From positions 62,001 through 126,000 of the forward strand of contig BGOM01000024.1 of NCBI GenBank assembly GCA_003569245.1: a DNA stretch of 64,000 nucleotides. The letters are read 5' to 3'. A program made the translations under genes and the position numbers. This document shows positions 1 through 64,000 of this stretch, piece by piece (position 1 is the stretch's first letter; every line of letters starts with the position of its first letter). Under the pieces are notes generated by a model. The model was not told where the DNA came from, made no database searches, and worked only from the letters and a program-made list of their open reading frames with translations. Origin of the DNA: Opitutia bacterium. Lineage in GTDB: Bacteria > Verrucomicrobiota > Verrucomicrobiia > Opitutales > UBA953.

Positions 1-2
1 TG

Positions 3-182
3 CCGTTGCCGCCCGGCCGGCCCGCGGACCAACCGATCGAGGTGACCTTCGCCTACGACCTCAACGGCATCATGCGGGCGGAGTTCCGCGACCTCGGGAC
101 GGGCAAGCCGCTGGTCATCGAGCTGCGCGACAACGGCGCCGGGCGCGGCTCGCTCAACGTGGCGAAGGTCGACCTGGGCTGA
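3..182 (+). CDS. Hsp70-like protein, C-terminal end (partial)
   Basis: The gene enters from the left edge; only the last 59 codons are present, ending in TGA at 180-182. The visible stretch reads VTFAYDLNGIMRAEFRD, which matches the beta-sandwich substrate-binding domain of Hsp70/DnaK proteins (typical pattern V-x-F-x-D-x-N-G-I-L). The chain ends soon after, so it lacks the long helical lid of true DnaK and is more likely one of the short Hsp70-family accessory proteins. The next gene starts 3 nt later on the same strand and is probably co-transcribed. The function beyond a chaperone-type fold cannot be judged from this fragment. Confidence 0.7.
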   Translation, partial: PLPPGRPADQPIEVTFAYDLNGIMRAEFRDLGTGKPLVIELRDNGAGRGSLNVAKVDLG

Positions 183-185
183 GCG

Positions 186-830
186 ATGCGCACCTGGCTG
201 CTCCCGCTCGCGCTGGCCGGCGTCCTCGTCCTGGCGCTGGCGGCCTGGGTGGCCTTCCGCCCACGTGCGGAAGGCGCCCGGCGCACCCGGCGGCGATCGA
301 CGGGTCTGACCGCGGCCCCGGCCGGCGCGAGCGATGCCGACCGCGTGGCCTGGGTGCTGGGCAAGCTGACCGGCACGCCGCCCCGCCGGATCCCGCGCGA
401 TGGCGTGCTGCGCGACGTGCTGGGCCGCGTCTCGGCGGAGGATTTCCTGGCGGCGGCCGGGCGGGAGTTCCGGACGGAGCTGACGCTCGCGGAGGATCGC
501 CTCGGCATGACCGTCGCGCAGTTCGCGGCCTACGCCGCCCACGTGCGCCGCGGCCGGCGGAAACCCAGGACCGGCGGGCGCAAGCGTTCCCCGCGCACGA
601 CCGGCGACGTGCTCGACCGGCTGGAGGCGCCGCTGCTGGCGCTGGCGAGCGAGCTGGGCCTGCGCCGCGACTGGGACCTCGAGCAGGCGCGCCGGCACGT
701 GACCAAGGAATACCTCCGCTGGAACGCGCGGATCCATCTGGCCGCGCGCGAGGAGGAACGCGCGTCCGTGCAGGCCCGCCTCGAGGCGATCGGCCGTCTC
801 CGCGAGGCGTTGGCCCCGGCCCGACGCTGA
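186..830 (+). CDS. Membrane-anchored protein with an acyl-carrier-protein-like domain
   Basis: 214 aa. Residues 4-24 form one hydrophobic N-terminal segment (signal anchor), followed by a basic stretch (about 27-38). Residues 50-121 follow the ACP four-helix pattern: DRVAWVLGKLTG, then IPRDGVLRDVLG, RVSAED, FLAAAGREFRTEL, and a closing MTVAQFAAYAAHV. In canonical ACPs the helix-2 motif is D-S-L; here it is V-S-A, with Ser83 in the expected place. Carrying a phosphopantetheine arm is therefore possible but doubtful. The remaining C-terminal half (about 125-214) is Arg-rich and helical, with no family I recognise. It follows the Hsp70-like gene by 3 nt, suggesting an operon. The ACP comparison is by eye only. 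Confidence 0.6.
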   Translation: MRTWLLPLALAGVLVLALAAWVAFRPRAEGARRTRRRSTGLTAAPAGASDADRVAWVLGKLTGTPPRRIPRDGVLRDVLGRVSAEDFLAAAGREFRTELTLAEDRLGMTVAQFAAYAAHVRRGRRKPRTGGRKRSPRTTGDVLDRLEAPLLALASELGLRRDWDLEQARRHVTKEYLRWNARIHLAAREEERASVQARLEAIGRLREALAPARR

Positions 831-837
831 AGCGTCC

Positions 838-866
838 TTGCCTCCGGACCGACGAGCCCCACGCTC
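838..866 (+). promoter_or_regulatory. Predicted rsmG promoter
   Basis: TTGCCT (838-843), 17-nt spacer, ACGCTC (861-866). The rsmG ATG lies 12 nt beyond the -10, a little further than in most promoters of this window. The -10 resembles the ACGTTA/ACGTTC seen before metH and the 21423 gene. Confidence 0.45.
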
Positions 867-878
867 ACGGCCCTCCGC

Positions 879-1553
879 ATGCAGGCCCTCGTTCCGCTCT
901 TCCCCGAAGTCACCCCCGCCCAGTGGGACCAGCTCACGGCCATGGCCGCGCTGCACCGCGAGTGGAACGAAAAGATCAACCTGGTCTCGCGCAAGGACAT
1001 CGAGCACCTCGAACGCCACCACTACGCTCCCTGCGTCGCGGCGGTGAAGTTCCTCAAGCTCATGGACGGCTGCCGCGTCATGGACGTCGGCACCGGCGGC
1101 GGCTTCCCCGGGCTGATCCTCGCCGTCCTCTACCCCAAGGCCCGCTTCACGCTGGTCGACTCCGTGGGCAAGAAGATCACCGTCGTCGAGGACATCGCCG
1201 CGCGCCTCGGGCTCAAAAACGTGGACGTGAAGAACGCCCGCGCCGAGACGATGAACCACGAGCATGACTTCGTGACCGGCCGGGCCGTGGCGGACCTCCG
1301 GACGTTCGTCCACAACACCCGTCAGCTCCTCTGCAAGGGCCAGAAGCATTCCCTGCCCAACGGCATCCTCTACTGGCAGGGCGGCGACCCCGCCGAGGAG
1401 GCCGCCAAGTCCCACCTGAACCCCGTGTTCAGCTTCGAACTGCGGCCCCTGCTCTGGAACGACGAGAAATTCGAAGGCAAGCGGATCGTGCTCTACCGCA
1501 CCCAGGACCTGCTCCGGTGCAAGAAGCCCGACGCACCCGGTATGACGAACTAG
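879..1553 (+). CDS. rsmG: 16S rRNA (guanine527-N7)-methyltransferase
   Basis: 224 aa, close to the usual 205-240 aa of RsmG/GidB. It methylates N7 of G527 in 16S rRNA using SAM, in the cytoplasm. The N-terminal helical part contains [16 protein letters not shown], the family hallmark (W-N-x-x-x-N-L). Residues about 65-80 carry the SAM-binding loop [22 protein letters not shown] matches the conserved V-x-x-R-A-V segment. The start at ATG 879 is chosen because the conserved N-terminal helix begins just after it. There is no Shine-Dalgarno sequence. The neighbours are unrelated (ACP-like gene upstream, metH 49 nt downstream). The identification is firm. Confidence 0.95.
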
Positions 1554-1567
1554 GCCCGCCCCGTGCC

Positions 1568-1596
1568 TTGACCCTTGGGCGGCAACCCCCACGTTA
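1568..1596 (+). promoter_or_regulatory. metH promoter, leaderless-type geometry
   Basis: TTGACC at 1568-1573, 17-nt spacer, weak -10 ACGTTA at 1591-1596, then 6 nt to the ATG at 1603. The first T of the -35 lies exactly 35 nt before the A of ATG, so the start codon would be about +1. Only 49 nt separate rsmG and metH, too little for a cobalamin riboswitch. Confidence 0.65.
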
Positions 1597-1602
1597 GGGG
1601 CG

Positions 1603-5292
<3,690 letters not shown>

Positions 5293-5294
5293 CG

Positions 5295-5621
5295 ATGGAA
5301 GCGCGCGAACGCGAGAAGCTCATCGCGGCCGTCGGCGCGGAGGACGCCGCCGCGGTCGAACGCTTCCTCGGCGGCTGCGCCCTCTGCGCCTTGGTCGAGG
5401 CCGCCGACGGCGCTGACAGCGACTGGCCGGAGTGGGCGCGCGCGGCCGCCGTGCTGCAACGCTGGCTCGAGGCCGCCGGCCGCGATGCCGACGCCGAGCG
5501 CAAGCTCGGCTACCTGCATTGCACCGTCGAAGCGCAGAAGGCCGTCCCCACCGCGCTGCGCCCCGCGCTCCCCCAGGCCGTCGCCCGCATGCTCAAGAAT
5601 CACGGCTTTGCGGAGGGTTGA
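5295..5621 (+). CDS. Unknown 108-aa protein downstream of metH
   Basis: 108 aa, starting 2 nt after the metH stop, so very likely co-transcribed with it. It is soluble and helical, with no signal peptide or membrane segment. It has two CxxC-like cysteines in GGCALCALVEA (about residues 26-36) and a third Cys in LHCTVEA. I recognise no family. Its last 17 codons are duplicated at 7038-7092, mostly with synonymous differences (see findings). That points to selection on the protein and to a past recombination event here. Confidence 0.75.
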   Translation: MEAREREKLIAAVGAEDAAAVERFLGGCALCALVEAADGADSDWPEWARAAAVLQRWLEAAGRDADAERKLGYLHCTVEAQKAVPTALRPALPQAVARMLKNHGFAEG

Positions 5622-5681
5622 AGCCGAGCCCCCTTCGAATCCCATCCCCCTGTGATTGCCACAGAGGAACAGGTGGGCCGG

Positions 5682-5710
5682 TTGACAGCCACGAGGAGTC
5701 TACGTAGAAA
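5682..5710 (+). promoter_or_regulatory. Promoter of the Sel1 gene, near-consensus
   Basis: TTGACA (5682-5687), exactly 17 nt, TAGAAA (5705-5710), then 5 nt to ATG 5716. This is the most consensus-like sigma-70 promoter in the window, and its start codon lies where transcription should begin. Confidence 0.75.
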
Positions 5711-5715
5711 ATCGT

Positions 5716-6396
5716 ATGCTCGTCCTACCCCGGCTGCGCAGACTCGGATGGTCCGCGCTCGCGCTTCTCTGCGTGATCACCGCGGCCGCCAAAGAGCCGC
5801 TCGAGGCGCTCCGTGCCAAGGCCGACAAAGGCGAGGCGGTCGCGCAGAACGAGCTTGGCTGCCTCTACGAGAACGGCGAGGGGGTCGAGGTCGACTTCAA
5901 CGAGGCGGCGAAGTGGTACCGACGGGCGGCCGACCAAGGACACGCGATGGCGCAGGGTAACCTCGGCTACCTCTACCTCGTCGGCAAGGGCGTGCCTTTG
6001 GACAAGGCGGCGGCCATCCAGTGGTGGCGGAAGTCGGCCGCCGGGGGTTGCGGCGGCAGCATGTTCAACCTCGGCCTCAGCTATAAGAAGGGCGAAGGCC
6101 TTGAGCAGGATCTGGCGCAGGCCGCGAAGTGGTTCCGCGCCGCGGCGCTGCAGGGAGAGTCCTCGGCCATGCTCAACCTCGGCCAGATGTACGAGAAAGG
6201 CGAAGGCGTGGAGAAGGACCTAGCGCAGGCCTACGCTTACTACAAGGTGGCCGCGCTCGACTACGGGGACCGCGATGCCAGGCGACCTCTTGCGCAACTG
6301 CTCAGGACATCCTCGTTCATCCTCATCGCCAAAGGTGACCTCACCGCCCTCGGCTTGAAGGCAGATATCGCCGCGGCCAAGAAGGCGGCGAAGTGA
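5716..6396 (+). CDS. Secreted Sel1-like (TPR-type) repeat protein
   Basis: 226 aa. An N-terminal signal peptide (LGWSALALLCVITAAA, cleavage near residue 26) is followed by four Sel1-like repeats of about 36 residues. Each has the A-x-x-x-L-G-x-x-Y-x-x-G-x-G-V core, for example AQNELGCLYENGEGV, AQGNLGYLYLVGKGV, SMFNLGLSYKKGEGL and AMLNLGQMYEKGEGV. Sel1 repeats are helical scaffolds for protein-protein contacts in the periplasm; no specific partner can be named. The gene has its own strong promoter. It lies in a 1.4-kb patch bracketed by a direct repeat of the end of the preceding gene, so it may be a strain-variable insertion. Confidence 0.9.
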   Translation: MLVLPRLRRLGWSALALLCVITAAAKEPLEALRAKADKGEAVAQNELGCLYENGEGVEVDFNEAAKWYRRAADQGHAMAQGNLGYLYLVGKGVPLDKAAAIQWWRKSAAGGCGGSMFNLGLSYKKGEGLEQDLAQAAKWFRAAALQGESSAMLNLGQMYEKGEGVEKDLAQAYAYYKVAALDYGDRDARRPLAQLLRTSSFILIAKGDLTALGLKADIAAAKKAAK

Positions 6397-6461
6397 GCTC
6401 GCACCCCTCCTTCGGTAGGGTTGGCGCTCGCCTAGGCCCGCCGCCACCTTACGGTCAGGCC

Positions 6462-6896
6462 ATGGAGAGCTTCGTCCGAGGATGCGTCCGGGTCTTCAAA
6501 TTAGCCATCAAGGCCTACATCCTCTTGGTATGCATCTATTTCGGGTCTTTCGCCTTCCACGGCTTCTGGGGAGGTTATCAATTCAACCCTGAGTTCCTTC
6601 CTCTCACGGCCTTGTGCGCGCTCTTCGCGTACTTGATGGTCGCCCCGCGTCGCTGGATGCCAGCGAGGTGGCTGCAGGATGTCTCCTTTCGCCGGACCTG
6701 GTGCGTCGGGTTGGCCTGCGCCCCCATGCTTTTTTTCGTGGTCTTGGAGATGTGGCGTGAAGAAGTTTCGCTACTGCGTTGCCTCTGGATCCTGATCGAG
6801 GTGCTCCCCTTCGGGGCCATCCCCGGCGGGTTACTCGCCCTCCGTTGGTGGGCGAACGAGCCATCTTCCTCTGGCTCGTCTTCGGCATCACCATGA
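6462..6896 (+). pseudogene. Multi-pass membrane protein, N-terminal part, probably frameshifted
   Basis: Starting at ATG 6462 (MESFVRGCVRVFK), the frame encodes 144 aa with about four hydrophobic segments (YILLVCIYFGSFAFHGFW, LTALCALFAYLMV, VGLACAPMLFFVVLEM, WILIEVLPFGAIPGGLLAL). It then degenerates into a low-complexity Ser tail (SSSGSSSASP) before the stop. At about 6855-6865 the neighbouring frame takes over with a further plausible membrane segment (ERAIFLWLVFGITMSLSLEV) that continues to 7027. This looks like a single-base indel in one longer gene. GC content and codon use are lower than in the neighbours, which suggests foreign or relaxed DNA. No family is recognised. Confidence 0.55.
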
Positions 6897-7027
6897 GCCT
6901 CAGCCTGGAGGTAAGCGATGACCTCGTCTGGCCCTGCTTACTGCTCACCCTCGTGACCGCCGGTCTCGCGGCCACGTTCTGGGGCACGCCGAAGCAGCCC
7001 CCGGGCGGGGACGCCGTCGGTAAATAA
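6865..7027 (+). pseudogene. C-terminal remnant of the frameshifted membrane protein
   Basis: Continuation in another frame of the 6462 gene: two hydrophobic stretches (IFLWLVFGITMSLSL and LLLTLVTAGLAATFW) followed by a short polar tail and a TAA stop at 7025-7027. It has no start codon or promoter of its own that I can support. I read it as the displaced 3' end of the upstream frame rather than as a separate gene. Confidence 0.45.
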
Positions 7028-7037
7028 GGTTTCACCG

Positions 7038-7092
7038 CCCTCCCCCAGGCCGTCGCCCGCATGCTCAAGGATCACGGGTTCGCGGAGGGATG
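7038..7092 (+). repeat. Partial copy of the 3' end of the 5295 gene
   Basis: About 55 nt nearly identical to 5567-5621. In frame it reads LPQAVARMLKDHGFAEG-stop, against LPQAVARMLKNHGFAEG-stop in the intact gene. Most differences are synonymous. It lies directly downstream of the low-GC membrane gene and marks the right edge of the 5622-7037 patch. Confidence 0.8.
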
Positions 7093-7124
7093 ACTTAAGC
7101 CCGCCAGGCCGAGCGAGGGCGCGG

Positions 7125-7154
7125 CTAGGGCAGCACGCGGTGCTGCCCCTACCT
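7125..7154. repeat. CAGGTAGGG-type palindromic repeat
   Basis: Palindrome with stem GGGCAGCAC / GTGCTGCCC (7128-7136 and 7140-7148) and a 3-nt loop, with AGGTAGGG on the minus strand at its edge. Near-identical units occur at 28548-28576 and 26071-26100. It sits just beyond the 3' end of the lysE-like gene and could act as its terminator or mRNA-stabilising hairpin. Confidence 0.8.
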
Positions 7155-7159
7155 GAGGC

Positions 7160-7786
7160 TCAAGCCCGGACGAGCTGCCAGGATTGCCAGCCGAGCAAGG
7201 CGGCAAGGACGATCCAGATGACACCGGTCACTTGGTCGACCGCGCGCACCGTCGCCGGAGTCCGCAGGTGGCGGCGCAGCCGGTCCGCGAGGAAGGCGTA
7301 GAAACTCATCACCAGGGTCTCGGACCCGACCGTGACCAGCAGCAGGGCGACGACCGCGGAAAGGTGCAGGCGATCCGTGGGCAGGTTGCCCGCTTGGATG
7401 ATCACCAAGATCCACGGGACCGTCTTGGGGTTCGAGAAGTTCACCCAGACCCCGCGCCAGAAAAGCCGGGCAGGCGCCCCCTCGAGGCTGGCGCCGTCGG
7501 GCAGCGTATCCCGCGGGCGCAGCAGGTGCGAGACGCCCAACCAGACGAACCAGAGCGCGCCGGCGGCGCCGACGAGCGCGCGGGCGAAGGCGAACTGCTG
7601 CGTCATCCAGATGGCGATGGCGAGCGCGAGCAGCGATTGCGGCATCTCCCCCGCGGCGAGGCCGAGCGTGTGCCAGGTCGCGCGCCGCGCCCCGTAGCGG
7701 AGCGAGGTCTCCACCGTGGACAGCACGGCCGGCCCCGGGGAGAGGCTGGCCACCAGGCACACCCCGATCAGCATGCCGACGTCCAT
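7160..7786 (-). CDS. LysE-family amino-acid exporter
   Basis: 208 aa with about six membrane helices, the normal LysE/RhtB size. The N-terminus contains the family signature SLSPGPAVLSTVETSLRYG (residues about 14-32). The W-V-N-x-x-N-P-K-T pattern appears as WVNFSNPKTVPWIL near the middle. Members export amino acids or small metabolites across the inner membrane by proton antiport; the substrate cannot be read from sequence. The gene begins 6 nt after the argH stop on the same strand, so it is co-transcribed with arginine biosynthesis. Export of arginine or a related metabolite is a reasonable but unproven guess. Confidence 0.88.
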   Translation of the reverse strand: MDVGMLIGVCLVASLSPGPAVLSTVETSLRYGARRATWHTLGLAAGEMPQSLLALAIAIWMTQQFAFARALVGAAGALWFVWLGVSHLLRPRDTLPDGASLEGAPARLFWRGVWVNFSNPKTVPWILVIIQAGNLPTDRLHLSAVVALLLVTVGSETLVMSFYAFLADRLRRHLRTPATVRAVDQVTGVIWIVLAALLGWQSWQLVRA

Positions 7787-7792
7787 CGTCGC

Positions 7793-9199
7793 TTAGCGCA
7801 GGGCGCGCTTCCAGCGGGCGAGCTCGCGCGCGACGGCCTTGGGGCCGGGCATCCCCGTGTTCTCGCGCGCGGCAAAACCACGCTTGAGGCTGAAGACCTC
7901 GCGCCAGCCCTTCGTGAACTGCTTATCGGCGGTCAACGCGGCCTCGTCGGAGAGTTTGTCGAGCGGCACGCCGGATTTCTCGGCGAGCGCCACGAGGCGA
8001 CCGACGGCGTGGTGGGCGTGACGGAACGGCATGCCCCGGCGGACGAGCCAGTCGGCGAGGTCGGTCGCGAGCAGCGCGGGGTCGGACGCGGCGGCGAGGC
8101 AGCGGCCCTTTTGGAACTTCGTGCCGGCCAGCGTGGCGTCGGCCACGGCGACGGCGAGGATCAGCTGGTCGGCGGCGTCGAAGAGCGGCGGCTTGTCGTC
8201 CTGCAGGTCGCGGTTGTAGGTAAGCGGCAGGCCCTTGGTCAGGGTGAGCAGGTGCGTGAGCGAGGCCTGGAAGCGGGCGGCCTTGCCGCGCAGCAGTTCC
8301 ATCGAATCCGGGTTACGCTTTTGCGGCATCAGCGAGGAACCCGTCGAGAACTCGTCGGGCATGCGCGCGAAGCCGAACTCCGCGGAGGACCAGAGGACCA
8401 TGTCCTCGGCCAGGCGGGAGAGGTGCACGCCGCAGAGGGCGGCGGCGAAGCAGAACTCCGTGGCCGGGTCGCGGTCGGCGACCGCGTCCATGGAGTTGCG
8501 CGTGACCTGCGGGCGACCCTTGGCGTCGACGAAGCCGAGCAGCTTGGCGGTCACCTCACGGCGGATCGGGAGCGTCGTGCCGGCGATGGCGCCGGAGCCC
8601 AGCGGGCACCAGTTGGCCGAAGCCTTGGCGGCGGCGAGGCGCGCGCGATCGCGGCCGAACATCTCGGCGTAGGCAAGCAGGTGGTGGGCGACGGAGACCG
8701 GCTGGGCGCGCTGCAGGTGCGTGTAGCCCGGCAGGATCACGTCGGCGTTGGCTTCCGCCAGCTTCACCAAGGTCTTGAGCAGCGAGACGAGCGCCGCGTC
8801 GGCGGCATCGCACTGGTCCTTGATCCAGAGGCGGACGTCGGTGGCGACCTGGTCGTTGCGGGAGCGGGCCGTGTGCAGCTTGGCGGCGGCCGGGACGCGC
8901 TTGGTCAGCGCGCTCTCGATGTTCATGTGCACATCCTCGAGGTCGCGGTTCCAGGCGAACTTACCGGCGGCGATCTCCCGGGCGATCCCGTCGAGACCCC
9001 GCAGGATGGCGTCGCGCTCGCGCTTGGTCAGGATGCCGGCCTGGGCGAGCATCGTGGCGTGGGCCTTCGAACCGCGGATATCCTGGGCCCAGAGGCGATG
9101 GTCGAACGAGACGGACTCGCCGAAACGCAGCATGAGTTCGGCGGGACCGGCGGTGAACCGGCCGCCCCAGGTTGCCTGTGCCTTCTTCCGTGCGGACAT
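7793..9199 (-). CDS. argH: Argininosuccinate lyase
   Basis: 468 aa, the standard length. It cleaves argininosuccinate to arginine and fumarate, the last step of arginine synthesis. The N-terminus has [17 protein letters not shown]. The superfamily signature [12 protein letters not shown] is near residues 285-296. [17 protein letters not shown] and [12 protein letters not shown] supply further substrate-binding segments. The start ATG at 9199 is fixed by the promoter at -35 and by the typical [15 protein letters not shown] beginning. The lysE-like gene follows. It is also downstream of the ftsB-like gene but has its own promoter in the 45-nt gap. Confidence 0.97.
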
Positions 9200-9205
9200 G
9201 GGAGA

Positions 9206-9234
9206 GCAATGCCGCCGGGAAGGCGGGCAGGCAA
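9206..9234 (-). promoter_or_regulatory. argH promoter, leaderless-type geometry
   Basis: On the minus strand: TTGCCT (9234-9229), 17-nt spacer, CATTGC (9211-9206), 6 nt, ATG at 9199. The -35 begins exactly 35 nt before the start codon. Confidence 0.65.
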
Positions 9235-9244
9235 GCCAGGACGC

Positions 9245-9688
9245 TCAGCGGGCGGCCTTGGCGGCCTTGTCCTTCGGCGGTGCGGCCTTCGCGGCCGGGC
9301 CCTTGGCGGGCGGGACCGCGGGGGTGGCGCCGGGGTTCGGGACGGTCGCGACGACGCGCAACGGCGCGCCGGCCACGCCGCCGCCTTCGATGCGGATCAC
9401 GATCTCGCCTTCCTTCGCGACGCCGAGCCGCTCGCGCGCCTGGTCCTGCACGAACTCGGGATCGCGGCCCATGCGCTCGATGTAGCGCGCGGTCTGCTCA
9501 CGCTGCCGCTCCAACGCGTCGAGCTGCGCCTTCTTCTGGCGCTCCGACAAACCGAGCGCCTCGAGCCGTTCGGTCTCGTCCGCGTAGGTCGAAAGGGTGA
9601 AAGCGAGCACCGCGAGGAACAGGAAGAAGACCGCCCACAGGATGAGCTTCTCGGTCTGCGGGTTCGCGGAAGTTTCGGCGCTCTCCAT
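9245..9688 (-). CDS. FtsB/DivIC-like septum formation initiator
   Basis: 147 aa, single-pass membrane protein: short cytoplasmic N-terminus, one transmembrane helix (LILWAVFFLFLAVLAFTL, about residues 15-32), then a periplasmic coiled coil (about 35-70) and the conserved DPEFVQDQARERLGVAKEGEIVI. This matches the FtsB/DivIC family, which links FtsQ and FtsL at the division septum. It differs in a long Ala/Pro/Lys-rich C-terminal tail (about 105-147). It lies between a DUF420 gene and argH. I saw no clear promoter of its own, so transcription from the DUF420 promoter 45 nt upstream of its coding region is likely. Confidence 0.85.
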   Translation of the reverse strand: MESAETSANPQTEKLILWAVFFLFLAVLAFTLSTYADETERLEALGLSERQKKAQLDALERQREQTARYIERMGRDPEFVQDQARERLGVAKEGEIVIRIEGGGVAGAPLRVVATVPNPGATPAVPPAKGPAAKAAPPKDKAAKAAR

Positions 9689-9743
9689 GGGACGACCCGC
9701 AGTGAACCCGAAACCGGCGGACGCGCGAGGGGAAAGTGTCCGA

Positions 9744-10226
9744 CTACTTCACCGCCTGCTGGGCGGCCGCCGCCAGGGAGCCGCTGAACTCCATGAAGGC
9801 CCAGACGAGCACGCCGGTGACCGAGACGTAGAGCCAGACCGGGAAGACCCAGCGGGTGAGCCGCTTGTGATCCTCGAAGCGACCCGCCCGGGCGAGCATC
9901 ACCGACCGGATGATGAAAGGGGTCACGGCGATCGCCAGGAGGATGTGCGGGAACAGGATGACATAGTACAGGAGCTTGTCCCAGGTCAGGCCGACCTCGG
10001 GGCGGTAGAGGATGTTGGTCTTGCCCAAGGCGACCCAGAGGTGGACCTTCGAGGCGAGGTAGAGGGCCAGGAAGAGCGCCGAGGTCACGAAGGCGGTCGC
10101 CATGGCCTTGCCGTGACCGGCCCGGTCGCCCCGCCGGATGCGCAGGAAGCCCACGACCAGGAAGACGGTGGCCAGCGCGTTCATCGCGGCGACGCCGCGG
10201 GACAGGAGTTCGGTGGTGGAAGCCAT
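9744..10226 (-). CDS. DUF420 integral membrane protein
   Basis: 160 aa with four predicted membrane helices. NALATVFLVVGFLRIRRGDR at the first helix and the conserved histidines in RAGHGKAMATAFV and LFPHILLAI match DUF420 (YozB/CtaM-like) proteins. Some relatives assist cytochrome oxidase assembly, but no heme-copper oxidase gene is in this window, so that role is only a family analogy. The start ATG at 10226 is supported by a leaderless-type promoter. The FtsB-like gene follows after 55 nt. Confidence 0.85.
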   Translation of the reverse strand: MASTTELLSRGVAAMNALATVFLVVGFLRIRRGDRAGHGKAMATAFVTSALFLALYLASKVHLWVALGKTNILYRPEVGLTWDKLLYYVILFPHILLAIAVTPFIIRSVMLARAGRFEDHKRLTRWVFPVWLYVSVTGVLVWAFMEFSGSLAAAAQQAVK

Positions 10227-10232
10227 GCCCCT

Positions 10233-10261
10233 AGACAGAACCTCCGGCGGGGAAAAGGCAA
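10233..10261 (-). promoter_or_regulatory. DUF420 gene promoter, leaderless-type geometry
   Basis: Minus strand: TTGCCT (10261-10256), 17 nt, CTGTCT (10238-10233), 6 nt, ATG at 10226. The -35 begins exactly 35 nt upstream of the start codon. Confidence 0.65.
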
Positions 10262-10279
10262 CCCGAGCCCCGCTTAACC

Positions 10280-10306
10280 TTGGCTTAAGGGGGTATCCAT
10301 TATGAT
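10280..10306 (+). promoter_or_regulatory. YHYH-protein promoter
   Basis: TTGGCT (10280-10285) and a good -10 TATGAT (10301-10306) with a 15-nt spacer; ATG follows at 10316. The -35 begins 36 nt upstream of the start codon, in line with the window-wide pattern. Confidence 0.5.
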
Positions 10307-10315
10307 GTTATTCCC

Positions 10316-11392
10316 ATGAGTCCCCGCCTCTTCCCCCTGGTCTGCCTAGGCCTGACCGCCGGCCTGAGCGCCGCCGAAACCGCCAAGGGCCCGGCGCTGC
10401 AGCCCGCCGACGCCAACCCGCCCGCCCAGAACAAGGTCACGATCACCGTCAAGGGCGACAAGCGCATCATCGAGTCCAACGGGATTCCGGACCACAAGGT
10501 CTCGAAGTTCCCCAACCGGGGGAACCCCAACGCCATCGCCGAGCAGAAGTACCACCTCGAGGTGCCGGCCCAACCCAAAGCCGCCGCCGGCGGGGCGACC
10601 GGCCGGATGATGTCCGCGTGGGGCGTGGCCCTGAACGGGGTGGTCTTCGACCCGGGTACCGCCGAGGTCTACAACGACGGCGACCGCTCCAACCCCTGGC
10701 ATTACGAAGCCCTGCGGAGCAACACCACCATGGGCACCACCCCCCGTATCCCGACCGGGCTCGGTCTCGATGAGAACCACGGTCACGTCCAGCCCAACGG
10801 CGCCTACCACTACCACGGCCTCCCCACCCTGCTCGTCGAGCGGCTCTCGACCGGCGAGAAACAGATGGTGCACGTCGGCTGGGCGGCCGACGGCTTCCCG
10901 GCGTATGCGGTCTATGGTTACGCCAACCCGACGGACCCGAAGAGCGAGCTCAAGAAGATGAAGAGCAGTTACCGGCTGAAGACAGCCGACCGCGGGGGCG
11001 ACGGCAAGGAGACCCCGACCGGCAAGCCCGACGGCTCCTACGCGCTCGACTTCGAGTACGTCGCCGGCTCGGGCGACCTCGATGAGTTCGGCGGCCGCAC
11101 CGGGGTGACCCCGGAGTTCCCGAAGGGGACGTACTATTATGTCCTGACCGAGGAGTTCCCGTTCATCCCCCGCAAGTTCAAGGGCACGCCGGACCCGTCG
11201 TTCAGCAAGCAGCGCATGGACCCGCACGCGAACCTCGGCGGCCAAGGCGGTCCGGGGCAACGCAAGGGCGGCCCGGGCCAGGGCAAAGGTGGTCCCGGCC
11301 AAGGCAAAGGCCGGCCCGGCGGACCTCCGCCGTTCGATGGCCCGCCCCCGTTCGACGGACCGCCCAAGGGCGAAGCGCCCGACGCCAAATAA
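10316..11392 (+). CDS. Secreted YHYH-domain protein with Gly/Pro-rich repeat tail
   Basis: 358 aa. Residues 1-20 form a signal peptide (RLFPLVCLGLTAGLSAAE). Residues about 40-300 form a YHYH domain, named for the motif seen here as NGAYHYHGLP. WGVALNGVVFDPGT, HVQPNGAYHYHG and HVGWAADGFPAYAVYG are its conserved blocks. The domain's function is unknown; it occurs in secreted proteins, often in the company of copper or heme proteins. The C-terminus (about 305-358) is a repeat of G-G-P-G-Q-x-K-G units followed by PPPFDGPPPFDG, which is probably disordered. The gene ends at a strong terminator shared with the convergent PDZ gene. Confidence 0.88.
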   Translation: MSPRLFPLVCLGLTAGLSAAETAKGPALQPADANPPAQNKVTITVKGDKRIIESNGIPDHKVSKFPNRGNPNAIAEQKYHLEVPAQPKAAAGGATGRMMSAWGVALNGVVFDPGTAEVYNDGDRSNPWHYEALRSNTTMGTTPRIPTGLGLDENHGHVQPNGAYHYHGLPTLLVERLSTGEKQMVHVGWAADGFPAYAVYGYANPTDPKSELKKMKSSYRLKTADRGGDGKETPTGKPDGSYALDFEYVAGSGDLDEFGGRTGVTPEFPKGTYYYVLTEEFPFIPRKFKGTPDPSFSKQRMDPHANLGGQGGPGQRKGGPGQGKGGPGQGKGRPGGPPPFDGPPPFDGPPKGEAPDAK

Positions 11393-11399
11393 CGGAAAT

Positions 11400-11428
11400 A
11401 AAAAGGCCTCCCGCCCGGGAGGCCTTTT
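11400..11428. terminator. Bidirectional rho-independent terminator
   Basis: AAAAGGCCTCCC-GCCC-GGGAGGCCTTTT: an almost perfect 12-bp stem with A and T runs on both sides, between two convergent genes (YHYH gene and PDZ gene). Confidence 0.92.
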
Positions 11429-11448
11429 CGTTCACCCGCAGGTCGGGC

Positions 11449-12543
11449 TCAGGCGCCCTCCTTGGCATCGCGCTTTTTCTTCGGCTTCTCCTCGGCGGGA
11501 GCCACGCCGCCCTTGGCCTTGCCCTCGGACCGGGGGTTGGCGCCGGGTCCATTGAAGCCGGGGATCGAGAAACCATTGCCTTCGACGAGCTTGAGCCGGC
11601 GGCGGACCTCCTCGGGCAGGGCCGCGCGCTGCTCGGGGGTCGTCACCTCGCCCTCGAAGACCACCTTGCCCGCCGGGTCCTTGATGGTGGCGTGCTTCTT
11701 GCCATCCTTCTCCTCGAGGGAGACGGTGCCATCCTGGTCGGCGGCCATGGAGCTGGAAGACGTGCCGGTGGCCGAGCCGAGGCCGAAGGAGAACGTCTTG
11801 GAGAACGACTGGGAGGTGCCGCCGGGGGTGACCGTCACGGAACCGCCGACGCCGAGGCCGCCGCCGGGCAGGTCGACCGGCGGGATGGGCAGGCCACGGG
11901 CGCGCATCTCCTCGAGGCGCTTCAGCACCTCGGGCGGGAGCTGCTGGTTGTTCGGCCCGATCACGATGACCTGACCTTGGCCCGCCTGGGTACGGCCGTT
12001 GTTAAGGTCGATTTCGATCGGCTGGCCGTTGATGGTGATGGAAGCCCGGCCACCGGAAACCCCCGACGGATTCGTCGGGTTGACCGGGGTCGCGCCGGTC
12101 ACGGCGCGCGGCGTCACCGGACGAGAGGCGAACGCCTTGGGCACGCGGGCCTCGAGCTTCACCTCGGCGACCTGCACCTCGGCGCCGCGGACCAACGTCA
12201 GCTTCACGATATCGCCGGCCTTGCGCAGGCGGACGAGCGATTGGAACTGCGACGTGTTCACCAGGATCTGGTCATCGAAGCGCGTGAGGATATCACCCTC
12301 CTCGATCTTGCCGGCCGCGGGACCGGTCGGGTCCACGAAGCCGACGAGCACGCCGAGCCCGGCGGGGATCGCGGCCTGGGAGTGTTCGGTGCGGACCTTC
12401 TCGGACAGGTAGCCGAGGTTCACGCCGGCGTAGGGCTGCGGCTCGGCCGGGGCGGTGGCGGACGCGGAGGCCGCGGTCTGGGCCGGGAGCACCGCCGGGG
12501 CGAGGAGTCCGGCCAGCAGGAGCGTGTGGAGGGGGATGTTCAT
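11449..12543 (-). CDS. Secreted PDZ-domain protein
   Basis: 364 aa. Signal peptide at residues 1-21 (LLLAGLLAPAVLPAQ). A PDZ domain covers about 38-130: YAGVNLGYLSEKV, GVLVGFVDPTGPAAGKIEEG and DILTRFDDQILVN are the usual PDZ strands. No protease domain is attached. The middle (about 150-290) is low-complexity Gly/Ser/Pro, and the tail is charged (EEKPKKKRDAKEGA). It lies 47 nt downstream of the putative sigma/anti-sigma pair on the same strand, suggesting a periplasmic sensing role or a target of that sigma factor. That link is inferred from position only. I saw no leaderless-type promoter here. Confidence 0.8.
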   Translation of the reverse strand: MNIPLHTLLLAGLLAPAVLPAQTAASASATAPAEPQPYAGVNLGYLSEKVRTEHSQAAIPAGLGVLVGFVDPTGPAAGKIEEGDILTRFDDQILVNTSQFQSLVRLRKAGDIVKLTLVRGAEVQVAEVKLEARVPKAFASRPVTPRAVTGATPVNPTNPSGVSGGRASITINGQPIEIDLNNGRTQAGQGQVIVIGPNNQQLPPEVLKRLEEMRARGLPIPPVDLPGGGLGVGGSVTVTPGGTSQSFSKTFSFGLGSATGTSSSSMAADQDGTVSLEEKDGKKHATIKDPAGKVVFEGEVTTPEQRAALPEEVRRRLKLVEGNGFSIPGFNGPGANPRSEGKAKGGVAPAEEKPKKKRDAKEGA

Positions 12544-12590
12544 GGCGGGTCTGAGGTTTGTTAAGAAGCGAAGCGGCGGCCGGGATTTGT

Positions 12591-13007
12591 TCAGTAAGTC
12601 TCCAGCGGAAGCAAGGTCGTCTGCTCGTTGGGGCGGTAGTTGATGAAGCGGGTCCGGGTCCGGGGGTCTTCCCACTGGGTGGTGTTATCCCAACGGACGC
12701 GGACCGGGCGGGCGAACGAGCCGTCGTCGAGGCGCACCGGGCGGAGCACCTCGATGTTGGCGGGCGACTGCTCCGCGCGCACGAGCTGGTAAGCGGGGGC
12801 CTCGTCGGCGGCGGGACGGGCGAGGAACAGGCCCGCGGCGAGCGCGGCGGCGGCCGTGGTCAACCCGGCGGTCCAGGCGAGGATGACCCCGCGACGGGAG
12901 ACGGGCGGGTCGAGCTCGCGGGCGAGCGCGGCGGTCACGGCGGGGCCGGGCGGGCGCGGGCGCAGGCCGGCGAGGGCGCTTTCGAGGTCGTGGTCGGGGT
13001 CAGTCAT
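12591..13007 (-). CDS. Single-pass membrane protein, probable anti-sigma partner
   Basis: 138 aa from ATG 13007, which lies inside the last codons of the sigma gene (8-nt overlap), so the two are translationally coupled. A cytoplasmic N-terminus of about 40 aa (DLESALAGLRPRPPGP) is followed by one membrane helix (GVILAWTAGLTTAAAALAAGLFLA) and a periplasmic domain of about 75 aa with no recognised family. Size, topology and position fit an anti-sigma factor. The zinc-binding H-x3-C-x2-C of ZAS-type anti-sigmas is absent, so this is inference from context. Confidence 0.6.
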   Translation of the reverse strand: MTDPDHDLESALAGLRPRPPGPAVTAALARELDPPVSRRGVILAWTAGLTTAAAALAAGLFLARPAADEAPAYQLVRAEQSPANIEVLRPVRLDDGSFARPVRVRWDNTTQWEDPRTRTRFINYRPNEQTTLLPLETY

Positions 13008-13503
13008 GGGCGCGGGCGGTGATGAGTTTGCGGAGGGCCTCCATGGCATAGCGCCACCGGGAGGCCGCGGTGTTCGGAGAAAGCTGCAATTGTTCGCCGA
13101 TCTGCTCGAAGGTGAGCGCGCCCCAGACCTTGAGGACGACGACCTCGCGTTGCTCGGCGGGCAACAAGGGCAAGGACTGAGCGAGCGCCTGCAGCCGCGG
13201 GTCGGCCTCCGGCTCGAACCAGGCCACCGTCTCGGTCTCGGCCGCGACGGCCTGCTCGCGGACCCCGCGTCGGTCGGTGCGCCGCAGGAGGTCGAGCGCG
13301 GCCCGGCGGATCGAGGTCACCACGAGGGCGTTCGGGTCGCCCGGCAGGTGACGTTGGTGTTTCCAAAAGCGTACAAACGCCTCCTGCACGACATCGTCCG
13401 CATCCGCCTCCGAGCGGGTCCACTGACGCGCGATGAGCCGGAGCCGGGCGCCGTGCTCGGCGAACCAGGCCCGCCAATCCTGATCGGCATGGGCGTCGGG
13501 CAT
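13000..13503 (-). CDS. ECF-type RNA polymerase sigma factor
   Basis: 167 aa from ATG 13503. Region 2 (about 15-75) has ARLRLIARQWTRSEADADDVVQEAFVRFWKH, with the D-A-D-D-V-V-Q-E core promoter-recognition segment. Region 4 (about 110-160) has LPLLPAEQREVVVLKVWGALTFEQIGEQLQLS, the helix-turn-helix for -35 binding. No extra C-terminal domain is present. A TTG codon 15 nt upstream could add five residues. The gene is followed by an overlapping membrane protein (likely anti-sigma) and a PDZ protein, and is divergent from the lipid island starting at 13630. Control of envelope or lipid genes is plausible but not shown. Confidence 0.9.
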   Translation of the reverse strand: MPDAHADQDWRAWFAEHGARLRLIARQWTRSEADADDVVQEAFVRFWKHQRHLPGDPNALVVTSIRRAALDLLRRTDRRGVREQAVAAETETVAWFEPEADPRLQALAQSLPLLPAEQREVVVLKVWGALTFEQIGEQLQLSPNTAASRWRYAMEALRKLITARAHD

Positions 13504-13592
13504 GAACGGATGGTACAAGGAAGCGAGGCCGCGGGCGGGTTTTGTCTCCCCGGAAGATCATTTTGACCGCCGCCCCTATCTGGTCAAAGCAG

Positions 13593-13621
13593 TTGCGAAC
13601 CCTGAAACAGCCCCCTAACTC
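13593..13621 (+). promoter_or_regulatory. Desaturase (13630) promoter
   Basis: TTGCGA (13593-13598), 17 nt, TAACTC (13616-13621), 8 nt, ATG at 13630. It fits the window-wide geometry with the -35 at 37 nt before ATG. Confidence 0.6.
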
Positions 13622-13629
13622 GGCCCTAG

Positions 13630-14602
<973 letters not shown>

Positions 14603-14610
<8 letters not shown>

Positions 14611-15880
14611 ACGGATCGCCATCGTCGGCGCCGGCGTGAGCGGCCTCGGCTGCCTGCGCTTCCTGCGCGCCCACCACGACATCACGCTCTTCGACCCGGA
14701 CACCCGCCCCGGCGGCCACGCGCACACCATCGACGTCACCGAACCCGGCACCGGGCGCGCGCTGCCGATGGACACCGGTTTCATGGTGTTCAACGAGGTC
14801 ACGTACCCGCACCTCTGCCGGCTGTTCAAGGAGCTCGGCGTACGGCCGAAGCCGACCTCGATGTCGTTCGCGGTCCGCCATGACCCGACGGGGCTCGAGT
14901 GGTGCGGCAGCTCGCTGAACCACCTCTTCGCGCAGCGCCGCAACCTGCTGAGCCCGCGCTTCTGGAAGCTCCTCTGGCAGATCAACAAGTTCAACGGCCT
15001 CGCCAAGACCGCGTGGCGCTCCGCCGAGGCGGAGACGACCTCGCTGCGCGACTGGTGCGCGCGCCACGGGCTCGGCCAGGACTTCCTCGACCTCTACCTC
15101 ATCCCGATGTCGGCCGCGGTCTGGTCGACCCCGGCGGAGAAGATGCTCGGGTTCCCGGCCGCGGCGCTGATGCGCTTCTTCCACAACCACGGCTTCCTCG
15201 GTCTGGACACCCAGCACCAGTGGCTGACGCTCGCAGGCGGTTCCCGGACCTACGTCGAGGCGCTCCTGAAGGCGCACCCGGCGGACTTCCGCTTCGGCCA
15301 AGGCGTCACCGCGCTCCGCCGCGAGGGCGCGCAGGTGGTCGTCACCACGGACCGGGGCGAGGAACGCTTCGACCGCGTGATCCTGGCCGCGCACGCGCCG
15401 ACCTCGCTCCGGCTCCTGACCGACGCCGACGGCGAGGAGCGCCGGCTGCTCGGGGCGTTCGCGTATAACCAGAACGACGCGATCGTGCACACGGACACCG
15501 CCCCCCTGCCCCGCGCGACCAAGGCCCGTTCTTCCTGGAACTACCGCACCTGGGCGAAGGACGGCGGGCTGGCGACCTCGACGCATTACTGGATGAACTC
15601 GCTGCAGGGCCTCACCGACAAGGGCGACTTCGTGGTGACGATCAACCACGCCGATCAGGTCGACCCTGCGAAGGTGATCCGCGTGATCCCGACGGAGCAC
15701 CCGCTGTTCTCGCTGGAGGCCGTCGCGGCCCAGGCCGAGCTGCCGGCGCTCAACGCGCGCCCCGGCGCCCGCGTCCACTTTGTCGGCGCCTGGCAACGGT
15801 ACGGCTTCCATGAGGACGGGCTATGGTCCGCGCACCGCCTCTGCGCGCAGCTCCTCGGCCGCGACCCCTGGGACGCCTGA
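14603..15880 (+). CDS. COG2907-type FAD/NAD(P)-binding flavoprotein
   Basis: 425 aa. GTG start overlapping the desaturase. The N-terminal Rossmann motif RIAIVGAGVSGLGCL binds FAD. GGHAHTIDV and MDTGFMVFNEVTYPHL are hallmark blocks of the amine-oxidase-like COG2907 family. The C-terminus GAWQRYGFHEDG is also typical. COG2907 proteins cluster with DUF1365 and cyclopropane-fatty-acyl-phospholipid synthase genes in many bacteria. Relatives act in forming methylated, cyclopropane or furan fatty acids. That setting is reproduced here, split only by an opposite-strand LemA-GIDE gene. A flavin-dependent acyl-chain desaturation or reduction is the likely reaction. Confidence 0.88.
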
Positions 15881-17164
15881 TCAGAACTTCACCCCGACCG
15901 CGGCGCGCTCGAAGCCGGTCGCGGCGAACAAGGCCGCCGGCTGCATCCGGAGCAAATTCGCCACGTAGCGGTCCGGCACGCGCTCGAGGCGGGTGTTATG
16001 GAAGGTGGCGCTGTCGTTGTAATAGTTCCGCGCCAGCGCGATGCGCTGCTCGGTCTCCACGAGGTTGCGTTGGAGTTCGCCGAAAGACGCCCGCGCCTGC
16101 AGCTCCGGATAAGCCTCGGCCAGCGCCAGCAAGGTCGGCGTGAGGGCCTGCGTGCGGCCGCCGGCGGCGGCCTGGGCGCGGAGCGCGGCGATCGCCGTCT
16201 GCAACCGCGCCTCGTGGTCGCGATACCCTTGGACGCAGGCCACCAGCGGCGGGATGAGGTCGGCGCGCCGCTTCAGCTGCACGTCGATGAGCGACCAGGC
16301 CTGTTGGACGCGTAGCCGCAGGCCGACGAGGCTGTTGTACACCATCCAGACCCAGCCGGCGATCCACGCCAGCAGGTAGGCGAAGCCGCCCCACCACGGC
16401 GCGGCGCCGCGGAAGCCGACCTCGGTGCCGGCGAGCAGGCAGGTGGCGACGACGGCGAGCAGGCCACCCAGCACGCACCAGGTCCAATAGGCCCCTTCGC
16501 GGCCCGCGCTGAGGTCGCTCTCCTTCCGCGGGCTGATGATGAACATCTCCGCGCGCGGGTCCTCGGCGATCTCCGCCGCGACGATGTCCGTACGTTCGCG
16601 GGCGCGACCGCGCACGAACAACCGCGTACCGATGGGCATGCCCCGTTCGAAGTACCGGCGACGCCCCGTCGAATCGTCGATCGCCTCGGATGGCCCCTTC
16701 TCATGGTAGAGCGGGTCGCCGCGGTAGGCCGACGTCGAGAACAGCGTGAGCAGCTCGATCTCGGCGCCCTTGGGCCGGACCCAGACGTACCCCGTCTCGT
16801 CCTGGATGTAGAAGCCGGAGGATTCGCCGCCGTCGGCCACCGTGGTCCAGCCGCTGCGCAGGACGCGCCGCGTGCGGGTCCGCCCGTCCTTGTCGGTGTA
16901 GGTCTCCGTCTCCCAGCGCTCCCACTCCTCCTCGATGCTCCAACGATAGATCGCGCAGGGCTGACCGGACAGGTAGGCCGTGAACGGCTCGCTCAGCACG
17001 CAGGCCCCCTCGATCTCGACCTCCCCGATGAAGACCCCGAGGGCCTTGGAGACCGGGGTGTCGTCGAGCAGACGTTGCTTGCGGCCGGCCCGCAGCCCCA
17101 GCCACAGCATACCCAGGGACAAGGCGGCGGTTCCCGCGCCAAGAGTCTGGGGGTCGGACGACAT
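15881..17164 (-). CDS. GIDE-LemA fusion membrane protein
   Basis: 427 aa. One N-terminal hydrophobic segment is followed by a GIDE-type beta domain (about 40-215): SKALGVFIGEVEIEG, IYRWSIEEEWERW, and GTRLFVRGRARERTD before two membrane helices (WTWCVLGGLLAVVATCLL and GGFAYLLAWIAGWVWMVYN). From about 265 on it is a LemA domain: YNSLVGLRLRVQQAWSLIDVQLKRRADLIPPLV, then FGELQRNLVETEQRIALARNYYNDS near the end. LemA and GIDE proteins are usually separate neighbours; here they form one chain. The function of both is poorly known (membrane quality control has been suggested). It is divergent from the DUF1365 gene, with back-to-back promoters at 17172-17254. Confidence 0.88.
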   Translation of the reverse strand: MSSDPQTLGAGTAALSLGMLWLGLRAGRKQRLLDDTPVSKALGVFIGEVEIEGACVLSEPFTAYLSGQPCAIYRWSIEEEWERWETETYTDKDGRTRTRRVLRSGWTTVADGGESSGFYIQDETGYVWVRPKGAEIELLTLFSTSAYRGDPLYHEKGPSEAIDDSTGRRRYFERGMPIGTRLFVRGRARERTDIVAAEIAEDPRAEMFIISPRKESDLSAGREGAYWTWCVLGGLLAVVATCLLAGTEVGFRGAAPWWGGFAYLLAWIAGWVWMVYNSLVGLRLRVQQAWSLIDVQLKRRADLIPPLVACVQGYRDHEARLQTAIAALRAQAAAGGRTQALTPTLLALAEAYPELQARASFGELQRNLVETEQRIALARNYYNDSATFHNTRLERVPDRYVANLLRMQPAALFAATGFERAAVGVKF

Positions 17165-17171
17165 TGCGGGA

Positions 17172-17200
17172 AGGTATGCCGCCGGGGCACCGGAAAGCAA
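17172..17200 (-). promoter_or_regulatory. Promoter of the GIDE-LemA gene
   Basis: Minus strand: TTGCTT (17200-17195), 17 nt, ATACCT (17177-17172), 7 nt, ATG at 17164. The -35 begins 36 nt before the start codon. Confidence 0.6.
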
Positions 17201-17225
17201 GCGAGCCGATAAGCCCCCGCCACGC

Positions 17226-17254
17226 TTGCGCCCACGGGTCTTCGTCCCCACTTT
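17226..17254 (+). promoter_or_regulatory. Promoter of the DUF1365 gene
   Basis: TTGCGC (17226-17231), 17 nt, CACTTT (17249-17254), 6 nt, GTG at 17261. The exact 35-nt spacing supports GTG as the true start. Confidence 0.6.
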
Positions 17255-17260
17255 CGCCGC

Positions 17261-18109
17261 GTGGCCCGACTCTACGACGCGGAGGTGATGCACGCCCGGC
17301 TCTGGCCGAAGGCGCACCGCTTCACGCACACGGCCTTCGCCTGCGCGGTGGAACCGGCGGAATTCAAGGAGCTCGGCCGGGGGCGCTGGCTGCTCGGCCG
17401 ACGTTGGTCGCCCTACGCGTTCCGCGACCAGGACTTCCTCCCGTCCGCCCCGCTCTTCCAGCCGGAAGGAACGCCGCAGTCCTTCGGCGCTTCGCCGGCC
17501 GACCTCGAGGCGCGGGTGCGCGCGTTCTGCGCGGCGCAGGGCGAGCCCCTGCCGCCGGAGGCCCGGGTGACGCTCATCGCGATGCCGCGCGCGTTCGGCA
17601 AGTCCTACAACCCGGCGAGTTTCCTCCTGGTGACGGTCGGGGGCGAGCTGAGTTGCGGGATCGCGGAAGTCCACAACACCTTCGGCGAACGCAAGGCCTG
17701 GTTCCTCGGCGCGGCCTGCCGTACCGTCGACGACGCGGGGCGGCCCTGCCTGCGCCTGCGCACGCCCAAGCGTTTCTACGTGTCGCCCTTCTCCGGCCTG
17801 GACACGGAATTCGCGTTCACGCTGCGTCTGCCGGACGCGCGGCTCGCGGTCGGCGTCGACCACTACGAGGGCGGGCGGCTCACGCTGGTCAGCGCCTGGA
17901 CCGGTCGCGAGGTGCCCTGCACCGACGGGCGGCTGCTCTGGCTGACGGTCAAGACCCCCTTCCTCATCCTCAAGGTCATCGCGCTGATCCACCTGCACGC
18001 CGCCTGGCTCTGGCTGGTGAAAAAACTTCCTTTTCGCCGCAAGGGGGATGACATCCCCCTCCAGCGCAACCTGCGCCACCCCACCCCCGAACTGACCCGC
18101 CCTTCATGA
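17261..18109 (+). CDS. DUF1365 protein of the lipid island
   Basis: 282 aa from GTG 17261. MARLYDAEVMHARLWPKAHRF is the classic DUF1365 opening (Y-x-G-x-V-x-H-x-R-x-x-P), followed by YVSPFSGLDTEFAF and near the C-terminus the hydrophobic LILKVIALIHLHAAWLW. No enzymatic residue set is established for DUF1365. Genomically it almost always sits between COG2907 and cyclopropane-synthase genes, as here. A role in presenting or modifying membrane acyl chains is inferred from that linkage. Its stop overlaps the start of the next gene (ATGA). Confidence 0.9.
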   Translation: MARLYDAEVMHARLWPKAHRFTHTAFACAVEPAEFKELGRGRWLLGRRWSPYAFRDQDFLPSAPLFQPEGTPQSFGASPADLEARVRAFCAAQGEPLPPEARVTLIAMPRAFGKSYNPASFLLVTVGGELSCGIAEVHNTFGERKAWFLGAACRTVDDAGRPCLRLRTPKRFYVSPFSGLDTEFAFTLRLPDARLAVGVDHYEGGRLTLVSAWTGREVPCTDGRLLWLTVKTPFLILKVIALIHLHAAWLWLVKKLPFRRKGDDIPLQRNLRHPTPELTRPS

Positions 18110-19317
18110 GCCAGCCCTCCCTCGCCCGTCGCCTCGTCCTGAACGAGCTGGCGAAACTCCGCCGGGGTCGGCTCATGCTCCGCCTGCCCGAGGGCGCGGA
18201 GCTCGTCTTCGGCGACCCCGCGGCCACCGGCGGCGCCCGCCTTGAGATCGGCGACGAGAACGCCTTCCGCCGCATCATGCTCGCGGCGGACATCGGGCTG
18301 ACCGAGGGCTACATGGAGGGCGAGTGGCATTCGCCGGACCTCAACGCCCTCATCGGCTTCTTCATCGAGAACATCGACCAGACCCCGGGCATGTCCGGCT
18401 CGGCCCGCAAGGCCCTCGGCGTCGGCCTGTTCCGGATCGCCGACCGCCTCGGCCACCTCCTGCGGCCAAACGACAAGAAAACCGTCCGCCGCAACATCTC
18501 GGAGCACTACGACGTCTCCAATGATTTCTTCCGCCTCTGGCTGGACCCGTCGATGATGTACTCGTCCGCCCGCTGGGAAGGCGCGACGACGCTCGAACAG
18601 GCCCAGGCCAATAAGAACGAGTCCCTCTGCCGGTTCCTGCAGCTCAAGCCCACCGACCACGTCATCGAGATCGGCACCGGCTGGGGCGGCTGGGCCCTGC
18701 ACGCGGTCAAACACCACGGCTGCCGCGTCACCTCGCTCACCATCTCGCAGGCTCAGCACGACCTGGCCGTCGAGCGCATCAAGGCCGCCGGCCTCTCGGA
18801 TCGCATCACCGTCAAGCTCGAGGACTTCCGCGACCACCAAGGCACTTACGACAAGTGCGTCTCCATCGAGATGATGGAAGCCCTCGGCGACAAGTACCTG
18901 CCGGCCTTCTGCGCCTCCATCGGCCGCCTGCTCAAGCCGGACGGTATCGCCGCGTTCCAATACATCACCTGCCCCGACAGCCGCTACGCGCAGTTCCGCG
19001 ACGGGGTGGACTTCATCCAGAAGCACATCTTCCCCGGCTCGCTCCTGCTCTCGATCAACCGCGTCGGCGCGCTGATGACCTCGGAAAGCGGCTTCCAGCT
19101 GGAGCGCCTCGAGGAATTCGGCCTCGATTACGCCCGGACCCTCGACGCCTGGTGCCAGACCTTCGAGACCAAGCTCGACGCCATCCGCGCGATGGGCTTC
19201 GACGAGCGTTTCATCCGCAAGTGGCGCCTCTATTTCCGCTACTGCCAGGCGGCCTTCGAGCACCGCAACATCGGGGTCGTCCAGGCCGTGTACGTCCGCC
19301 CGAATCGGAAGGGTTGA
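18106..19317 (+). CDS. Cyclopropane-fatty-acyl-phospholipid synthase family methyltransferase (1)
   Basis: 403 aa, full length for the CFA synthase family. An N-terminal lipid-binding domain (about 1-130) precedes a SAM methyltransferase domain with VIEIGTGWGGWALHA (about 187-201), the family variant of the SAM loop. NISEHYDVSNDFFRLWLDPSMMYS is the conserved substrate-side block, and CVSIEMMEALGDKYLPAFC follows. It transfers a methylene or methyl group from SAM to an unsaturated membrane acyl chain at the inner membrane. It is translationally coupled to DUF1365. A second relative lies at 21423, so the two may act on different products. A hairpin follows its stop. Confidence 0.92.
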   Translation: MSQPSLARRLVLNELAKLRRGRLMLRLPEGAELVFGDPAATGGARLEIGDENAFRRIMLAADIGLTEGYMEGEWHSPDLNALIGFFIENIDQTPGMSGSARKALGVGLFRIADRLGHLLRPNDKKTVRRNISEHYDVSNDFFRLWLDPSMMYSSARWEGATTLEQAQANKNESLCRFLQLKPTDHVIEIGTGWGGWALHAVKHHGCRVTSLTISQAQHDLAVERIKAAGLSDRITVKLEDFRDHQGTYDKCVSIEMMEALGDKYLPAFCASIGRLLKPDGIAAFQYITCPDSRYAQFRDGVDFIQKHIFPGSLLLSINRVGALMTSESGFQLERLEEFGLDYARTLDAWCQTFETKLDAIRAMGFDERFIRKWRLYFRYCQAAFEHRNIGVVQAVYVRPNRKG

Positions 19318-19337
19318 GCGCGAGGCGAAGCCTCGCG
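19318..19337 (+). terminator. Hairpin after the 18106 gene
   Basis: Perfect 8-bp stem CGCGAGGC-GAA-GCCTCGCG immediately after the stop codon. There is no clear T run, so it may be a rho-dependent or attenuating structure. Confidence 0.45.
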
Positions 19338-19383
19338 AGGGGTGGGCACACGTGGGCAAGGGGAAGTGAGAAGGGGTTGCCTT

Positions 19384-19415
19384 CAGGTAGGGACCAGCGT
19401 CCCCGCTGGTCCGTG
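19384..19415. repeat. CAGGTAGGG-type palindrome (subtype GGACCAGCG)
   Basis: CAGGTAGGGACCAGCG-TCCC-CGCTGGTCC: a 9-bp perfect stem (19391-19399 with 19404-19412). A second copy lies at 28305-28336. It shares the CAGGTAGGG head with the GGCAGCAC-type palindromes. Confidence 0.75.
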
Positions 19416-19436
19416 TCAGCGATGCGCGGATGAGCG

Positions 19437-19680
19437 GGTTGAGTCATGGAAGAGTACGGAGTGCAGAGTGCAGAGTACGGATAAGACCGTTGCCCCGCCC
19501 CCTAACCACCCATCTCCTACAACCTGCACTCTATAATCCGCGCTCGGTACTCCGTACTCCTTCCCCTATCCCTTCCCCTGTCCCTGCCTTCCGCACTTCC
19601 CAGCCCTTCCCCTGGCCCTATCCCCAGCCCTCCCTTCGGCCCTCCCCCGTTTGCCTTTTCCCCCCTTCCCCCCATCCTCC
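19437..19680. repeat. Large imperfect inverted-repeat element, non-coding
   Basis: This intergenic stretch holds no gene. Its left arm (19448-19482) is built from GAGTACGGAGTGCAGAG-type units and its right arm (19525-19562) from their complements (CCTGCACTC, GTACTCCGTACTCC). A C-rich run of CCCTTCCCCTG-type units continues to 19680. The promoter of the 19686 gene is inside the C-rich end. Similar elements occur at 28342, 29508, 32640 and 35058. Confidence 0.6.
19651..19679 (+). promoter_or_regulatory. Promoter of the 19686 gene
   Basis: TTGCCT (19651-19656), 17 nt, ATCCTC (19674-19679), 6 nt, ATG at 19686. The -35 begins exactly 35 nt upstream. It is embedded in an otherwise pure C/T tract, so the TTG stands out. 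Confidence 0.6.
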
Positions 19681-19685
19681 ACGCC

Positions 19686-20084
19686 ATGAACTCCCGCCGC
19701 GCCATCGCCCTTTATTTCGTTCTCGTCCTCGCCGCCATGACCTGGGTGTCGTGGTATGCCTCGACCGCGCCGACGATCACCTCGTTGCCGCAGTTCGCCG
19801 ACCTCGTCAAAAACAAGGAAGGCATCAATGTGATCAAAGGCTTCGTGACCGTCTGCTCCGAGCCGTGGGGCCTCGCCACGATGTTCGACGCCTACTTCGG
19901 CTTCCTGGCCTTCTGGCTGTACGTCGCCTGGCGTGAGCGCACCGTCGCCGCGCGCGCCGGCTGGCTCGTCGCCCTGCTGCTCCTCGGCAACTTCGCCATC
20001 GCCGCCTACGCCCTGCTCTGCCTGCGGTCCTCTCCCGGCGTGACCGACCTCGGCCAGGTCTTCTTCACCCGTAAGGCGGCCTGA
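19686..20084 (+). CDS. Small integral membrane protein of the lipid island
   Basis: 132 aa with three membrane helices (IALYFVLVLAAMTWVSWY, FDAYFGFLAFWLYVAW, WLVALLLLGNFAIAAYAL). The arrangement and the acidic loop resemble small DUF1475/DUF2834-type membrane proteins found beside DUF1365/CFA gene sets; that assignment is tentative. Its TGA overlaps the next ATG by one base (TGATG), so the next gene is coupled. The start is supported by an exactly spaced promoter. Confidence 0.75.
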   Translation: MNSRRAIALYFVLVLAAMTWVSWYASTAPTITSLPQFADLVKNKEGINVIKGFVTVCSEPWGLATMFDAYFGFLAFWLYVAWRERTVAARAGWLVALLLLGNFAIAAYALLCLRSSPGVTDLGQVFFTRKAA

Positions 20085-20563
20085 TGGGCCGGGTCGGCGA
20101 CTGGCTGCGCCGCAAGGTGCGCGACCCGCTGGTCGCGGAACTGCGCCAAGGCGTGACCCCGGAGGCGCTGGCGACCGCGGTCGCGACGGGCGCCGCGCTC
20201 GGGTTGCTCCCCTTCCTCGGGACGACCACGGCGGCCTGCGCGTTGGCCGGACGGCTCGCGCGGCTGAACCATCTGGCGCTGCAGCTGACGAACTACCTGC
20301 TGGCACCGGTGCAGCTCCTCCTGATCATCCCTTTCGTGCGGCTCGGCGAGCGACTGACCGGGGCGGAGCCTGTGGCCATCGACCTTGCCACCGTCGCCCG
20401 CGTCTTCACCGAGACCCCGGGCTTGTTCTTCGAACGATTCGGCCTCGCCGGCTTGCACGCCGCCCTCGCCTGGGTGGTCGTCGTGCCCGCCCTCGCCTGG
20501 GTCTTGCGCCGCCTGCTCTTGCCGACCTTCCGCCGGCTCGCTACGCTGACTCCACGCCCATGA
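20084..20563 (+). CDS. DUF2062 membrane protein
   Basis: 159 aa. The DUF2062 pattern is clear: TPEALATAVATGAALGLLPFLGTTT (residues about 26-50), then NHLALQLTNYLLAPVQLLLIIPFVRLGE and a final helix LAWVVVVPALAWVLRRLLL. DUF2062 members are small envelope proteins, sometimes fused to glycosyltransferases; their biochemical role is unknown. The gene overlaps both neighbours (1 nt and 4 nt), placing it in the 19686-20563-21369 operon. Confidence 0.88.
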   Translation: MGRVGDWLRRKVRDPLVAELRQGVTPEALATAVATGAALGLLPFLGTTTAACALAGRLARLNHLALQLTNYLLAPVQLLLIIPFVRLGERLTGAEPVAIDLATVARVFTETPGLFFERFGLAGLHAALAWVVVVPALAWVLRRLLLPTFRRLATLTPRP

Positions 20564-21369
20564 CCACGCTATTTTTTGATTATACCGAAGCCATCCTGCG
20601 CTGGGCGCTCCTGCCTGGCCTGGCGCTCTTCGCGCTCACGTGGTTCGTCGCCCGCCGGCTGGACAACTGGTCCATCGTCGACGTCGTCTGGTCCTACGGG
20701 TTCGCCTTGATTGCGGGGTTGTTGGTCTTCGTCGCTCCCGGTCCGACGGGGTGGACCGCCTTTGCGTTGCATGCCATCTTCGTGGCGGCCTGGAGCCTGC
20801 GATTGGGGACCCACCTTGGCTGGCGTATCTTCGGGCACCTCGACCGGGAGGATGGCCGTTATCTGAAGATGCGTGCGACCTGGGGAGAACGCATGGCGGC
20901 CAAGATGGCGGTCTTCTATGCGCAGCAAGCGGTCGCCCTGACGATCCTCGCCCTGCCCTTGCTGGCCTCCTGGGCCGACCCCTGCGGCATCCGGACCATC
21001 CACCTGATCGGCGCCGGCCTCGTCGGCCTCGGTATGCTGACCGAGGCGACCGCGGACCTGCAGCTGGCGCGGTTCAAGCGGGACCCGGCCCGGCGCGGGC
21101 AAGTCTGCGCCCAAGGCCTCTGGGGCTGGACCCGGCATCCGAATTACTTCGGCGAATGGCTGATCTGGGTCGGGTTCGCCTTGCTCAGTTGGACGCCGCT
21201 ACTCCAGGGGATACCGGGGCTGCTGTGCGCCGGCGGGATGTACTACCTCCTGAACCACGTCACCGGCATTCCCCTGACCGAACAGCAGTTACTGACCTCG
21301 AAGGGAGCGGCCTACGCCGAGTACCAGGCGAGGGTCCCGGCCTTCTGGCCCCGGCCGCCGCGGGCCTGA
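20560..21369 (+). CDS. DUF1295 (steroid 5-alpha-reductase-like) membrane enzyme
   Basis: 269 aa with about six helices. The C-terminal block GLWGWTRHPNYFGEWLIWVGFA is the signature of the ICMT/5-alpha-reductase-like DUF1295 family, which uses NADPH to reduce double bonds or binds SAM, depending on the branch. NWSIVDVVWSYGFALIAG near the N-terminus is also typical. DUF1295 genes regularly accompany COG2907/DUF1365/CFA clusters, where reduction of an unsaturated methylated acyl intermediate is a reasonable inference. It overlaps the DUF2062 stop by 4 nt. Confidence 0.9.
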   Translation: MTTLFFDYTEAILRWALLPGLALFALTWFVARRLDNWSIVDVVWSYGFALIAGLLVFVAPGPTGWTAFALHAIFVAAWSLRLGTHLGWRIFGHLDREDGRYLKMRATWGERMAAKMAVFYAQQAVALTILALPLLASWADPCGIRTIHLIGAGLVGLGMLTEATADLQLARFKRDPARRGQVCAQGLWGWTRHPNYFGEWLIWVGFALLSWTPLLQGIPGLLCAGGMYYLLNHVTGIPLTEQQLLTSKGAAYAEYQARVPAFWPRPPRA

Positions 21370-21387
21370 TTTTTTGGCGGCGGCGGA

Positions 21388-21416
21388 TTGCCTTGGGCCG
21401 CCGCTTCCCCACGTTC
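21388..21416 (+). promoter_or_regulatory. Promoter of methyltransferase 2 (21423)
   Basis: TTGCCT (21388-21393), 17 nt, ACGTTC (21411-21416), 6 nt, ATG at 21423. Its -10 and downstream bases nearly match those of metH (CACGTTAGGGG against CACGTTCGGGG). It selects ATG 21423 over the long upstream extension of the frame. Confidence 0.7.
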
Positions 21417-21422
21417 GGGGGC

Positions 21423-22463
21423 ATGCCGCTGATCGACACCCTCATCGCGAAGGACGTCCTGCCCGATTCCGTGCTCCGCTGGGGTATCCGCCGCCTGCTC
21501 CGCCAGCGCCTCCGGGACGAGCGTCCGGACTCCGCCGCCGCGCGCTTCGCCCGGGTCGACGCCTTCGCCGCCGAGCTGCGCACCCTGCCGGTCGCGATTG
21601 AGACCAAGGCGGCCAACGAGCAACACTACGAGGTGCCGGCCGAGTTCTATAAGCTCTGCCTGGGGCCGCGCCTGAAGTACTCCTCGTGCTACTACGAGCT
21701 CGGCGGCGAGACCATCGGCCAGGCTGAGGAAGCCATGCTGGCCCGCACCTGCGCCCGCGCGGAGCTGGCGGACGGCCTGGAGATCCTCGAGCTCGGCTGC
21801 GGCTGGGGCTCCCTCACCCTCTGGATGGCCGAGAAGTATCCCCACGCCCGCATCACCGGGGTCTCCAACTCCGCCTCGCAGCGCGCCCATATCGAAGGCG
21901 AATGCGCCAAGCGCGGCTTCAAGAACGTCCGGATCATCACGTGCGACATGAACGTCTTCGCCGCCGAGGCCGCCCGCTACGACCGCGTGGTCTCCGTCGA
22001 GATGTTCGAGCACATGAAGAACTGGGCCGAGCTCATGCGCCGGATCGCCGGCTGGCTCAAGCCCGGCGGCAAGCTGTTCTTCCACGTCTTCACGCACAAG
22101 GACATCGCCTACCACTTCGCGGCCAAGGACGGCACGGACTGGATGTCGCGCCACTTCTTCACCGGCGGCATCATGCCCTCGAACTGCCTCGCCAGCCGCT
22201 TCCAGGATGACCTCAGGCTGGAGCAGCAGTGGGAGGTCGAGGGCCGCCACTACGGACAGACCTCGGAGCACTGGCTCCAGAACACCGACCGGCACCGGGA
22301 GGAGATCCTGCGGATCTTCGCCCGCACCTACGGCCCGGAGCGGGCCAAGGCCTGGCTGGCGAACTGGCGGGTCTTCTTCATGGCCTGCGCCGAGCTCTGG
22401 AATTTCCGGGGCGGCGCCGAATGGATGGTCTGCCATTACCGCTTCGCCAAGCGCGCGGGTTAA
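21423..22463 (+). CDS. Cyclopropane-synthase-type SAM methyltransferase (2)
   Basis: 346 aa from ATG 21423. It belongs to the same superfamily as the 18106 product but to a shorter branch: NEQHYEVPAEFYKLCLGPRLKYSSCYY, the SAM loop ILELGCGWGSLTLWMAEKYP (about 121-140), VSVEMFEHMKNW, and a C-terminal FRGGAEWMVCHYRF. This branch resembles the methylases that put a methyl branch on unsaturated chains (UfaM-like) or small-molecule N-methyltransferases. In this island a lipid substrate is more likely. It has its own promoter, although it directly follows the DUF1295 gene. Confidence 0.88.
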   Translation: MPLIDTLIAKDVLPDSVLRWGIRRLLRQRLRDERPDSAAARFARVDAFAAELRTLPVAIETKAANEQHYEVPAEFYKLCLGPRLKYSSCYYELGGETIGQAEEAMLARTCARAELADGLEILELGCGWGSLTLWMAEKYPHARITGVSNSASQRAHIEGECAKRGFKNVRIITCDMNVFAAEAARYDRVVSVEMFEHMKNWAELMRRIAGWLKPGGKLFFHVFTHKDIAYHFAAKDGTDWMSRHFFTGGIMPSNCLASRFQDDLRLEQQWEVEGRHYGQTSEHWLQNTDRHREEILRIFARTYGPERAKAWLANWRVFFMACAELWNFRGGAEWMVCHYRFAKRAG

Positions 22464-22471
22464 GTCCGCGT

Positions 22472-22500
22472 TTGCCACCGACGGCGCACCGCGTTTGCTC
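22472..22500 (+). promoter_or_regulatory. Promoter of the aldose-epimerase-like gene
   Basis: TTGCCA (22472-22477), 17 nt, TTGCTC (22495-22500), 6 nt, ATG at 22507. The 35-nt spacing is exact. Confidence 0.6.
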
Positions 22501-22506
22501 GGCCCC

Positions 22507-23436
22507 ATGGAGAGCTACGAAGAGAACGGCGTGCCGATGGAACGGTGGCGGGTCGGGGCCTCGACCTACGAGACCTGCCTGACGCGCGGGGCGCGCCTGC
22601 TGCGCTGGCGGCTCGATGTCCCGTCCGGCCGCCGCGAGATCCTCTTCTGGCCGGAAGGCGCGCCACTGGACCTCGACAAGATCGGCCCCGTCCGGGGCGG
22701 CAACCCCATCCTCTTCCCCTTCATGGGCCGTAACTACGCCGACGGCGAGAAGTTCGCCTGGAAGGCGGCCGACGGCGTGAAGCGGCCCATGCCGCAGCAT
22801 GGTTTCGCGCGCGACTCCGCCTTCGCGATCGTCGAGAGCGGCCCCCGGCACGCCGTGGTGCGCCTGGTCCAGGACGAGCGCGGCCGGCAATGCTACCCCT
22901 TCGCCTACGACTTCCGCATCCGCTTCGATTTCCTCGAGCTCTTCCTGCGGATCACGTTCGAATTCGAGAACCGCGACGCGCAGCCGCTGCCGTGGTGCGC
23001 GGGCCATCATTTCTACTTCACGTTGCCGTGGCATCCCGGCCTGGGCCGGCGCGACTACGTGGTGAAGATTCCCTCCAAGAAGCAGTGGCGCCACGCCGCC
23101 GACGGCAAGCTGGTGCCGTTCGCCGAGCTCAAAGGGCAGGCCGCGATCGGCTTCGATAACCCGCACCTCTCCGACTGCATCTTCACGAACCTCACGTCGG
23201 CCACGCTCGCCTTCGGCCCCAAGTCGGGCGAGGAGGACATCACCGTCAAGGTGGGCGAGGAGCCGATCCCGGGCGCCTGGGCCAGCGTCGTCACCTGGAC
23301 GCCCGACCCCGAGGCACCGTATTACTGCGTCGAGCCCTGGATGGGACCGCCCAACAGCCCCGAACATAAGCACGGGCTCCGTTTCGCGGAGCCCGGGCAG
23401 GTCGACACCTTCGTCACCGAGGTGTCCTTGATGTAA
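22507..23436 (+). CDS. Aldose 1-epimerase (galactose mutarotase) family protein
   Basis: 309 aa with the beta-sandwich mutarotase pattern: GARLLRWRLDVPSGRREILFWP, RGGNPILFPFMGR, MPQHGFARDSAF (the catalytic-type His of the family in P-Q-H-G-F-A-R), WCAGHHFYFTLP and CVEPWMGPPNS. It most resembles the glucose-6-phosphate 1-epimerase/YeaD side of the family, where Arg residues bind the sugar phosphate, but the substrate is not certain. It lies between the lipid island and a small lipoprotein and has its own promoter. Confidence 0.88.
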   Translation: MESYEENGVPMERWRVGASTYETCLTRGARLLRWRLDVPSGRREILFWPEGAPLDLDKIGPVRGGNPILFPFMGRNYADGEKFAWKAADGVKRPMPQHGFARDSAFAIVESGPRHAVVRLVQDERGRQCYPFAYDFRIRFDFLELFLRITFEFENRDAQPLPWCAGHHFYFTLPWHPGLGRRDYVVKIPSKKQWRHAADGKLVPFAELKGQAAIGFDNPHLSDCIFTNLTSATLAFGPKSGEEDITVKVGEEPIPGAWASVVTWTPDPEAPYYCVEPWMGPPNSPEHKHGLRFAEPGQVDTFVTEVSLM

Positions 23437-23444
23437 GCCTCGGC

Positions 23445-23711
23445 TTACTTGTTGCCGACGTTGTTACCGAGCGGGAGCTTGCCGGTCGACTTCTTCGCGG
23501 GGGTCGTCGGCTTCGCCGGGGTCGGCTTGGCCGGGGTCGGCTTGGCCGGGGCGACGGGGGTCACCGGGGTCAGGCCAGTGTCGATCGGGACGAGGATGGC
23601 GGGGGCCACGGCGGCCGGGCCATCGTTCACGGGGCTCGGACCCTTCTTCGGACCCATGCAACCGACGAAGGCGAGGGAAAGAGCGGAGAAGACGAACAGT
23701 TTGCGTGCCAT
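23445..23711 (-). CDS. Small proline-rich lipoprotein
   Basis: 88 aa. The lipoprotein signal MARKLFVFSALSLAFVGC ends in the lipobox FVGC, so Cys18 would be lipidated. The mature chain is low-complexity, with three PAKPT repeats (about residues 56-72). It probably lies in the envelope with an extended, wall-spanning tail. No family is recognised. It is divergent from the LMW phosphatase gene across 36 nt. Confidence 0.75.
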   Translation of the reverse strand: MARKLFVFSALSLAFVGCMGPKKGPSPVNDGPAAVAPAILVPIDTGLTPVTPVAPAKPTPAKPTPAKPTTPAKKSTGKLPLGNNVGNK

Positions 23712-23747
23712 GGCGGGGGGTGTTTGTATGCTGGCACTTTACCCGGC

Positions 23748-24212
23748 ATGACGACCCGCACAAGCGCAGATTCCAAGCTCCTCCTGTTCGTCTGTACCGG
23801 TAATTTCTACCGCAGCCGTCATGCGGAGGCCCTCTTCAACTGGCATGCCGAGCGCCATGGACTGGCCGCCCGGGCCTTCTCGCGCGGCCTGCTCACCTCC
23901 CTGGTGGCGGATGAGCCGACCCTGCTTTCGCGGGACACCGAACGCCGGCTAGGCGAGCTGGGCATCCCCCTCCACCACACCGGCGCAGCCCCGACCCAGC
24001 TGCGCAAGGAGGACCTCGCCCGCGCCCACCGGACCATCGCGCTCAAGCGCGACGAGCATCACGCCATGATGCGCCAGTCGCACCCGGAATGGGCGGACCG
24101 GATCGAATATTGGACGGTCCACGATATCGACTTCCTGGAACCCGCGCACGCCCTGCCCCAGATCGAGGCACGGGTCCTCGAGCTGGTCAGGGAGTTCGGC
24201 GGACCGGCCTGA
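23748..24212 (+). CDS. Low-molecular-weight protein-tyrosine-phosphatase-like protein
   Basis: 154 aa from ATG 23748; a TTG 24 nt upstream could extend it. The active-site loop C-x5-R is present near the N-terminus: LFVCTGNFYRSRHAE (Cys and Arg in C-T-G-N-F-Y-R). The general-acid Asp typical of the family is probably in HDIDFLEPA near residue 130. The loop is C-T-G-N-F-Y-R rather than the common C-x-G-N-I-C-R, so activity on low-molecular phosphates, arginine phosphate or tyrosine phosphate is open. Its stop directly abuts the stop of the convergent desaturase gene (24210-24215) with no terminator between. Confidence 0.85.
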   Translation: MTTRTSADSKLLLFVCTGNFYRSRHAEALFNWHAERHGLAARAFSRGLLTSLVADEPTLLSRDTERRLGELGIPLHHTGAAPTQLRKEDLARAHRTIALKRDEHHAMMRQSHPEWADRIEYWTVHDIDFLEPAHALPQIEARVLELVREFGGPA

Positions 24213-25379
24213 TCAGGCGGCCGAACCGGCGTCGGCCCGGCGCAGGGTCTCGAGATGACCGGCGGCCTGGTTCAGCAGGGCGCGCAGCTCGACCATGGTC
24301 TCATGGGCGACCTCGGCCTTGTTGGTCGCGGCTTCCTTGAGGGCCTCGGCGCGGAGCGCCAGTTCCTTGGCGAGGTCATGCGCGGCGGCGATGGTCTTGG
24401 CCTTCAGCTCACGGGTGCGGGCGTCGAGGCGGTTGGCCAGGGAATCGATGTCCTTGCCGAGGGTGAGGCTCTTCTCCTTGAGCTCGGCGGCCATGATGCG
24501 GGAGTCGGGCACGCGGCGCAGGTCCTGGACGAGGCCGACCTTGGAGAGGGTCCAGATGATCCATTTGGTCGGGTCGAACTGCCAGGGCTTCACGCCGTTG
24601 CGGTAGTCGTGCTGGAACTCGTGGTGGTAATTATGGTACCCCTCGCCGAAGGTCAGGAGCGCGACGGCGCCGGAATCGCGGGCGCTGTGGTTGGTCGAGT
24701 AAGGCTGGCGGCCGAACATGTGGCAGAGCGAGTTGATGCAGAAGGTGCCCTGCTGGACGACCACGGTGCGGAGGAGGCCGGCGATGAGGAAGCAGGCCAG
24801 GGCGGTCATGCCGGGATTGGCGAAGCCGCGGGCGGTGGCGTAGGCCCAGCCGAGGGCAGCCGGGGTCACGAAGCCCACGAAGAAGCCGATCCACTGGACG
24901 TACTTGTGCTGCCACATGACGAGGGGGTCGGCCTCGAGGTCCTTGACGTTGGTGACGGGCGGCTTCGGCTTGAGGCGGAAGAGGAGCCAGCCGATGTGGG
25001 CGTAGAAGAAGCCCTTGGAGATGTCATACGGATCCTCGTCCTCGTCCACGTGCTTGTGGTGGATGCGGTGGTCGGCCGACCAATCGAGGGCGGAGTTCTC
25101 GAAGGAGGCGGCGCCGAAGAGGAGCACGAAGAGCTTGACCGGCCACTTGGCCTTGAAGGACAGGTGGGAGAACAGGCGATGGTAGCCGAGGGTGATGCCG
25201 AAACCGGTGGCGTAGTAGTAGAAGATGAACAGGGCCCAGACGAACCCCCAGCCCTCGACGTTGTCGAACTGGGTCCAGAGGAACCAGGGCACGACGGTCA
25301 GGGAAAGCAGCGCCGTTCCGATGAGGAACGACGAGGTCACCCATTCGATGCGGTAGATCGGGAAGTTTTTGAACTTCAT
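24213..25379 (-). CDS. Delta9-type acyl-CoA desaturase with coiled-coil tail
   Basis: 388 aa from ATG 25379. The first 285 residues are a stearoyl-CoA-desaturase-like membrane enzyme with all histidine boxes: HRLFSH (about 67-72), HRIHHKH (about 104-110) and HNYHH (about 242-246), plus SLCHMFG. The last ~100 residues are an added alpha-helical, highly charged segment (about 290-388: LKEKSLTLGKDIDSLANRLD, then ALRAEALKEAATNKAEV) predicted to form a coiled coil. Plain family members lack it. It may dimerise the enzyme or tether a partner. An AT-rich intergenic region with direct repeats lies upstream. Confidence 0.92.
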   Translation of the reverse strand: MKFKNFPIYRIEWVTSSFLIGTALLSLTVVPWFLWTQFDNVEGWGFVWALFIFYYYATGFGITLGYHRLFSHLSFKAKWPVKLFVLLFGAASFENSALDWSADHRIHHKHVDEDEDPYDISKGFFYAHIGWLLFRLKPKPPVTNVKDLEADPLVMWQHKYVQWIGFFVGFVTPAALGWAYATARGFANPGMTALACFLIAGLLRTVVVQQGTFCINSLCHMFGRQPYSTNHSARDSGAVALLTFGEGYHNYHHEFQHDYRNGVKPWQFDPTKWIIWTLSKVGLVQDLRRVPDSRIMAAELKEKSLTLGKDIDSLANRLDARTRELKAKTIAAAHDLAKELALRAEALKEAATNKAEVAHETMVELRALLNQAAGHLETLRRADAGSAA

Positions 25380-25439
25380 GAAAATCCAAGTTGGCACCCA
25401 AGCCCGTTTTGGCGAGTCGAAACGACGAATGTCGGGACG

Positions 25440-25520
25440 GCTATCCGCGCGGATTAACCGCCTTAATACCCCGTTTTTCGAAGACCAAAACGGCGTAATC
25501 CGCCTTAATCAGCCCGCGCT
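25440..25520. promoter_or_regulatory. AT-rich region with direct repeats upstream of the desaturase
   Basis: Two direct repeats, TTAACCGCCTTAAT (25454-25467) and TAATCCGCCTTAAT (25496-25509), match at 12 of 14 bases, 42 nt apart (four helical turns). The surrounding sequence is much richer in A/T than the rest of the window. They lie about 75-130 nt upstream of the desaturase start and may be operator sites for a lipid regulator. No protein is implicated by sequence. Confidence 0.4.
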
Positions 25521-25529
25521 CCGGAACTT

Positions 25530-25970
25530 TCAATCCGCGGAACGACGACGACCGAGCGCGTTCTTCACCGCGATGACGCGGACCGGCTCGCGCGTCTTCA
25601 CCCAGACGTCGCGCTCCTTGAGGAGCTTGGAGGGCAGGCTCTGGCAGGCGTCGCCAAACGAGGTCACCGGCACGCGCTTCCCTTTGGGGGAACCGTTGAA
25701 GGTCGAGGCCACGTCGAGGATCTTGTCCGAGACATCGCGGGGGTCGCCGTCCTCCGGGTACTGGACGACCCAGCCGGTGAGGTCCTTGGGCAGACCGCCC
25801 TCCGGCTCGCTCACCAGGACCAGGAACTCCTTCTTCTGGGGCTTCTCGCGCTCGACCGCATCCTCGGCGGCCGCCTCGCGGATCTGGTTGAGGATCGCGG
25901 CGGCGACGCGGACGTCCACGCCGTTCTCCTTGAGCACGCGTTGCACCAGTTCGATATCAACCTTGGCCAT
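25530..25970 (-). CDS. Unknown 146-aa cytoplasmic protein
   Basis: 146 aa from ATG 25970 (MAKVDIELVQRVLKENGVDV). It is soluble, with an N-terminal helical segment resembling a short UBA-like or helix-turn pattern (VQRVLKENGVDVRVAAAILNQIREAA), then a charged linker and a mixed alpha/beta part (EFLVLVSEPEGGL, TGWVVQYPEDGDP, VWVKTREPVRVIAVKNAL). No family is recognised. A longer reading is possible, but MAKVDIEL is the natural start. It lies upstream of the desaturase on the same strand but is separated from it by 150 nt. Confidence 0.65.
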   Translation of the reverse strand: MAKVDIELVQRVLKENGVDVRVAAAILNQIREAAAEDAVEREKPQKKEFLVLVSEPEGGLPKDLTGWVVQYPEDGDPRDVSDKILDVASTFNGSPKGKRVPVTSFGDACQSLPSKLLKERDVWVKTREPVRVIAVKNALGRRRSAD

Positions 25971-26029
25971 AGGCCCCCAAGAGAGGCCAACCCCGCCCCC
26001 GAGGGAAGCCGGAGTTATTCGCAACGCCG

Positions 26030-26100
26030 AGGTAGGGGCGGCACCGCGTGCTGCCCTAGGTTTAAGGGGGCTAAGGCAGCATGCGGTGCTGCCCCTACCT
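26030..26100. repeat. Inverted pair of CAGGTAGGG-type palindromes
   Basis: Two GGCAGCAC-type palindromes face each other: AGGTAGGGGCGGCACCGC... (26030-26059) and ...GCGGTGCTGCCCCTACCT (26071-26100), separated by 11 nt. Each folds alone, and the pair can fold into one ~70-nt hairpin. It lies between the 25530 gene (transcribed away) and trmB. Confidence 0.8.
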
Positions 26101-26120
26101 GAACCTGACCCTTTTTCCTT

Positions 26121-26149
26121 TCGCCTCCCCTTCCCCTTTCCCCCTTAAC
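26121..26149 (+). promoter_or_regulatory. trmB promoter (variant -35)
   Basis: TCGCCT (26121-26126), 17 nt, CTTAAC (26144-26149), 6 nt, GTG at 26156. One base differs from TTGCCT, but the spacing is exact, supporting GTG 26156 as the start. Confidence 0.45.
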
Positions 26150-26155
26150 CGACCT

Positions 26156-26761
26156 GTGCCGGAGCATACCAAAGTCATGGGGAAGGAATGGGCGGACGCC
26201 CGCCGGCAGGCCAACGTGGAGCGGCTAGGGGCGACCTTGGCCGCGGCCTTGGCCGGCCGGACCAGCCTCACCTTCGAGCTGGGCTGCGGACATGGCCATT
26301 GGCTGGCCGCGTACGCCGCCGCCCACCCGGACGAGTTCTGCGTAGGCATCGACCTCATCACGCACCGCGTCGAGCGCTCCGTGCGCAAACAGACGCTGGG
26401 CAAGCTCGACAACGTCCTCTTCCTCAAGGCCGAGGCGACGGAATTCCTGGATGCGCTGCCGGCCACGGTGGCCCTGCGGAAGATCTTCATCCTCTACCCG
26501 GACCCGTGGCCGAAGAAGAAGCACCACAAGAACCGCTTCATCAACGCGGAGAATCTGGCGCGCCTCGCCGCCCACGCCGGCCCGGGCGCGCGCCTGCACT
26601 TCCGGACCGACGATGCGGATTACCATGCGTGGACGCGCGACCACCTCGCGGCGCACCCGGCGTGGCGGCTCGCGGCCGACGTGCCCTGGCCCTTCGAGCG
26701 CACCACGTTCTTCGAGGAACGGATGAAGGATAAACGCGACCTCGTCGCGGACCGCGCTTAG
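26156..26761 (+). CDS. trmB: tRNA (guanine46-N7)-methyltransferase
   Basis: 201 aa from GTG 26156. It methylates N7 of G46 in the tRNA variable loop with SAM. The SAM loop is FELGCGHGHWLAAYA (residues about 37-51), followed by FCVGIDLITHRVERSVRK. The family signature FILYPDPWPKKKHHKNRFI is complete, and the tail FERTTFFEERMKDK matches the tRNA-binding T-x-F-E. The upstream codons read as low-complexity leader, so GTG is preferred. It is a single-gene unit, flanked upstream by the palindrome pair. Confidence 0.95.
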   Translation: MPEHTKVMGKEWADARRQANVERLGATLAAALAGRTSLTFELGCGHGHWLAAYAAAHPDEFCVGIDLITHRVERSVRKQTLGKLDNVLFLKAEATEFLDALPATVALRKIFILYPDPWPKKKHHKNRFINAENLARLAAHAGPGARLHFRTDDADYHAWTRDHLAAHPAWRLAADVPWPFERTTFFEERMKDKRDLVADRA

Positions 26762-26830
26762 GCATTGTCGCTCAATTGTGACGGGTTAAGTGCCTGATTC
26801 GTAGCAAGTAAAGGGACGCCATCCTTTCCC

Positions 26831-26859
26831 TTGCAAGGGCCGGCGTCAGACCTAGTCAT
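26831..26859 (+). promoter_or_regulatory. pyk promoter
   Basis: TTGCAA (26831-26836), 17 nt, AGTCAT (26854-26859), 7 nt, GTG at 26867. The -35 itself coincides with an in-frame TTG codon that could be mistaken for the start. Confidence 0.55.
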
Positions 26860-26866
26860 AAACGCC

Positions 26867-28291
26867 GTGAAGCCTTTCCGTCATACCCGGGTCACTTTCA
26901 CCATCGGGCCCGCGACCGAGTCCGAAGCGCAGCTGGAGGCGATCATCAAGGCGGGGGCCAACGTCGTCCGCCTGAACATGGCCCACGCCGACCACGCATG
27001 GGTGCGGACCATCGTCGCCCGCGTCCGCGACGTCAGCCGCCGGCTGAAGAAGGAGCTGGCCGTGATGATGGACATCAAGGGCCCGGAGATCCGCACCGGC
27101 GCCCGCAAGGAGCCCACCCAGCTCAGCGTCGACCAGATCGTCGACGTCACCGGCTCCGACACCGCCCCGGCCGACGGGGACGTCCTCGTCATCCCCACGA
27201 ATTACCCGAAGATGATCACCGCCGTCCCCGTGGGCGGCGTGGTCCTCGTCGACAACGGGCTCATCCAGCTGCGCGTGCTGGAGCAGCGGCCCGACCGCCT
27301 GCGGTGCAAGGTCGAGCAACCTGGTCCGCTCGGCAGCCGTCGCCACATCAACCTGCCCGGCGTGAAGGTCGACCTCCCCGCCCTCACCGACAAGGACCGC
27401 GCGGATGTCGCCGTGGGCTGCGAGGTCGGGGTCGACTTCTACGCGCTCTCCTTCGTGCGCGAGGCGGCCGACGTGCATGCCCTGCGCGGCCTGCTCGCGC
27501 AGCATGATTCCAAGGCGCACATCATCTCCAAGATCGAGGACCAGTCGGCGATCGTCCACCTCGGCGACATCCTTGAGGCCACCGACGCCCTGATGGTCGC
27601 CCGCGGCGACCTCGGCATCGAGATTCCCTACGAGACCCTGCCGCTCGTCCAGCGCAAGGCCGTCGCGATGGCCATCGCCCGCCGCAAGCCGGTCATCGTG
27701 GCCACCCACATGCTGGAGTCCATGATCCACGCACCCGTCCCGACCCGCGCCGAGGTGACCGACGTCTCCAACGCGGTGCTCGAGATGGCCGACTCGGTCA
27801 TGCTCTCCGGCGAGACGACCACCGGCAAGCACCCGATCCGCTGCGTGGAGGTGATGACCCGCATCGCCACCACCACGGAGCAGGAGCTGCCGCGCGTCCT
27901 CTCGCCCGAGCAGGCCCACGAGAGCGCCAAGATCAAGCTCCTGCGGGCCGCCGCCGGCCTCGCCCAGGACCTCGGCAACACCGGCATCATCGCCTTCACC
28001 CGCAACGGCGACGTGCCTCGCTCGCTGTCCTCGCTCCGCGCGGTCGGCTGCCCGATCTACGCCTTCATGGAGGAGACGCACGTCCACCGGAAGATGAGTC
28101 TCCTCTGGGGCGTCGAATCCTTCCAGATGAAGTTCGAGCCCAAGGCGGAGGACAACATCACCCTGGCGCTCGCACGGCTGCGCGACGAAGGCCACGCCGA
28201 GCCCGGCCAGACGCTCGTCATCGTGACGAACGTCATCCTCGGCCCGACCGTCATCGACTCCGTCCAGCTCCGCGCGGTCCCGGCGCGTTGA
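26867..28291 (+). CDS. pyk: Pyruvate kinase
   Basis: 474 aa from GTG 26867 (VKPFRHTRVTFTIGP). It transfers phosphate from phosphoenolpyruvate to ADP at the end of glycolysis. Conserved blocks: RLNMAHADH (the usual N-F-S-H becomes N-M-A-H), VMMDIKGPEIRTG, the catalytic-site segment HIISKIEDQSAIVHL with its Lys, and MVARGDLGIEIPYE. The C-terminal regulatory domain is present (GIIAFTRNGDVPRSLS). The loss of the Ser in the K+/substrate loop (NFSH to NMAH) is unusual. The preferred start is GTG rather than the upstream TTG, because the latter lies in the -35 box. Confidence 0.93.
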   Translation: MKPFRHTRVTFTIGPATESEAQLEAIIKAGANVVRLNMAHADHAWVRTIVARVRDVSRRLKKELAVMMDIKGPEIRTGARKEPTQLSVDQIVDVTGSDTAPADGDVLVIPTNYPKMITAVPVGGVVLVDNGLIQLRVLEQRPDRLRCKVEQPGPLGSRRHINLPGVKVDLPALTDKDRADVAVGCEVGVDFYALSFVREAADVHALRGLLAQHDSKAHIISKIEDQSAIVHLGDILEATDALMVARGDLGIEIPYETLPLVQRKAVAMAIARRKPVIVATHMLESMIHAPVPTRAEVTDVSNAVLEMADSVMLSGETTTGKHPIRCVEVMTRIATTTEQELPRVLSPEQAHESAKIKLLRAAAGLAQDLGNTGIIAFTRNGDVPRSLSSLRAVGCPIYAFMEETHVHRKMSLLWGVESFQMKFEPKAEDNITLALARLRDEGHAEPGQTLVIVTNVILGPTVIDSVQLRAVPAR

Positions 28292-28304
28292 AGCCACAGG
28301 CGCG

Positions 28305-28336
28305 CAGGTAGGGACCTGCGTCCCCGCTGGTCCGCG
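28305..28336. repeat. CAGGTAGGG-type palindrome (subtype GGACC)
   Basis: CAGGTAGGGACCTGCG-TCCC-CGCTGGTCC, a near copy of 19384-19415 with one central mismatch in the stem. It lies 14 nt after the pyk stop and may serve as its 3' hairpin. Confidence 0.75.
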
Positions 28337-28341
28337 GCCGA

Positions 28342-28526
28342 CCGAGGCAACAAGAGCAATAGGGTCAGTGACAGGGTCAGGGGAAGGGTCAGGCAAACAA
28401 TCAAGTCGGCAGGATACCGTTTCGAAATCCTGTACCTGTCCCTTTTGCATCCACCTTCCCCTGTCCCTGACCCTGACCCTTTCCCTACTGTATCCACCTA
28501 GGCCTTTTGCATCCATCCCCCAACCG
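28342..28526. repeat. G-rich/C-rich inverted-repeat element, copy 1
   Basis: Non-coding. The left arm AGGGTCAGTGACAGGGTCAG continues with GGGAAGGGTCAGG (to 28393). The centre AATCAAGTCGGCAGGAT... is AT-richer. The right arm is C-rich (TTCCCCTGTCCCTGACCCTG, from about 28455). It ends in CTTTTGCATCCA. A second, about 85%-similar copy lies at 29508-29699 on the other side of the 28572 gene. Confidence 0.7.
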
Positions 28527-28547
28527 CTATCCGCTGACCGCCTCAAC

Positions 28548-28576
28548 CTAGGGCAGCACGCGGTGCTGCCCCTACC
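28548..28576. repeat. CAGGTAGGG-type palindrome overlapping a stop codon
   Basis: CTAGGGCAGCACGCGGTGCT... unit, identical in its stem to 7125-7154. The minus-strand gene at 28572 uses a TAG inside this repeat (28572-28574) as its stop codon. Confidence 0.8.
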
Positions 28577-29426
28577 TCGAGAAATAAAGGCGCGCCAAGG
28601 CCTGCGTGCCGCAGTCGCCGTCACCGGCGGCCTGGACGTCGGCGTAGAGTTTCGCGGCGAGCTCGAGACCAGGCAGCGAGAGCTTCAGTTCGCGGCAGAC
28701 CTCCAGGGACAGGCCGATGTCCTTGACGAAATGCTTCACGTAGAAGCCCGGGGCGAAGTCGCCCTTGAGCACACGAGGAGCGAGGTTGAGCAGGGCCCAG
28801 CTGGAGGCACCGCCGCCGGAGAGCGCTTTCAGCACGGCCTCGAGGTCGAGTTGGTTGGCGCGCGCGAAGGCGAGGGCCTCCGCCATCGCGACCATGCCCG
28901 AGGCGATCGCGATCTGGTTGGCGAGTTTGCAAAGCTGCCCGGCGCCCGGGCCGCCCTGCAGGGAGATCGTCTTGCCCATGGCCTCGAAGAGCGGGCGGGC
29001 CTGCTCGAACGCCGCGGCCTCACCGCCGACCATGATGGTCATGGTGCCCTCGCGCGCGCCACGGTCGCCGCCGGATACCGGGGCATCCAGAGGCAGGCAC
29101 CCCTTGGCCGTCGCCGCCGCCGCCAGCTGGCGGGCCAAGGCCGGGCTCGAGGTGGTCATGTCGATGACCAGGCAGCCCGGGCGCGCGGCGGACAGGAAAC
29201 CCTGCCAGACCTCTGCCACATCGTTCGGGTAGCCCACCATCGAGATCGCGGCGTCGGCCCCGAGTACGGCCGCGGCCGACGAGTCCGCCCAGGTCGCGCC
29301 CAGCGGGAACAAGTCCTCGGCCTTGGCCTTAGTGCGGGTGTAGACCGTGACCGCATGGCCGGCCTTGAGCAGGTTGATCACCATGCTCTTGCCCATCACT
29401 CCCGTGCCGACGAACGCGATCTTCAT
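28572..29426 (-). CDS. Beta-hydroxyacid dehydrogenase (3-hydroxyisobutyrate dehydrogenase family)
   Basis: 284 aa from ATG 29426. The N-terminal NAD(P)-binding motif KIAFVGTGVMGKSMVINLL, the substrate block APVSGGDRGAREGTMTIMVGG and the catalytic lysine segment GAGQLCKLANQIAIASGM define the family (3-hydroxyisobutyrate, tartronate-semialdehyde or glyoxylate/succinic-semialdehyde reductases). Which substrate is used cannot be read. The start is fixed by an exactly spaced promoter; 17 upstream codons read as repeat-derived sequence. The gene is flanked on both sides by copies of the G/C-rich element, and its stop codon lies in a palindromic repeat. Confidence 0.9.
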   Translation of the reverse strand: MKIAFVGTGVMGKSMVINLLKAGHAVTVYTRTKAKAEDLFPLGATWADSSAAAVLGADAAISMVGYPNDVAEVWQGFLSAARPGCLVIDMTTSSPALARQLAAAATAKGCLPLDAPVSGGDRGAREGTMTIMVGGEAAAFEQARPLFEAMGKTISLQGGPGAGQLCKLANQIAIASGMVAMAEALAFARANQLDLEAVLKALSGGGASSWALLNLAPRVLKGDFAPGFYVKHFVKDIGLSLEVCRELKLSLPGLELAAKLYADVQAAGDGDCGTQALARLYFSR

Positions 29427-29432
29427 GCGGGC

Positions 29433-29461
29433 AGTGAAAAGCGCAGGGGACACGCTGGCAA
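29433..29461 (-). promoter_or_regulatory. Promoter of the beta-hydroxyacid dehydrogenase gene
   Basis: Minus strand: TTGCCA (29461-29456), 17 nt, TTCACT (29438-29433), 6 nt, ATG at 29426. Exact 35-nt spacing. Confidence 0.65.
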
Positions 29462-29507
29462 GCGGGCACGTAGGCAAGGCGCGTACCCGTCACAGGTAAG
29501 GGCAGCA

Positions 29508-29699
29508 CCGAGGAAACAAGAGCAATAGCATCAAGAGAAATAGGGACAGGGTCAGGGGAAGGGTCAGGTAAATAATCAAGTCGGCAGGATGCCGTTTCGA
29601 GATCCTTCCCCTGTCCCTGACCCTGTCCCTTTTGCATCCACCTGTCCCTGTCCCTGACCCTTTCCCTACTGCATCCACCAGACCTTTTTGCATCCACCT
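29508..29699. repeat. G-rich/C-rich inverted-repeat element, copy 2
   Basis: Non-coding. The left arm GGGACAGGGTCAGGGGAAGG (from 29543) pairs with the right arm CCTTCCCCTGTCCCTGACCC (from 29604). The left arm has four G-tracts of 3-4 with 2-3 nt loops, a textbook G-quadruplex pattern. The central AATCAAGTCGGCAGGAT and the CTTTTGCATCCACC end are shared with copy 1. A half palindrome (CAGGTAAGGGCAGCACC) sits at its left edge. Confidence 0.7.
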
Positions 29700-29743
29700 G
29701 GCCCAAACCCAAGCCCTCACCCCAGCCCTTCCGAATCCCCCTC

Positions 29744-29772
29744 TTGCCCTCCCCTCTGAAATCCCCGAACCT
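29744..29772 (+). promoter_or_regulatory. xseA promoter
   Basis: TTGCCC (29744-29749), 17 nt, GAACCT (29767-29772), 6 nt, ATG at 29779. I located it by applying the 35-nt rule to the expected XseA start. Confidence 0.6.
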
Positions 29773-29778
29773 GCCGAC

Positions 29779-30963
29779 ATGGCCTCGGCCCCCCTTACCA
29801 TCAGCGAACTCGCGGATGTCCTCAAAGGTCATCTCAACGGGATGGGGACGCTCGAGGTGACAGGTGAGATCTCGGGCTACAAGACCTACCCGTCCGGCCA
29901 CCATTACTTCGCGCTCAAGGACGCCGAAGCGAAGGTGGACTGCGTGCTGTACTCCTTCCAGGCCCGCTGGCTCAAGGAGCCGCTGCGCGAGGGCCAGAAG
30001 GTCGTGGCCAAGGCCAAGGCGGATTTCTACGGCAAGTCCGGCAAGATGTCCCTGATCATCGACTCGATCAAGCCGGCCGGCGAGGGCGACCTCTTCCAGA
30101 AGTTCAAGGAACTGCGCGACAAACTGAAGGCCGAGGGGCTCTTCGACGAGTCGCTCAAGCGGCCCCTGCCCGACTTCCCCAAGGTCGTCGCGTTCGTGAC
30201 GTCGGAGATCGGCGCGGTCTGGCATGACTTCACCGAGGTGCTCAAGACGCGCGGCTGGAGCGGCACGGCGTGGCTCGTGCCCGCCCGCGTGCAGGGCGAG
30301 AGCTGTCCGGGCTCGGTGATCAACGGCCTGAAGCAGGCCAACGCCATCCCCGGCATCGACCTGATCGTGGTCGGCCGCGGCGGCGGCTCGATGGAGGACC
30401 TATGGGGCTTCAACGACGAACAACTCGTCCGCGCCGTGCGCGCGAGCCGCACCCCGGTCATCTCCGCCGTCGGCCACCAGACCGACTTCACCCTTTGTGA
30501 TTTCGCGGCGGACCGCCGCGCGGAGACGCCGACGGCCGCGGCCGAGCTGATCGCCTCGGGCCAGACGAAACTGCGCGACCGCCTGCGCCTGCTCGGGGCC
30601 GAGCTGGCGCGCCATTCGCCCAAGGCCCGTCTGCAGTCGCTCTATCAGGACCTCGACCTCCTGCGCGAACGTCTCGACGGCGCCGCCGAGGAGATCGTCG
30701 CGGACCACCGGCACCGGCTCTCCGAGCTCGGCAGTGAACTGCATCGCCTCTCCCCCAAGGCCCGGATGGGCGTGGCGCGGGAGAAAATCGACCAACTCGG
30801 CAAGCGCCTCACCTCGGCGGGCTTCGAGTCCGTGCTGGCCCGCGGTTACAGCATCGTGCGCGACGCCGACGGCGCCGTGATCAGCACCCGCGCAGGCGTG
30901 ACCCCGGGCCGGAAACTCCGCCTGAAGTTCGGCGACGGCGAGGCCGCCGCCACCGGCGGGTAA
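29779..30963 (+). CDS. xseA: Exodeoxyribonuclease VII large subunit
   Basis: 394 aa from ATG 29779. The N-terminal OB-fold (about 10-100) reads LTISELADVLKGHLNGMGTL, then EVTGEISGYKTYPSGHHYFALKD. The catalytic domain has VVAFVTSEIGAVWHDF, DLIVVGRGGGSMEDLWGFND, VISAVGHQTDFTLCDFAADRRAETPTAAAEL and ends VLARGYSIV. It degrades single-stranded DNA in mismatch repair and recombination together with XseB, whose gene is not in the window. It is slightly shorter than the 430-450 aa of E. coli XseA because the coiled-coil region is compact. Confidence 0.95.
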   Translation: MASAPLTISELADVLKGHLNGMGTLEVTGEISGYKTYPSGHHYFALKDAEAKVDCVLYSFQARWLKEPLREGQKVVAKAKADFYGKSGKMSLIIDSIKPAGEGDLFQKFKELRDKLKAEGLFDESLKRPLPDFPKVVAFVTSEIGAVWHDFTEVLKTRGWSGTAWLVPARVQGESCPGSVINGLKQANAIPGIDLIVVGRGGGSMEDLWGFNDEQLVRAVRASRTPVISAVGHQTDFTLCDFAADRRAETPTAAAELIASGQTKLRDRLRLLGAELARHSPKARLQSLYQDLDLLRERLDGAAEEIVADHRHRLSELGSELHRLSPKARMGVAREKIDQLGKRLTSAGFESVLARGYSIVRDADGAVISTRAGVTPGRKLRLKFGDGEAAATGG

Positions 30964-30982
30964 GGAGAGACCATGAAAACAA

Positions 30983-31012
30983 AGGGGCAGCACGTGGTGC
31001 TGTCCCTGCCTC
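30983..31012. repeat. Diverged CAGGTAGGG-type palindrome
   Basis: GGGGCAGCACGTGGTGCTGTCC, a variant of the GGCAGCAC-type unit with a GTG loop and one mismatch, placed 20 nt after the xseA stop. Confidence 0.6.
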
Positions 31013-31037
31013 TAGCCCTACCCCGGGCCCTAGCCCT

Positions 31038-31061
31038 CTGATCGGCCGGAAGGCCGATCAG
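31038..31061. terminator. Perfect hairpin spanning the proS stop codon
   Basis: CTGATCGGCC-GGAA-GGCCGATCAG, a 10-bp perfect stem with a GGAA loop between the convergent xseA and proS genes. The proS TGA (complement of 31058-31060) is inside it. No T run follows on either strand, so the mode of termination is uncertain. Confidence 0.65.
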
Positions 31062-32587
31062 TAAGCCTTCGCCATGACCACGCGGCGGGCGCTGGGCTCG
31101 CCGGTGACGACGCACTTGCCGGGCTCGTCCTTCGCGTCGAGCGGGATGCAGCGGATGGTGACCTTGAGCTCCTCCTTGAGGCGCTTCTCGACCGCCTTGC
31201 TGCCGTTCCAGTGGCAGAGCGCGAAACCACCGTGGATCTCGGGTCGCTCGGGGTTCTGCGGCGTGAAGTAGGCCTTGAGCTCCTCCCAGGTGTCGATCGT
31301 GCGGGTATTCGCGGCGCGGTGGGCCTTGGCGCGGGCCAGGAGGTTGTCCTGGATGGCCTGCAGGCGCTGGCCGATGGTCGCGACGAATTCGGCGCGCGGG
31401 ACACCGGCCTTCTCGCCGGTGTCGCGGCGGGCGACGAAGACCGCGCCGGCGGCGAAGTCGCGCGGGCCGACCTCGACGCGCAGAGGGACGCCCTTCTTGA
31501 TCCAGCCCCACGCCTTGTCGCCGCCGCGGATGTCGCGGTTGTCGACGGTCACGACGATCTTGCGGTCGTGGAAGCGCTGGGCGGCGAGCTCCTTCTGGAG
31601 CGACTGGCAATAGGCGAGGATGTCGGCCTTGGTGGCGTCGTCCTTGTAGATCGGGCAGATGACGACGTGCTGCGGGGCGAGGCGCGGCGGGGCGACGAAC
31701 CCGTCGTCGTCGGAATGCGTCATGATCATGCCGCCGATGAGGCGGGTGGAGACGCCCCACGAGGTGGTGTGCGCGTACTGCTGGGTGCCTTTCTCATCCT
31801 GGAACTGGATGCCGCAGGACTTGGCGAAGTTCTGGCCAAGGTAATGCGAGGTGCCGGCCTGGAGGGCCTTGCGGTCCTGCATCATCGACTCGATGCAGAG
31901 CGTGTCGACCGCGCCGGGGAAACGCTCGCCCTCGGTCTTGCGACCCTTGATGACCGGCATCGCCATGTAGTTCTCGGCGAAGTCGGCGTAGACCTCGAGC
32001 ATCTTGTTGGTCTCCTCGATCGCCTCGGCCTCGGTGGCGTGGACGGTGTGGCCTTCCTGCCAGAGGAACTCGGCGGTGCGCAGGAAGAGGCGGGTGCGCA
32101 TCTCCCAGCGGACGACATTGGCCCACTGGTTGATGAGGATCGGCAGGTCGCGGTAGGACTGCACCCACTTGGCGTAGGTCTCGCCGATGATGGTCTCGGA
32201 GGTCGGGCGGACGATGAGGGGCTCCTCGAGCTCACCCGCGGGGACGAGCTTGCCGTCGGGACCGGCCTCGAGGCGCGAGTGGGTGACGACCGCGCACTCC
32301 TTGGCGAAGCCGTCGACGTGGGCGGCCTCCTTCTGGATGTAGCTGACGGGGATGAAGAGCGGGAAGTAGGCGTTCACATGGCCCGTCTCCTTGAACATCG
32401 CGTCGAGGTCGCGCTGGATGTTCTCCCAGAGCGCGTAGCCCCACGGCTTGATCACCATGCAACCGCGGACCGCGCTGTTCTCGGCCAGGTCGGCATGGCG
32501 GATCACCTGGAGATACCACTCCGGGTAATCCTCGGCGCGGGTCGGCGTGATGGCGGTCTTGGGCTTGGCGGCGGGCGGCTGGGACAT
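31058..32587 (-). CDS. proS: Prolyl-tRNA synthetase, archaeal/eukaryotic-like type
   Basis: 509 aa from ATG 32587. It charges tRNA-Pro. It is the compact archaeal/eukaryotic-type (ProS3): it has PWGYALWENIQRDLDAMFKE, LIVRPTSETIIGETYAKW, RTRLFLRTAEFLWQEGHT and SWGVSTRLIGGMIMTHSDDD, lacks the ~180-aa editing insertion of bacterial-type enzymes, and ends in a short C-terminal domain closing with KAY. The C-terminal tyrosine is a hallmark of this type. Relevant Cys residues in the zinc domain are reduced (FALCHW, TIRCIPL, GKCVVTGE). The start is chosen by the MSQPP beginning plus the promoter; 26 upstream codons are repeat-like. Confidence 0.95.
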   Translation of the reverse strand: MSQPPAAKPKTAITPTRAEDYPEWYLQVIRHADLAENSAVRGCMVIKPWGYALWENIQRDLDAMFKETGHVNAYFPLFIPVSYIQKEAAHVDGFAKECAVVTHSRLEAGPDGKLVPAGELEEPLIVRPTSETIIGETYAKWVQSYRDLPILINQWANVVRWEMRTRLFLRTAEFLWQEGHTVHATEAEAIEETNKMLEVYADFAENYMAMPVIKGRKTEGERFPGAVDTLCIESMMQDRKALQAGTSHYLGQNFAKSCGIQFQDEKGTQQYAHTTSWGVSTRLIGGMIMTHSDDDGFVAPPRLAPQHVVICPIYKDDATKADILAYCQSLQKELAAQRFHDRKIVVTVDNRDIRGGDKAWGWIKKGVPLRVEVGPRDFAAGAVFVARRDTGEKAGVPRAEFVATIGQRLQAIQDNLLARAKAHRAANTRTIDTWEELKAYFTPQNPERPEIHGGFALCHWNGSKAVEKRLKEELKVTIRCIPLDAKDEPGKCVVTGEPSARRVVMAKAY

Positions 32588-32594
32588 GCGGTCA

Positions 32595-32623
32595 GTAAAG
32601 AGGGAAGGAAGCAGGAAGGGCAA
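32595..32623 (-). promoter_or_regulatory. proS promoter
   Basis: Minus strand: TTGCCC (32623-32618), 17 nt, CTTTAC (32600-32595; TTTACT if the spacer is 18), 7 nt, ATG at 32587. Confidence 0.6.
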
Positions 32624-32639
32624 GGAAACGAAAGGGGGC

Positions 32640-32825
32640 ACGCCGGCATGCGGGCACGTGGGCAAGGGGCGCGCCGGTCGCCTCTAGATGTAGCCTGGGC
32701 GGCAAGCTTCACCGGGCCTGGGCTGGGGCTAGGACGAAAACAAGGGAGGTCAAAGGTACGCTCGGCTGATGCGCATGCGCAGACGAACACTCCTGTCCCC
32801 GGCCCTGGCCCTATCCCTAGCCCTG
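32640..32825. repeat. Intergenic G-rich/C-rich element between proS and prmC
   Basis: No gene is visible. GGGCCTGGGCTGGGGCTAGG (32714-32733) faces a C-rich stretch of CCCGGCCCTGGCCCTATCCC-type units (about 32797-32824). The middle has an alternating TGATGCGCATGCGCA segment (32768-32782). It has the same architecture as the elements at 28342, 29508 and 35058. Confidence 0.55.
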
Positions 32826-32827
32826 GT

Positions 32828-33676
32828 TCAGTTAGTTTTCCGCGCCTGCCAGAATCGCGGACGGCCGCTCATGTCGGGTCGGCCGGCGGACTCGGCATAA
32901 CCGAGTTGGGCGGACAAGGTCGCCAAGGCGGCGTGCTGGTCGATGCCGGTCTCGAGGAGCACCCACCCGCCGGCGCGCAGGAAGCGTGGGGCGTCGGTCA
33001 GGATACGGCGCAGGTCGGCCAGACCCTCGTCGGGCGCGATGAGGGCGGACTTCGGGTCGAACTCGCGCACCTCGGGCTCGGCGGCGGCAACCTCGGCCTC
33101 GGTCAGGTAAGGCGGGTTCGAGACGATCAGGTCGTAGGCGTCGGTGACCGCGGCGAACCAGTCGGACTCCGCGAACGCGACCCGTTCGGCGAGGCCGCAC
33201 TGCGCGGCGTTCTCCCGGGCGAGCGCCAAGGCGTCGGGCGAGCGGTCGACGGCCTCGACCTTCCAGGCCGGCCGTTCGGCGGCGAGGGCCAGCGCGATCG
33301 CGCCCGAGCCCGTGCCGAGGTCGAGCACGCGCACGGTCTGCTCGGCCGGGAACAGGGCCAGCGCGAGGTCGATCAATTCCTCCGTCTCAGGCCGCGGCAC
33401 AAGGGCACGCTTGTCCGACTTCAGGACGAGATCGCGGAACCCCACCTGGCCGACGATGTGCTGGAGGGGCTCGCGATTGCCGCGGCGCACCACGAAGCCA
33501 CGCAGGCGATCGGCCTCGGCCTCGGTCAGCAGACGTTCGAACTGCAGGTAGAGGTCGAGCCGCTTGAGCCCGAGCGCGGCGGCGAACAGATGCTCCGCCT
33601 CGACGCGCGGCTTCTCCACACCCTTGCGGCCCAGGAAGTCGGTCGACTTCTTCAACGTCTCGAGGAGATTCTGCAT
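32828..33676 (-). CDS. prmC: Release factor glutamine methyltransferase
   Basis: 282 aa. It methylates the Gln of the GGQ motif in release factors RF1/RF2. The N-terminal helical domain (LLETLKKSTDFLGRKGV; AEHLFAAALG) is followed by the methyltransferase domain with VLDLGTGSGAIALALA and the catalytic NPPY motif in DLIVSNPPYLTEAEV. LVPRPETEELIDLAL is the conserved block before the SAM loop. Its ATG overlaps the stop of the sua5 gene (TGATG), so the two are coupled. prfA, its usual neighbour, is not here. Confidence 0.95.
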   Translation of the reverse strand: MQNLLETLKKSTDFLGRKGVEKPRVEAEHLFAAALGLKRLDLYLQFERLLTEAEADRLRGFVVRRGNREPLQHIVGQVGFRDLVLKSDKRALVPRPETEELIDLALALFPAEQTVRVLDLGTGSGAIALALAAERPAWKVEAVDRSPDALALARENAAQCGLAERVAFAESDWFAAVTDAYDLIVSNPPYLTEAEVAAAEPEVREFDPKSALIAPDEGLADLRRILTDAPRFLRAGGWVLLETGIDQHAALATLSAQLGYAESAGRPDMSGRPRFWQARKTN

Positions 33677-34659
33677 CAGCGGGCGGCGGCGCGGGTCAGG
33701 CGGTCGTTATAGGCGGCCCCGACCCCGGCAGGGTCGGCCAGTTCGACATGGATGGTTTCGTAACCGCGTCCGTCCAGCCGGCGGAGCAGGTCGAACAGGT
33801 GATGCGCGGCCTCCGCGACCGCGCCCGATTCCGAGAGCAGGAAGACATCGGCGTTCGCAGGCGGCGACGCGCGCCGGCCGAGGAAGACCACGGCGGAACG
33901 GAGGTTCGCGACGACCGGCAACGAACCGACCGGGAAGAGCGCGACCTTCGTCGCGGGGCTGTAATGCCGTTCGAGCATGCCCGGCGCGTCCTGCGGGGCG
34001 TGCTGGCTCGCGGCGCGCGTGACGACCTCGACCTCGCCGAGCAAGCCGCGGAGCGTCTCGACCGGGATCGGGCCGGGACGGAGCAGGCGGGCGCGCCCCG
34101 GGACGGAGAGGTCCAGGATCGTCGATTCGACGCCGTGTTCGCAGGGGCCGCCGTCGACGACCCAAGGGCAGCGCGCGCCGAGCGACGCGATGACGTGCGC
34201 GGCGCGGGTGGGGCTGACATAACCGAAGGGGTTGGCGCTCGGCGCGGCGAGCGGCCGGCCGGCGAGCCGGAGCACCTCGCGGAAGACCGGGTGGGCGGGC
34301 AGGCGGACCGCCACCGTGTCCTTGCCGGCGGTGACGAGGTCGGGCACGCCCGCCTTGCGACGCAGCACGACCGTGAGCGGGCCGGGCCAGAGCGCGGCGA
34401 GCTTGGCCAGCCGTGCATCGGGCTCGGCCACCTGCGCGAGGCCGGCGAGGTCGGGCACGTGGACGATGAGCGGATCCAGCAGCGGGCGACCCTTGATCGC
34501 GAAGACCTGGGCGACCGCCGTCGGGTTCGACGCGTCGGCGGCCAGGCCGTAGACCGTCTCGGTCGGCAGCGCCACGCACTGCCCGGCACGCAGCAGCTCC
34601 GCCGCGCGCGCGAGGTCGGTCGGCGAGGTCGTGAGCGGGCTGGGAACGGGTGAGTCCAA
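33676..34659 (-). CDS. L-threonylcarbamoyladenylate synthase
   Basis: About 327 aa if started at TTG 34659. It makes threonylcarbamoyl-AMP for the tRNA t6A37 modification (Sua5/TsaC/YwlC family). The YrdC-type domain covers about 10-190: GQCVALPTETVYGLAADASN, KGRPLLDPLIVHV, AAPSANPFGYVSPTRAAHV. The extra C-terminal Sua5 domain is present, starting at ARLLRPGPIPVETL, then HYSPATKVALFPVG and ending in YNDRLTRAAAR. No good ATG is in place; TTG 34659 lies about 37 nt after a strong promoter, but the start remains uncertain. It is coupled with prmC. Confidence 0.9.
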   Translation of the reverse strand: MDSPVPSPLTTSPTDLARAAELLRAGQCVALPTETVYGLAADASNPTAVAQVFAIKGRPLLDPLIVHVPDLAGLAQVAEPDARLAKLAALWPGPLTVVLRRKAGVPDLVTAGKDTVAVRLPAHPVFREVLRLAGRPLAAPSANPFGYVSPTRAAHVIASLGARCPWVVDGGPCEHGVESTILDLSVPGRARLLRPGPIPVETLRGLLGEVEVVTRAASQHAPQDAPGMLERHYSPATKVALFPVGSLPVVANLRSAVVFLGRRASPPANADVFLLSESGAVAEAAHHLFDLLRRLDGRGYETIHVELADPAGVGAAYNDRLTRAAAR

Positions 34660-34702
34660 GGACAGGAAGCGGATAGGCGGAGACGGCGGGATTGTCCCGC
34701 CC

Positions 34703-34731
34703 GTTTTACCCCGAGGCCCGGACGGGGGCAA
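34703..34731 (-). promoter_or_regulatory. Promoter of the sua5-prmC operon
   Basis: Minus strand: TTGCCC (34731-34726), 17 nt, TAAAAC (34708-34703). The -10 is among the best in the window. Here no start codon lies at +1, so this operon would have a normal leader of about 35 nt. Confidence 0.55.
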
Positions 34732-34745
34732 CCTCCCATCCCGGG

Positions 34746-34776
34746 CAACAAAAAGGCCGCCTGGTCAGGCGGCCTC
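34746..34776 (-). terminator. rpsR terminator
   Basis: On the minus strand GGCCGCCTG-AC-CAGGCGGCC followed by TTTTTGTT: a 9-bp GC stem plus T run directly downstream of rpsR. Confidence 0.9.
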
Positions 34777-34797
34777 GTCAGGTCGGTGGATGACCGT

Positions 34798-34992
34798 TTA
34801 CTTCATCGTGATCATATTGCGGGCGCGCTTCACGGCCTTGGCAATATGACGCTGCTGGCGGGCGGTGAGGCCGGTCAGCTTGCGGGGCAGGATCTTGCCC
34901 GTCTCGGTGACGTAGCGCGTCAAGGCCTCGGGTTCGGTGAAATCGAAGTCGAGGGGATTGCGGGAGCGCTTGAGCTTACCTTCGGTGGTCAT
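34798..34992 (-). CDS. rpsR: Small ribosomal subunit protein S18 (bS18)
   Basis: 64 aa from ATG 34992, the size of a short bS18. The core [20 protein letters not shown] followed by KAVKRARNM is diagnostic. It binds S6 and 16S rRNA in the small-subunit platform. It is a single-gene unit here, rather than lying with rpsF/ssb/rplI as in many bacteria. It has its own promoter (TTGCCC, 38 nt upstream) and a strong terminator. Confidence 0.96.
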
Positions 34993-35001
34993 GGGAGGTT
35001 T

Positions 35002-35030
35002 GGAAGTAAGGGACGGAAGGCCGAGGGCAA
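35002..35030 (-). promoter_or_regulatory. rpsR promoter
   Basis: Minus strand: TTGCCC (35030-35025), then ACTTCC (35007-35002) at 17 nt or TTACTT at 15 nt; ATG at 34992, 38 nt from the -35. Confidence 0.5.
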
Positions 35031-35057
35031 GGAGAAATGGGGTGAGCGCCAGCGGCA

Positions 35058-35163
35058 CAGGGCTAGGGACAGGGTCAGGGACAGGAATAGCGCCAATAAA
35101 TAGGGGTATTTGCCCGTTTTTACCGTAGAAACGCTACCTGCCCCTGACCCTGACCCTCTTCAG
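35058..35163. repeat. G-rich/C-rich inverted-repeat element downstream of tlyA
   Basis: Left arm GGGCTAGGGACAGGGTCAGG (from 35070) with four regular G3 tracts and 3-nt loops; right arm CTGCCCCTGACCCTGACCCT (from 35139). The loop region is AT-rich (AATAAATAGG, TTTTTACC). Non-coding, immediately after the 3' end of tlyA and upstream of rpsR. Confidence 0.65.
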
Positions 35164-35170
35164 TGCCTCT

Positions 35171-35926
35171 TCAGACCCTCTTCAACCCGATCAGGAACTC
35201 CTTATTCCCCTCCCCTCCTTCGATGGGGGATGGGATGACGCCGAGGACGGTGGCCCCGGGCAGGCCGGCGCCGGTGACGGTCAGGGCCTCGACCACGCGC
35301 GCATGGATCGCAGGGTCCTTGATGATCCCTCGGCCCTTGTCGGCCTCGGCCTTGGTGGCCTCGAACTGCGGCTTGATGAGCGCGACGAGGTGGCCGCCCT
35401 GCCCTACCCGCTGCCAGGCGACCGGCAGGATGAGGTTCAGGGAAATGAACGAGAGGTCCATGACGACGATGCCGTAGTCGGCATGGGGGAGTTCGACGGC
35501 GTTGAGTTCGCGGGCGTTGAACTTCTCGAAGTTGCGGACGCGGGCATCCGCGCGGAGCTTCGCGTGCAGCTGGGCGGTCCCGACGTCGACGCAGGTCATG
35601 TCGGCGACGCCGCGTTGCAGGAGGCAGTCGGTGAAACCGCCGGTCGAGGCGCCGACGTCGAGGCCGTGGAGACCGGCGACCGGGATGGCGAAATGGTCGA
35701 GCGCCGCGGTCAGCTTCTCGCCGCCGCGGGAAACGAAGCGGGGCGGTTGCTCGACGATGAGGACGGCATCCTCGGGGAAGGATTGCGAAGCCTTCTGGAC
35801 CACGCTGTCCGGGCCGGAGCGGACCTTGCCCCCGAGGATCAGGGCCTGGGCCATCGACCGGGAGGGCGCGAGGCCGAGCTTCACGAGCAGCTCGTCGGCG
35901 CGGATTCTGCCGGGCTTGGCGGCCAT
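35171..35926 (-). CDS. tlyA: TlyA-family rRNA 2'-O-methyltransferase
   Basis: 251 aa. An N-terminal S4 RNA-binding domain ([20 protein letters not shown]) is followed by an FtsJ-type methyltransferase domain: [20 protein letters not shown] (SAM loop), [29 protein letters not shown] and [19 protein letters not shown]. TlyA methylates 16S and/or 23S rRNA ribose positions. The gene starts 4 nt after thiG, so it is the last gene of the thiamine operon, an arrangement without an obvious functional link. A G-rich element follows its stop. Confidence 0.93.
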
Positions 35927-35930
35927 GGCC

Positions 35931-36698
35931 TCAGTCGAGGAAGCCCGTCAGCGGCGAAGTCGGCTGCGCGGTGACGGAACCGGCGCCCAGGCCGGCCTCG
36001 CGGGCGGCGCGACCGGCTTCGACGGCGAGACGGAACGCGCGGGCCATCGCGAGCGGATCGCCGGAGGAGGCGATGGCGGTGTTCACGAGCACGGCGTCGG
36101 CGCCCAGCTCCAGGGCCTCGGCGGCGTGCGACGGCGCGCCGATCCCGGCGTCGACGATCACGGGCACGCGGGCCTGCTCGATGATGATGCGGAGGAAATC
36201 GCGCGACAGCAGGCCGCGGTTGGAACCGATGGGCGCGCCCAGCGGCATGACCGCGGCGGCGCCGACCTCCTCGAGACGCTTGGCCAGCACGGGGTCGGCA
36301 TGGATATACGGCAGGACGGTGAAGCCCTTCTTCACCAGCTCGCGGCAAGCCTCGAGGGTCTCCACCGGATCGGGCATCAGATACTTCGGGTCCGGATGGA
36401 TCTCGAGCTTGAGCCAGGAAGTCTGCAGCGCCTCGCGGGCGAGCTCGGCGGCGAAGATCGCCTCCTTGGCCGTGCGGACCCCGGAGGTGTTCGGCAGGAT
36501 CAGGTGCCTGGAGCGGTCGAGCGCGGACAGGATACCGTCGTCGGCCGCGTCGAAGCGCACGCGCTTGATCGCCATCGTGACGACCTCGGCGCCGGAGGCG
36601 TCGAGCACGGCGCGCAGCTGGGCCGCGGAGGCGTACTTGCCCGTGCCCGTGAGGAGGCGCGAGGCGAAGGTGCGGTCGGCGATGCGGAGCGAGGCCAT
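35931..36698 (-). CDS. thiG: Thiazole synthase
   Basis: 255 aa from ATG 36698 ([20 protein letters not shown]). It forms the thiazole phosphate of thiamine from deoxyxylulose phosphate, ThiS-thiocarboxylate and dehydroglycine. Conserved segments: [36 protein letters not shown] (ending in the substrate loop), [14 protein letters not shown] and [20 protein letters not shown]. The catalytic Lys is in WLKLEIH. A GTG 12 nt upstream is a possible but less likely start. It lies between thiE and tlyA in the thiS-thiE-thiE-thiG-tlyA run. Confidence 0.96.
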
Positions 36699-36707
36699 CG
36701 GAAGGCA

Positions 36708-36736
36708 CACAATCCCAGACCCGGCGGGCTTGTCCA
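36708..36736 (-). promoter_or_regulatory. Possible internal promoter before thiG
   Basis: Minus strand: TGGACA (36736-36731), 17 nt, ATTGTG (36713-36708), 9 nt, ATG at 36698. It fits the window pattern loosely and would let thiG-tlyA be expressed separately from thiS-thiE. Confidence 0.4.
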
Positions 36737-36752
36737 GCCCACGCGCACGAAA

Positions 36753-37367
36753 CTAGGCGCCGACCGCCGCGACGAGGGCGCGGGCCGCGGCCTCCGGGTC
36801 GGTCGCGAGGGCGATGGCCCCGCTGACCGCGATGCCGTGGGCGCCGAGGGCCCGCAGGCCGGGGAAATCCGCCGCCGTCACGCCGCCGATGGCGAAGGCC
36901 GGCCGCGGGGCGGCTCCGGCGATCAAAGCCGCGAGGGAATCCGCCGAATGCACCGGGGCGAGTTTCGCCTTGCTCGTCGTCGGGCGGAACGGACCGACGC
37001 CCACGTAGTCGACGCGGGTCGCGCCGAGGCGGGCGAGGTGCGCGGGGAAGTTCAAGGTGGCGCCGACGATCGCCGCGTCGCCCAGTTCGCGGCGCGCCTC
37101 GGCGGGCGTCGCATCCTCGGGGCCGAGGTGGACGCCGTCGGCGCCGGCGAGCCGGGCCACGCGAGGGGAATCGTTGATGACGCAGATGGCGCCGTGCTCG
37201 CGGCAAAGGGCGACGACCGCGCGGGCGAGCGCGACCCACTCGTCCTCGGCGCGGCCCTTGACGCGGACCTGGATCCAGCGCACGCCGGCGCGCAGGGCGG
37301 CTCTGGCCTGCTCCGGATGCGAGAGCGGCGAGGCGTCCAGCGTCAGGAACTGCAGGCGCGGCGTCAC
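36753..37367 (-). CDS. thiE: Thiamine-phosphate synthase
   Basis: 204 aa, GTG start at 37367. It couples the pyrimidine pyrophosphate and thiazole phosphate to thiamine phosphate. Pattern: RWIQVRVKGRAEDEW (the usual Q-x-R-x-K), CVINDSPRVARLAGADGVHLGPED, DYVGVGPFRPTTSKA and AIGGVTAADFPGLRALGAHGIAVSGAI. All substrate- and pyrophosphate-binding blocks are intact. It follows the second ThiE-like gene by 10 nt. Confidence 0.94.
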   Translation of the reverse strand: MTPRLQFLTLDASPLSHPEQARAALRAGVRWIQVRVKGRAEDEWVALARAVVALCREHGAICVINDSPRVARLAGADGVHLGPEDATPAEARRELGDAAIVGATLNFPAHLARLGATRVDYVGVGPFRPTTSKAKLAPVHSADSLAALIAGAAPRPAFAIGGVTAADFPGLRALGAHGIAVSGAIALATDPEAAARALVAAVGA

Positions 37368-37377
37368 GGCGCAGGGC

Positions 37378-38061
37378 TCAGTACCGGCGGAGGAGCGGGC
37401 GCGGGGTCTTGGACCAGGCGCGTTCGATCTCGAGGAAGGCCTTCACCGGGTTCTCCGCGCCCCAGACTTCGCCGAGGAACGCGATCCCGTCGAAACCGAG
37501 TTCGCGGGCCTGCGGCGCGGTCTGCGCGGTGACGCCGCCGAGGGCGTAGACCGGACATCCGCCCTGCGCGCGCCAATGGCTGCGGATCGCGGCGAGCTCG
37601 AGCACGGTGCGCTGCGGCTGGTAGCCGGATTTGGAGACGGACGGGAACAGCGGGCTGAGCAACGCGTACGAACAGGGACCGGCGGTCTGCTGGAGCTCGT
37701 CGTAGGAATGGCAGGAACAGCTGAGGGCGAGCTCCTTGGGCCAGGCGCGGTGGCGACGCTCACCGGCGCGCAGGTGCACGCCGCCGAGGGGCCGGGCGAG
37801 CGCGAGTTCCGGGCGGCCGTGCAGGACGATCCGCGACCAGTAAGCCTTGGGCAGCGCGTCGATGAACTCGAGGTGCTGGGCGTCGGTCCAATCGTACTCG
37901 CGGAGATGGAAGCGCGCGAGGCCGGCGTCGAGCAGCGCCCGCGTCGTCTTGAGCATGGCCCGTCCTTCGACATACTTGCCGTTGGGGCTGATGAGCACGA
38001 GGTTGGCCGGGGCGGGAGCCTCGGGTTTCGACGCGAAGAGTTCCTTGACGAAGCGGAGCAT
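37378..38061 (-). CDS. Second thiamine-phosphate-synthase/TenI-like protein
   Basis: 227 aa from ATG 38061. The ThiE barrel pattern is present but diverged: LARFHLREYDW, GGVHLRAGER, LSCSCHSYDELQQTAGPC, YALLSPLFPSVSKSGYQ and VYALGGVTAQTAPQARELGFDGIAFLG. The segment S-C-H-S-x-x-E-L plus L-S-P-x-F-x-S-x-S-K-x-G-Y resembles the Bacteroidetes-style ThiE. Conserved residues for pyrimidine diphosphate (N-D) are missing, so it may be TenI-like or a specialised synthase. It starts 4 nt after thiS. Confidence 0.85.
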   Translation of the reverse strand: MLRFVKELFASKPEAPAPANLVLISPNGKYVEGRAMLKTTRALLDAGLARFHLREYDWTDAQHLEFIDALPKAYWSRIVLHGRPELALARPLGGVHLRAGERRHRAWPKELALSCSCHSYDELQQTAGPCSYALLSPLFPSVSKSGYQPQRTVLELAAIRSHWRAQGGCPVYALGGVTAQTAPQARELGFDGIAFLGEVWGAENPVKAFLEIERAWSKTPRPLLRRY

Positions 38062-38065
38062 AGGT

Positions 38066-38266
38066 TCAGCCGCCCTGGGCGGCGCGGATGACGAGGACCT
38101 GGGCGCCCTCGGAAAGCGGTTGTTCGGACCAGCGCGAGCGCGGGACGACCTGGCCGTCGACGGCGGCGGCGACGGCGGGCTCCTGCGCGACACCCAGCTC
38201 CTGGAGGAGGGCGGCGAGGTGGGCGGCGGCGGTTTCCCGGGGCTCGTCGTTGACGTGGACGCGCAT
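38066..38266 (-). CDS. thiS: Sulfur carrier protein ThiS
   Basis: 66 aa from ATG 38266, ending in the required C-terminal Gly-Gly (RAAQGG), which is adenylated and thiocarboxylated by ThiF to deliver sulfur to ThiG. MRVHVNDEPRE and VAAAVDGQVVPRSRW are typical of the ubiquitin-like fold. It is the first gene of the operon. The activating enzyme ThiF, ThiC and ThiO/H are not in the window. Confidence 0.94.
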   Translation of the reverse strand: MRVHVNDEPRETAAAHLAALLQELGVAQEPAVAAAVDGQVVPRSRWSEQPLSEGAQVLVIRAAQGG

Positions 38267-38276
38267 GCGTGGAGAC

Positions 38277-38305
38277 AACGTGCCCCCGCCCGGGGCGGGT
38301 GGCAA
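38277..38305 (-). promoter_or_regulatory. thiS operon promoter
   Basis: Minus strand: TTGCCA (38305-38300), 17 nt, CACGTT (38282-38277), 10 nt, ATG at 38266. There is no room for a TPP riboswitch before the start. It is back-to-back with the promoter of the divergent isomerase gene (38320). Confidence 0.6.
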
Positions 38306-38319
38306 GCGGAGGTTTGGGG

Positions 38320-38348
38320 TTGCGGGCGAACAGGGGAGGCTTTCCCTC
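38320..38348 (+). promoter_or_regulatory. Promoter of the cyclophilin gene
   Basis: TTGCGG (38320-38325), 17 nt, TCCCTC (38343-38348), 6 nt, ATG at 38355. Exact 35-nt spacing; the -10 is poor. Confidence 0.5.
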
Positions 38349-38354
38349 GGTGGC

Positions 38355-38993
38355 ATGAGCCCCCTCCGCCTCCTCTGCCTCTGCGCCCTCGCCGCGACGG
38401 CCTGCACCGGCCAGACCGCGGCCGACAAGCCCGCCGCCCAGCCGGCCCCCTCTCCCATGAAAGAAACCACCGAAGCCGCGCCCAACGTCATCATCCACAC
38501 GAACTACGGCGACATGACCGTCGAGTTCTGGCCCGACGTGGCCCCCAAGACCGTCGCCAACTTCCTGAAGCTCTCCCGCGAGGGCTATTACACCGGCACG
38601 GCCTTCCACCGCATCATCAAGGGCTTCATGATCCAGGGCGGCTGCCCGAACTCCAAGGTCGGCGCCCGCGGCGTCGCCGGTACCGGCGGCCCCGGCTACC
38701 AGATCAAGGCCGAGTTCAATAATCGCGCCCACGTCCGCGGCGTGCTCTCCATGGCCCGCTCGTCCGACCCGGACAGCGCCGGCAGCCAGTTCTTCATCTG
38801 CCACGGCAACGCCGACTTCCTGAACAACAAGTACACCGCCTTCGGCAAGCTGGTCTCCGGCCAGGACGTGCTCGACAAGATCGCGGCCATCCCATGCGTC
38901 GGCCAGGAGCGCTCCACCCCGACCGAGCGCGTCGAGATCAAGTCCGTCGAGATCGTGGGCGAAGCCCCGGCGAAGGACGCGAAGGCCAAGTAA
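38355..38993 (+). CDS. Lipoprotein cyclophilin-type peptidyl-prolyl isomerase
   Basis: 212 aa. The lipoprotein signal LLCLCALAATAC ends at about Cys17, so the enzyme is anchored in the envelope. The cyclophilin domain (about 45-200) contains VAPKTVANFLKLSREGYY, FHRIIKGFMIQGG (catalytic Arg/Phe/Gln block), FNNRAHVRGVLSMARSSDPD, SAGSQFFICHGNADFLNN and YTAFGKLVSGQDVLDKI. It catalyses cis-trans isomerisation of prolyl bonds during folding of exported proteins. A strong terminator follows. Confidence 0.95.
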   Translation: MSPLRLLCLCALAATACTGQTAADKPAAQPAPSPMKETTEAAPNVIIHTNYGDMTVEFWPDVAPKTVANFLKLSREGYYTGTAFHRIIKGFMIQGGCPNSKVGARGVAGTGGPGYQIKAEFNNRAHVRGVLSMARSSDPDSAGSQFFICHGNADFLNNKYTAFGKLVSGQDVLDKIAAIPCVGQERSTPTERVEIKSVEIVGEAPAKDAKAK

Positions 38994-39014
38994 GCCGACC
39001 GAAAGGCCCAAAAG

Positions 39015-39045
39015 AAAGCCGCCCCGATCGGGGCGGCTTTTTCAT
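39015..39045. terminator. Rho-independent terminator after the cyclophilin gene
   Basis: AAAGCCGCCCCGATCGGGGCGGCTTTTT: an 11-bp perfectly palindromic stem with A and T runs on either side, between convergent genes. Confidence 0.92.
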
Positions 39046-39064
39046 GCCCGGAAAGCGCGGGCGC

Positions 39065-39382
39065 TCAGGGCGTCAGCAGGCCGCGGTCCTTCAACCAGGC
39101 GACGAGGACGTTGGTCCACTCCTTCGCGGCGAGGCAGCGGTCGGAGGCGCCCCAACCATGGCCGCCCTTGGACCAGACATGGACCTCGGCGCTGCCCCCG
39201 AGCGACTTGAGTTTGGCGGCGAGGGCCATCGAGCCTTCGGCCGGGTAAGGGTCGTCGGCGCTGTGCGCGAAGAACGCCGGCACCGGCTTGGGGCCCTTCG
39301 GCGGGACGACGCCGTCGGGGCCTTCGCGCAGCACGCTGTCGGGTTTGTCCTTCTCGAAGAGGTAGGCCGGGTAGACCATCAC
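39065..39382 (-). pseudogene. C-terminal part of a split alpha/beta-hydrolase esterase
   Basis: 105 aa. It holds the Asp and His of the catalytic triad: HSADDPYPAEGS and KGGHGWGASDR, preceded by the strand MVYPAYLFEK. It lacks the nucleophile Ser, which is in the adjoining frame at 39379-39918. The two frames join in the middle of a conserved strand (RPDFA followed by VMVYPAY), so one missing G near 39379-39382 explains the split. GTG 39382 overlaps the upstream TGA (GTGA), so coupled re-initiation producing two half-proteins is conceivable. Confidence 0.75.
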
Positions 39383-39918
39383 GCGAAATCAGGGCGCGGC
39401 GCATCGGCGGCGGCGGGCGAGTAGGCCACGCGGGCCGCGAGGTTGCCGCCGGCGGAGAAACCAAGGATGCCGATCTTCTTCGGGTCGGCGTTCCACTCGG
39501 CCGCGCGGGCACGGACGAGCCGCAGGGTCTCGCGGGCGTCCAGCACCGGGACGACCCAGGGCTGGTCGTTGCTGCGGCGGGGGACGCGGTAACGGAGCAC
39601 CGCGGCGCCGACACCGGCGGCGTTGAGACGGCGCGCGACCTCGGCGCCTTCATGCTCCTCGGCGAGGATGCCGTAACCACCGCCGGGGCAGACGATGATG
39701 AGCGGGGCGTTCGGCTTGGCCGCGGGCCAGACGATGAACTCGGGGATCATCACGTCGGTGCGGTGGCCGTTCTTGTTGAGGATGCCCTTCGGATCCTGAC
39801 CGGGCTTGGGCGCGAGCGTCTCCGCGGGCGGGGCGTCCTTCCAGACGGGCAACGGCGACAACGGTTCGGCCAGCAGGAGGACCGGCAGGGACAGGCAGGC
39901 GAGGAGCGTGGTTTTCAT
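39379..39918 (-). pseudogene. N-terminal part of a split secreted alpha/beta-hydrolase esterase
   Basis: 179 aa. The signal peptide TTLLACLSLPVLLLAEPL is followed by the oxyanion motif ICPGGGYGILAEEHEG and the nucleophile elbow ILGFSAGGNLAARV. This matches the BD-FAE/acetyl-esterase (xylan or acetyl esterase-like) group of about 290 aa. The frame stops right after RPDFA where the next beta strand should begin. Its ATG overlaps the stop of the exporter permease (ATGA), so it belongs to the exporter operon. A single-base deletion or a sequencing error should be considered before calling it dead. Confidence 0.75.
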
Positions 39919-41201
39919 TCGTGGCGAAGGGCTTCGATGGGATCGAGTCGGGCGGCGCGCAGCGCGGGGTAGACGCCGGCGATGAGACCGATCACGACGG
40001 AGAAGGCGAGGCCCTGGGCCATGATCGCCCAGTCCAAGGTCGCGACCGCGCCGGTCGGGAGGGCTTGCGTGAGGATATAGTTCATCACCCCGACGATACC
40101 GGTGGAGACCAGCAGGCCGAGGAAGCCGCCCACGACCGAGACGACCGCGGCCTCGGCCAGGAACTGCAGGAACAGGTCGGAACCGCGCGCGCCGACGGCC
40201 TTGCGCACCCCGATCTCCCGGATGCGCTCGTTGATGGACGCGAGCATCACGTTCATGATGCCGATCCCGCCGACGAAGAGCGAGATCCCCGCGACCCCGC
40301 CGAGGGAGAGCTTGAAGGCGACCTCCGTCTTGCGGAAGTCCTCCAGCGTCTGCTCGTTCGTGGTGATGGAGAAATCGCGCAGCCCCTTGTGCGCGGCGAG
40401 CAGGGTGCGCTCGGTCTGCTCGACGGCGTCGCGGAGCTGGTCCGGGTCGGCGATGCGCAGGCCCAGCCCGCTCAGGCGGTCGTTGCCGTTGAACTTGGTC
40501 AGGGCGGTGCTCACCGGGATGAAGACGCCGCTGTTGCGCCAGCGCCAGGACCCGCCCGAACCGCGCGAGCTGGCGGAGCGGATCTGCATGCCCGAGCCCT
40601 CGATGTTGTTCAGGATGCCGATGACCGTGAAGCGCCGGCCGCGGACCTTGACCACCTGGCCGACGGGGTCGACGTTGGCGGGGAACAGGTCCGGCACCAC
40701 GGCGGAACCGAGGACGATCACGTCGTTGAGGTTGAGCACGTCGAGGTCGCTGATGAAGCGACCCTGGCCGGGGTCGACCCAGCGCTTGGCCACGGGCAGG
40801 TAATCCGCCGTGACGCCGTTGACGTAGGTGCTGGTCTCGCGGCCGTCGAAGGCGAGCTTCTCGAAGCCCACGCGGGCCTCGGGGGAGATGTTGCGCACGA
40901 GGGGGACGGTCCGGCGCAGTCGGTCCACGTCGCGCATCGTGATGCCCTCGGAAAGCTCGGCGAGGTGCTCCTGCTCCTTCGGGAGCGGCTGCTTGTCGAC
41001 GGTGATCTTCTCGATGCCGCCCATGGCGTCGACGAACTGGCGGAAGTTACCGACCATGCCCTGCACGACGGTCACCATCGCGACGAGCGAGGCGACGCCG
41101 AGGATGATGCCCGACATCGAGAGCAGGGAGCGGATCTTGTTCGCGCGGAGCTCGCGCAGGCCGTTCACGACCGCGGGGCGGAGCCGTTCGAGGAAGTTCA
41201 T
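39915..41201 (-). CDS. MacB/FtsX-type ABC exporter permease
   Basis: 428 aa. One N-terminal helix (NKIRSLLSMSGIILGVASLVAMV), a periplasmic MacB-core domain (about 50-300) and three C-terminal helices (FKLSLGGVAGISLFVGGIGIMNVMLASINER, FLAEAAVVSVVGGFLGLLVST, GLAFSVVIGLIAGVYPALRAARLDPIEAL). REIGVRKAVGA is the FtsX-domain hallmark. It forms a mechanotransmitting exporter with the ATPase, the MacA-like adaptor and the TolC-like outer-membrane protein encoded just upstream. Substrates of such systems are peptides, lipoproteins or antibiotics; none can be assigned. It overlaps the ATPase gene by 4 nt. Confidence 0.93.
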   Translation of the reverse strand: MNFLERLRPAVVNGLRELRANKIRSLLSMSGIILGVASLVAMVTVVQGMVGNFRQFVDAMGGIEKITVDKQPLPKEQEHLAELSEGITMRDVDRLRRTVPLVRNISPEARVGFEKLAFDGRETSTYVNGVTADYLPVAKRWVDPGQGRFISDLDVLNLNDVIVLGSAVVPDLFPANVDPVGQVVKVRGRRFTVIGILNNIEGSGMQIRSASSRGSGGSWRWRNSGVFIPVSTALTKFNGNDRLSGLGLRIADPDQLRDAVEQTERTLLAAHKGLRDFSITTNEQTLEDFRKTEVAFKLSLGGVAGISLFVGGIGIMNVMLASINERIREIGVRKAVGARGSDLFLQFLAEAAVVSVVGGFLGLLVSTGIVGVMNYILTQALPTGAVATLDWAIMAQGLAFSVVIGLIAGVYPALRAARLDPIEALRHE

Positions 41202-41884
41202 CGTTGGCGGTCCTCCTGGACGAGCCCGGCCCGCATCGTGATCACCCGGCGCGCCCGTTCGGCGACCGAGAGGTCATGGGTGACCAGCACGACGGTGATG
41301 CCTTCCTGGATGAGCGACCCGAGGAGGTCGAGCACGAGGTCCACGTTGCGGACGTCGAGGTTGCCCGTGGGTTCGTCCGCGAAGATGATGGCGGGCGAGC
41401 CGACGATGGCCCGGGCGATCGCCACGCGCTGGCGTTCGCCGCCGGACAGCTGGCCGGGTCGATGGTCGAGCCGATGCGACATCCCGACGCGCTCCAGGGC
41501 GACGCGCGCGGCGGCGGCGGCGGCCTCGGCCTCGGGGCGCTCGCGGTACAGCAAGGGCAAGGCGACGTTCTCGAGCACGGTGAGGCGCGGGAGCAGGTTG
41601 AAGGACTGGAAGACGAAGCCGACGCGGTTGGAGCGGTACCAGGCCCGGCGGTCCGCGCCGAGCCGCGCGACTTCCTCGCCCTCGAAGACGATGCTGCCTT
41701 CGCTCGGCGTATCCATGAAGCCGAGGATGTGCATCAGGGTGGACTTGCCGGACCCGGAGGGACCGAGGATGGCGACGAACTCGCCCGCGGCGAAGTCGAG
41801 GTCGACGCCGGCGAGGGCATGGACGTTCTCGTCGCCCATGCGGTAGGTCTTGCGGAGCCCGCGGATGGAGATGAGCGACGTCAT
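41198..41884 (-). CDS. MacB-type ABC transporter ATP-binding protein
   Basis: 228 aa. Walker A GPSGSGKST (41-49), Q-loop VFQSFNLLPRLTVLENV (about 91-107), signature LSGGERQRV (146-154), Walker B IIFADEPTGNLDV (about 167-179) and the H-loop VTHD. The residues LRKTYRMGDENVHAL are typical of the LolD/MacB/FtsE-like branch. It powers the exporter from the cytoplasmic face. It directly follows the adaptor gene. Confidence 0.95.
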   Translation of the reverse strand: MTSLISIRGLRKTYRMGDENVHALAGVDLDFAAGEFVAILGPSGSGKSTLMHILGFMDTPSEGSIVFEGEEVARLGADRRAWYRSNRVGFVFQSFNLLPRLTVLENVALPLLYRERPEAEAAAAAARVALERVGMSHRLDHRPGQLSGGERQRVAIARAIVGSPAIIFADEPTGNLDVRNVDLVLDLLGSLIQEGITVVLVTHDLSVAERARRVITMRAGLVQEDRQR

Positions 41885-42958
41885 CTAGCGGACCAGGGAG
41901 GGCCGGACCAGGCTGACGACGGCGCCGGGCTCGATGCCCTCGCGCACCTGGGACCAACCCGCGTCGCTCAGGCCGAGGCGCACCTTGCGGGCCTCCCACT
42001 CGCCATCCGCCCCGCGGACGTAGACCAGCCGGTCGGCGCCCTCGACGAAGACGGCGGAGACGGGCACCGCCACGCAGCCTTTCACGCTGTCGACGGTGAC
42101 GGTGATGTTCGCGCTGATGCCGGGACGGACGCCGTCGCCGGCGGGGAAGGAGACCTGGGTCGGGAAGACGCGCAGGTCCGGCACCTTCAGGTCCGCGGTG
42201 CCGAAGGGCGTCATGAAGCTGATCTTGCCGGCCTTGCGCAGCCCGGGGATCGAGTCGAACGTCACCAGGGCGTCCTTGCCGAGCTCGACGCGGGTGGCGG
42301 CGAACTCGTTCAGGTTGACGTCGACGCGCAGCAAGGAGGTGTCGGAGACCGTCATCAGGGGCGTCCCGTTGTTGATCGACTGGGCGCCGATGACGATCTG
42401 GCCGACGAGCACGGTGCAGTCGGAGATCTGGCCGTCGTGCGGGGCGCGGATGATCGTGCGGCGCACCATCTCGACGGCGGTGTCGAGCCTGGCCTGGGCG
42501 ATGTCGCGCTGCAGCTTGGCGACGTCGTACGCGGTGCGATGGTCGAGGACCTCGCGTTCGGAGACGAACCCTTCCTTCACGAGCACCTCGACGCGGCGGA
42601 GGTCGCGCTCGAGCCGCTCCAGGGTGAGGACCTGCAGCTGGAGCGACCGGCGGGCCTGTTCCTCGTCGGCGTTGGCCAGCACGGGGTCGAGCTCGACCAG
42701 GATCTGGTCCTTCTTGACCATGTCCCCGGTCTGCACGTTGAGCTTCAGGATCGGGCCGCTGACCTGGGCGCGGATCGTGCTGAACGTGACGGCGCGGACG
42801 AACCCGGCGGCCTCGACGGTCTCCCTGATGTCGCGGCGCTCCGCGCGGGCCTCGGAGATGCCCATGGCCGTCCGCGCCTTCGGCTTGCGGTCGGGCCAGA
42901 ACGCGAAGGCGAGCCCGCCGACGAGCGCGACCAGGATCAAGGGCTTGAGAAATTTCAT
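41885..42958 (-). CDS. MacA/HlyD-like periplasmic adaptor
   Basis: 357 aa. N-terminal membrane anchor (FLKPLILVALVGGLAFAFW), lipoyl-like half motifs around a coiled-coil hairpin (about 80-170: NADEEQARRSLQLQVLTLER, LQRDIAQARLD), RAPHDGQISDCTVLVGQ and a barrel/membrane-proximal C-terminus (VPVSAVFVEGADRLVYV). It bridges the permease and the outer-membrane factor. Its ATG overlaps the stop of the outer-membrane factor gene (ATGA). Confidence 0.93.
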   Translation of the reverse strand: MKFLKPLILVALVGGLAFAFWPDRKPKARTAMGISEARAERRDIRETVEAAGFVRAVTFSTIRAQVSGPILKLNVQTGDMVKKDQILVELDPVLANADEEQARRSLQLQVLTLERLERDLRRVEVLVKEGFVSEREVLDHRTAYDVAKLQRDIAQARLDTAVEMVRRTIIRAPHDGQISDCTVLVGQIVIGAQSINNGTPLMTVSDTSLLRVDVNLNEFAATRVELGKDALVTFDSIPGLRKAGKISFMTPFGTADLKVPDLRVFPTQVSFPAGDGVRPGISANITVTVDSVKGCVAVPVSAVFVEGADRLVYVRGADGEWEARKVRLGLSDAGWSQVREGIEPGAVVSLVRPSLVR

Positions 42959-44523
42959 GGGGTTTCGGGCAAGGGAGGCAACGTGTCGAGGGAGCCCAGA
43001 CCGTCGCCGGCCCTGGCCTCCACGGTCTCCATGGCGAAGCCATGGGCGGGCAGGATGGAGCCGTCGAGCCGGGCGGCGCGCACGCCGGCGGCGCGATGAT
43101 CGAGGACCGCCTGCAGCCAGCCCAGCTGGGCGGCGTCCAGGGCGGCCTGCGCCTGGAGCACGCGCGGCAGGTCGGACTGCCCCGCCTGGTAGCGGGCGCG
43201 CTCCCCTTCGTACGATTTACGCTGGAGGCCGAGGGCCGAGGTCGCGGCGACGACGCGGGCCCGGGCGGCCTCGAGATCGCGCCAGACGGCGCGGGCGGTG
43301 AACACCAGGGACTGGCGGACGTCCGCGAGGCGCAGCTCCGCCTGGCGCTTCGCGCGGGTGGCGACGCGGAGGTTCGCGGCGTTCTCGCGGGCGCCGAGCG
43401 GGATCCGGTAGGCGAGCGAGACCGAGTTGGTCCACCCGCCGCGGTTGCGGTAATTATCGAACCCCCCGCTCAGGCCGAGCGCGGGGTCGCCGAAACTGGC
43501 GCCGGACAAGGTGAGGTCCAGGCGCGCCTGGTCGTTCTGGTCGGCCTGCTCCAGGTTCGCCTCCGCCTGGGCGAGCTGGGCCAGCTGGATCGCCGTGGCG
43601 AAATCGAAGGACGCGACGGTGCGGACCCACGGCGCGAAGTCGCCGACGGGCGGCGTCGTCGCGGGGACGAGCGGCGGGACCGCGATCGCGACCTGCACGT
43701 CCTCGACGGTACCGCGACCGAGCAGCCGGCGCAGGGCCATCTCCGCGCCGTCGACCGACTGGGTCGCCGTCAGCACCGCGACGCGCTGACCGGCCACCTC
43801 GGCCTCGGCCTGGAGCTCGTCGAGGATGGTAGCGTCGCCCAGCGAACGGCGGGCGCGGATCTGCGCGAGCAACGATTCGGCGGAGCGCAGGCTCGTCTCG
43901 CGCAGCGCCACCAGCGTGCGGGCGCCCGCGAGCGTCCAGTAGGCGACCTCGGTGTCGCGGATCAGGTCGAGGGCCGCGGCGCGCAGGGCGAGCCGGCCGC
44001 GGAGCGCGGTCTGGCGGGCGCCGATGAGGGTGGTGAGATTGACCCGTCCCCAGCCGCCGGCCAGCAAGGGCTGGACGTAGGTGATGCTGGTGCCGAGGTC
44101 GTAACGGGAAGGGCTGCCCGGGAAAGCGGGCTCATCCCACTGGCGGGTGAGGCCCGCGCCGACGGTGAGCCGGCCGCCCCAGGTGAACTTACGCGTCAGG
44201 CTCAGGTCGGAGTCGAACCCGCCGGCGGCGGGCGCGCCCGCGGCCCGCGAGGCGGGGTCGGCCGAACGACGCAGACCATTCGTCCAACCGAAGACCGTAT
44301 CGAACTCGGCATCGGCGATGGTGACGACGTCCTGGGCGTTGCCGGCGTCCAACCGGTTGACCGCCAGGCCAAGGTTGTGGCTCAGCGCCCGATCGATGGC
44401 CTGGTCAAGCGGCAGGACCCGGTCGACCGCGAAGGTCACCGCCGGGAGTCGCGCCAACGACTCGACCTCGCCGCGGAGCAGGGCCGCGGAAGCGAGGAAG
44501 AGGGCGGGCAGCAGACGGGGCAT
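42955..44523 (-). CDS. TolC-like outer-membrane efflux protein
   Basis: 522 aa from ATG 44523. The signal peptide is MPRLLPALFLASAALLRGE. Two repeated OEP halves follow, with NLGLAVNRLDAGNAQDVVTIA, a long alpha-helical region (TEVAYWTLAGARTLVALRETSL; LLAQIRARRSLGDATILDEL), YRIPLGARENAANLRVA and VTFTARAVWRDLEAA-type heptads. It forms the outer-membrane channel for the exporter. Further upstream codons in this frame belong to the FKBP terminator region. It is first in the operon: outer-membrane factor, adaptor, ATPase, permease, esterase. Confidence 0.92.
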   Translation of the reverse strand: MPRLLPALFLASAALLRGEVESLARLPAVTFAVDRVLPLDQAIDRALSHNLGLAVNRLDAGNAQDVVTIADAEFDTVFGWTNGLRRSADPASRAAGAPAAGGFDSDLSLTRKFTWGGRLTVGAGLTRQWDEPAFPGSPSRYDLGTSITYVQPLLAGGWGRVNLTTLIGARQTALRGRLALRAAALDLIRDTEVAYWTLAGARTLVALRETSLRSAESLLAQIRARRSLGDATILDELQAEAEVAGQRVAVLTATQSVDGAEMALRRLLGRGTVEDVQVAIAVPPLVPATTPPVGDFAPWVRTVASFDFATAIQLAQLAQAEANLEQADQNDQARLDLTLSGASFGDPALGLSGGFDNYRNRGGWTNSVSLAYRIPLGARENAANLRVATRAKRQAELRLADVRQSLVFTARAVWRDLEAARARVVAATSALGLQRKSYEGERARYQAGQSDLPRVLQAQAALDAAQLGWLQAVLDHRAAGVRAARLDGSILPAHGFAMETVEARAGDGLGSLDTLPPLPETP

Positions 44524-44574
44524 GCGGAGGGGTAGGTAATGCGTATGAGGGGTTTTGTTCCCCCCGACAAGCAA

Positions 44575-44600
44575 GACGGCGCACCTCGCGGTGCGCCGTC
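44575..44600 (-). terminator. Hairpin after the FKBP gene
   Basis: GACGGCGCACC-TCGC-GGTGCGCCGTC, an 11-bp perfect stem; on the minus strand it is followed by TTGCTTGT. It probably ends the carB-FKBP transcript. Confidence 0.75.
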
Positions 44601-44622
44601 GGGGCACGAACTCGGGCGGGGC

Positions 44623-45360
44623 TTACTTGAACTCGACCAGTTCGACCTCGAACTCGAGGACGGACTCGCCGGGGATGGGGCCCTGGCCTTCCTTGCCGTA
44701 GCCGAGGGCGGCCGGGGCGTAGATGACGATCTTACCGCCCTTGCCGATCTTCTGGACGCCTTCGGTCCAGGCCGGGATGACCTGGCCGAGACCGAACTCG
44801 GCGGGCTCGTTGCCACGGTTGGCGGTCGAGTCGAAGACCTTGCCGTCGACGAGCTTGCCGGTGTAGCGGCACTTGACCGTGCTGGTGGCGACGGGCTTCG
44901 GGTCGGTGCCCGGGGTGACGATCTTGTAACGGAGTCCGGACGGGCTCTTCACGACGTCCTTGTCGGCGTCGACCTTGGCGAGGAAGGCCTCGTTCGTGGC
45001 GGCCCAGCGCTTGGACTTGCCCGCGACGCGCTCGGCGAAGAACTTTTCGGCGCCGGCGATCAGGGCGTCGTCCGGCTTCACCTTGGGCTGCTCCCCCTTG
45101 ACCGCGGCGCGCATGCCGGCGATCACCTGGTCGAGTTCCTCATCGGAAAGCTCGAGCTGGGAGGTGATCTGCGGCAGGGGCGTCTGGCCGGCGAGGAAGA
45201 ATCCCTGCAGGTAGAAGGCCTGTTTCTGTTGTTCGGGGGTGAGCATCTTGGGTTGGGCGGCGGGAGAAGGGACGGCGGCCGGGGCGGCCGGCTTCGCCTC
45301 GTCGGCGGCGTGGAGGGACGCGACGGCGACAGCCAGCGCGGCGAGGACGGGGTAGTTCAT
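44623..45360 (-). CDS. Secreted FKBP-type peptidyl-prolyl isomerase
   Basis: 245 aa. Signal peptide VLAALAVAVASLHAAD; an N-terminal FKBP_N dimerisation helix region (about 35-130: LTPEQQKQAFYLQGFFLAGQ, ELDQVIAGMRAAV) and a C-terminal FKBP domain (about 150-245) with VKCRYTGKLVDGKVFDST, EFGLGQVIPAWTEGVQKIGKG and YGKEGQGPIPGESVLEFEVELVEF. This is the FkpA/Mip layout of a periplasmic folding helper. It follows carB by 22 nt. Confidence 0.94.
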   Translation of the reverse strand: MNYPVLAALAVAVASLHAADEAKPAAPAAVPSPAAQPKMLTPEQQKQAFYLQGFFLAGQTPLPQITSQLELSDEELDQVIAGMRAAVKGEQPKVKPDDALIAGAEKFFAERVAGKSKRWAATNEAFLAKVDADKDVVKSPSGLRYKIVTPGTDPKPVATSTVKCRYTGKLVDGKVFDSTANRGNEPAEFGLGQVIPAWTEGVQKIGKGGKIVIYAPAALGYGKEGQGPIPGESVLEFEVELVEFK

Positions 45361-45382
45361 GGGGAAAGGGGTCCTACTCGAA

Positions 45383-48625
<3,243 letters not shown>

Positions 48626-48638
48626 GGTGTTCCGCGGA

Positions 48639-48667
48639 CTGTCAGCGACCCTTGGAAGGGTGGTCAA
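48639..48667 (-). promoter_or_regulatory. carB promoter
   Basis: Minus strand: TTGACC (48667-48662), 17 nt, TGACAG (48644-48639), 13 nt, ATG at 48625. Confidence 0.5.
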
Positions 48668-48697
48668 GTGGGGACTTCTAACAAATGCGGAAGGCGC

Positions 48698-48726
48698 TTG
48701 CAGGGGCGGTCCGTCCCGGCATTCAT
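48698..48726 (+). promoter_or_regulatory. folB promoter, leaderless-type geometry
   Basis: TTGCAG (48698-48703), 17 nt, ATTCAT (48721-48726), 6 nt, GTG at 48733. The exact spacing picks GTG over an ATG 48 nt upstream, which would lie outside the transcript. Confidence 0.65.
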
Positions 48727-48732
48727 CGCTCC

Positions 48733-49095
48733 GTGGACATCATCAGGATCGCCGGCATCAAGTCCTTCGGACACCACGGGGCCCTGCCTGAGGAAAAACG
48801 CCTCGGCCAGCGGTTCACCGTGTCCGTGGACCTGGAGGTCGATACCCGGCCGGCCGCCGCGGCCGACGACCTGAAACTGACCGTGAACTACGCGGAAGTC
48901 ATCCGGACCGTCGAGGGGCAGCTGACCGGCCAGCCGGTCTATCTCATCGAGACGCTGGCCCAGCAGATCGCCGCCCGGTTGCTCGGCACCTTTCCGGTGG
49001 TGAAGGCCGTGACCGTCGAGGTCACCAAGCCGTTCGCGCCCGTGGCGGCCGAATTCGACGCGATTTCCGTCAAAATCCGGCGCGAGCGAGCGTGA
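48733..49095 (+). CDS. folB: Dihydroneopterin aldolase
   Basis: 120 aa from GTG 48733 ([21 protein letters not shown]). It cleaves dihydroneopterin to hydroxymethyl-dihydropterin and glycolaldehyde in folate synthesis. G-H-H-G-A-L-x-E-E-K matches the family's conserved beta-strand 1 and catalytic Glu; [31 protein letters not shown] and [12 protein letters not shown] complete the tunnelling fold. Sixteen upstream codons are excluded because they overlap the promoter. The stop overlaps the folK start (GTGA). Confidence 0.95.
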
Positions 49096-49631
49096 GCGGA
49101 GCCCGCCAACGCTATTTACTGGGTCTGGGTAGCAACCTCGGGGACCGGGTCGGTCATCTAAACGAGGCCATTCGGCTGCTCGGCCAGCTCCCGCAGGCCG
49201 AAGTGACCGCCATTTCCCCTGTCTTTGACTCGGATCCGGTGGGATTTACCGACCAACCAAGTTTCCTAAATCTATGTTTGGAAATGGGTTGTGCATTAAA
49301 ACCCGCCGAACTTCTCCAGCAGACCCTGGCGATCGAGGCTACCCTGGGGCGCCTCCGTACTAGTAACAGGAACGGTCCCCGTACCCTCGATATCGACCTC
49401 CTTTTCTGGGAGGGAGGGACGGTCGACACCCCGGAGCTTACCCTTCCCCACCCTAGGTGGATGGAGCGGGGTTTCGTGACCGTACCGCTGAGGCATCTGC
49501 TCCAAGCGCCCGCCCTCGCCTCGACGACCGTCTGGGATTGGCTCCGACGCGAAGTCCCCCTCGCCCCCGCCGGTGAGGACGGATTGCGCGCATGGCACGG
49601 CTCGACCCCCTGGCGCCCGACCCCGGGCTGA
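49092..49631 (+). CDS. folK: 2-amino-4-hydroxy-6-hydroxymethyl-dihydropteridine pyrophosphokinase
   Basis: 179 aa, GTG start. It pyrophosphorylates the FolB product. Motifs: YLLGLGSNLGDRVGHLNEAI, SPVFDSDPVGFTDQPSFLNLCLEM, and the metal/ATP block RNGPRTLDIDLLFWEGG with both Asp residues, then LPHPRWMERGFVTVPLRHL. The third base composition is clearly lower in GC (TTTACCGACCAACC... region 49230-49300) than in its neighbours, but the protein is intact. It overlaps comEC by 40 nt. Confidence 0.96.
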   Translation: MSGARQRYLLGLGSNLGDRVGHLNEAIRLLGQLPQAEVTAISPVFDSDPVGFTDQPSFLNLCLEMGCALKPAELLQQTLAIEATLGRLRTSNRNGPRTLDIDLLFWEGGTVDTPELTLPHPRWMERGFVTVPLRHLLQAPALASTTVWDWLRREVPLAPAGEDGLRAWHGSTPWRPTPG

Positions 49632-51208
49632 ACCTTCCTCGCTTCGGCCACGCCCCTGCGCTCTGGTTGGCCCTGCCGCTCCTGTTGGGCTGCGCGCTCG
49701 ATCAAGCCTGGCGACCGGAAGCCGCCGCGATGCTGCTCGGCGGAGCGTGCGCCCTCGTGCTCGGCGCTTGGGCCGTCGCTCGCGCACCTCTCGCGCTCGC
49801 CGCCCTCGCCGGCGCCGCCGTCTTGCTCGGTGCGGCTTGGCATCAGGCGCGCACACCTCCGCCCGGGCCGGTCGAACTGCGCCGCCCCTTCGTCGAACTC
49901 TCCGTGCGGATCGAACGTGCCCAGGAAAGGCGGGACGGTGAAGGCTGGACCGGCCTCGGCTGGGTGACGGACCGCGACGATCGTCTCTTCCGCCGGCGAC
50001 TCGCGCTCTCGGTCCGCGGGCCGACGCCGGCGGACGGCGCCGAACTGAAGATCTCCGGACACGTCTCGAACCTCCCGGCCGACCCCCGGGGCTACGATGC
50101 CTGGGTCCGCTCGCAAGGGGCCAGCCTCCGGCTCAACGGCGGCCGCATCCTCGGGGAGCTCGCGTCCGCGTCGGAATTCAGCCGCTGGTGTCAGGCGCGA
50201 CGGCGGCTCCTGGAAGCCTGGCTGCGGGAGTTGCCGTGGGCGGACCCGGAAGGCGGGGCGCTGCTCGCGGCGACGATGCTGGGGCGGACGGCGCTGCTAC
50301 CGACGGAAGCGAAGGAGGCTTTCGGCGTCACCGGCACGCTCCACCTCTTCGCCATCAGCGGGCTGCACATCGCCGGGATGGCCGCGGCCCTGCTCTGGAC
50401 CGCGCGTCGTCTCCGCCTACCGGACATCCCCGCGGGCCTCGCCGTGCTCACGGCGCTCTGGCTCTACGTGCAGGTCACCGGCGCCTCGCCTTCCGCCGTG
50501 CGGGCTTGGATCATGACCGCGTTCGTCTGGGCGGGACGGGTCGGCGAGCGCGACACCCCCGGCCTCCAATCGCTCGCGCTGTCCTGCGCGACGACGTTGC
50601 TGCTCGACCCGGGCGCGGTGAGCGACGCGGGCTTCCAGCTGAGCTACGCGGCGGTGCTGGCGATCCTCGCGGCGGGCGCTCCCGCGGCGGAACTGGCCGC
50701 CGCGCCGACGATCGCGCAGCGGCTGACCCCGCCCGGGGCGGTGGGGTTCGCGCAGCGCTGGCGCTGGCGGGGGCGGCGCTTCCTCCGGGCGGGGCTCTGC
50801 ATCTCCTGCGCCGCGACGATCGCCGGCGCGCCGCTCACGTTGGCGCACTTCGGACATGCTTCCGCCGGCGGCCTGCTCGTGAATCTCCTCCTGGTCCCGC
50901 TGTCGGAGGTGCCGTTGGTGCTGGGCATGGCTTCGACCGCGCTCAGCGTCTGGCCGCCGCTGCTACCGGTCGCGCGGTGGCTCAACGGCGGCGCCGCGGC
51001 GGCCCTTGACGGGATGGCGGCGCTGGCGGGTCTCGCGGCGCAGGTGCCCTGGCCGGACTTGGCGAGCGAACGGATCTCGGCGACCACGGGCGCCACCGGC
51101 TCCTTGCTCCTCGTCGCCTGTTTCCTCGCGCAGGCGGAATCCCGTTCGGTGGCGAGACTGCTGGGGATACCCGCCGGCTTGCTGCTGGCTTGGTTCGCGC
51201 TGGCCTAG
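49592..51208 (+). CDS. ComEC/Rec2-family competence protein without metallo-hydrolase domain
   Basis: 538 aa. The N-terminus has three to four helices and a DUF4131-like OB region (about 100-190: RIERAQERRDGEGW, LKISGHVSNLP). The Competence domain runs from about 215 to 510 with the signature FGVTGTLHLFAISGLHIAGMA, VTGASPSAVRAWIMTAFVW, DPGAVSDAGFQLSYAAV and PLSEVPLVLGM. It forms the inner-membrane channel for incoming single-stranded DNA in natural transformation. The usual C-terminal metallo-beta-lactamase domain is missing; the chain ends after the last helix. It overlaps folK. Confidence 0.9.
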   Translation: MARLDPLAPDPGLNLPRFGHAPALWLALPLLLGCALDQAWRPEAAAMLLGGACALVLGAWAVARAPLALAALAGAAVLLGAAWHQARTPPPGPVELRRPFVELSVRIERAQERRDGEGWTGLGWVTDRDDRLFRRRLALSVRGPTPADGAELKISGHVSNLPADPRGYDAWVRSQGASLRLNGGRILGELASASEFSRWCQARRRLLEAWLRELPWADPEGGALLAATMLGRTALLPTEAKEAFGVTGTLHLFAISGLHIAGMAAALLWTARRLRLPDIPAGLAVLTALWLYVQVTGASPSAVRAWIMTAFVWAGRVGERDTPGLQSLALSCATTLLLDPGAVSDAGFQLSYAAVLAILAAGAPAAELAAAPTIAQRLTPPGAVGFAQRWRWRGRRFLRAGLCISCAATIAGAPLTLAHFGHASAGGLLVNLLLVPLSEVPLVLGMASTALSVWPPLLPVARWLNGGAAAALDGMAALAGLAAQVPWPDLASERISATTGATGSLLLVACFLAQAESRSVARLLGIPAGLLLAWFALA

Positions 51209-51221
51209 GACCGGTCGAGGC

Positions 51222-51250
51222 TTGCCCACGCCCGGCGAAGGCGAAAAAGT
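51222..51250 (+). promoter_or_regulatory. Promoter of the 51257 secreted-protein operon
   Basis: TTGCCC (51222-51227), 17 nt, AAAAGT (51245-51250), 6 nt, ATG at 51257. Exact 35-nt spacing. Confidence 0.65.
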
Positions 51251-51256
51251 CGGGAG

Positions 51257-53728
51257 ATGCTCCCGACTTTCCTCCGGCTCGCCGCCGCGGCGACGACCCT
51301 CACCCTCGCCGCCGCCCCCGCCGAATGGTCCGGCATCTACCCGAGCCTGGCTTATTTCAACAACGAGGGCGAATGCGGGACCGGCGCCGTCGTGCCTTGG
51401 GCCGACCGTCTCTGGGTCATCACCTACGGTCCGCACCTGCCGTATGGCTCGAGCGACAAGCTCTATGAGATCACTCCCGATCTGGAGCTCGTGGTGCGAC
51501 CCGAGAGCGTCGGCGGCACGCCGGCCAACCGGATGATCCACCGCGAGTCCAACCAGCTCATCATCGGTCCCTACTTCATCGACGCCCAGCGGAACGTCCG
51601 CGTCATCCCCCCGAAGCTGATGCCCGGTCGCCTCACGGGCAACGCGCGTCACCTGACCGACCCCGCGAACAAGGTCTACTTCGCGACCATGGAGGACGGC
51701 CTCTACGAGGTCGATGTGCGCACGCTCGCCGTGAAGGGTCTCATCAGGGAGATCAAGAACGTGCCCAAGCCCGGTCAGACCGCGGAGGTCAGCCCGGCGA
51801 CGATCACCTCCACGCTGGCCGGCTACCACGGCAAAGGCCTCTATTCGGGGCAAGGCCAGGTCATCCTCGCGAACAACGGCGAGCAAAGCGCGCAGGCGCT
51901 GGTCGACCCGACCATCGTGAGCGGAGGGCTGGGCTCCTTCAACGGCGAAGGCAACTGGAAGCTCATCCGCCGCAACCAATTCACCGAAGTCACCGGTCCG
52001 GGCGGCCTGACCGGCAACGCCGACCCGGCGAAGGACCCCCTCTGGACCATCGGCTGGGATTTCCGCTCGCTCATCCTGATGGTGATGGAGGACGGCAAGT
52101 GGACGAGTTTCCGCCTGCCCAAGGGCAGCCACTCCTACGATGGCGCGCATGGCTGGAACACCGAGTGGCCGCGCATCCGCGACATCGGCGAGGAAGGCTC
52201 GCGCCTGATGACGATGCACGGCCTCTTCTGGACCTTCCCCGCGGGCTTCTCGGCGAAGCAGTCCGCCGGCCTTGCGCCGCGCTCCGCCTACCTCAAGGTC
52301 ATCGGCGACTTCACGCGCTGGCAGGACCGCCTCGTCTTCGGCTGCGACGACACCGCCAAGTCCGAGTTCCTCAACAAGCGCGCGGCCAAGGGCACCCTCG
52401 GCGCGCCCGGACAGTCGCAGTCCAACCTGTGGTTCACGCCGCTCGACGCCACGCAGAAGCTTGGTCCCGCGCTGGGTCGCGGCGGCGTGTGGGTCGACGA
52501 ACCGGTGAAGGCCGGGGTCGCGTCGGACGCCTTCCTCTTCGCGGGCTTCGCCAAGCGGGCGCTGTTCCTCGGTCACGACGGCGCGGCCGCGACCCGCTTC
52601 ACCCTCGAGGTCGACCGCCGGGGCGACGGCCGGTGGACGGCCCTGCGCGAGGTGCCGGTCGCGGCCGGCGTCGCCGGCGAGTGGCTGCAGTTCCCCGCCG
52701 AGGAAGCCGGCGCCTGGATCCGCGTGGTCTCCGACCGCGACCAGGCGAAGGCGACGGCGCAGTTCCAGTATGCGGCGGCCGACCCGCGCGGGACGGAGCG
52801 CGACCCGCTCTTCGCCGGGCTCGCCGAGGCGGCGGCCCCCGCGCGGCGCGGCGCCTTCCTGCTCACGCGCGGCGGCAACCTGCGCACGCTTTCCGTCCTC
52901 CCCGCCGACGTCACGGCCGGCGGGACCAAGACCGCCGCGGCCTACGAGCTGACCGCCGAGATGAAGCTGGTCCGGCAGGCCGACCCGAAGGTGACCGAGT
53001 TCGTCGCCAAGCATACGCCCATCCCCGCGGGCGTCCTCTCGGTCGACGCGGCCTCGGTGATCCTCGCGGAAGGCGGCCGCCGCTGGCGGCTGCCGCGCGC
53101 GGGTTCGCAGGACGCGGCCCACGACGCCTTGCTGACCGCCGGCGCGCTGCGCAAGGCCCGCGAGGTCTGCACCGAACGCGACCTCCTGCAGGCCCACGGC
53201 AGCTTCTACGAACTGCCCGCGCTCAACGCCGGCGGCGCGATCCGGCTCCGCCCCGTCGCCACGAGCGACCTCGCCGTGCACGACTTCTGTTCCTACCGCG
53301 GGTTGCTGGTCCTCTCCGGCCTCGACCCGGCCGCGGGCGCGACCAACCGTCACGTGATCCGCTCCGAGGACGGCGCGGCCGCCGTGTGGGTGGGCGCCGC
53401 CGATGACCTCTGGAAACTCGGCAAGCCGCGCGGGCATGGGGGTCCGTGGGCGAAGACCGCCGCCCAGGCCGATGTCCCGTCCGACCCGTACCTGATGACA
53501 GGCTACGACCGCAAGACGCTGTCCCTCGAGAATCACTCCGACGATACCGTGCGCATCACGCTCGAGCTCGACGCGGCCGGCGACGGCCGCTTCGCGCCGT
53601 GGCGCACGTTCCGCCTGCAGGCGGGCGAACGGCTCCACGAGCGGCTGCCCGACGGTCTCAACGCCTACTGGGTGCGCGCGGTCTCGAACAAGGACGCCGC
53701 CCTCACCTGCCAACTCACCTACGAATGA
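51257..53728 (+). CDS. Large secreted protein of unknown function, probable beta-propeller
   Basis: 823 aa. Signal peptide MLPTFLRLAAAATTLTLAAAP. The N-terminal half (about 25-360) has repeated short blocks like a beta-propeller (WADRLWVITYGPHLPYGSS, YFATMEDGLYEVDVRT, GSHSYDGAHGWNTEWPRI). Two similar beta-rich modules recur: FLGHDGAAATRFTLEVDRRG (about 438) and LENHSDDTVRITLELDAAGD (about 757), both near D-G-R-W/F and W-x-x-x-R. It is internally duplicated. I recognise no catalytic residues. It overlaps the next gene by 4 nt (ATGA), so these form an operon with the tandem paralogues. Confidence 0.8.
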   Translation: MLPTFLRLAAAATTLTLAAAPAEWSGIYPSLAYFNNEGECGTGAVVPWADRLWVITYGPHLPYGSSDKLYEITPDLELVVRPESVGGTPANRMIHRESNQLIIGPYFIDAQRNVRVIPPKLMPGRLTGNARHLTDPANKVYFATMEDGLYEVDVRTLAVKGLIREIKNVPKPGQTAEVSPATITSTLAGYHGKGLYSGQGQVILANNGEQSAQALVDPTIVSGGLGSFNGEGNWKLIRRNQFTEVTGPGGLTGNADPAKDPLWTIGWDFRSLILMVMEDGKWTSFRLPKGSHSYDGAHGWNTEWPRIRDIGEEGSRLMTMHGLFWTFPAGFSAKQSAGLAPRSAYLKVIGDFTRWQDRLVFGCDDTAKSEFLNKRAAKGTLGAPGQSQSNLWFTPLDATQKLGPALGRGGVWVDEPVKAGVASDAFLFAGFAKRALFLGHDGAAATRFTLEVDRRGDGRWTALREVPVAAGVAGEWLQFPAEEAGAWIRVVSDRDQAKATAQFQYAAADPRGTERDPLFAGLAEAAAPARRGAFLLTRGGNLRTLSVLPADVTAGGTKTAAAYELTAEMKLVRQADPKVTEFVAKHTPIPAGVLSVDAASVILAEGGRRWRLPRAGSQDAAHDALLTAGALRKAREVCTERDLLQAHGSFYELPALNAGGAIRLRPVATSDLAVHDFCSYRGLLVLSGLDPAAGATNRHVIRSEDGAAAVWVGAADDLWKLGKPRGHGGPWAKTAAQADVPSDPYLMTGYDRKTLSLENHSDDTVRITLELDAAGDGRFAPWRTFRLQAGERLHERLPDGLNAYWVRAVSNKDAALTCQLTYE

Positions 53729-54414
53729 AAAACCTGCTCCTGCTCGCCCTCGCCGCCCCGTTGCTCGCGGCCGACCCCAAGCCCGCGCCGCCCCCGCCGG
53801 CCACCTTGCTCGCGCAACCGCTCGCGCCCCTCGTGGTCGACCCGCTGACCGCCGGCGCGGAGATGGGTCGCTGGCTTTCCTCCAAGGGCAAATGGGAGCG
53901 GCGCCCCGACGGCCTGCGAGCCGAGGAGGTCGAGGCCGATAAGCACAACGCCGTGAACCGGCTGGTCCAGCCGCTGGGCGACTTCGCCTTCGCGTGCGAG
54001 TTCCGCTTCGATGGCGCGAAAGGGATCAGCTTCTCCGTGAACGACCCGAAGGAACACCTGACCCGCGTGCTGCTCACGCCGACCAGCTTCACCGCCCGCA
54101 AGGATGACCGCGACAAGAAGGGTCCCGACGTGGCGATCACCTACCTGACGGAAACCGTGAAGCTGGACCCGGGCACCTGGCACTCGCTCGTCGTGGAGAT
54201 GGTCGGCGACACCTTCGTCGCGACGCTCGACGGCAAGGTGACGGCGGTCGGGACGCATGAGCTCTTCCGCGGACCCAAGGTCAGCCCGGGCTTCACCGTG
54301 GACGGCGCCGCCGCCACCTTCCGCAACGTCGCGCTCTGGTCCGCGCGCCCCGAACCGAAGGCGGACTGGAAGGCCCGCCGGGAGACCTTGGCCAAGCCGG
54401 CCCCGGCGAAATAA
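53725..54414 (+). CDS. Secreted LamG/DUF1080-like jelly-roll protein, paralogue 1
   Basis: 229 aa. Signal peptide KNLLLLALAAPLLAAD, then a Pro-rich spacer. The domain (about 45-215) looks like a concanavalin-type sandwich: DFAFACEFRFDGAKGISFSV, TRVLLTPTSFTARKDD, TWHSLVVEMVGDTFVATLDG, GFTVDGAAATFRNVALWSA. It is about 50% similar to the next gene's product. It may bind sugars or be an inactive relative of the DUF1080 (3-keto-disaccharide hydrolase) family. It is translationally coupled to the 823-aa protein. Confidence 0.82.
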   Translation: MKNLLLLALAAPLLAADPKPAPPPPATLLAQPLAPLVVDPLTAGAEMGRWLSSKGKWERRPDGLRAEEVEADKHNAVNRLVQPLGDFAFACEFRFDGAKGISFSVNDPKEHLTRVLLTPTSFTARKDDRDKKGPDVAITYLTETVKLDPGTWHSLVVEMVGDTFVATLDGKVTAVGTHELFRGPKVSPGFTVDGAAATFRNVALWSARPEPKADWKARRETLAKPAPAK

Positions 54415-54471
54415 CCGGACCCGCCGTCCGCCGCAACCTCCGCCGCCCGGCGGGGTATCAATCCTAGCCCC

Positions 54472-55227
54472 ATGCTCCGACTCCTCCTCCTCGTCCTGCT
54501 CGCCGCCCCGTCGGGCGCCGCCGAAGCCCCCGTCACCCTGCTGGCCCAACCGGACAAGGAGATCGTCGCGGACACCCTGCTCAAGGACGCCAAGGGCGCC
54601 GAGTGGAAGCTCGCCAAAGGCAAGTGGGAGCGGACCGCCGAAGGCATCCGGGTCGAGGAGCTGCCCGCCGACAACCATGGCGCCGCCGGCCGCGTGCCGA
54701 CGAAGCTGCAGGACTTCGTCGCCGCCTTCGAGTTCCGCCTGGACGGCGCCAAGTCGATCTCCCTGAGCATCAACGACGCGAAGGAGCACGTCGCCCGCGT
54801 GCTCATCACGCCGACGGCGCTGCGCGTGCAGAAGGACGACCACGACCATGACGGCCCCGACAAGGCGGTGCTCTTCCTGCATCAGGCCGAGAAGTTCGAG
54901 GCGGGCACCTGGCATCGCGTCGTCCTCGAGATGGTCGGCGACACCCTGGTCGCGACGATCGACGGCAAGATCAGCGCGTTCGGCCGCGACGACCTCTTCA
55001 AGGCCGAGAAGGCCAACCCCGGCTTCACCTGCGCCGGACAGTCCGCCACCTTCCGCCACCTCGTGATCTGGAGCGCCAAGGCCGAGCCCAAGGATTCGTG
55101 GAAGGAAGCCAGCGTGAAGATCGCCGAGGCGATGAAGGCGGCCCCGAAGCCGGCGGCGCCCGCGGCGGCCGCCAAGGCCAAGGCGGCGAAAGCCAAGGCG
55201 AAGCCGGCGGCGGAACCGGCGAAATAA
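54472..55227 (+). CDS. Secreted LamG/DUF1080-like jelly-roll protein, paralogue 2
   Basis: 251 aa. Signal peptide LRLLLLVLLAAPSGAAE. The domain pattern is the same as the 53725 product: DFVAAFEFRLDGAKSISLSI, ARVLITPTALRVQKDDH, TWHRVVLEMVGDTLVATIDG, GFTCAGQSATFRHLVIWSAK. The C-terminus is a Lys/Ala/Pro-rich tail (about 215-251). A weak promoter (TATCAA at 54456-54461, no good -35) may precede it. It arose by tandem duplication with its neighbour. Confidence 0.82.
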   Translation: MLRLLLLVLLAAPSGAAEAPVTLLAQPDKEIVADTLLKDAKGAEWKLAKGKWERTAEGIRVEELPADNHGAAGRVPTKLQDFVAAFEFRLDGAKSISLSINDAKEHVARVLITPTALRVQKDDHDHDGPDKAVLFLHQAEKFEAGTWHRVVLEMVGDTLVATIDGKISAFGRDDLFKAEKANPGFTCAGQSATFRHLVIWSAKAEPKDSWKEASVKIAEAMKAAPKPAAPAAAAKAKAAKAKAKPAAEPAK

Positions 55228-55316
55228 GGCTTCGGGCGGGCTTTTCGGGCCCGCGAACGCATCTCCCCGCTTGCGCCGGCGGGGCCGGCCGGCAAGTTCG
55301 ACCTCCCTCCCGTCCC

Positions 55317-56393
55317 ATGTCCGATCCTTTCGACAGCATCGAGGCCGCCCTGGCGGACATCGCCGCGGGCAAGCTCGTGATCGTCACGGACGACGAGAAC
55401 CGGGAGAACGAGGGCGACCTCGTGATGGCCGCCGCCAAGGCGACCCCCGAGACCGTCAACATGATGATCCGCCACGCGCGCGGACTCATCTGCGTGCCGA
55501 CCGTCGAGCATCAGCTGCGCCGCCTCGGCATCTCGCAGATGGTCCCGGAGAACCGCGAATCGCAGCGCACGGCCTTCGCCGTCTCCGTCGACGCGGCCGA
55601 GGGCATCACCACCGGGATCTCGGCCTACGACCGCGCCAAGACGATCGCGATCCTCGCCGACCCGGCCGCCAAGCCGGAGGCGCTCGTCCAGCCCGGCCAC
55701 ATCTTCCCGCTGCTGGCCCGCCCGGGCGGCGTGCTCCAGCGCGCCGGCCACACCGAGGCCGCGGTGGACCTCGCCACGCTCGCCGGCCTCCACCCGAGCG
55801 GCGTGATCTGCGAGATCCTGAACGAGGACGGTTCGATGGCGCGCCTGCCCGAGCTCGTGGAGCTCAAGCGGAAGTTCGGCCTGCGCATGGTCTCCATCGC
55901 GCAGCTCATCGAGTTCCGCCACCGCCGCGAGAAACTCGTCGAGCTCCTCGCCGAACGCCCCTTCCCTTCGGCCTGGGGCGACTTCACCCTCCGCGTCTAC
56001 CGCTCGCTCCCCGACGGCCGCCAGCACCTCGCGTTCGTCCGCGGCCAGCCCGACGAGTCGCCGACGCTCGTGCGCGTCCAGCGCGCGAACTTACTGGGCG
56101 ACCTCTTCCGCGGCACCGAGTTCGGCGCCGGCTCCTCGCTCGCCGCCAGCTTCGCGGCCGTGGCCAAGGCGGGCCGCGGCGTGGTCGTCCACGTCGACCA
56201 ACCCCATGGCGGCCTGCAGGCCGACGCGGACGGGATCCGGCTCGGGCGCATGGACGCGCGCGACTACGGCATCGGCGCCCAGATCCTCTCGCACATCGGC
56301 CTGCGCCGCATCCGCCTCATCACGAACAACCCGCGCAAGGTCGTGGGCCTCGGCGGCTACGGGCTGGAGATCGTCGAGCAGGTGCCCTTCTAG
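55317..56393 (+). CDS. ribB: DHBP synthase fused to a degenerate GTP cyclohydrolase II domain
   Basis: 358 aa from ATG 55317. The N-terminal 3,4-dihydroxy-2-butanone-4-phosphate synthase domain (1-205) is intact: VTDDENRENEGDLVMAA (25-41, acidic metal site), GISAYDRAKTI and RPGGVLQRAGHTEAAVDL. The C-terminal GTP-cyclohydrolase-II-like domain (206-358) keeps the fold end (DYGIGAQIL 316-324, RLITNNPRKVVGLGGYGLE 333-351). It has lost all three zinc Cys residues (canonical E-C-L-T-G-D and R-C-D-C-G become R-A-N-L-L-G-D and T-E-F-G-A) and the R-Q-E-G-R-G-I-G loop. It is therefore probably RibB-only, with a structural second domain. Confidence 0.92.
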   Translation: MSDPFDSIEAALADIAAGKLVIVTDDENRENEGDLVMAAAKATPETVNMMIRHARGLICVPTVEHQLRRLGISQMVPENRESQRTAFAVSVDAAEGITTGISAYDRAKTIAILADPAAKPEALVQPGHIFPLLARPGGVLQRAGHTEAAVDLATLAGLHPSGVICEILNEDGSMARLPELVELKRKFGLRMVSIAQLIEFRHRREKLVELLAERPFPSAWGDFTLRVYRSLPDGRQHLAFVRGQPDESPTLVRVQRANLLGDLFRGTEFGAGSSLAASFAAVAKAGRGVVVHVDQPHGGLQADADGIRLGRMDARDYGIGAQILSHIGLRRIRLITNNPRKVVGLGGYGLEIVEQVPF

Positions 56394-56457
56394 GCCCGGC
56401 GTTTCCGCTTGAAGCCGCGGGGCGAACCCCTTCTCTCGGACTTCCGTTCTTCCCACC

Positions 56458-56997
56458 ATGAGCCAGGACAAGCCCATCCCCGACGCCATCGACGGCACCG
56501 AGCTGCACTTCGCGGTCATCGCCGCCGGCTACAACGGGGAGCTCGTGGACGCGCTGCTGCGCCGGGTGAACCGGACCCTCCGGAACGGCAACGTGCCGGA
56601 GGCCAACATCGTCGTGGTCCGCGTGCCGGGCTCCGGCGAGATCCCCTACGCGGCCTACATGAGCGCGATGAGCGGGGACTACGACTGCGTCATCGGGCTC
56701 GGCGTGGTCATCGCCGGCGACACCCCGCACCACGAGGTCATCGCCCATTCCACCGCCCACGCGCTCCAGGACGCCGCCCTGCGCGCCGAGGTACCCATCA
56801 TCAACGGGATCGTCGTGACGAACGACCGCGCCCAGGCCGAGCTGCGTTGCAAGGGCGCCCTCGACCGCGGCTGCGAGTTCGCCCAGGCCGCCCTCACGAT
56901 GGCGTACCACCGCGTCACGCTCGGCGCCCGCCTCGACGAGGTCGACGCCGAGGAGCGCTCGAAGCGCGACGGCAAGGACCCCTTCGCCCAGAACTGA
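56458..56997 (+). CDS. ribH: 6,7-dimethyl-8-ribityllumazine synthase
   Basis: 179 aa. It condenses the DHBP synthase product with the ribitylamino-pyrimidine to lumazine, the last step but one of riboflavin synthesis. Typical segments: FAVIAAGYNGELVDALLRR, VVRVPGSGEIPYAAYMSAM, GLGVVIAGDTPHHEVIAHST and PIINGIVVTNDRAQAELRC. The Phe of the F-N-x-x-I/Y-x-D motif is Tyr-Asn here. It overlaps the S10-NusB fusion gene by 1 nt (TGATG), reproducing the common ribH-nusB order. No promoter of the 35-nt type was seen. Confidence 0.95.
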   Translation: MSQDKPIPDAIDGTELHFAVIAAGYNGELVDALLRRVNRTLRNGNVPEANIVVVRVPGSGEIPYAAYMSAMSGDYDCVIGLGVVIAGDTPHHEVIAHSTAHALQDAALRAEVPIINGIVVTNDRAQAELRCKGALDRGCEFAQAALTMAYHRVTLGARLDEVDAEERSKRDGKDPFAQN

Positions 56998-57767
56998 TGG
57001 ACGCCCCTTCCCCCGCTTCCGCCCGGATCCGTATCCGGATCCACGGCCTCGACCACCGCCTCGTCGACCAATCCGCCGGGGAGATCGCCGCGCAGGCCGC
57101 GCGCACGGGCGCCCGCGTCAACGGCCCGCTGCCGCTGCCCTCGCGCGTCGAGGTCGCCCGCGCCGCCGGCCAGGACGAGATCCGCGCCCACCACCGCCTC
57201 GTCGAGGTCATCGGGGCCAACGCGCAGACGATCCAGGTCATGCAGCGCCTCAACCTGCCGGCCGGCATCGACATCACCATCGTGCAGCCGGACGAACCGG
57301 TCGTCCCGGACCCCGCCGCCGCCCCGGCCAAGCGCAACCGCCGCCATGACAACCGCGTGGCGGCCGTCCAGTTCCTCTGCGCCTGGGAAAGCCAGCGGCA
57401 CGCCGACCTGGTCACCGCGCTCTTCGACTTCCTCCACGGCCGCGAGCAGGGCCGCGAGTACTTCGCCTTCGCCGAGGAACTGATCCACGGGGTCATCCGC
57501 GACGTCACCCTGATCGACGAGGTCGTCACCAAATACGCGACGAACTGGGCGTTCGGCCGCATCGCCCGCGTCGACCTGGCCATCCTGCGCCTGGCGGTGT
57601 TCGAGCTGATGCGCCGCACGGACATCCCGCCGATCGTCAGCATCAACGAGGCCGTCGACATCGCGAAGGAGTTCTCCACCGAGGAGTCCCGCCGCTTCGT
57701 CAACGGCATCCTCGACAGCTACATGTCCGAGCTCGGCCGCGACCCGCGCAAGGCCGAGGGCGGCTGA
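56997..57767 (+). CDS. nusB: NusE (S10)-NusB fusion, single-chain transcription antitermination factor
   Basis: 256 aa in one uninterrupted frame. Residues about 10-96 match ribosomal protein uS10/NusE: RIRIRIHGLDHRLVDQSAGE (10-29), TGARVNGPLPLPSR (37-50), EIRAHHRLVEV (61-71), VMQRLNLPAGIDITI (81-95). The segment between PLPS and EIRAH is only 11 residues, against 21 in E. coli S10, so the ribosome-binding loop is shortened. Residues 97-113 are a Pro/Ala linker. Residues 114-256 are NusB: RRHDNRVAAVQFLCAWE, EELIHGVIRDVTLIDEVV, GRIARVDLAILRLAVFEL, PPIVSINEAVDIAKEFSTEE, VNGILDSY. NusB and S10 normally form a heterodimer on boxA RNA. It sits after ribH and before ftsY. Confidence 0.93.
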   Translation: MDAPSPASARIRIRIHGLDHRLVDQSAGEIAAQAARTGARVNGPLPLPSRVEVARAAGQDEIRAHHRLVEVIGANAQTIQVMQRLNLPAGIDITIVQPDEPVVPDPAAAPAKRNRRHDNRVAAVQFLCAWESQRHADLVTALFDFLHGREQGREYFAFAEELIHGVIRDVTLIDEVVTKYATNWAFGRIARVDLAILRLAVFELMRRTDIPPIVSINEAVDIAKEFSTEESRRFVNGILDSYMSELGRDPRKAEGG

Positions 57768-57774
57768 CCCACGG

Positions 57775-58680
57775 ATGGCGGGCGGTTTCCTCGATAGGCT
57801 GAAGGCCGGACTGAGCCGCACCGCGGACGCGGTGGCGAACCTGCTCGCCCGCCCGATGGACGCCGGTGCCGCCGAGGGCCTGCGCGAGCGCCTGCTGGCG
57901 GCCGACTTCGGGCCGGCGACCGCCGACGAGGTGGTCGCGGCGGCGCAGGCCGCCTGGAAGGCGGACGGCGGCTTACGTCAGGCCGGCGCGGCCGAGGCCG
58001 CGGCCGCCGTCATCGAACGCGCCCTCACGCCGGCCGCGACGAAGCCCCTCGCGACCGGCCGGCCGCTTGTCGTGATGCTGCTGGGCGTCAACGGCGCGGG
58101 CAAGACGACGACGGCCGCGAAGCTCGCCTGGCGCTGGCAGCAGGAAGGTCGGACCTGCCTGCTCGGCGCCTGCGATACCTTCCGCGCCGCGGCCGGCGAG
58201 CAACTTTCCGCCTGGGCCGACCGGCTCGGCGTCGAGGTCGTCGGCGGCGCCGCCGGTGCCGACCCGGCCGCGGTGGCGTTCGACGCCGTCAAGGCGGGGA
58301 CCGCCCGCGGCCGCGACCTGGTGCTCCTCGACACGGCGGGCCGCCTCCACACCAAGGCCCACCTGCTGGAGGAACTCCGCAAGGTCGTGCGCGTGACCGC
58401 CAAGGCGCAGGCCGACGCCCCGCACGAGAAGTGGCTGGTGCTCGACGGCTCCCTCGGGGCCAACTCCATCGAACAGGCCCGCATCTTCCACGAGGCCGTC
58501 GGCCTCACGGGGCTCGTGGTCACCAAGCTCGACGGCACCGCCCGCGGCGGCGCGCTCGTCGCCGTGGTCCGCGAGCTGGGCGTCCCCGTGCGCTTCATCG
58601 GGCTCGGCGAGAAGCCGGAGGACCTCCAGGCTTTCGATCCGCGGGGCTACGCCCGCTCGGTCACCGGCCTCGGCGGCTAG
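57775..58680 (+). CDS. ftsY: Signal recognition particle receptor FtsY
   Basis: 301 aa, the NG-domain-only length without the acidic A domain. It receives SRP-ribosome complexes at the inner membrane and hydrolyses GTP. G-1 loop GVNGAGKTTT (104-113), ACDTFRAAAGEQLSAWADRL (insertion-box region), LLDTAGRLHTKAHLLEEL (G-3), VVTKLDGTARGGALVAV (G-4) and FIGLGEKPEDLQAFDP (closing). It begins 7 nt after the nusB stop. FtsY is used by the SRP pathway for membrane-protein insertion. Confidence 0.96.
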   Translation: MAGGFLDRLKAGLSRTADAVANLLARPMDAGAAEGLRERLLAADFGPATADEVVAAAQAAWKADGGLRQAGAAEAAAAVIERALTPAATKPLATGRPLVVMLLGVNGAGKTTTAAKLAWRWQQEGRTCLLGACDTFRAAAGEQLSAWADRLGVEVVGGAAGADPAAVAFDAVKAGTARGRDLVLLDTAGRLHTKAHLLEELRKVVRVTAKAQADAPHEKWLVLDGSLGANSIEQARIFHEAVGLTGLVVTKLDGTARGGALVAVVRELGVPVRFIGLGEKPEDLQAFDPRGYARSVTGLGG

Positions 58681-58686
58681 GTTGGC

Positions 58687-58715
58687 TTGCCACCGCCGCG
58701 TTCGCCCGCCACGGT
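58687..58715 (+). promoter_or_regulatory. aroB promoter, leaderless-type geometry
   Basis: TTGCCA (58687-58692), 17 nt, CACGGT (58710-58715), 6 nt, ATG at 58722. Exact 35-nt spacing; it discards the long upstream extension of the frame. Confidence 0.65.
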
Positions 58716-58721
58716 GGGCTC

Positions 58722-59819
58722 ATGTCGGCCGAGACCGTGCAGGTTGAACTAGGCGACCGTTCCTACCCCGTGAGGATCGGCGCCGGCCTGCGTCAGGAGG
58801 CCTTGGCCGTCGCCGACCGGCGGCTCGCGGCCGGCCGGCGTTGCGCCGCCCTCACCTCGCCCGGCGTCGCCGCCGCCCAGCCGGCGTTCGTCGCGGAGCT
58901 GGCCAGGCGCATGCCCGTGCTCGTCACGGCCGCCGACGGCGAGACCGCCAAGTCCGCCGGCGAACTCGCCCGCGCGTGGGATTTCCTCGCGGCCCAAGGC
59001 ATCGCCCGCGATGGCGCGGTCTTCGCGCTCGGCGGCGGCGTCATCGGCGACCTCGCGGGCTTCGCCGCGGCATCCTACCAACGCGGTGTCGATTTCTACC
59101 AGCTGCCGACCACCCTGCTCGCGATGGTCGACAGCTCCGTCGGCGGCAAGACCGGCATCAACCTCGGCGCCGGCAAGAACCTCGTCGGCGCCTTCCACCA
59201 GCCGACGGCCGTCTTCGCCGACACCGACCTGCTGGCGACGCTGCCGCCGCGCGAGTTCGCCGCCGGCATGGCGGAGGTGATCAAGCACGGCCTGCTCGCC
59301 GACGCCGACCTGTTTCGCCGGCTGCAGGCGAACGCCCCGCTCGCCTGGGACCATGCGCTGCTGCCCGCGGTCATCCGCCGCTGCGTGGAGATCAAGGCCG
59401 CGGTCGTCGCCGGCGATGAACGCGAGACGAGCGCCACCGGCGGCCGCGCCCTGCTCAACCTCGGCCACACCTTCGGCCACGCCATCGAGGCCACCGCCGG
59501 TTACGGCACCTACCTGCACGGCGAGGCCGTCGCGATCGGGCTCGTCATGGCCGCCCGCCTGTCGGCCGACCTCGGGCGCTGCGCCGCGGCGGAAGCCACG
59601 GCCGTCGCCGCGACGGTCCGCGCGCACGGCCTCCCCGACCGGCTGCGCGCGCCGCTCCCGCTGGCGCCGATGCTCGCGGCGATGAAACGCGACAAGAAGG
59701 TCCGCGCGGGCAAGCTGCGTTTCGTGCTGCTGCAGGGCATCGGCACCGCGGTGACCGCGGACGATGTCCCCGAGGACCGGGCCAGCGCGGCCTTCGTCGC
59801 CGGCGGGGCGGTCGCCTGA
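58722..59819 (+). CDS. aroB: 3-dehydroquinate synthase
   Basis: 365 aa from ATG 58722. It converts DAHP to 3-dehydroquinate in the shikimate pathway with NAD and a metal. GVIGDLAGFAAASYQRGVDF (NAD-binding), QLPTTLLAMVDSSVGGKTGI, NLVGAFHQPTAVFADTDLL, EVIKHGLLAD and LNLGHTFGHAIEA with the metal His residues are all intact. It has its own promoter, downstream of ftsY. A secreted amidohydrolase gene overlaps its 3' end if that gene begins at 59764. Confidence 0.97.
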   Translation: MSAETVQVELGDRSYPVRIGAGLRQEALAVADRRLAAGRRCAALTSPGVAAAQPAFVAELARRMPVLVTAADGETAKSAGELARAWDFLAAQGIARDGAVFALGGGVIGDLAGFAAASYQRGVDFYQLPTTLLAMVDSSVGGKTGINLGAGKNLVGAFHQPTAVFADTDLLATLPPREFAAGMAEVIKHGLLADADLFRRLQANAPLAWDHALLPAVIRRCVEIKAAVVAGDERETSATGGRALLNLGHTFGHAIEATAGYGTYLHGEAVAIGLVMAARLSADLGRCAAAEATAVAATVRAHGLPDRLRAPLPLAPMLAAMKRDKKVRAGKLRFVLLQGIGTAVTADDVPEDRASAAFVAGGAVA

Positions 59820-60729
59820 ACTCCATGCTCCGCGGTCTTCCGCCCTGCTCGCGTGCCTCCTCCTGGTGGCGTGCGCACCGGAACCGACCACGCCCGCCGC
59901 CCCGACCACGCCCGGCCCGGTCCGTAACGGCGAAACGGGTTACATCCGGTCTTGGCCCGGCGAGCTGCCGATCGTGCTCTCCGTGCCGCACGACGGCGCG
60001 ATCGCGCCCGCGGAGATCCCGGACCGGACCACGGGCGTGACGGTGCGCGACAGCCATGCGCGCGCCCTGGCGGAGGCGATCCGCGACGCGCTGCGGGAGC
60101 GGTGCGGCCGCGCGCCGCACCTGATCGTCTGCGAGCTCTCCCGCCGGAAGGTCGACTGCAACCGCGCGCTGGCCGAGGGCGCGACGGACCCGGTCGCGAT
60201 CCGGACCTGGCGCGAGTACCACGGCGCCATCGACGCCGCGGAACAGGCGGTGCTGGCGCGGTCACCGCACGGGCTCTACCTCGACCTCCATTCCCACGGC
60301 CATCCGAAGAAACGGCTCGAGATCGGCTACCTCCTCAAGGCCGACGACCTGCGTCTGCCCGACGCGCGCCTCGACGCCGATGACACGGTGGCGGCCCGGT
60401 CGTCCCTCCGGGCGCTGAGCCGGCGGACGCCGGCGAAGTTCTCCGAGCTGGTCCGCGGCGAGACCAGCCTCGGCGGCCTGCTCGCCGCGCGCGGCGTACC
60501 CGCGGTCCCCTCGCCCGCGGAGGTCCTGGCGCCGACGGATCCTTACTTCAACGGGGCTTACGACATCGCGGCGCATGGCTCGCGGGACGGTGGCCGGCTC
60601 GACGCGGCGCAATTCGAGGTCCCGGCGCCGCAACGCGACACCCCGGCGCACCGGGCCGCGACGGCCAAGGCCGTCGCCGAGGCGCTCGAGGTCTATTTCG
60701 AGCGGCACTTCGGGACGAAGCTGCGCTAG
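59764..60729 (+). CDS. Probable lipoprotein N-formylglutamate amidohydrolase-like protein
   Basis: Up to 321 aa. A lipoprotein signal SSALLACLLLVAC with lipobox LVAC is in frame. The catalytic domain (about 60-310) resembles N-formylglutamate amidohydrolase (FGase): LSVPHDGAIAPAEI, RDSHARALAEAIRDAL, CELSRRKVDCNRA, HGLYLDLHSHGHPK and AQFEVP near the end. The metal His/Glu set is plausible. The start is unclear. ATG 59764 lies in the aroB gene and gives a long n-region, while the natural ATG 59825 is in the wrong frame and would need an indel within the first few codons. Confidence 0.75.
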   Translation: MSPRTGPARPSSPAGRSPELHAPRSSALLACLLLVACAPEPTTPAAPTTPGPVRNGETGYIRSWPGELPIVLSVPHDGAIAPAEIPDRTTGVTVRDSHARALAEAIRDALRERCGRAPHLIVCELSRRKVDCNRALAEGATDPVAIRTWREYHGAIDAAEQAVLARSPHGLYLDLHSHGHPKKRLEIGYLLKADDLRLPDARLDADDTVAARSSLRALSRRTPAKFSELVRGETSLGGLLAARGVPAVPSPAEVLAPTDPYFNGAYDIAAHGSRDGGRLDAAQFEVPAPQRDTPAHRAATAKAVAEALEVYFERHFGTKLR

Positions 60730-60731
60730 GC

Positions 60732-60962
60732 TTACGGCTTCGGGCCGACGGCCGGCTTGACCGCGCGCCAGTCGCCGTCGCGCAGGCGCCGGTCGTTGCG
60801 CTCGTTGGCCGCGCGGATCCGGTCCTCCAGCGTGCCTTCGGCCGGAGCCTCGCCGGCGAGCGCCGCGGCGGCGGGGGATTTCTCCGTCCGGAAGGACGGG
60901 TCGTTCGGGGGGACCGCGCAACCGGCCAGGGCGAGACAAGGGAGGATCAGGAAGCGGCGCAT
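60732..60962 (-). CDS. Small lipoprotein downstream of the phosphohexomutase gene
   Basis: 76 aa from ATG 60962. MRRFLILPCLALAGC is a lipoprotein signal with lipobox LAGC (Cys15). The mature chain is short and charged, with no known domain (TLEDRIRAANERNDRRLRDG is helical). It begins 5 nt after the phosphohexomutase stop, so the two are co-transcribed. Its stop is 2 nt from the stop of the convergent amidohydrolase gene. Confidence 0.75.
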   Translation of the reverse strand: MRRFLILPCLALAGCAVPPNDPSFRTEKSPAAAALAGEAPAEGTLEDRIRAANERNDRRLRDGDWRAVKPAVGPKP

Positions 60963-60967
60963 GGCGA

Positions 60968-62896
60968 TCAACGGGCGCGGCGCCGGGCGTCGGCCTCGAG
61001 CCAGGCGCGGAGGGAAAGGGCGGCGGCACGGGCGCGGGCGCGGGCCGCGGGCAGGTCGTCGGCGTCGGCCACGGCCGCGCGGGCGAAGGCGTAGAACTTC
61101 GCCTTGGGCTCGGTGCCCGAGGCGCGCACCGCGACGCGACGGCCGTCGGCGAGCTCGGCCAGGATGAACTCCTCCGGCGGCACGCGCTCGCCCTCGGCGT
61201 CGAGCACCTCGTCGCGCTCGTAGTCCGTCACGCGCAGCACCTTGGCGCCGTCGATCTCGCGGGGCGGCTGAGCGCGCCAGGAGGCGACGATGCGGCGGAT
61301 GGCCGCGGCGCCCTCGGCACCCTCGAAGGTGAGGTTGAGCAGGTCCTCGTGGTAGGCGCCGTGGCTGAGATGCAGCACATCGAGCGCATCGAGCAGGGTG
61401 CGCCCGCGGGAGCGCAGCAAGGCCGCGAACTCGCAGAGCAGCACGACCGTCGCGTTGGCGTCCTTGTCGCGGACCGCGTCGTCGGCGAGGTAGCCGTAGC
61501 TCTCCTCGGCGCCGAGGACGAAGAGGCTGGCGTGGCGGAGCGCCAGCGGCGCGCGCCGGCGCAGCGGCAGGTTGGGCGCGTCGGCCCCGGCGCCCTCGGC
61601 GAGCTGCCGGGACCAGCGCTCGAGCTTGCGGGCGATCCATTTGAAACCGACCAACGTCTCGACGCAGCGCACGCCATGCCGGGCGCAGATCGCCGCGACG
61701 AGCGGCGTCGTGACCAGGGATTTGAGGACGACCGCCTGCGGAGAGCCGGCGGCGGGGATCAAGGCGGCGTCCTTCAGGGCGGAGAGGCGGAACTCGGCGA
61801 GCAACGCCGCGACCTCGTTGCCGGTGAGCAGGCGGTAGGCGCCGTCGGCCTGCGGGCAGGCCACGCCCACGCGGTCGGAATCGGGATCGGTCGCGAGCAC
61901 GAGGTCGGCCCCGACCTCTCCGGCCAGCTTGAGCGCGAGCGCGAAGGCCGCGGGGCTCTCGGGATTCGGGGAGGGCACGGTCGGGAAGCGGCCATCATGC
62001 TCCAGCTGCTCGTGGACGAGGTGCGGATCCAGGCCGAGGCGGCGGAGCGCCGGGACCACGGTCACGTCGCCCGTGCCGTGCAGGTTGGTGTAGACGACCT
62101 TGGGCGCATGCCGCGCCATCAGTTCGGGTTCGAGGACGATGCCGGCCACGCGGGCCAGGTAGGCCTCCTCGGCGGCGGCGTCGACGGTCCGCACGCGGGC
62201 CAGGTCCTTCTCGAGATAGGGGGCGACGTCCGCCGGCCCGAGCTTGCCGACCTCCGCGACGATGGCGACGTCGTCGGGCGGAGTCACCTGGCCGCCGTGC
62301 CCGAGACAGCACTTGAAGCCGTTGTCGTGCGACGGGTTATGGCTGGCCGTGATGACCACGCCGGCCTGGGCTCCCAGGTGCCGCACGGTGAAGCTGAGCT
62401 GCGGCGTGGAACGCGCGCCGGCGAAGAGGTAGGCCTCGCCGCCGAGCTGCGACCAGGCGGAGGCCACGAGCTCGGCGAAGTGCCGGGAGAAATGGCGGAC
62501 GTCGTGGGCGACCACGATCCGCGGGGACGGGTGCGCGGCGGCGACGTGGCGCCAGAGACCGACCACCGCGCGGAGCACGTTGATATCGTTCAGGCAGGCG
62601 GAGCCCACGGCCGCCCGGACCGGGGTGCCGTCGGCGGCCAGCTCGTTGGCGGCGGACACCCGGCCGACCGTCCGGCCGCGCATGCCGCCGGTCCCGAAGG
62701 CGATGCCCTTGTAGAAACGGTCCTCGAGCTCGGCCCACGCTCCTCGGGCGATGAGGTCGGCCAGCGACTCCAAGGCGGCGGCGGGCAAGGCGCCCGACTG
62801 GAGCCACCCGCTCGCCTGACCGACGGCGGCGGCGGACAACTGCCCCTGGGCTTGGGCGGTCCGGAGGGCGGAGAGGAGGGCGGCGGCGGCGCTCAT
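60968..62896 (-). CDS. Phosphoglucomutase/phosphomannomutase family protein
   Basis: 642 aa from ATG 62896, the long PGM/PMM type of about 580-640 aa. It interconverts 1- and 6-phosphohexoses (or pentose equivalents). FGTGGMRGRTVGRVS opens domain 1; the phosphoserine loop is VVITASHNPSHDNGFK, with the Ser in T-A-S-H-N-P. The metal site is LATDPDSDRVGVA, the sugar-binding loop GAEESYGY, and the closing phosphate loop RASGTEPKAKFYA. An in-frame ATG 12 nt upstream is less likely because it overlaps the -10 box. A lipoprotein gene follows. Confidence 0.93.
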   Translation of the reverse strand: MSAAAALLSALRTAQAQGQLSAAAVGQASGWLQSGALPAAALESLADLIARGAWAELEDRFYKGIAFGTGGMRGRTVGRVSAANELAADGTPVRAAVGSACLNDINVLRAVVGLWRHVAAAHPSPRIVVAHDVRHFSRHFAELVASAWSQLGGEAYLFAGARSTPQLSFTVRHLGAQAGVVITASHNPSHDNGFKCCLGHGGQVTPPDDVAIVAEVGKLGPADVAPYLEKDLARVRTVDAAAEEAYLARVAGIVLEPELMARHAPKVVYTNLHGTGDVTVVPALRRLGLDPHLVHEQLEHDGRFPTVPSPNPESPAAFALALKLAGEVGADLVLATDPDSDRVGVACPQADGAYRLLTGNEVAALLAEFRLSALKDAALIPAAGSPQAVVLKSLVTTPLVAAICARHGVRCVETLVGFKWIARKLERWSRQLAEGAGADAPNLPLRRRAPLALRHASLFVLGAEESYGYLADDAVRDKDANATVVLLCEFAALLRSRGRTLLDALDVLHLSHGAYHEDLLNLTFEGAEGAAAIRRIVASWRAQPPREIDGAKVLRVTDYERDEVLDAEGERVPPEEFILAELADGRRVAVRASGTEPKAKFYAFARAAVADADDLPAARARARAAALSLRAWLEADARRRAR

Positions 62897-62905
62897 GGTA
62901 GCCCC

Positions 62906-62934
62906 CATACTTACCTGCCGGGAGACGGGGACAA
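62906..62934 (-). promoter_or_regulatory. Phosphohexomutase promoter
   Basis: Minus strand: TTGTCC (62934-62929), 17 nt, AGTATG (62911-62906), 9 nt, ATG at 62896. Confidence 0.5.
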
Positions 62935-62959
62935 GCCCGGAGGCGGGGGGAGGCGGGGG

Positions 62960-62988
62960 TTGACACCTCGCTTCCCATGGCAAGGGTT
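62960..62988 (+). promoter_or_regulatory. Promoter of the 62997 gene
   Basis: Consensus TTGACA (62960-62965), 17 nt, AGGGTT (62983-62988), 8 nt, ATG at 62997. Confidence 0.6.
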
Positions 62989-62996
62989 TAGCCCCC

Positions 62997-63737
62997 ATGC
63001 CTGACGATAGTCACAAGAAAAAGCCCCCGGGCGGCGACGACCGTAATCTCGTGATCGTCGACGATGATTTCAAGAACGCGGACGCCGAGGATCGCCTCTG
63101 GCTCTTCTGGGAACGGAACAAGACCGTCCTTGTCCGCGGGACCACCGCCGTGGTGCTCGCCGTCCTCGGCCTCCTGCTGTATGAGTTCGTCTGGAAAGCC
63201 AGCCGCCGGGAAGCCCTGCACCAGGACTACAACGCCTGCCTCGACGAACCGGCGCGCCGCGCCTTCGCCGCCAAGCACGCCGGCGAGGCCCTCGCCGTCG
63301 TCGCGATGACCGAGGTCGCCGACGACCTGAAGGCCGCCGCCAAGCTCGCCGAAGCCGCCAAGGCGTTCGACGAAGCGGCCCGCCTGGCCGGCCTGGCCGG
63401 CGAAACCGCCGTGGTGAAGGCGCTCGGCGCCCGGGCCCGCCTCGAGGCGGCCCTCGCCCGCGTGGACGGCGGCGACGCCACCGGCGAATCCGCGCTGACG
63501 ACCCTCGCCAACGACGAGAGCGTGGCCGAGACCTGGCGCGGCTACGCGATGCTGACCTTGGCCAACCTGGCCGTCGCGAAGGGCGACCTGCCCGCCGCGA
63601 CCAAGTGGCTCAACCTGATGGACAAGCGCCTGCGCAAGGACCACGTCTGGCGCGAATACAAGGACAGCCTGATCCGCTCCGAGCCCGGCCTGCTCAACCC
63701 GGTGGCCGCGCCCGCGGCCCTGCCGACGGGCAAGTAA
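62997..63737 (+). CDS. Single-pass membrane protein with a helical (TPR-like) periplasmic domain
   Basis: 246 aa. Charged cytoplasmic N-terminus, one membrane helix (TTAVVLAVLGLLLYEFVW, about residues 49-66) and an alpha-helical C-terminal domain resembling YfgM/BamD-type TPR proteins (VVAMTEVADDLKAAAKLAEA, AFDEAARLAGLAGETAVVKAL, GYAMLTLANLAVAKGDLPAA). YfgM-like proteins act with SecYEG and periplasmic chaperones; the assignment here is by architecture only. An ABC-transporter gene follows 6 nt later. Confidence 0.75.
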   Translation: MPDDSHKKKPPGGDDRNLVIVDDDFKNADAEDRLWLFWERNKTVLVRGTTAVVLAVLGLLLYEFVWKASRREALHQDYNACLDEPARRAFAAKHAGEALAVVAMTEVADDLKAAAKLAEAAKAFDEAARLAGLAGETAVVKALGARARLEAALARVDGGDATGESALTTLANDESVAETWRGYAMLTLANLAVAKGDLPAATKWLNLMDKRLRKDHVWREYKDSLIRSEPGLLNPVAAPAALPTGK

Positions 63738-63743
63738 TCGCCG

Positions 63744-64000
63744 ATGGCCGACGCCGCGCCGCTGCCGGAAGCCGCCGTGGCGGCCGAACGCCTGACGAAG
63801 CGCTACGGCTCCCTCACGGCCGTCGAGGACCTCACCTTCTCCGTCGCGCCCGGCGAGATCGTCGGCTTCCTCGGCCCCAACGGCGCGGGCAAGTCGAGCA
63901 CCATGCGGATCCTCGCGGGCACGATGGCCGGCACGTCGGGTCGCGCGGCGATCTGGGGCGTCTCCGTGGCGCTCGAGCCCGCCGAGGCCAAGCGGCACAT
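63744..64000 (+). CDS. ABC transporter ATP-binding protein, N-terminal part (runs off the edge)
   Basis: The first 85 codons are present. Walker A GPNGAGKSST is in GEIVGFLGPNGAGKSSTMRI. The order (RLTKRYGSLTAVEDLTFSV, then the Walker A) is typical of the Nod/gliding (GldA)-like ABC-2 type subfamily. The remaining signature and Walker B lie outside the window. It probably pairs with a downstream permease. It starts 6 nt after the preceding gene and is therefore co-transcribed with it. Confidence 0.92.
   Translation, partial: MADAAPLPEAAVAAERLTKRYGSLTAVEDLTFSVAPGEIVGFLGPNGAGKSSTMRILAGTMAGTSGRAAIWGVSVALEPAEAKRH

Follow-up and report, generated by a model that had tools for sequence, protein, structure and literature searches.

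Does a ribosomal protein that is joined to a transcription factor still serve the ribosome? The question is raised by one gene in a 64,000-nucleotide stretch of bacterial DNA (hereafter the window), which reads as ribosomal protein S10 (NusE) continued into NusB. S10 is a classic moonlighting ribosomal protein. Whether its free form couples the supply of ribosomes to rRNA transcription is difficult to examine, since rpsJ is an essential gene. In E. coli, NusB and S10 are described as binding boxA, with S10-NusG proposed as the route to RNA polymerase (PMC10931766, PMC5725501, PMC6614801). The features of the locus are as follows.

56458 to 56997, plus strand: ribH (lumazine synthase; DMRL_synthase, 124 bits), directly upstream of the fusion
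56997 to 57767, plus strand: S10(NusE)-NusB fusion gene, 256 aa plus stop, single open frame
57021 to 57284, plus strand: S10/NusE-like domain, residues 9-96
57141 to 57182, plus strand: shortened ribosome-binding loop, residues 49-62, 14 aa (24 in canonical rpsJ)
57285 to 57329, plus strand: Pro/Ala-rich linker, residues 97-111, about 15 aa
57330 to 57764, plus strand: NusB domain, residues 112-256
57775 to 58680, plus strand: ftsY (SRP54 GTPase domain, 233 bits), directly downstream of the fusion

One frame with an S10 and a NusB domain

The frame runs from the ATG at 56997 to the TGA at 57765-57767 and has no internal stop. The original prediction had described one continuous 256-aa frame with an S10/NusE-like domain, a Pro/Ala linker and a complete NusB domain. 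Pfam matches to both domains confirm the S10-NusB fusion: Ribosomal_S10 covers residues 12-95 (E 5e-12, 46 bits, cut-off 21) and NusB covers residues 118-242 (E 3e-30, 106 bits). Among the NCBIfam models, the NusB equivalog TIGR01951 is passed with 124 bits (cut-off 88), and weaker RsmB matches are also seen. Both bacterial S10 equivalog models match the fused S10 at 70 of 85 and 64 of 72.75 bits, below the cut-offs that mark ribosomal uS10, as expected of a divergent S10 copy. The ribH stop and the fusion start overlap by one base (TGATG), so that the gene occupies the position of nusB in a ribH-nusB operon. All 13 outgroup NusB genes that were read also come after ribH, at distances of -1 to 152 bases.

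The AlphaFold2 model of the fusion, built from 31 rows, is of moderate quality (mean pLDDT 78.7, pTM 0.69). Its S10 elements come in the order of the family (E10-17, H20-36, E40-42, E50-54, E62-72, H76-83, E92-96) and its NusB part consists of seven helices. Its confidence drops at the beginning of the chain, at the tip of the loop and in the linker, with low pLDDT at 100-104 and 108-110. The best chains found for it by Foldseek include S10 of the expressome 6ztj and of 5ms0, 5lm7 and 2kvq, and NusB of 3d3c, 1tzt, 3d3b and 3imq, and the listed matches include NusB and S10 chains from NusB-S10 complexes. No PDB sequence matched both domains among the matches listed (60 of 73). Residues 10-96 are thus predicted by AlphaFold2 and Foldseek to take the S10 fold on which the original prediction depended, and in fold and Pfam family the domain belongs to NusE/uS10.

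The source genome (G000) is an assembly of 24 contigs that is 91% complete. A normal rpsJ, which had been expected elsewhere, is found as a canonical copy separate from the fusion (C16:49797-50081, 125.5 bits), between genes that read from their translations as fusA and rplC/rplD. This rules out the fused S10 as the sole S10 of the cell. No second NusB was found in this genome, and the fusion is the only NusB detected there. NusG is present in all five genomes tested, the source genome among them. Two more NusG-like genes of the source genome (C23:74545-75027 and C18:2950-3432) fall below the NusG cut-off with identical scores; they could stem from duplication of a region or represent a specialised NusG paralog. 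G019, G086, G087 and G098 each have one second gene of this kind as well.

Distribution and history in the host genus

The taxonomic spread of the two-domain protein, which the original prediction had proposed to look into, was surveyed with the window protein as query in 79 genomes of the family, 55 of the host genus (order Opitutales, lake bacteria) and 24 of four other genera. A match across both domains was found in 37 of the 55 and in none of the 24, where NusB and S10 are separate in every genome. In G025 the two halves of the fusion lie at contig ends. NusB without S10 occurs in nine genomes of the genus (G006, G018, G081, G084, G086, G090, G095, G097 and G098), and NusB was not found in eight (G005, G008, G020, G022, G031, G035, G036 and G092). 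In an order-level search of 372 genomes, all stop-free two-domain matches among those listed belong to the host genus. The same search gave a longer match with one stop in G258 and G362 (query 34 to 254 and 36 to 253, respectively); G258 has one S10 in the phylum sample described next, and G362 lies outside that sample. In the sample of 387 genomes of the phylum, which includes three of the host genus, an S10 match was obtained in 370, and two S10 domains at E <= 1e-4 only in the source genome. The second S10 of G019 scores 7.8e-4, above this threshold.

A second collection yielded 26 loci (L034-L059) that cover at least residues 5-254, among the best 80 of 362 matches. It overlaps the genus genomes in part (L034 looks like G014), and its scan reaches close relatives only, with distant bacteria beyond its range. 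All but two of the 26 are titled Opitutae, Opitutia, Opitutales, Opitutus or Verrucomicrobia/Verrucomicrobiota. The contigs of L036 and L054 are titled Akkermansia muciniphila and Polynucleobacter meluiroseus, and bear the fusion at 71-74% identity; they look like mislabelled bins. An origin of the fusion in sequencing or assembly, which would have undone the original prediction, is ruled out by the recurrence in 37 genomes of the genus. The 26 loci, partly from the same genomes, agree, and together the two surveys exclude chance or a single assembly error.

The history of the fusion was read from a 13-marker tree and from a 33-genome tree without NusB columns. The plain-NusB genomes other than G086 are sister to a fusion clade with full support in both trees, and are nested among fusion genomes. 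In the 13-marker tree they number eight, and G031, where no NusB was found, falls with them. G086 is placed weakly: it groups with G005, G019 and G036 in the 13-marker tree (99.4/66) and sits at the genus base without a resolved position in the 33-genome tree, and it may have diverged early without ever acquiring the fusion. On the 33-genome tree, a single clade of all fusion genomes is rejected (AU p = 1.6e-7). The distribution of the fusion takes three changes on the best tree, and two are forced by the strongly supported branches. We prefer one gain near the genus base, with a loss in the eight-genome clade and perhaps a second loss in G086, over several gains, because the loop deletion and the S10-linker-NusB layout are common to all 37 fusions. 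The loss of the S10 domain in the eight-genome clade is well supported; several independent gains of the fusion are compatible with these trees.

Ten of the 37 fused domains were placed in an S10 tree, which rejects neither one origin for them (p = 0.55) nor their descent from the rpsJ of the genus (p = 0.32); the former result also favours one gain. The fused S10 may have come from an rpsJ copy of the host genus. A long stem, with 1.59 changes per column, leads to nine of the ten fused rows, all but that of G019; the branch of the G019 domain has 5.26 changes per column and its placement is unreliable. A separate S10 paralog in the plain-NusB genomes, as expected if the fusion had been split and its S10 domain not lost, was rejected: PF00338 gives one S10 in seven of the nine, and found no S10 in G095 (82% complete) and G097 (66%).

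The eight genomes of the plain-NusB clade are small (1.2-1.5 Mb), and most fusion genomes have about 1.8-2.7 Mb, a few incomplete ones less. Loss of the S10 domain may go with genome reduction, with G086 (2.3 Mb) as an exception. The most reduced fused S10 is that of G019 (C2:61165-61878; loci L030 and L133): its loop is down to about 9 residues, and its Pfam match is weak at 20.7 bits, or 29.3 bits when neighbours in frame are counted. It has an in-frame ATG with GAGG upstream, 13 codons ahead of the NusB part. This genome may be heading toward loss of the S10 domain.

Loop, contact residues, selection and a boxA-like site

The 37 fused S10 domains were aligned with 43 canonical rpsJ proteins, all of the host genus. 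All 37 fusions lack the loop tip (rpsJ positions 50-58), and all 43 rpsJ have it. Between PLP and R-x-H the window protein has 14 residues, 10 fewer than the 24 of canonical rpsJ, a length read from four rpsJ sequences. The other fusions mostly have 14 as well; clade C has 15 and G019 about 9. The S10 chains of solved structures align along the length of the window domain with a 10-residue gap in the loop. The original prediction had put the cut at about 21 to about 11 residues; the difference agrees. The window protein therefore lacks the long 30S-binding loop of ribosomal uS10.

The E. coli S10 residues reported to touch NusB are H15, R16, D19 and V26 (PMC8341153). R16 and D19 are invariant in all 37 fused S10 domains, as are further residues common to rpsJ and the fused S10. 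Position 15 is Y in 25, F in eight and H in four of the fusions, and position 26 varies. On the other side of the interface, the NusB groove residues that face NusE are Y18, L22, E75 and E81 in E. coli numbering, where the window protein has C, S, G and D. At position 18, 25 of the 37 fusions have C, 11 have Y and one has V; all nine plain NusB of the genus have Y there, as do 12 of 13 outgroups, the remaining one having a gap. At position 75 the fusions have G (20), E (nine), A (seven) or T (one), and the plain NusB have E (six), D (two) or S (one). All 46 aligned NusB of the genus have D at position 81. The groove changes represent few independent events, so that no p-value is given. We read this drift as a probable relaxation of constraint on a groove whose partner is already tethered; it could also mean an altered pairing of S10 with NusB.

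The NusG pocket of S10 is reported to involve M88 (PMC8116511), and position 88 is R or Q in the fusions and K or R in the rpsJ of the genus. At position 86, Glu occurs in all 43 rpsJ proteins of the genus and in 20 of 20 other rpsJ of Verrucomicrobiota at the order or phylum level. The fused copies carry Ala (26) or Val (11) at this site. E. coli S10 has Ala there, and the nusE71 change A86D is said to harm lambda N antitermination.

Selection was followed in pairs within five fusion clades, which hold 36 of the 37 fusions (G019 was left out) and give 3, 10, 136, 3 and 28 pairs. The pairs share branches and the values are therefore descriptive. In the order of the clades, dN/dS is 0.163, 0.064, 0.082, 0.016 and 0.040 for the S10 domain and 0.063, 0.031, 0.035, 0.039 and 0.062 for the NusB domain. 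The linker has 0.574, a value not computable, 0.131, 0.172 and 0.325, and is the highest of the three parts in the four clades where it could be computed. The rpsJ of a subset of the pairs gave 0.167, 0.029, 0.056, 0 and 0.058. The fused S10 is thus constrained and under purifying selection, and its dN exceeds that of rpsJ in every one of the five clades. Production of a separate NusB by internal initiation was rejected: from 25 codons before to 20 codons after the KRNRR motif, the 37 fusions have no in-frame start codon with a Shine-Dalgarno-like motif in common. Only G019 has an ATG preceded by GAGG in this region, and G004, G019 and G030 have a GTG preceded by GAGG or AGGAG.

In 13 of the 55 genus genomes a 16S rRNA leader was located by way of the conserved beginning of 16S. 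All 13 leaders carry CGGTTCTTTGA(G/A)AGTTCA, and in all 13 the boxA-like GGTTCTTTGA lies 210-222 nt before 16S. In these leaders TTCTTTGA, 210-222 nt ahead of the 16S start, stands just past what appears by eye to be a short inverted repeat. The boxA consensus reported for gamma-proteobacteria is GYTCTTTAANA (PMC5725501), and GTTCTTTGAGA differs from this gamma-proteobacterial pattern at one position. The leader 22-mer was found with zero mismatches in 25 of the 79 family genomes, all of the host genus and including the plain-NusB genome G097; a reversed control pattern gave 0 matches. Neither the leader nor the 22-mer was found in the source genome, whose leader may be unassembled. An RF00177 search found no 16S in the 55 genus genomes and carries little weight, since its control was positive in only 9 of 14. 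Autoregulation through a boxA near the fusion gene was considered and rejected: there is no exact match, and the one match with one mismatch, at 51460, compares with 2.9 expected by chance.

Function and relation to known systems

We think that the fusion is a dedicated natural single-chain NusB:NusE antitermination factor, and put the probability of this reading at about three in four. The sequences are best read as an antitermination module that would be unable to serve the ribosome. In E. coli, the S10 loop is described as contacting 16S h31, and loop-deleted S10 as fully functional in antitermination (PMC8249722, citing Luo 2008). NusB-bound S10 is described as barred from the ribosome (PMC10931766). 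The RNA polymerase face of S10 is described as overlapping its NusG-CTD face, opposite the NusB and ribosome sides (PMC4642336). By analogy, the fusion would have the parts that antitermination needs, without a part that is dispensable there but used by the ribosome. On this reading, an in-frame union of an rpsJ copy with the 5' end of nusB would have taken place around the origin of one Opitutales genus, and the 30S-binding loop of the joined S10 would have been trimmed. The S10 and NusB domains would fold onto each other like the separate E. coli proteins and bind boxA on the emerging rRNA leader, with the free side of S10 presented to NusG or RNA polymerase. The outcome would be the read-through of rRNA operons, with the ribosomal role of S10 left to the separate rpsJ. 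Intramolecular docking of S10 on NusB, binding of boxA and NusG, and exclusion from ribosomes are what we infer for this protein. Nine genomes of the genus lack the S10 domain and G019 has an eroded one, so the genus as a whole does not require it. The existence of plain-NusB lineages, together with the common boxA-like site, fits a module that seems interchangeable with a separate NusB plus S10.

Three other functions have to be weighed. The S10 domain might be a built-in competitor or regulator that fills the NusB groove against free ribosomal S10 and so checks or tunes NusB. The drift of groove positions 18 and 75 in many fusions, where position 18 is Tyr in all 21 aligned unfused NusB, would suit such a role, and so would a fused S10 that evolves far faster than rpsJ, as the long stem of the S10 tree indicates. 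A permanent block would, however, abolish NusB function, as the fusion is the only NusB found. In addition, R16, D19 and several residues shared with rpsJ are invariant in the fused S10, NusB is strongly constrained (dN/dS 0.03-0.06) and 25 genomes retain the boxA-like site. We regard the regulator as improbable.

It is equally doubtful that the S10 domain is a passive or decaying passenger that is being lost while NusB pairs with ribosomal S10 as usual. This would account for the nine genomes of the genus that have no S10 domain and for G019, where the domain is most reduced in loop length and an in-frame ATG with GAGG precedes NusB. A passenger would not be expected to be under purifying selection in all five fusion clades tested, to match the S10 profile to position 97 in all fused domains except those of G019 and the split G025, or to be retained since near the genus base, as the favoured history has it. 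The least plausible is that the fused S10 works in the ribosome as a second form of S10 that carries NusB. It is homologous to rpsJ and matches the bacterial S10 models below cut-off, but the loop tip is deleted in every fusion, NusB-bound S10 is described as kept off the ribosome (PMC10931766), and 43 of the 55 genus genomes have a full canonical rpsJ, with a partial copy in G022.

If the fusion is a single-chain antitermination factor, the transcription job of S10 has been split from its ribosome job. It is somewhat more probable than the contrary that a loop-less paralog joined to NusB has become a self-contained antitermination factor, that rRNA transcription has thereby become independent of free ribosomal S10, and that at least one lineage, perhaps two, has reverted to two proteins. 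Two jobs that are apparently separated in nature would allow the antitermination S10 to be altered or removed without touching the ribosome. Close relatives with and without the fusion offer a ready comparison, and a one-chain NusB-NusE would be a handy reagent for structures of rRNA antitermination complexes.

In the titles and abstract openings listed from an open-access library, which cover part of the matching papers, we found no description of a natural S10-NusB fusion, and a report may exist elsewhere. The nearest known system is the NusB:NusE heterodimer of E. coli (PDB 3d3b, 3d3c and 3imq); PDB 3r2c shows the Aquifex pair with boxA RNA. Heterodimer and fusion share the same two domains, the NusB-contact residues R16 and D19, a boxA-like site in the rRNA leader and the presence of NusG and of a separate S10. 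They differ in that the heterodimer has two chains and uses ribosomal S10 itself, whereas the fusion is one chain and uses a separate S10 paralog with a naturally cut loop. RsmB also has a NusB-type domain inside a fusion protein. There the NusB-like N-terminal domain stands ahead of an rRNA methyltransferase, and there is no S10 domain. An engineered, loop-deleted NusE of 86 residues is described as having been used with NusB, in structure determination and NMR (PMC4642336). It resembles the fused domain in the loop region removed, in an S10 core of near-equal length and in the NusB context. The engineered protein is laboratory-made and unfused, whereas in the fusion both the cutting of the loop and the joining to NusB are the work of evolution.
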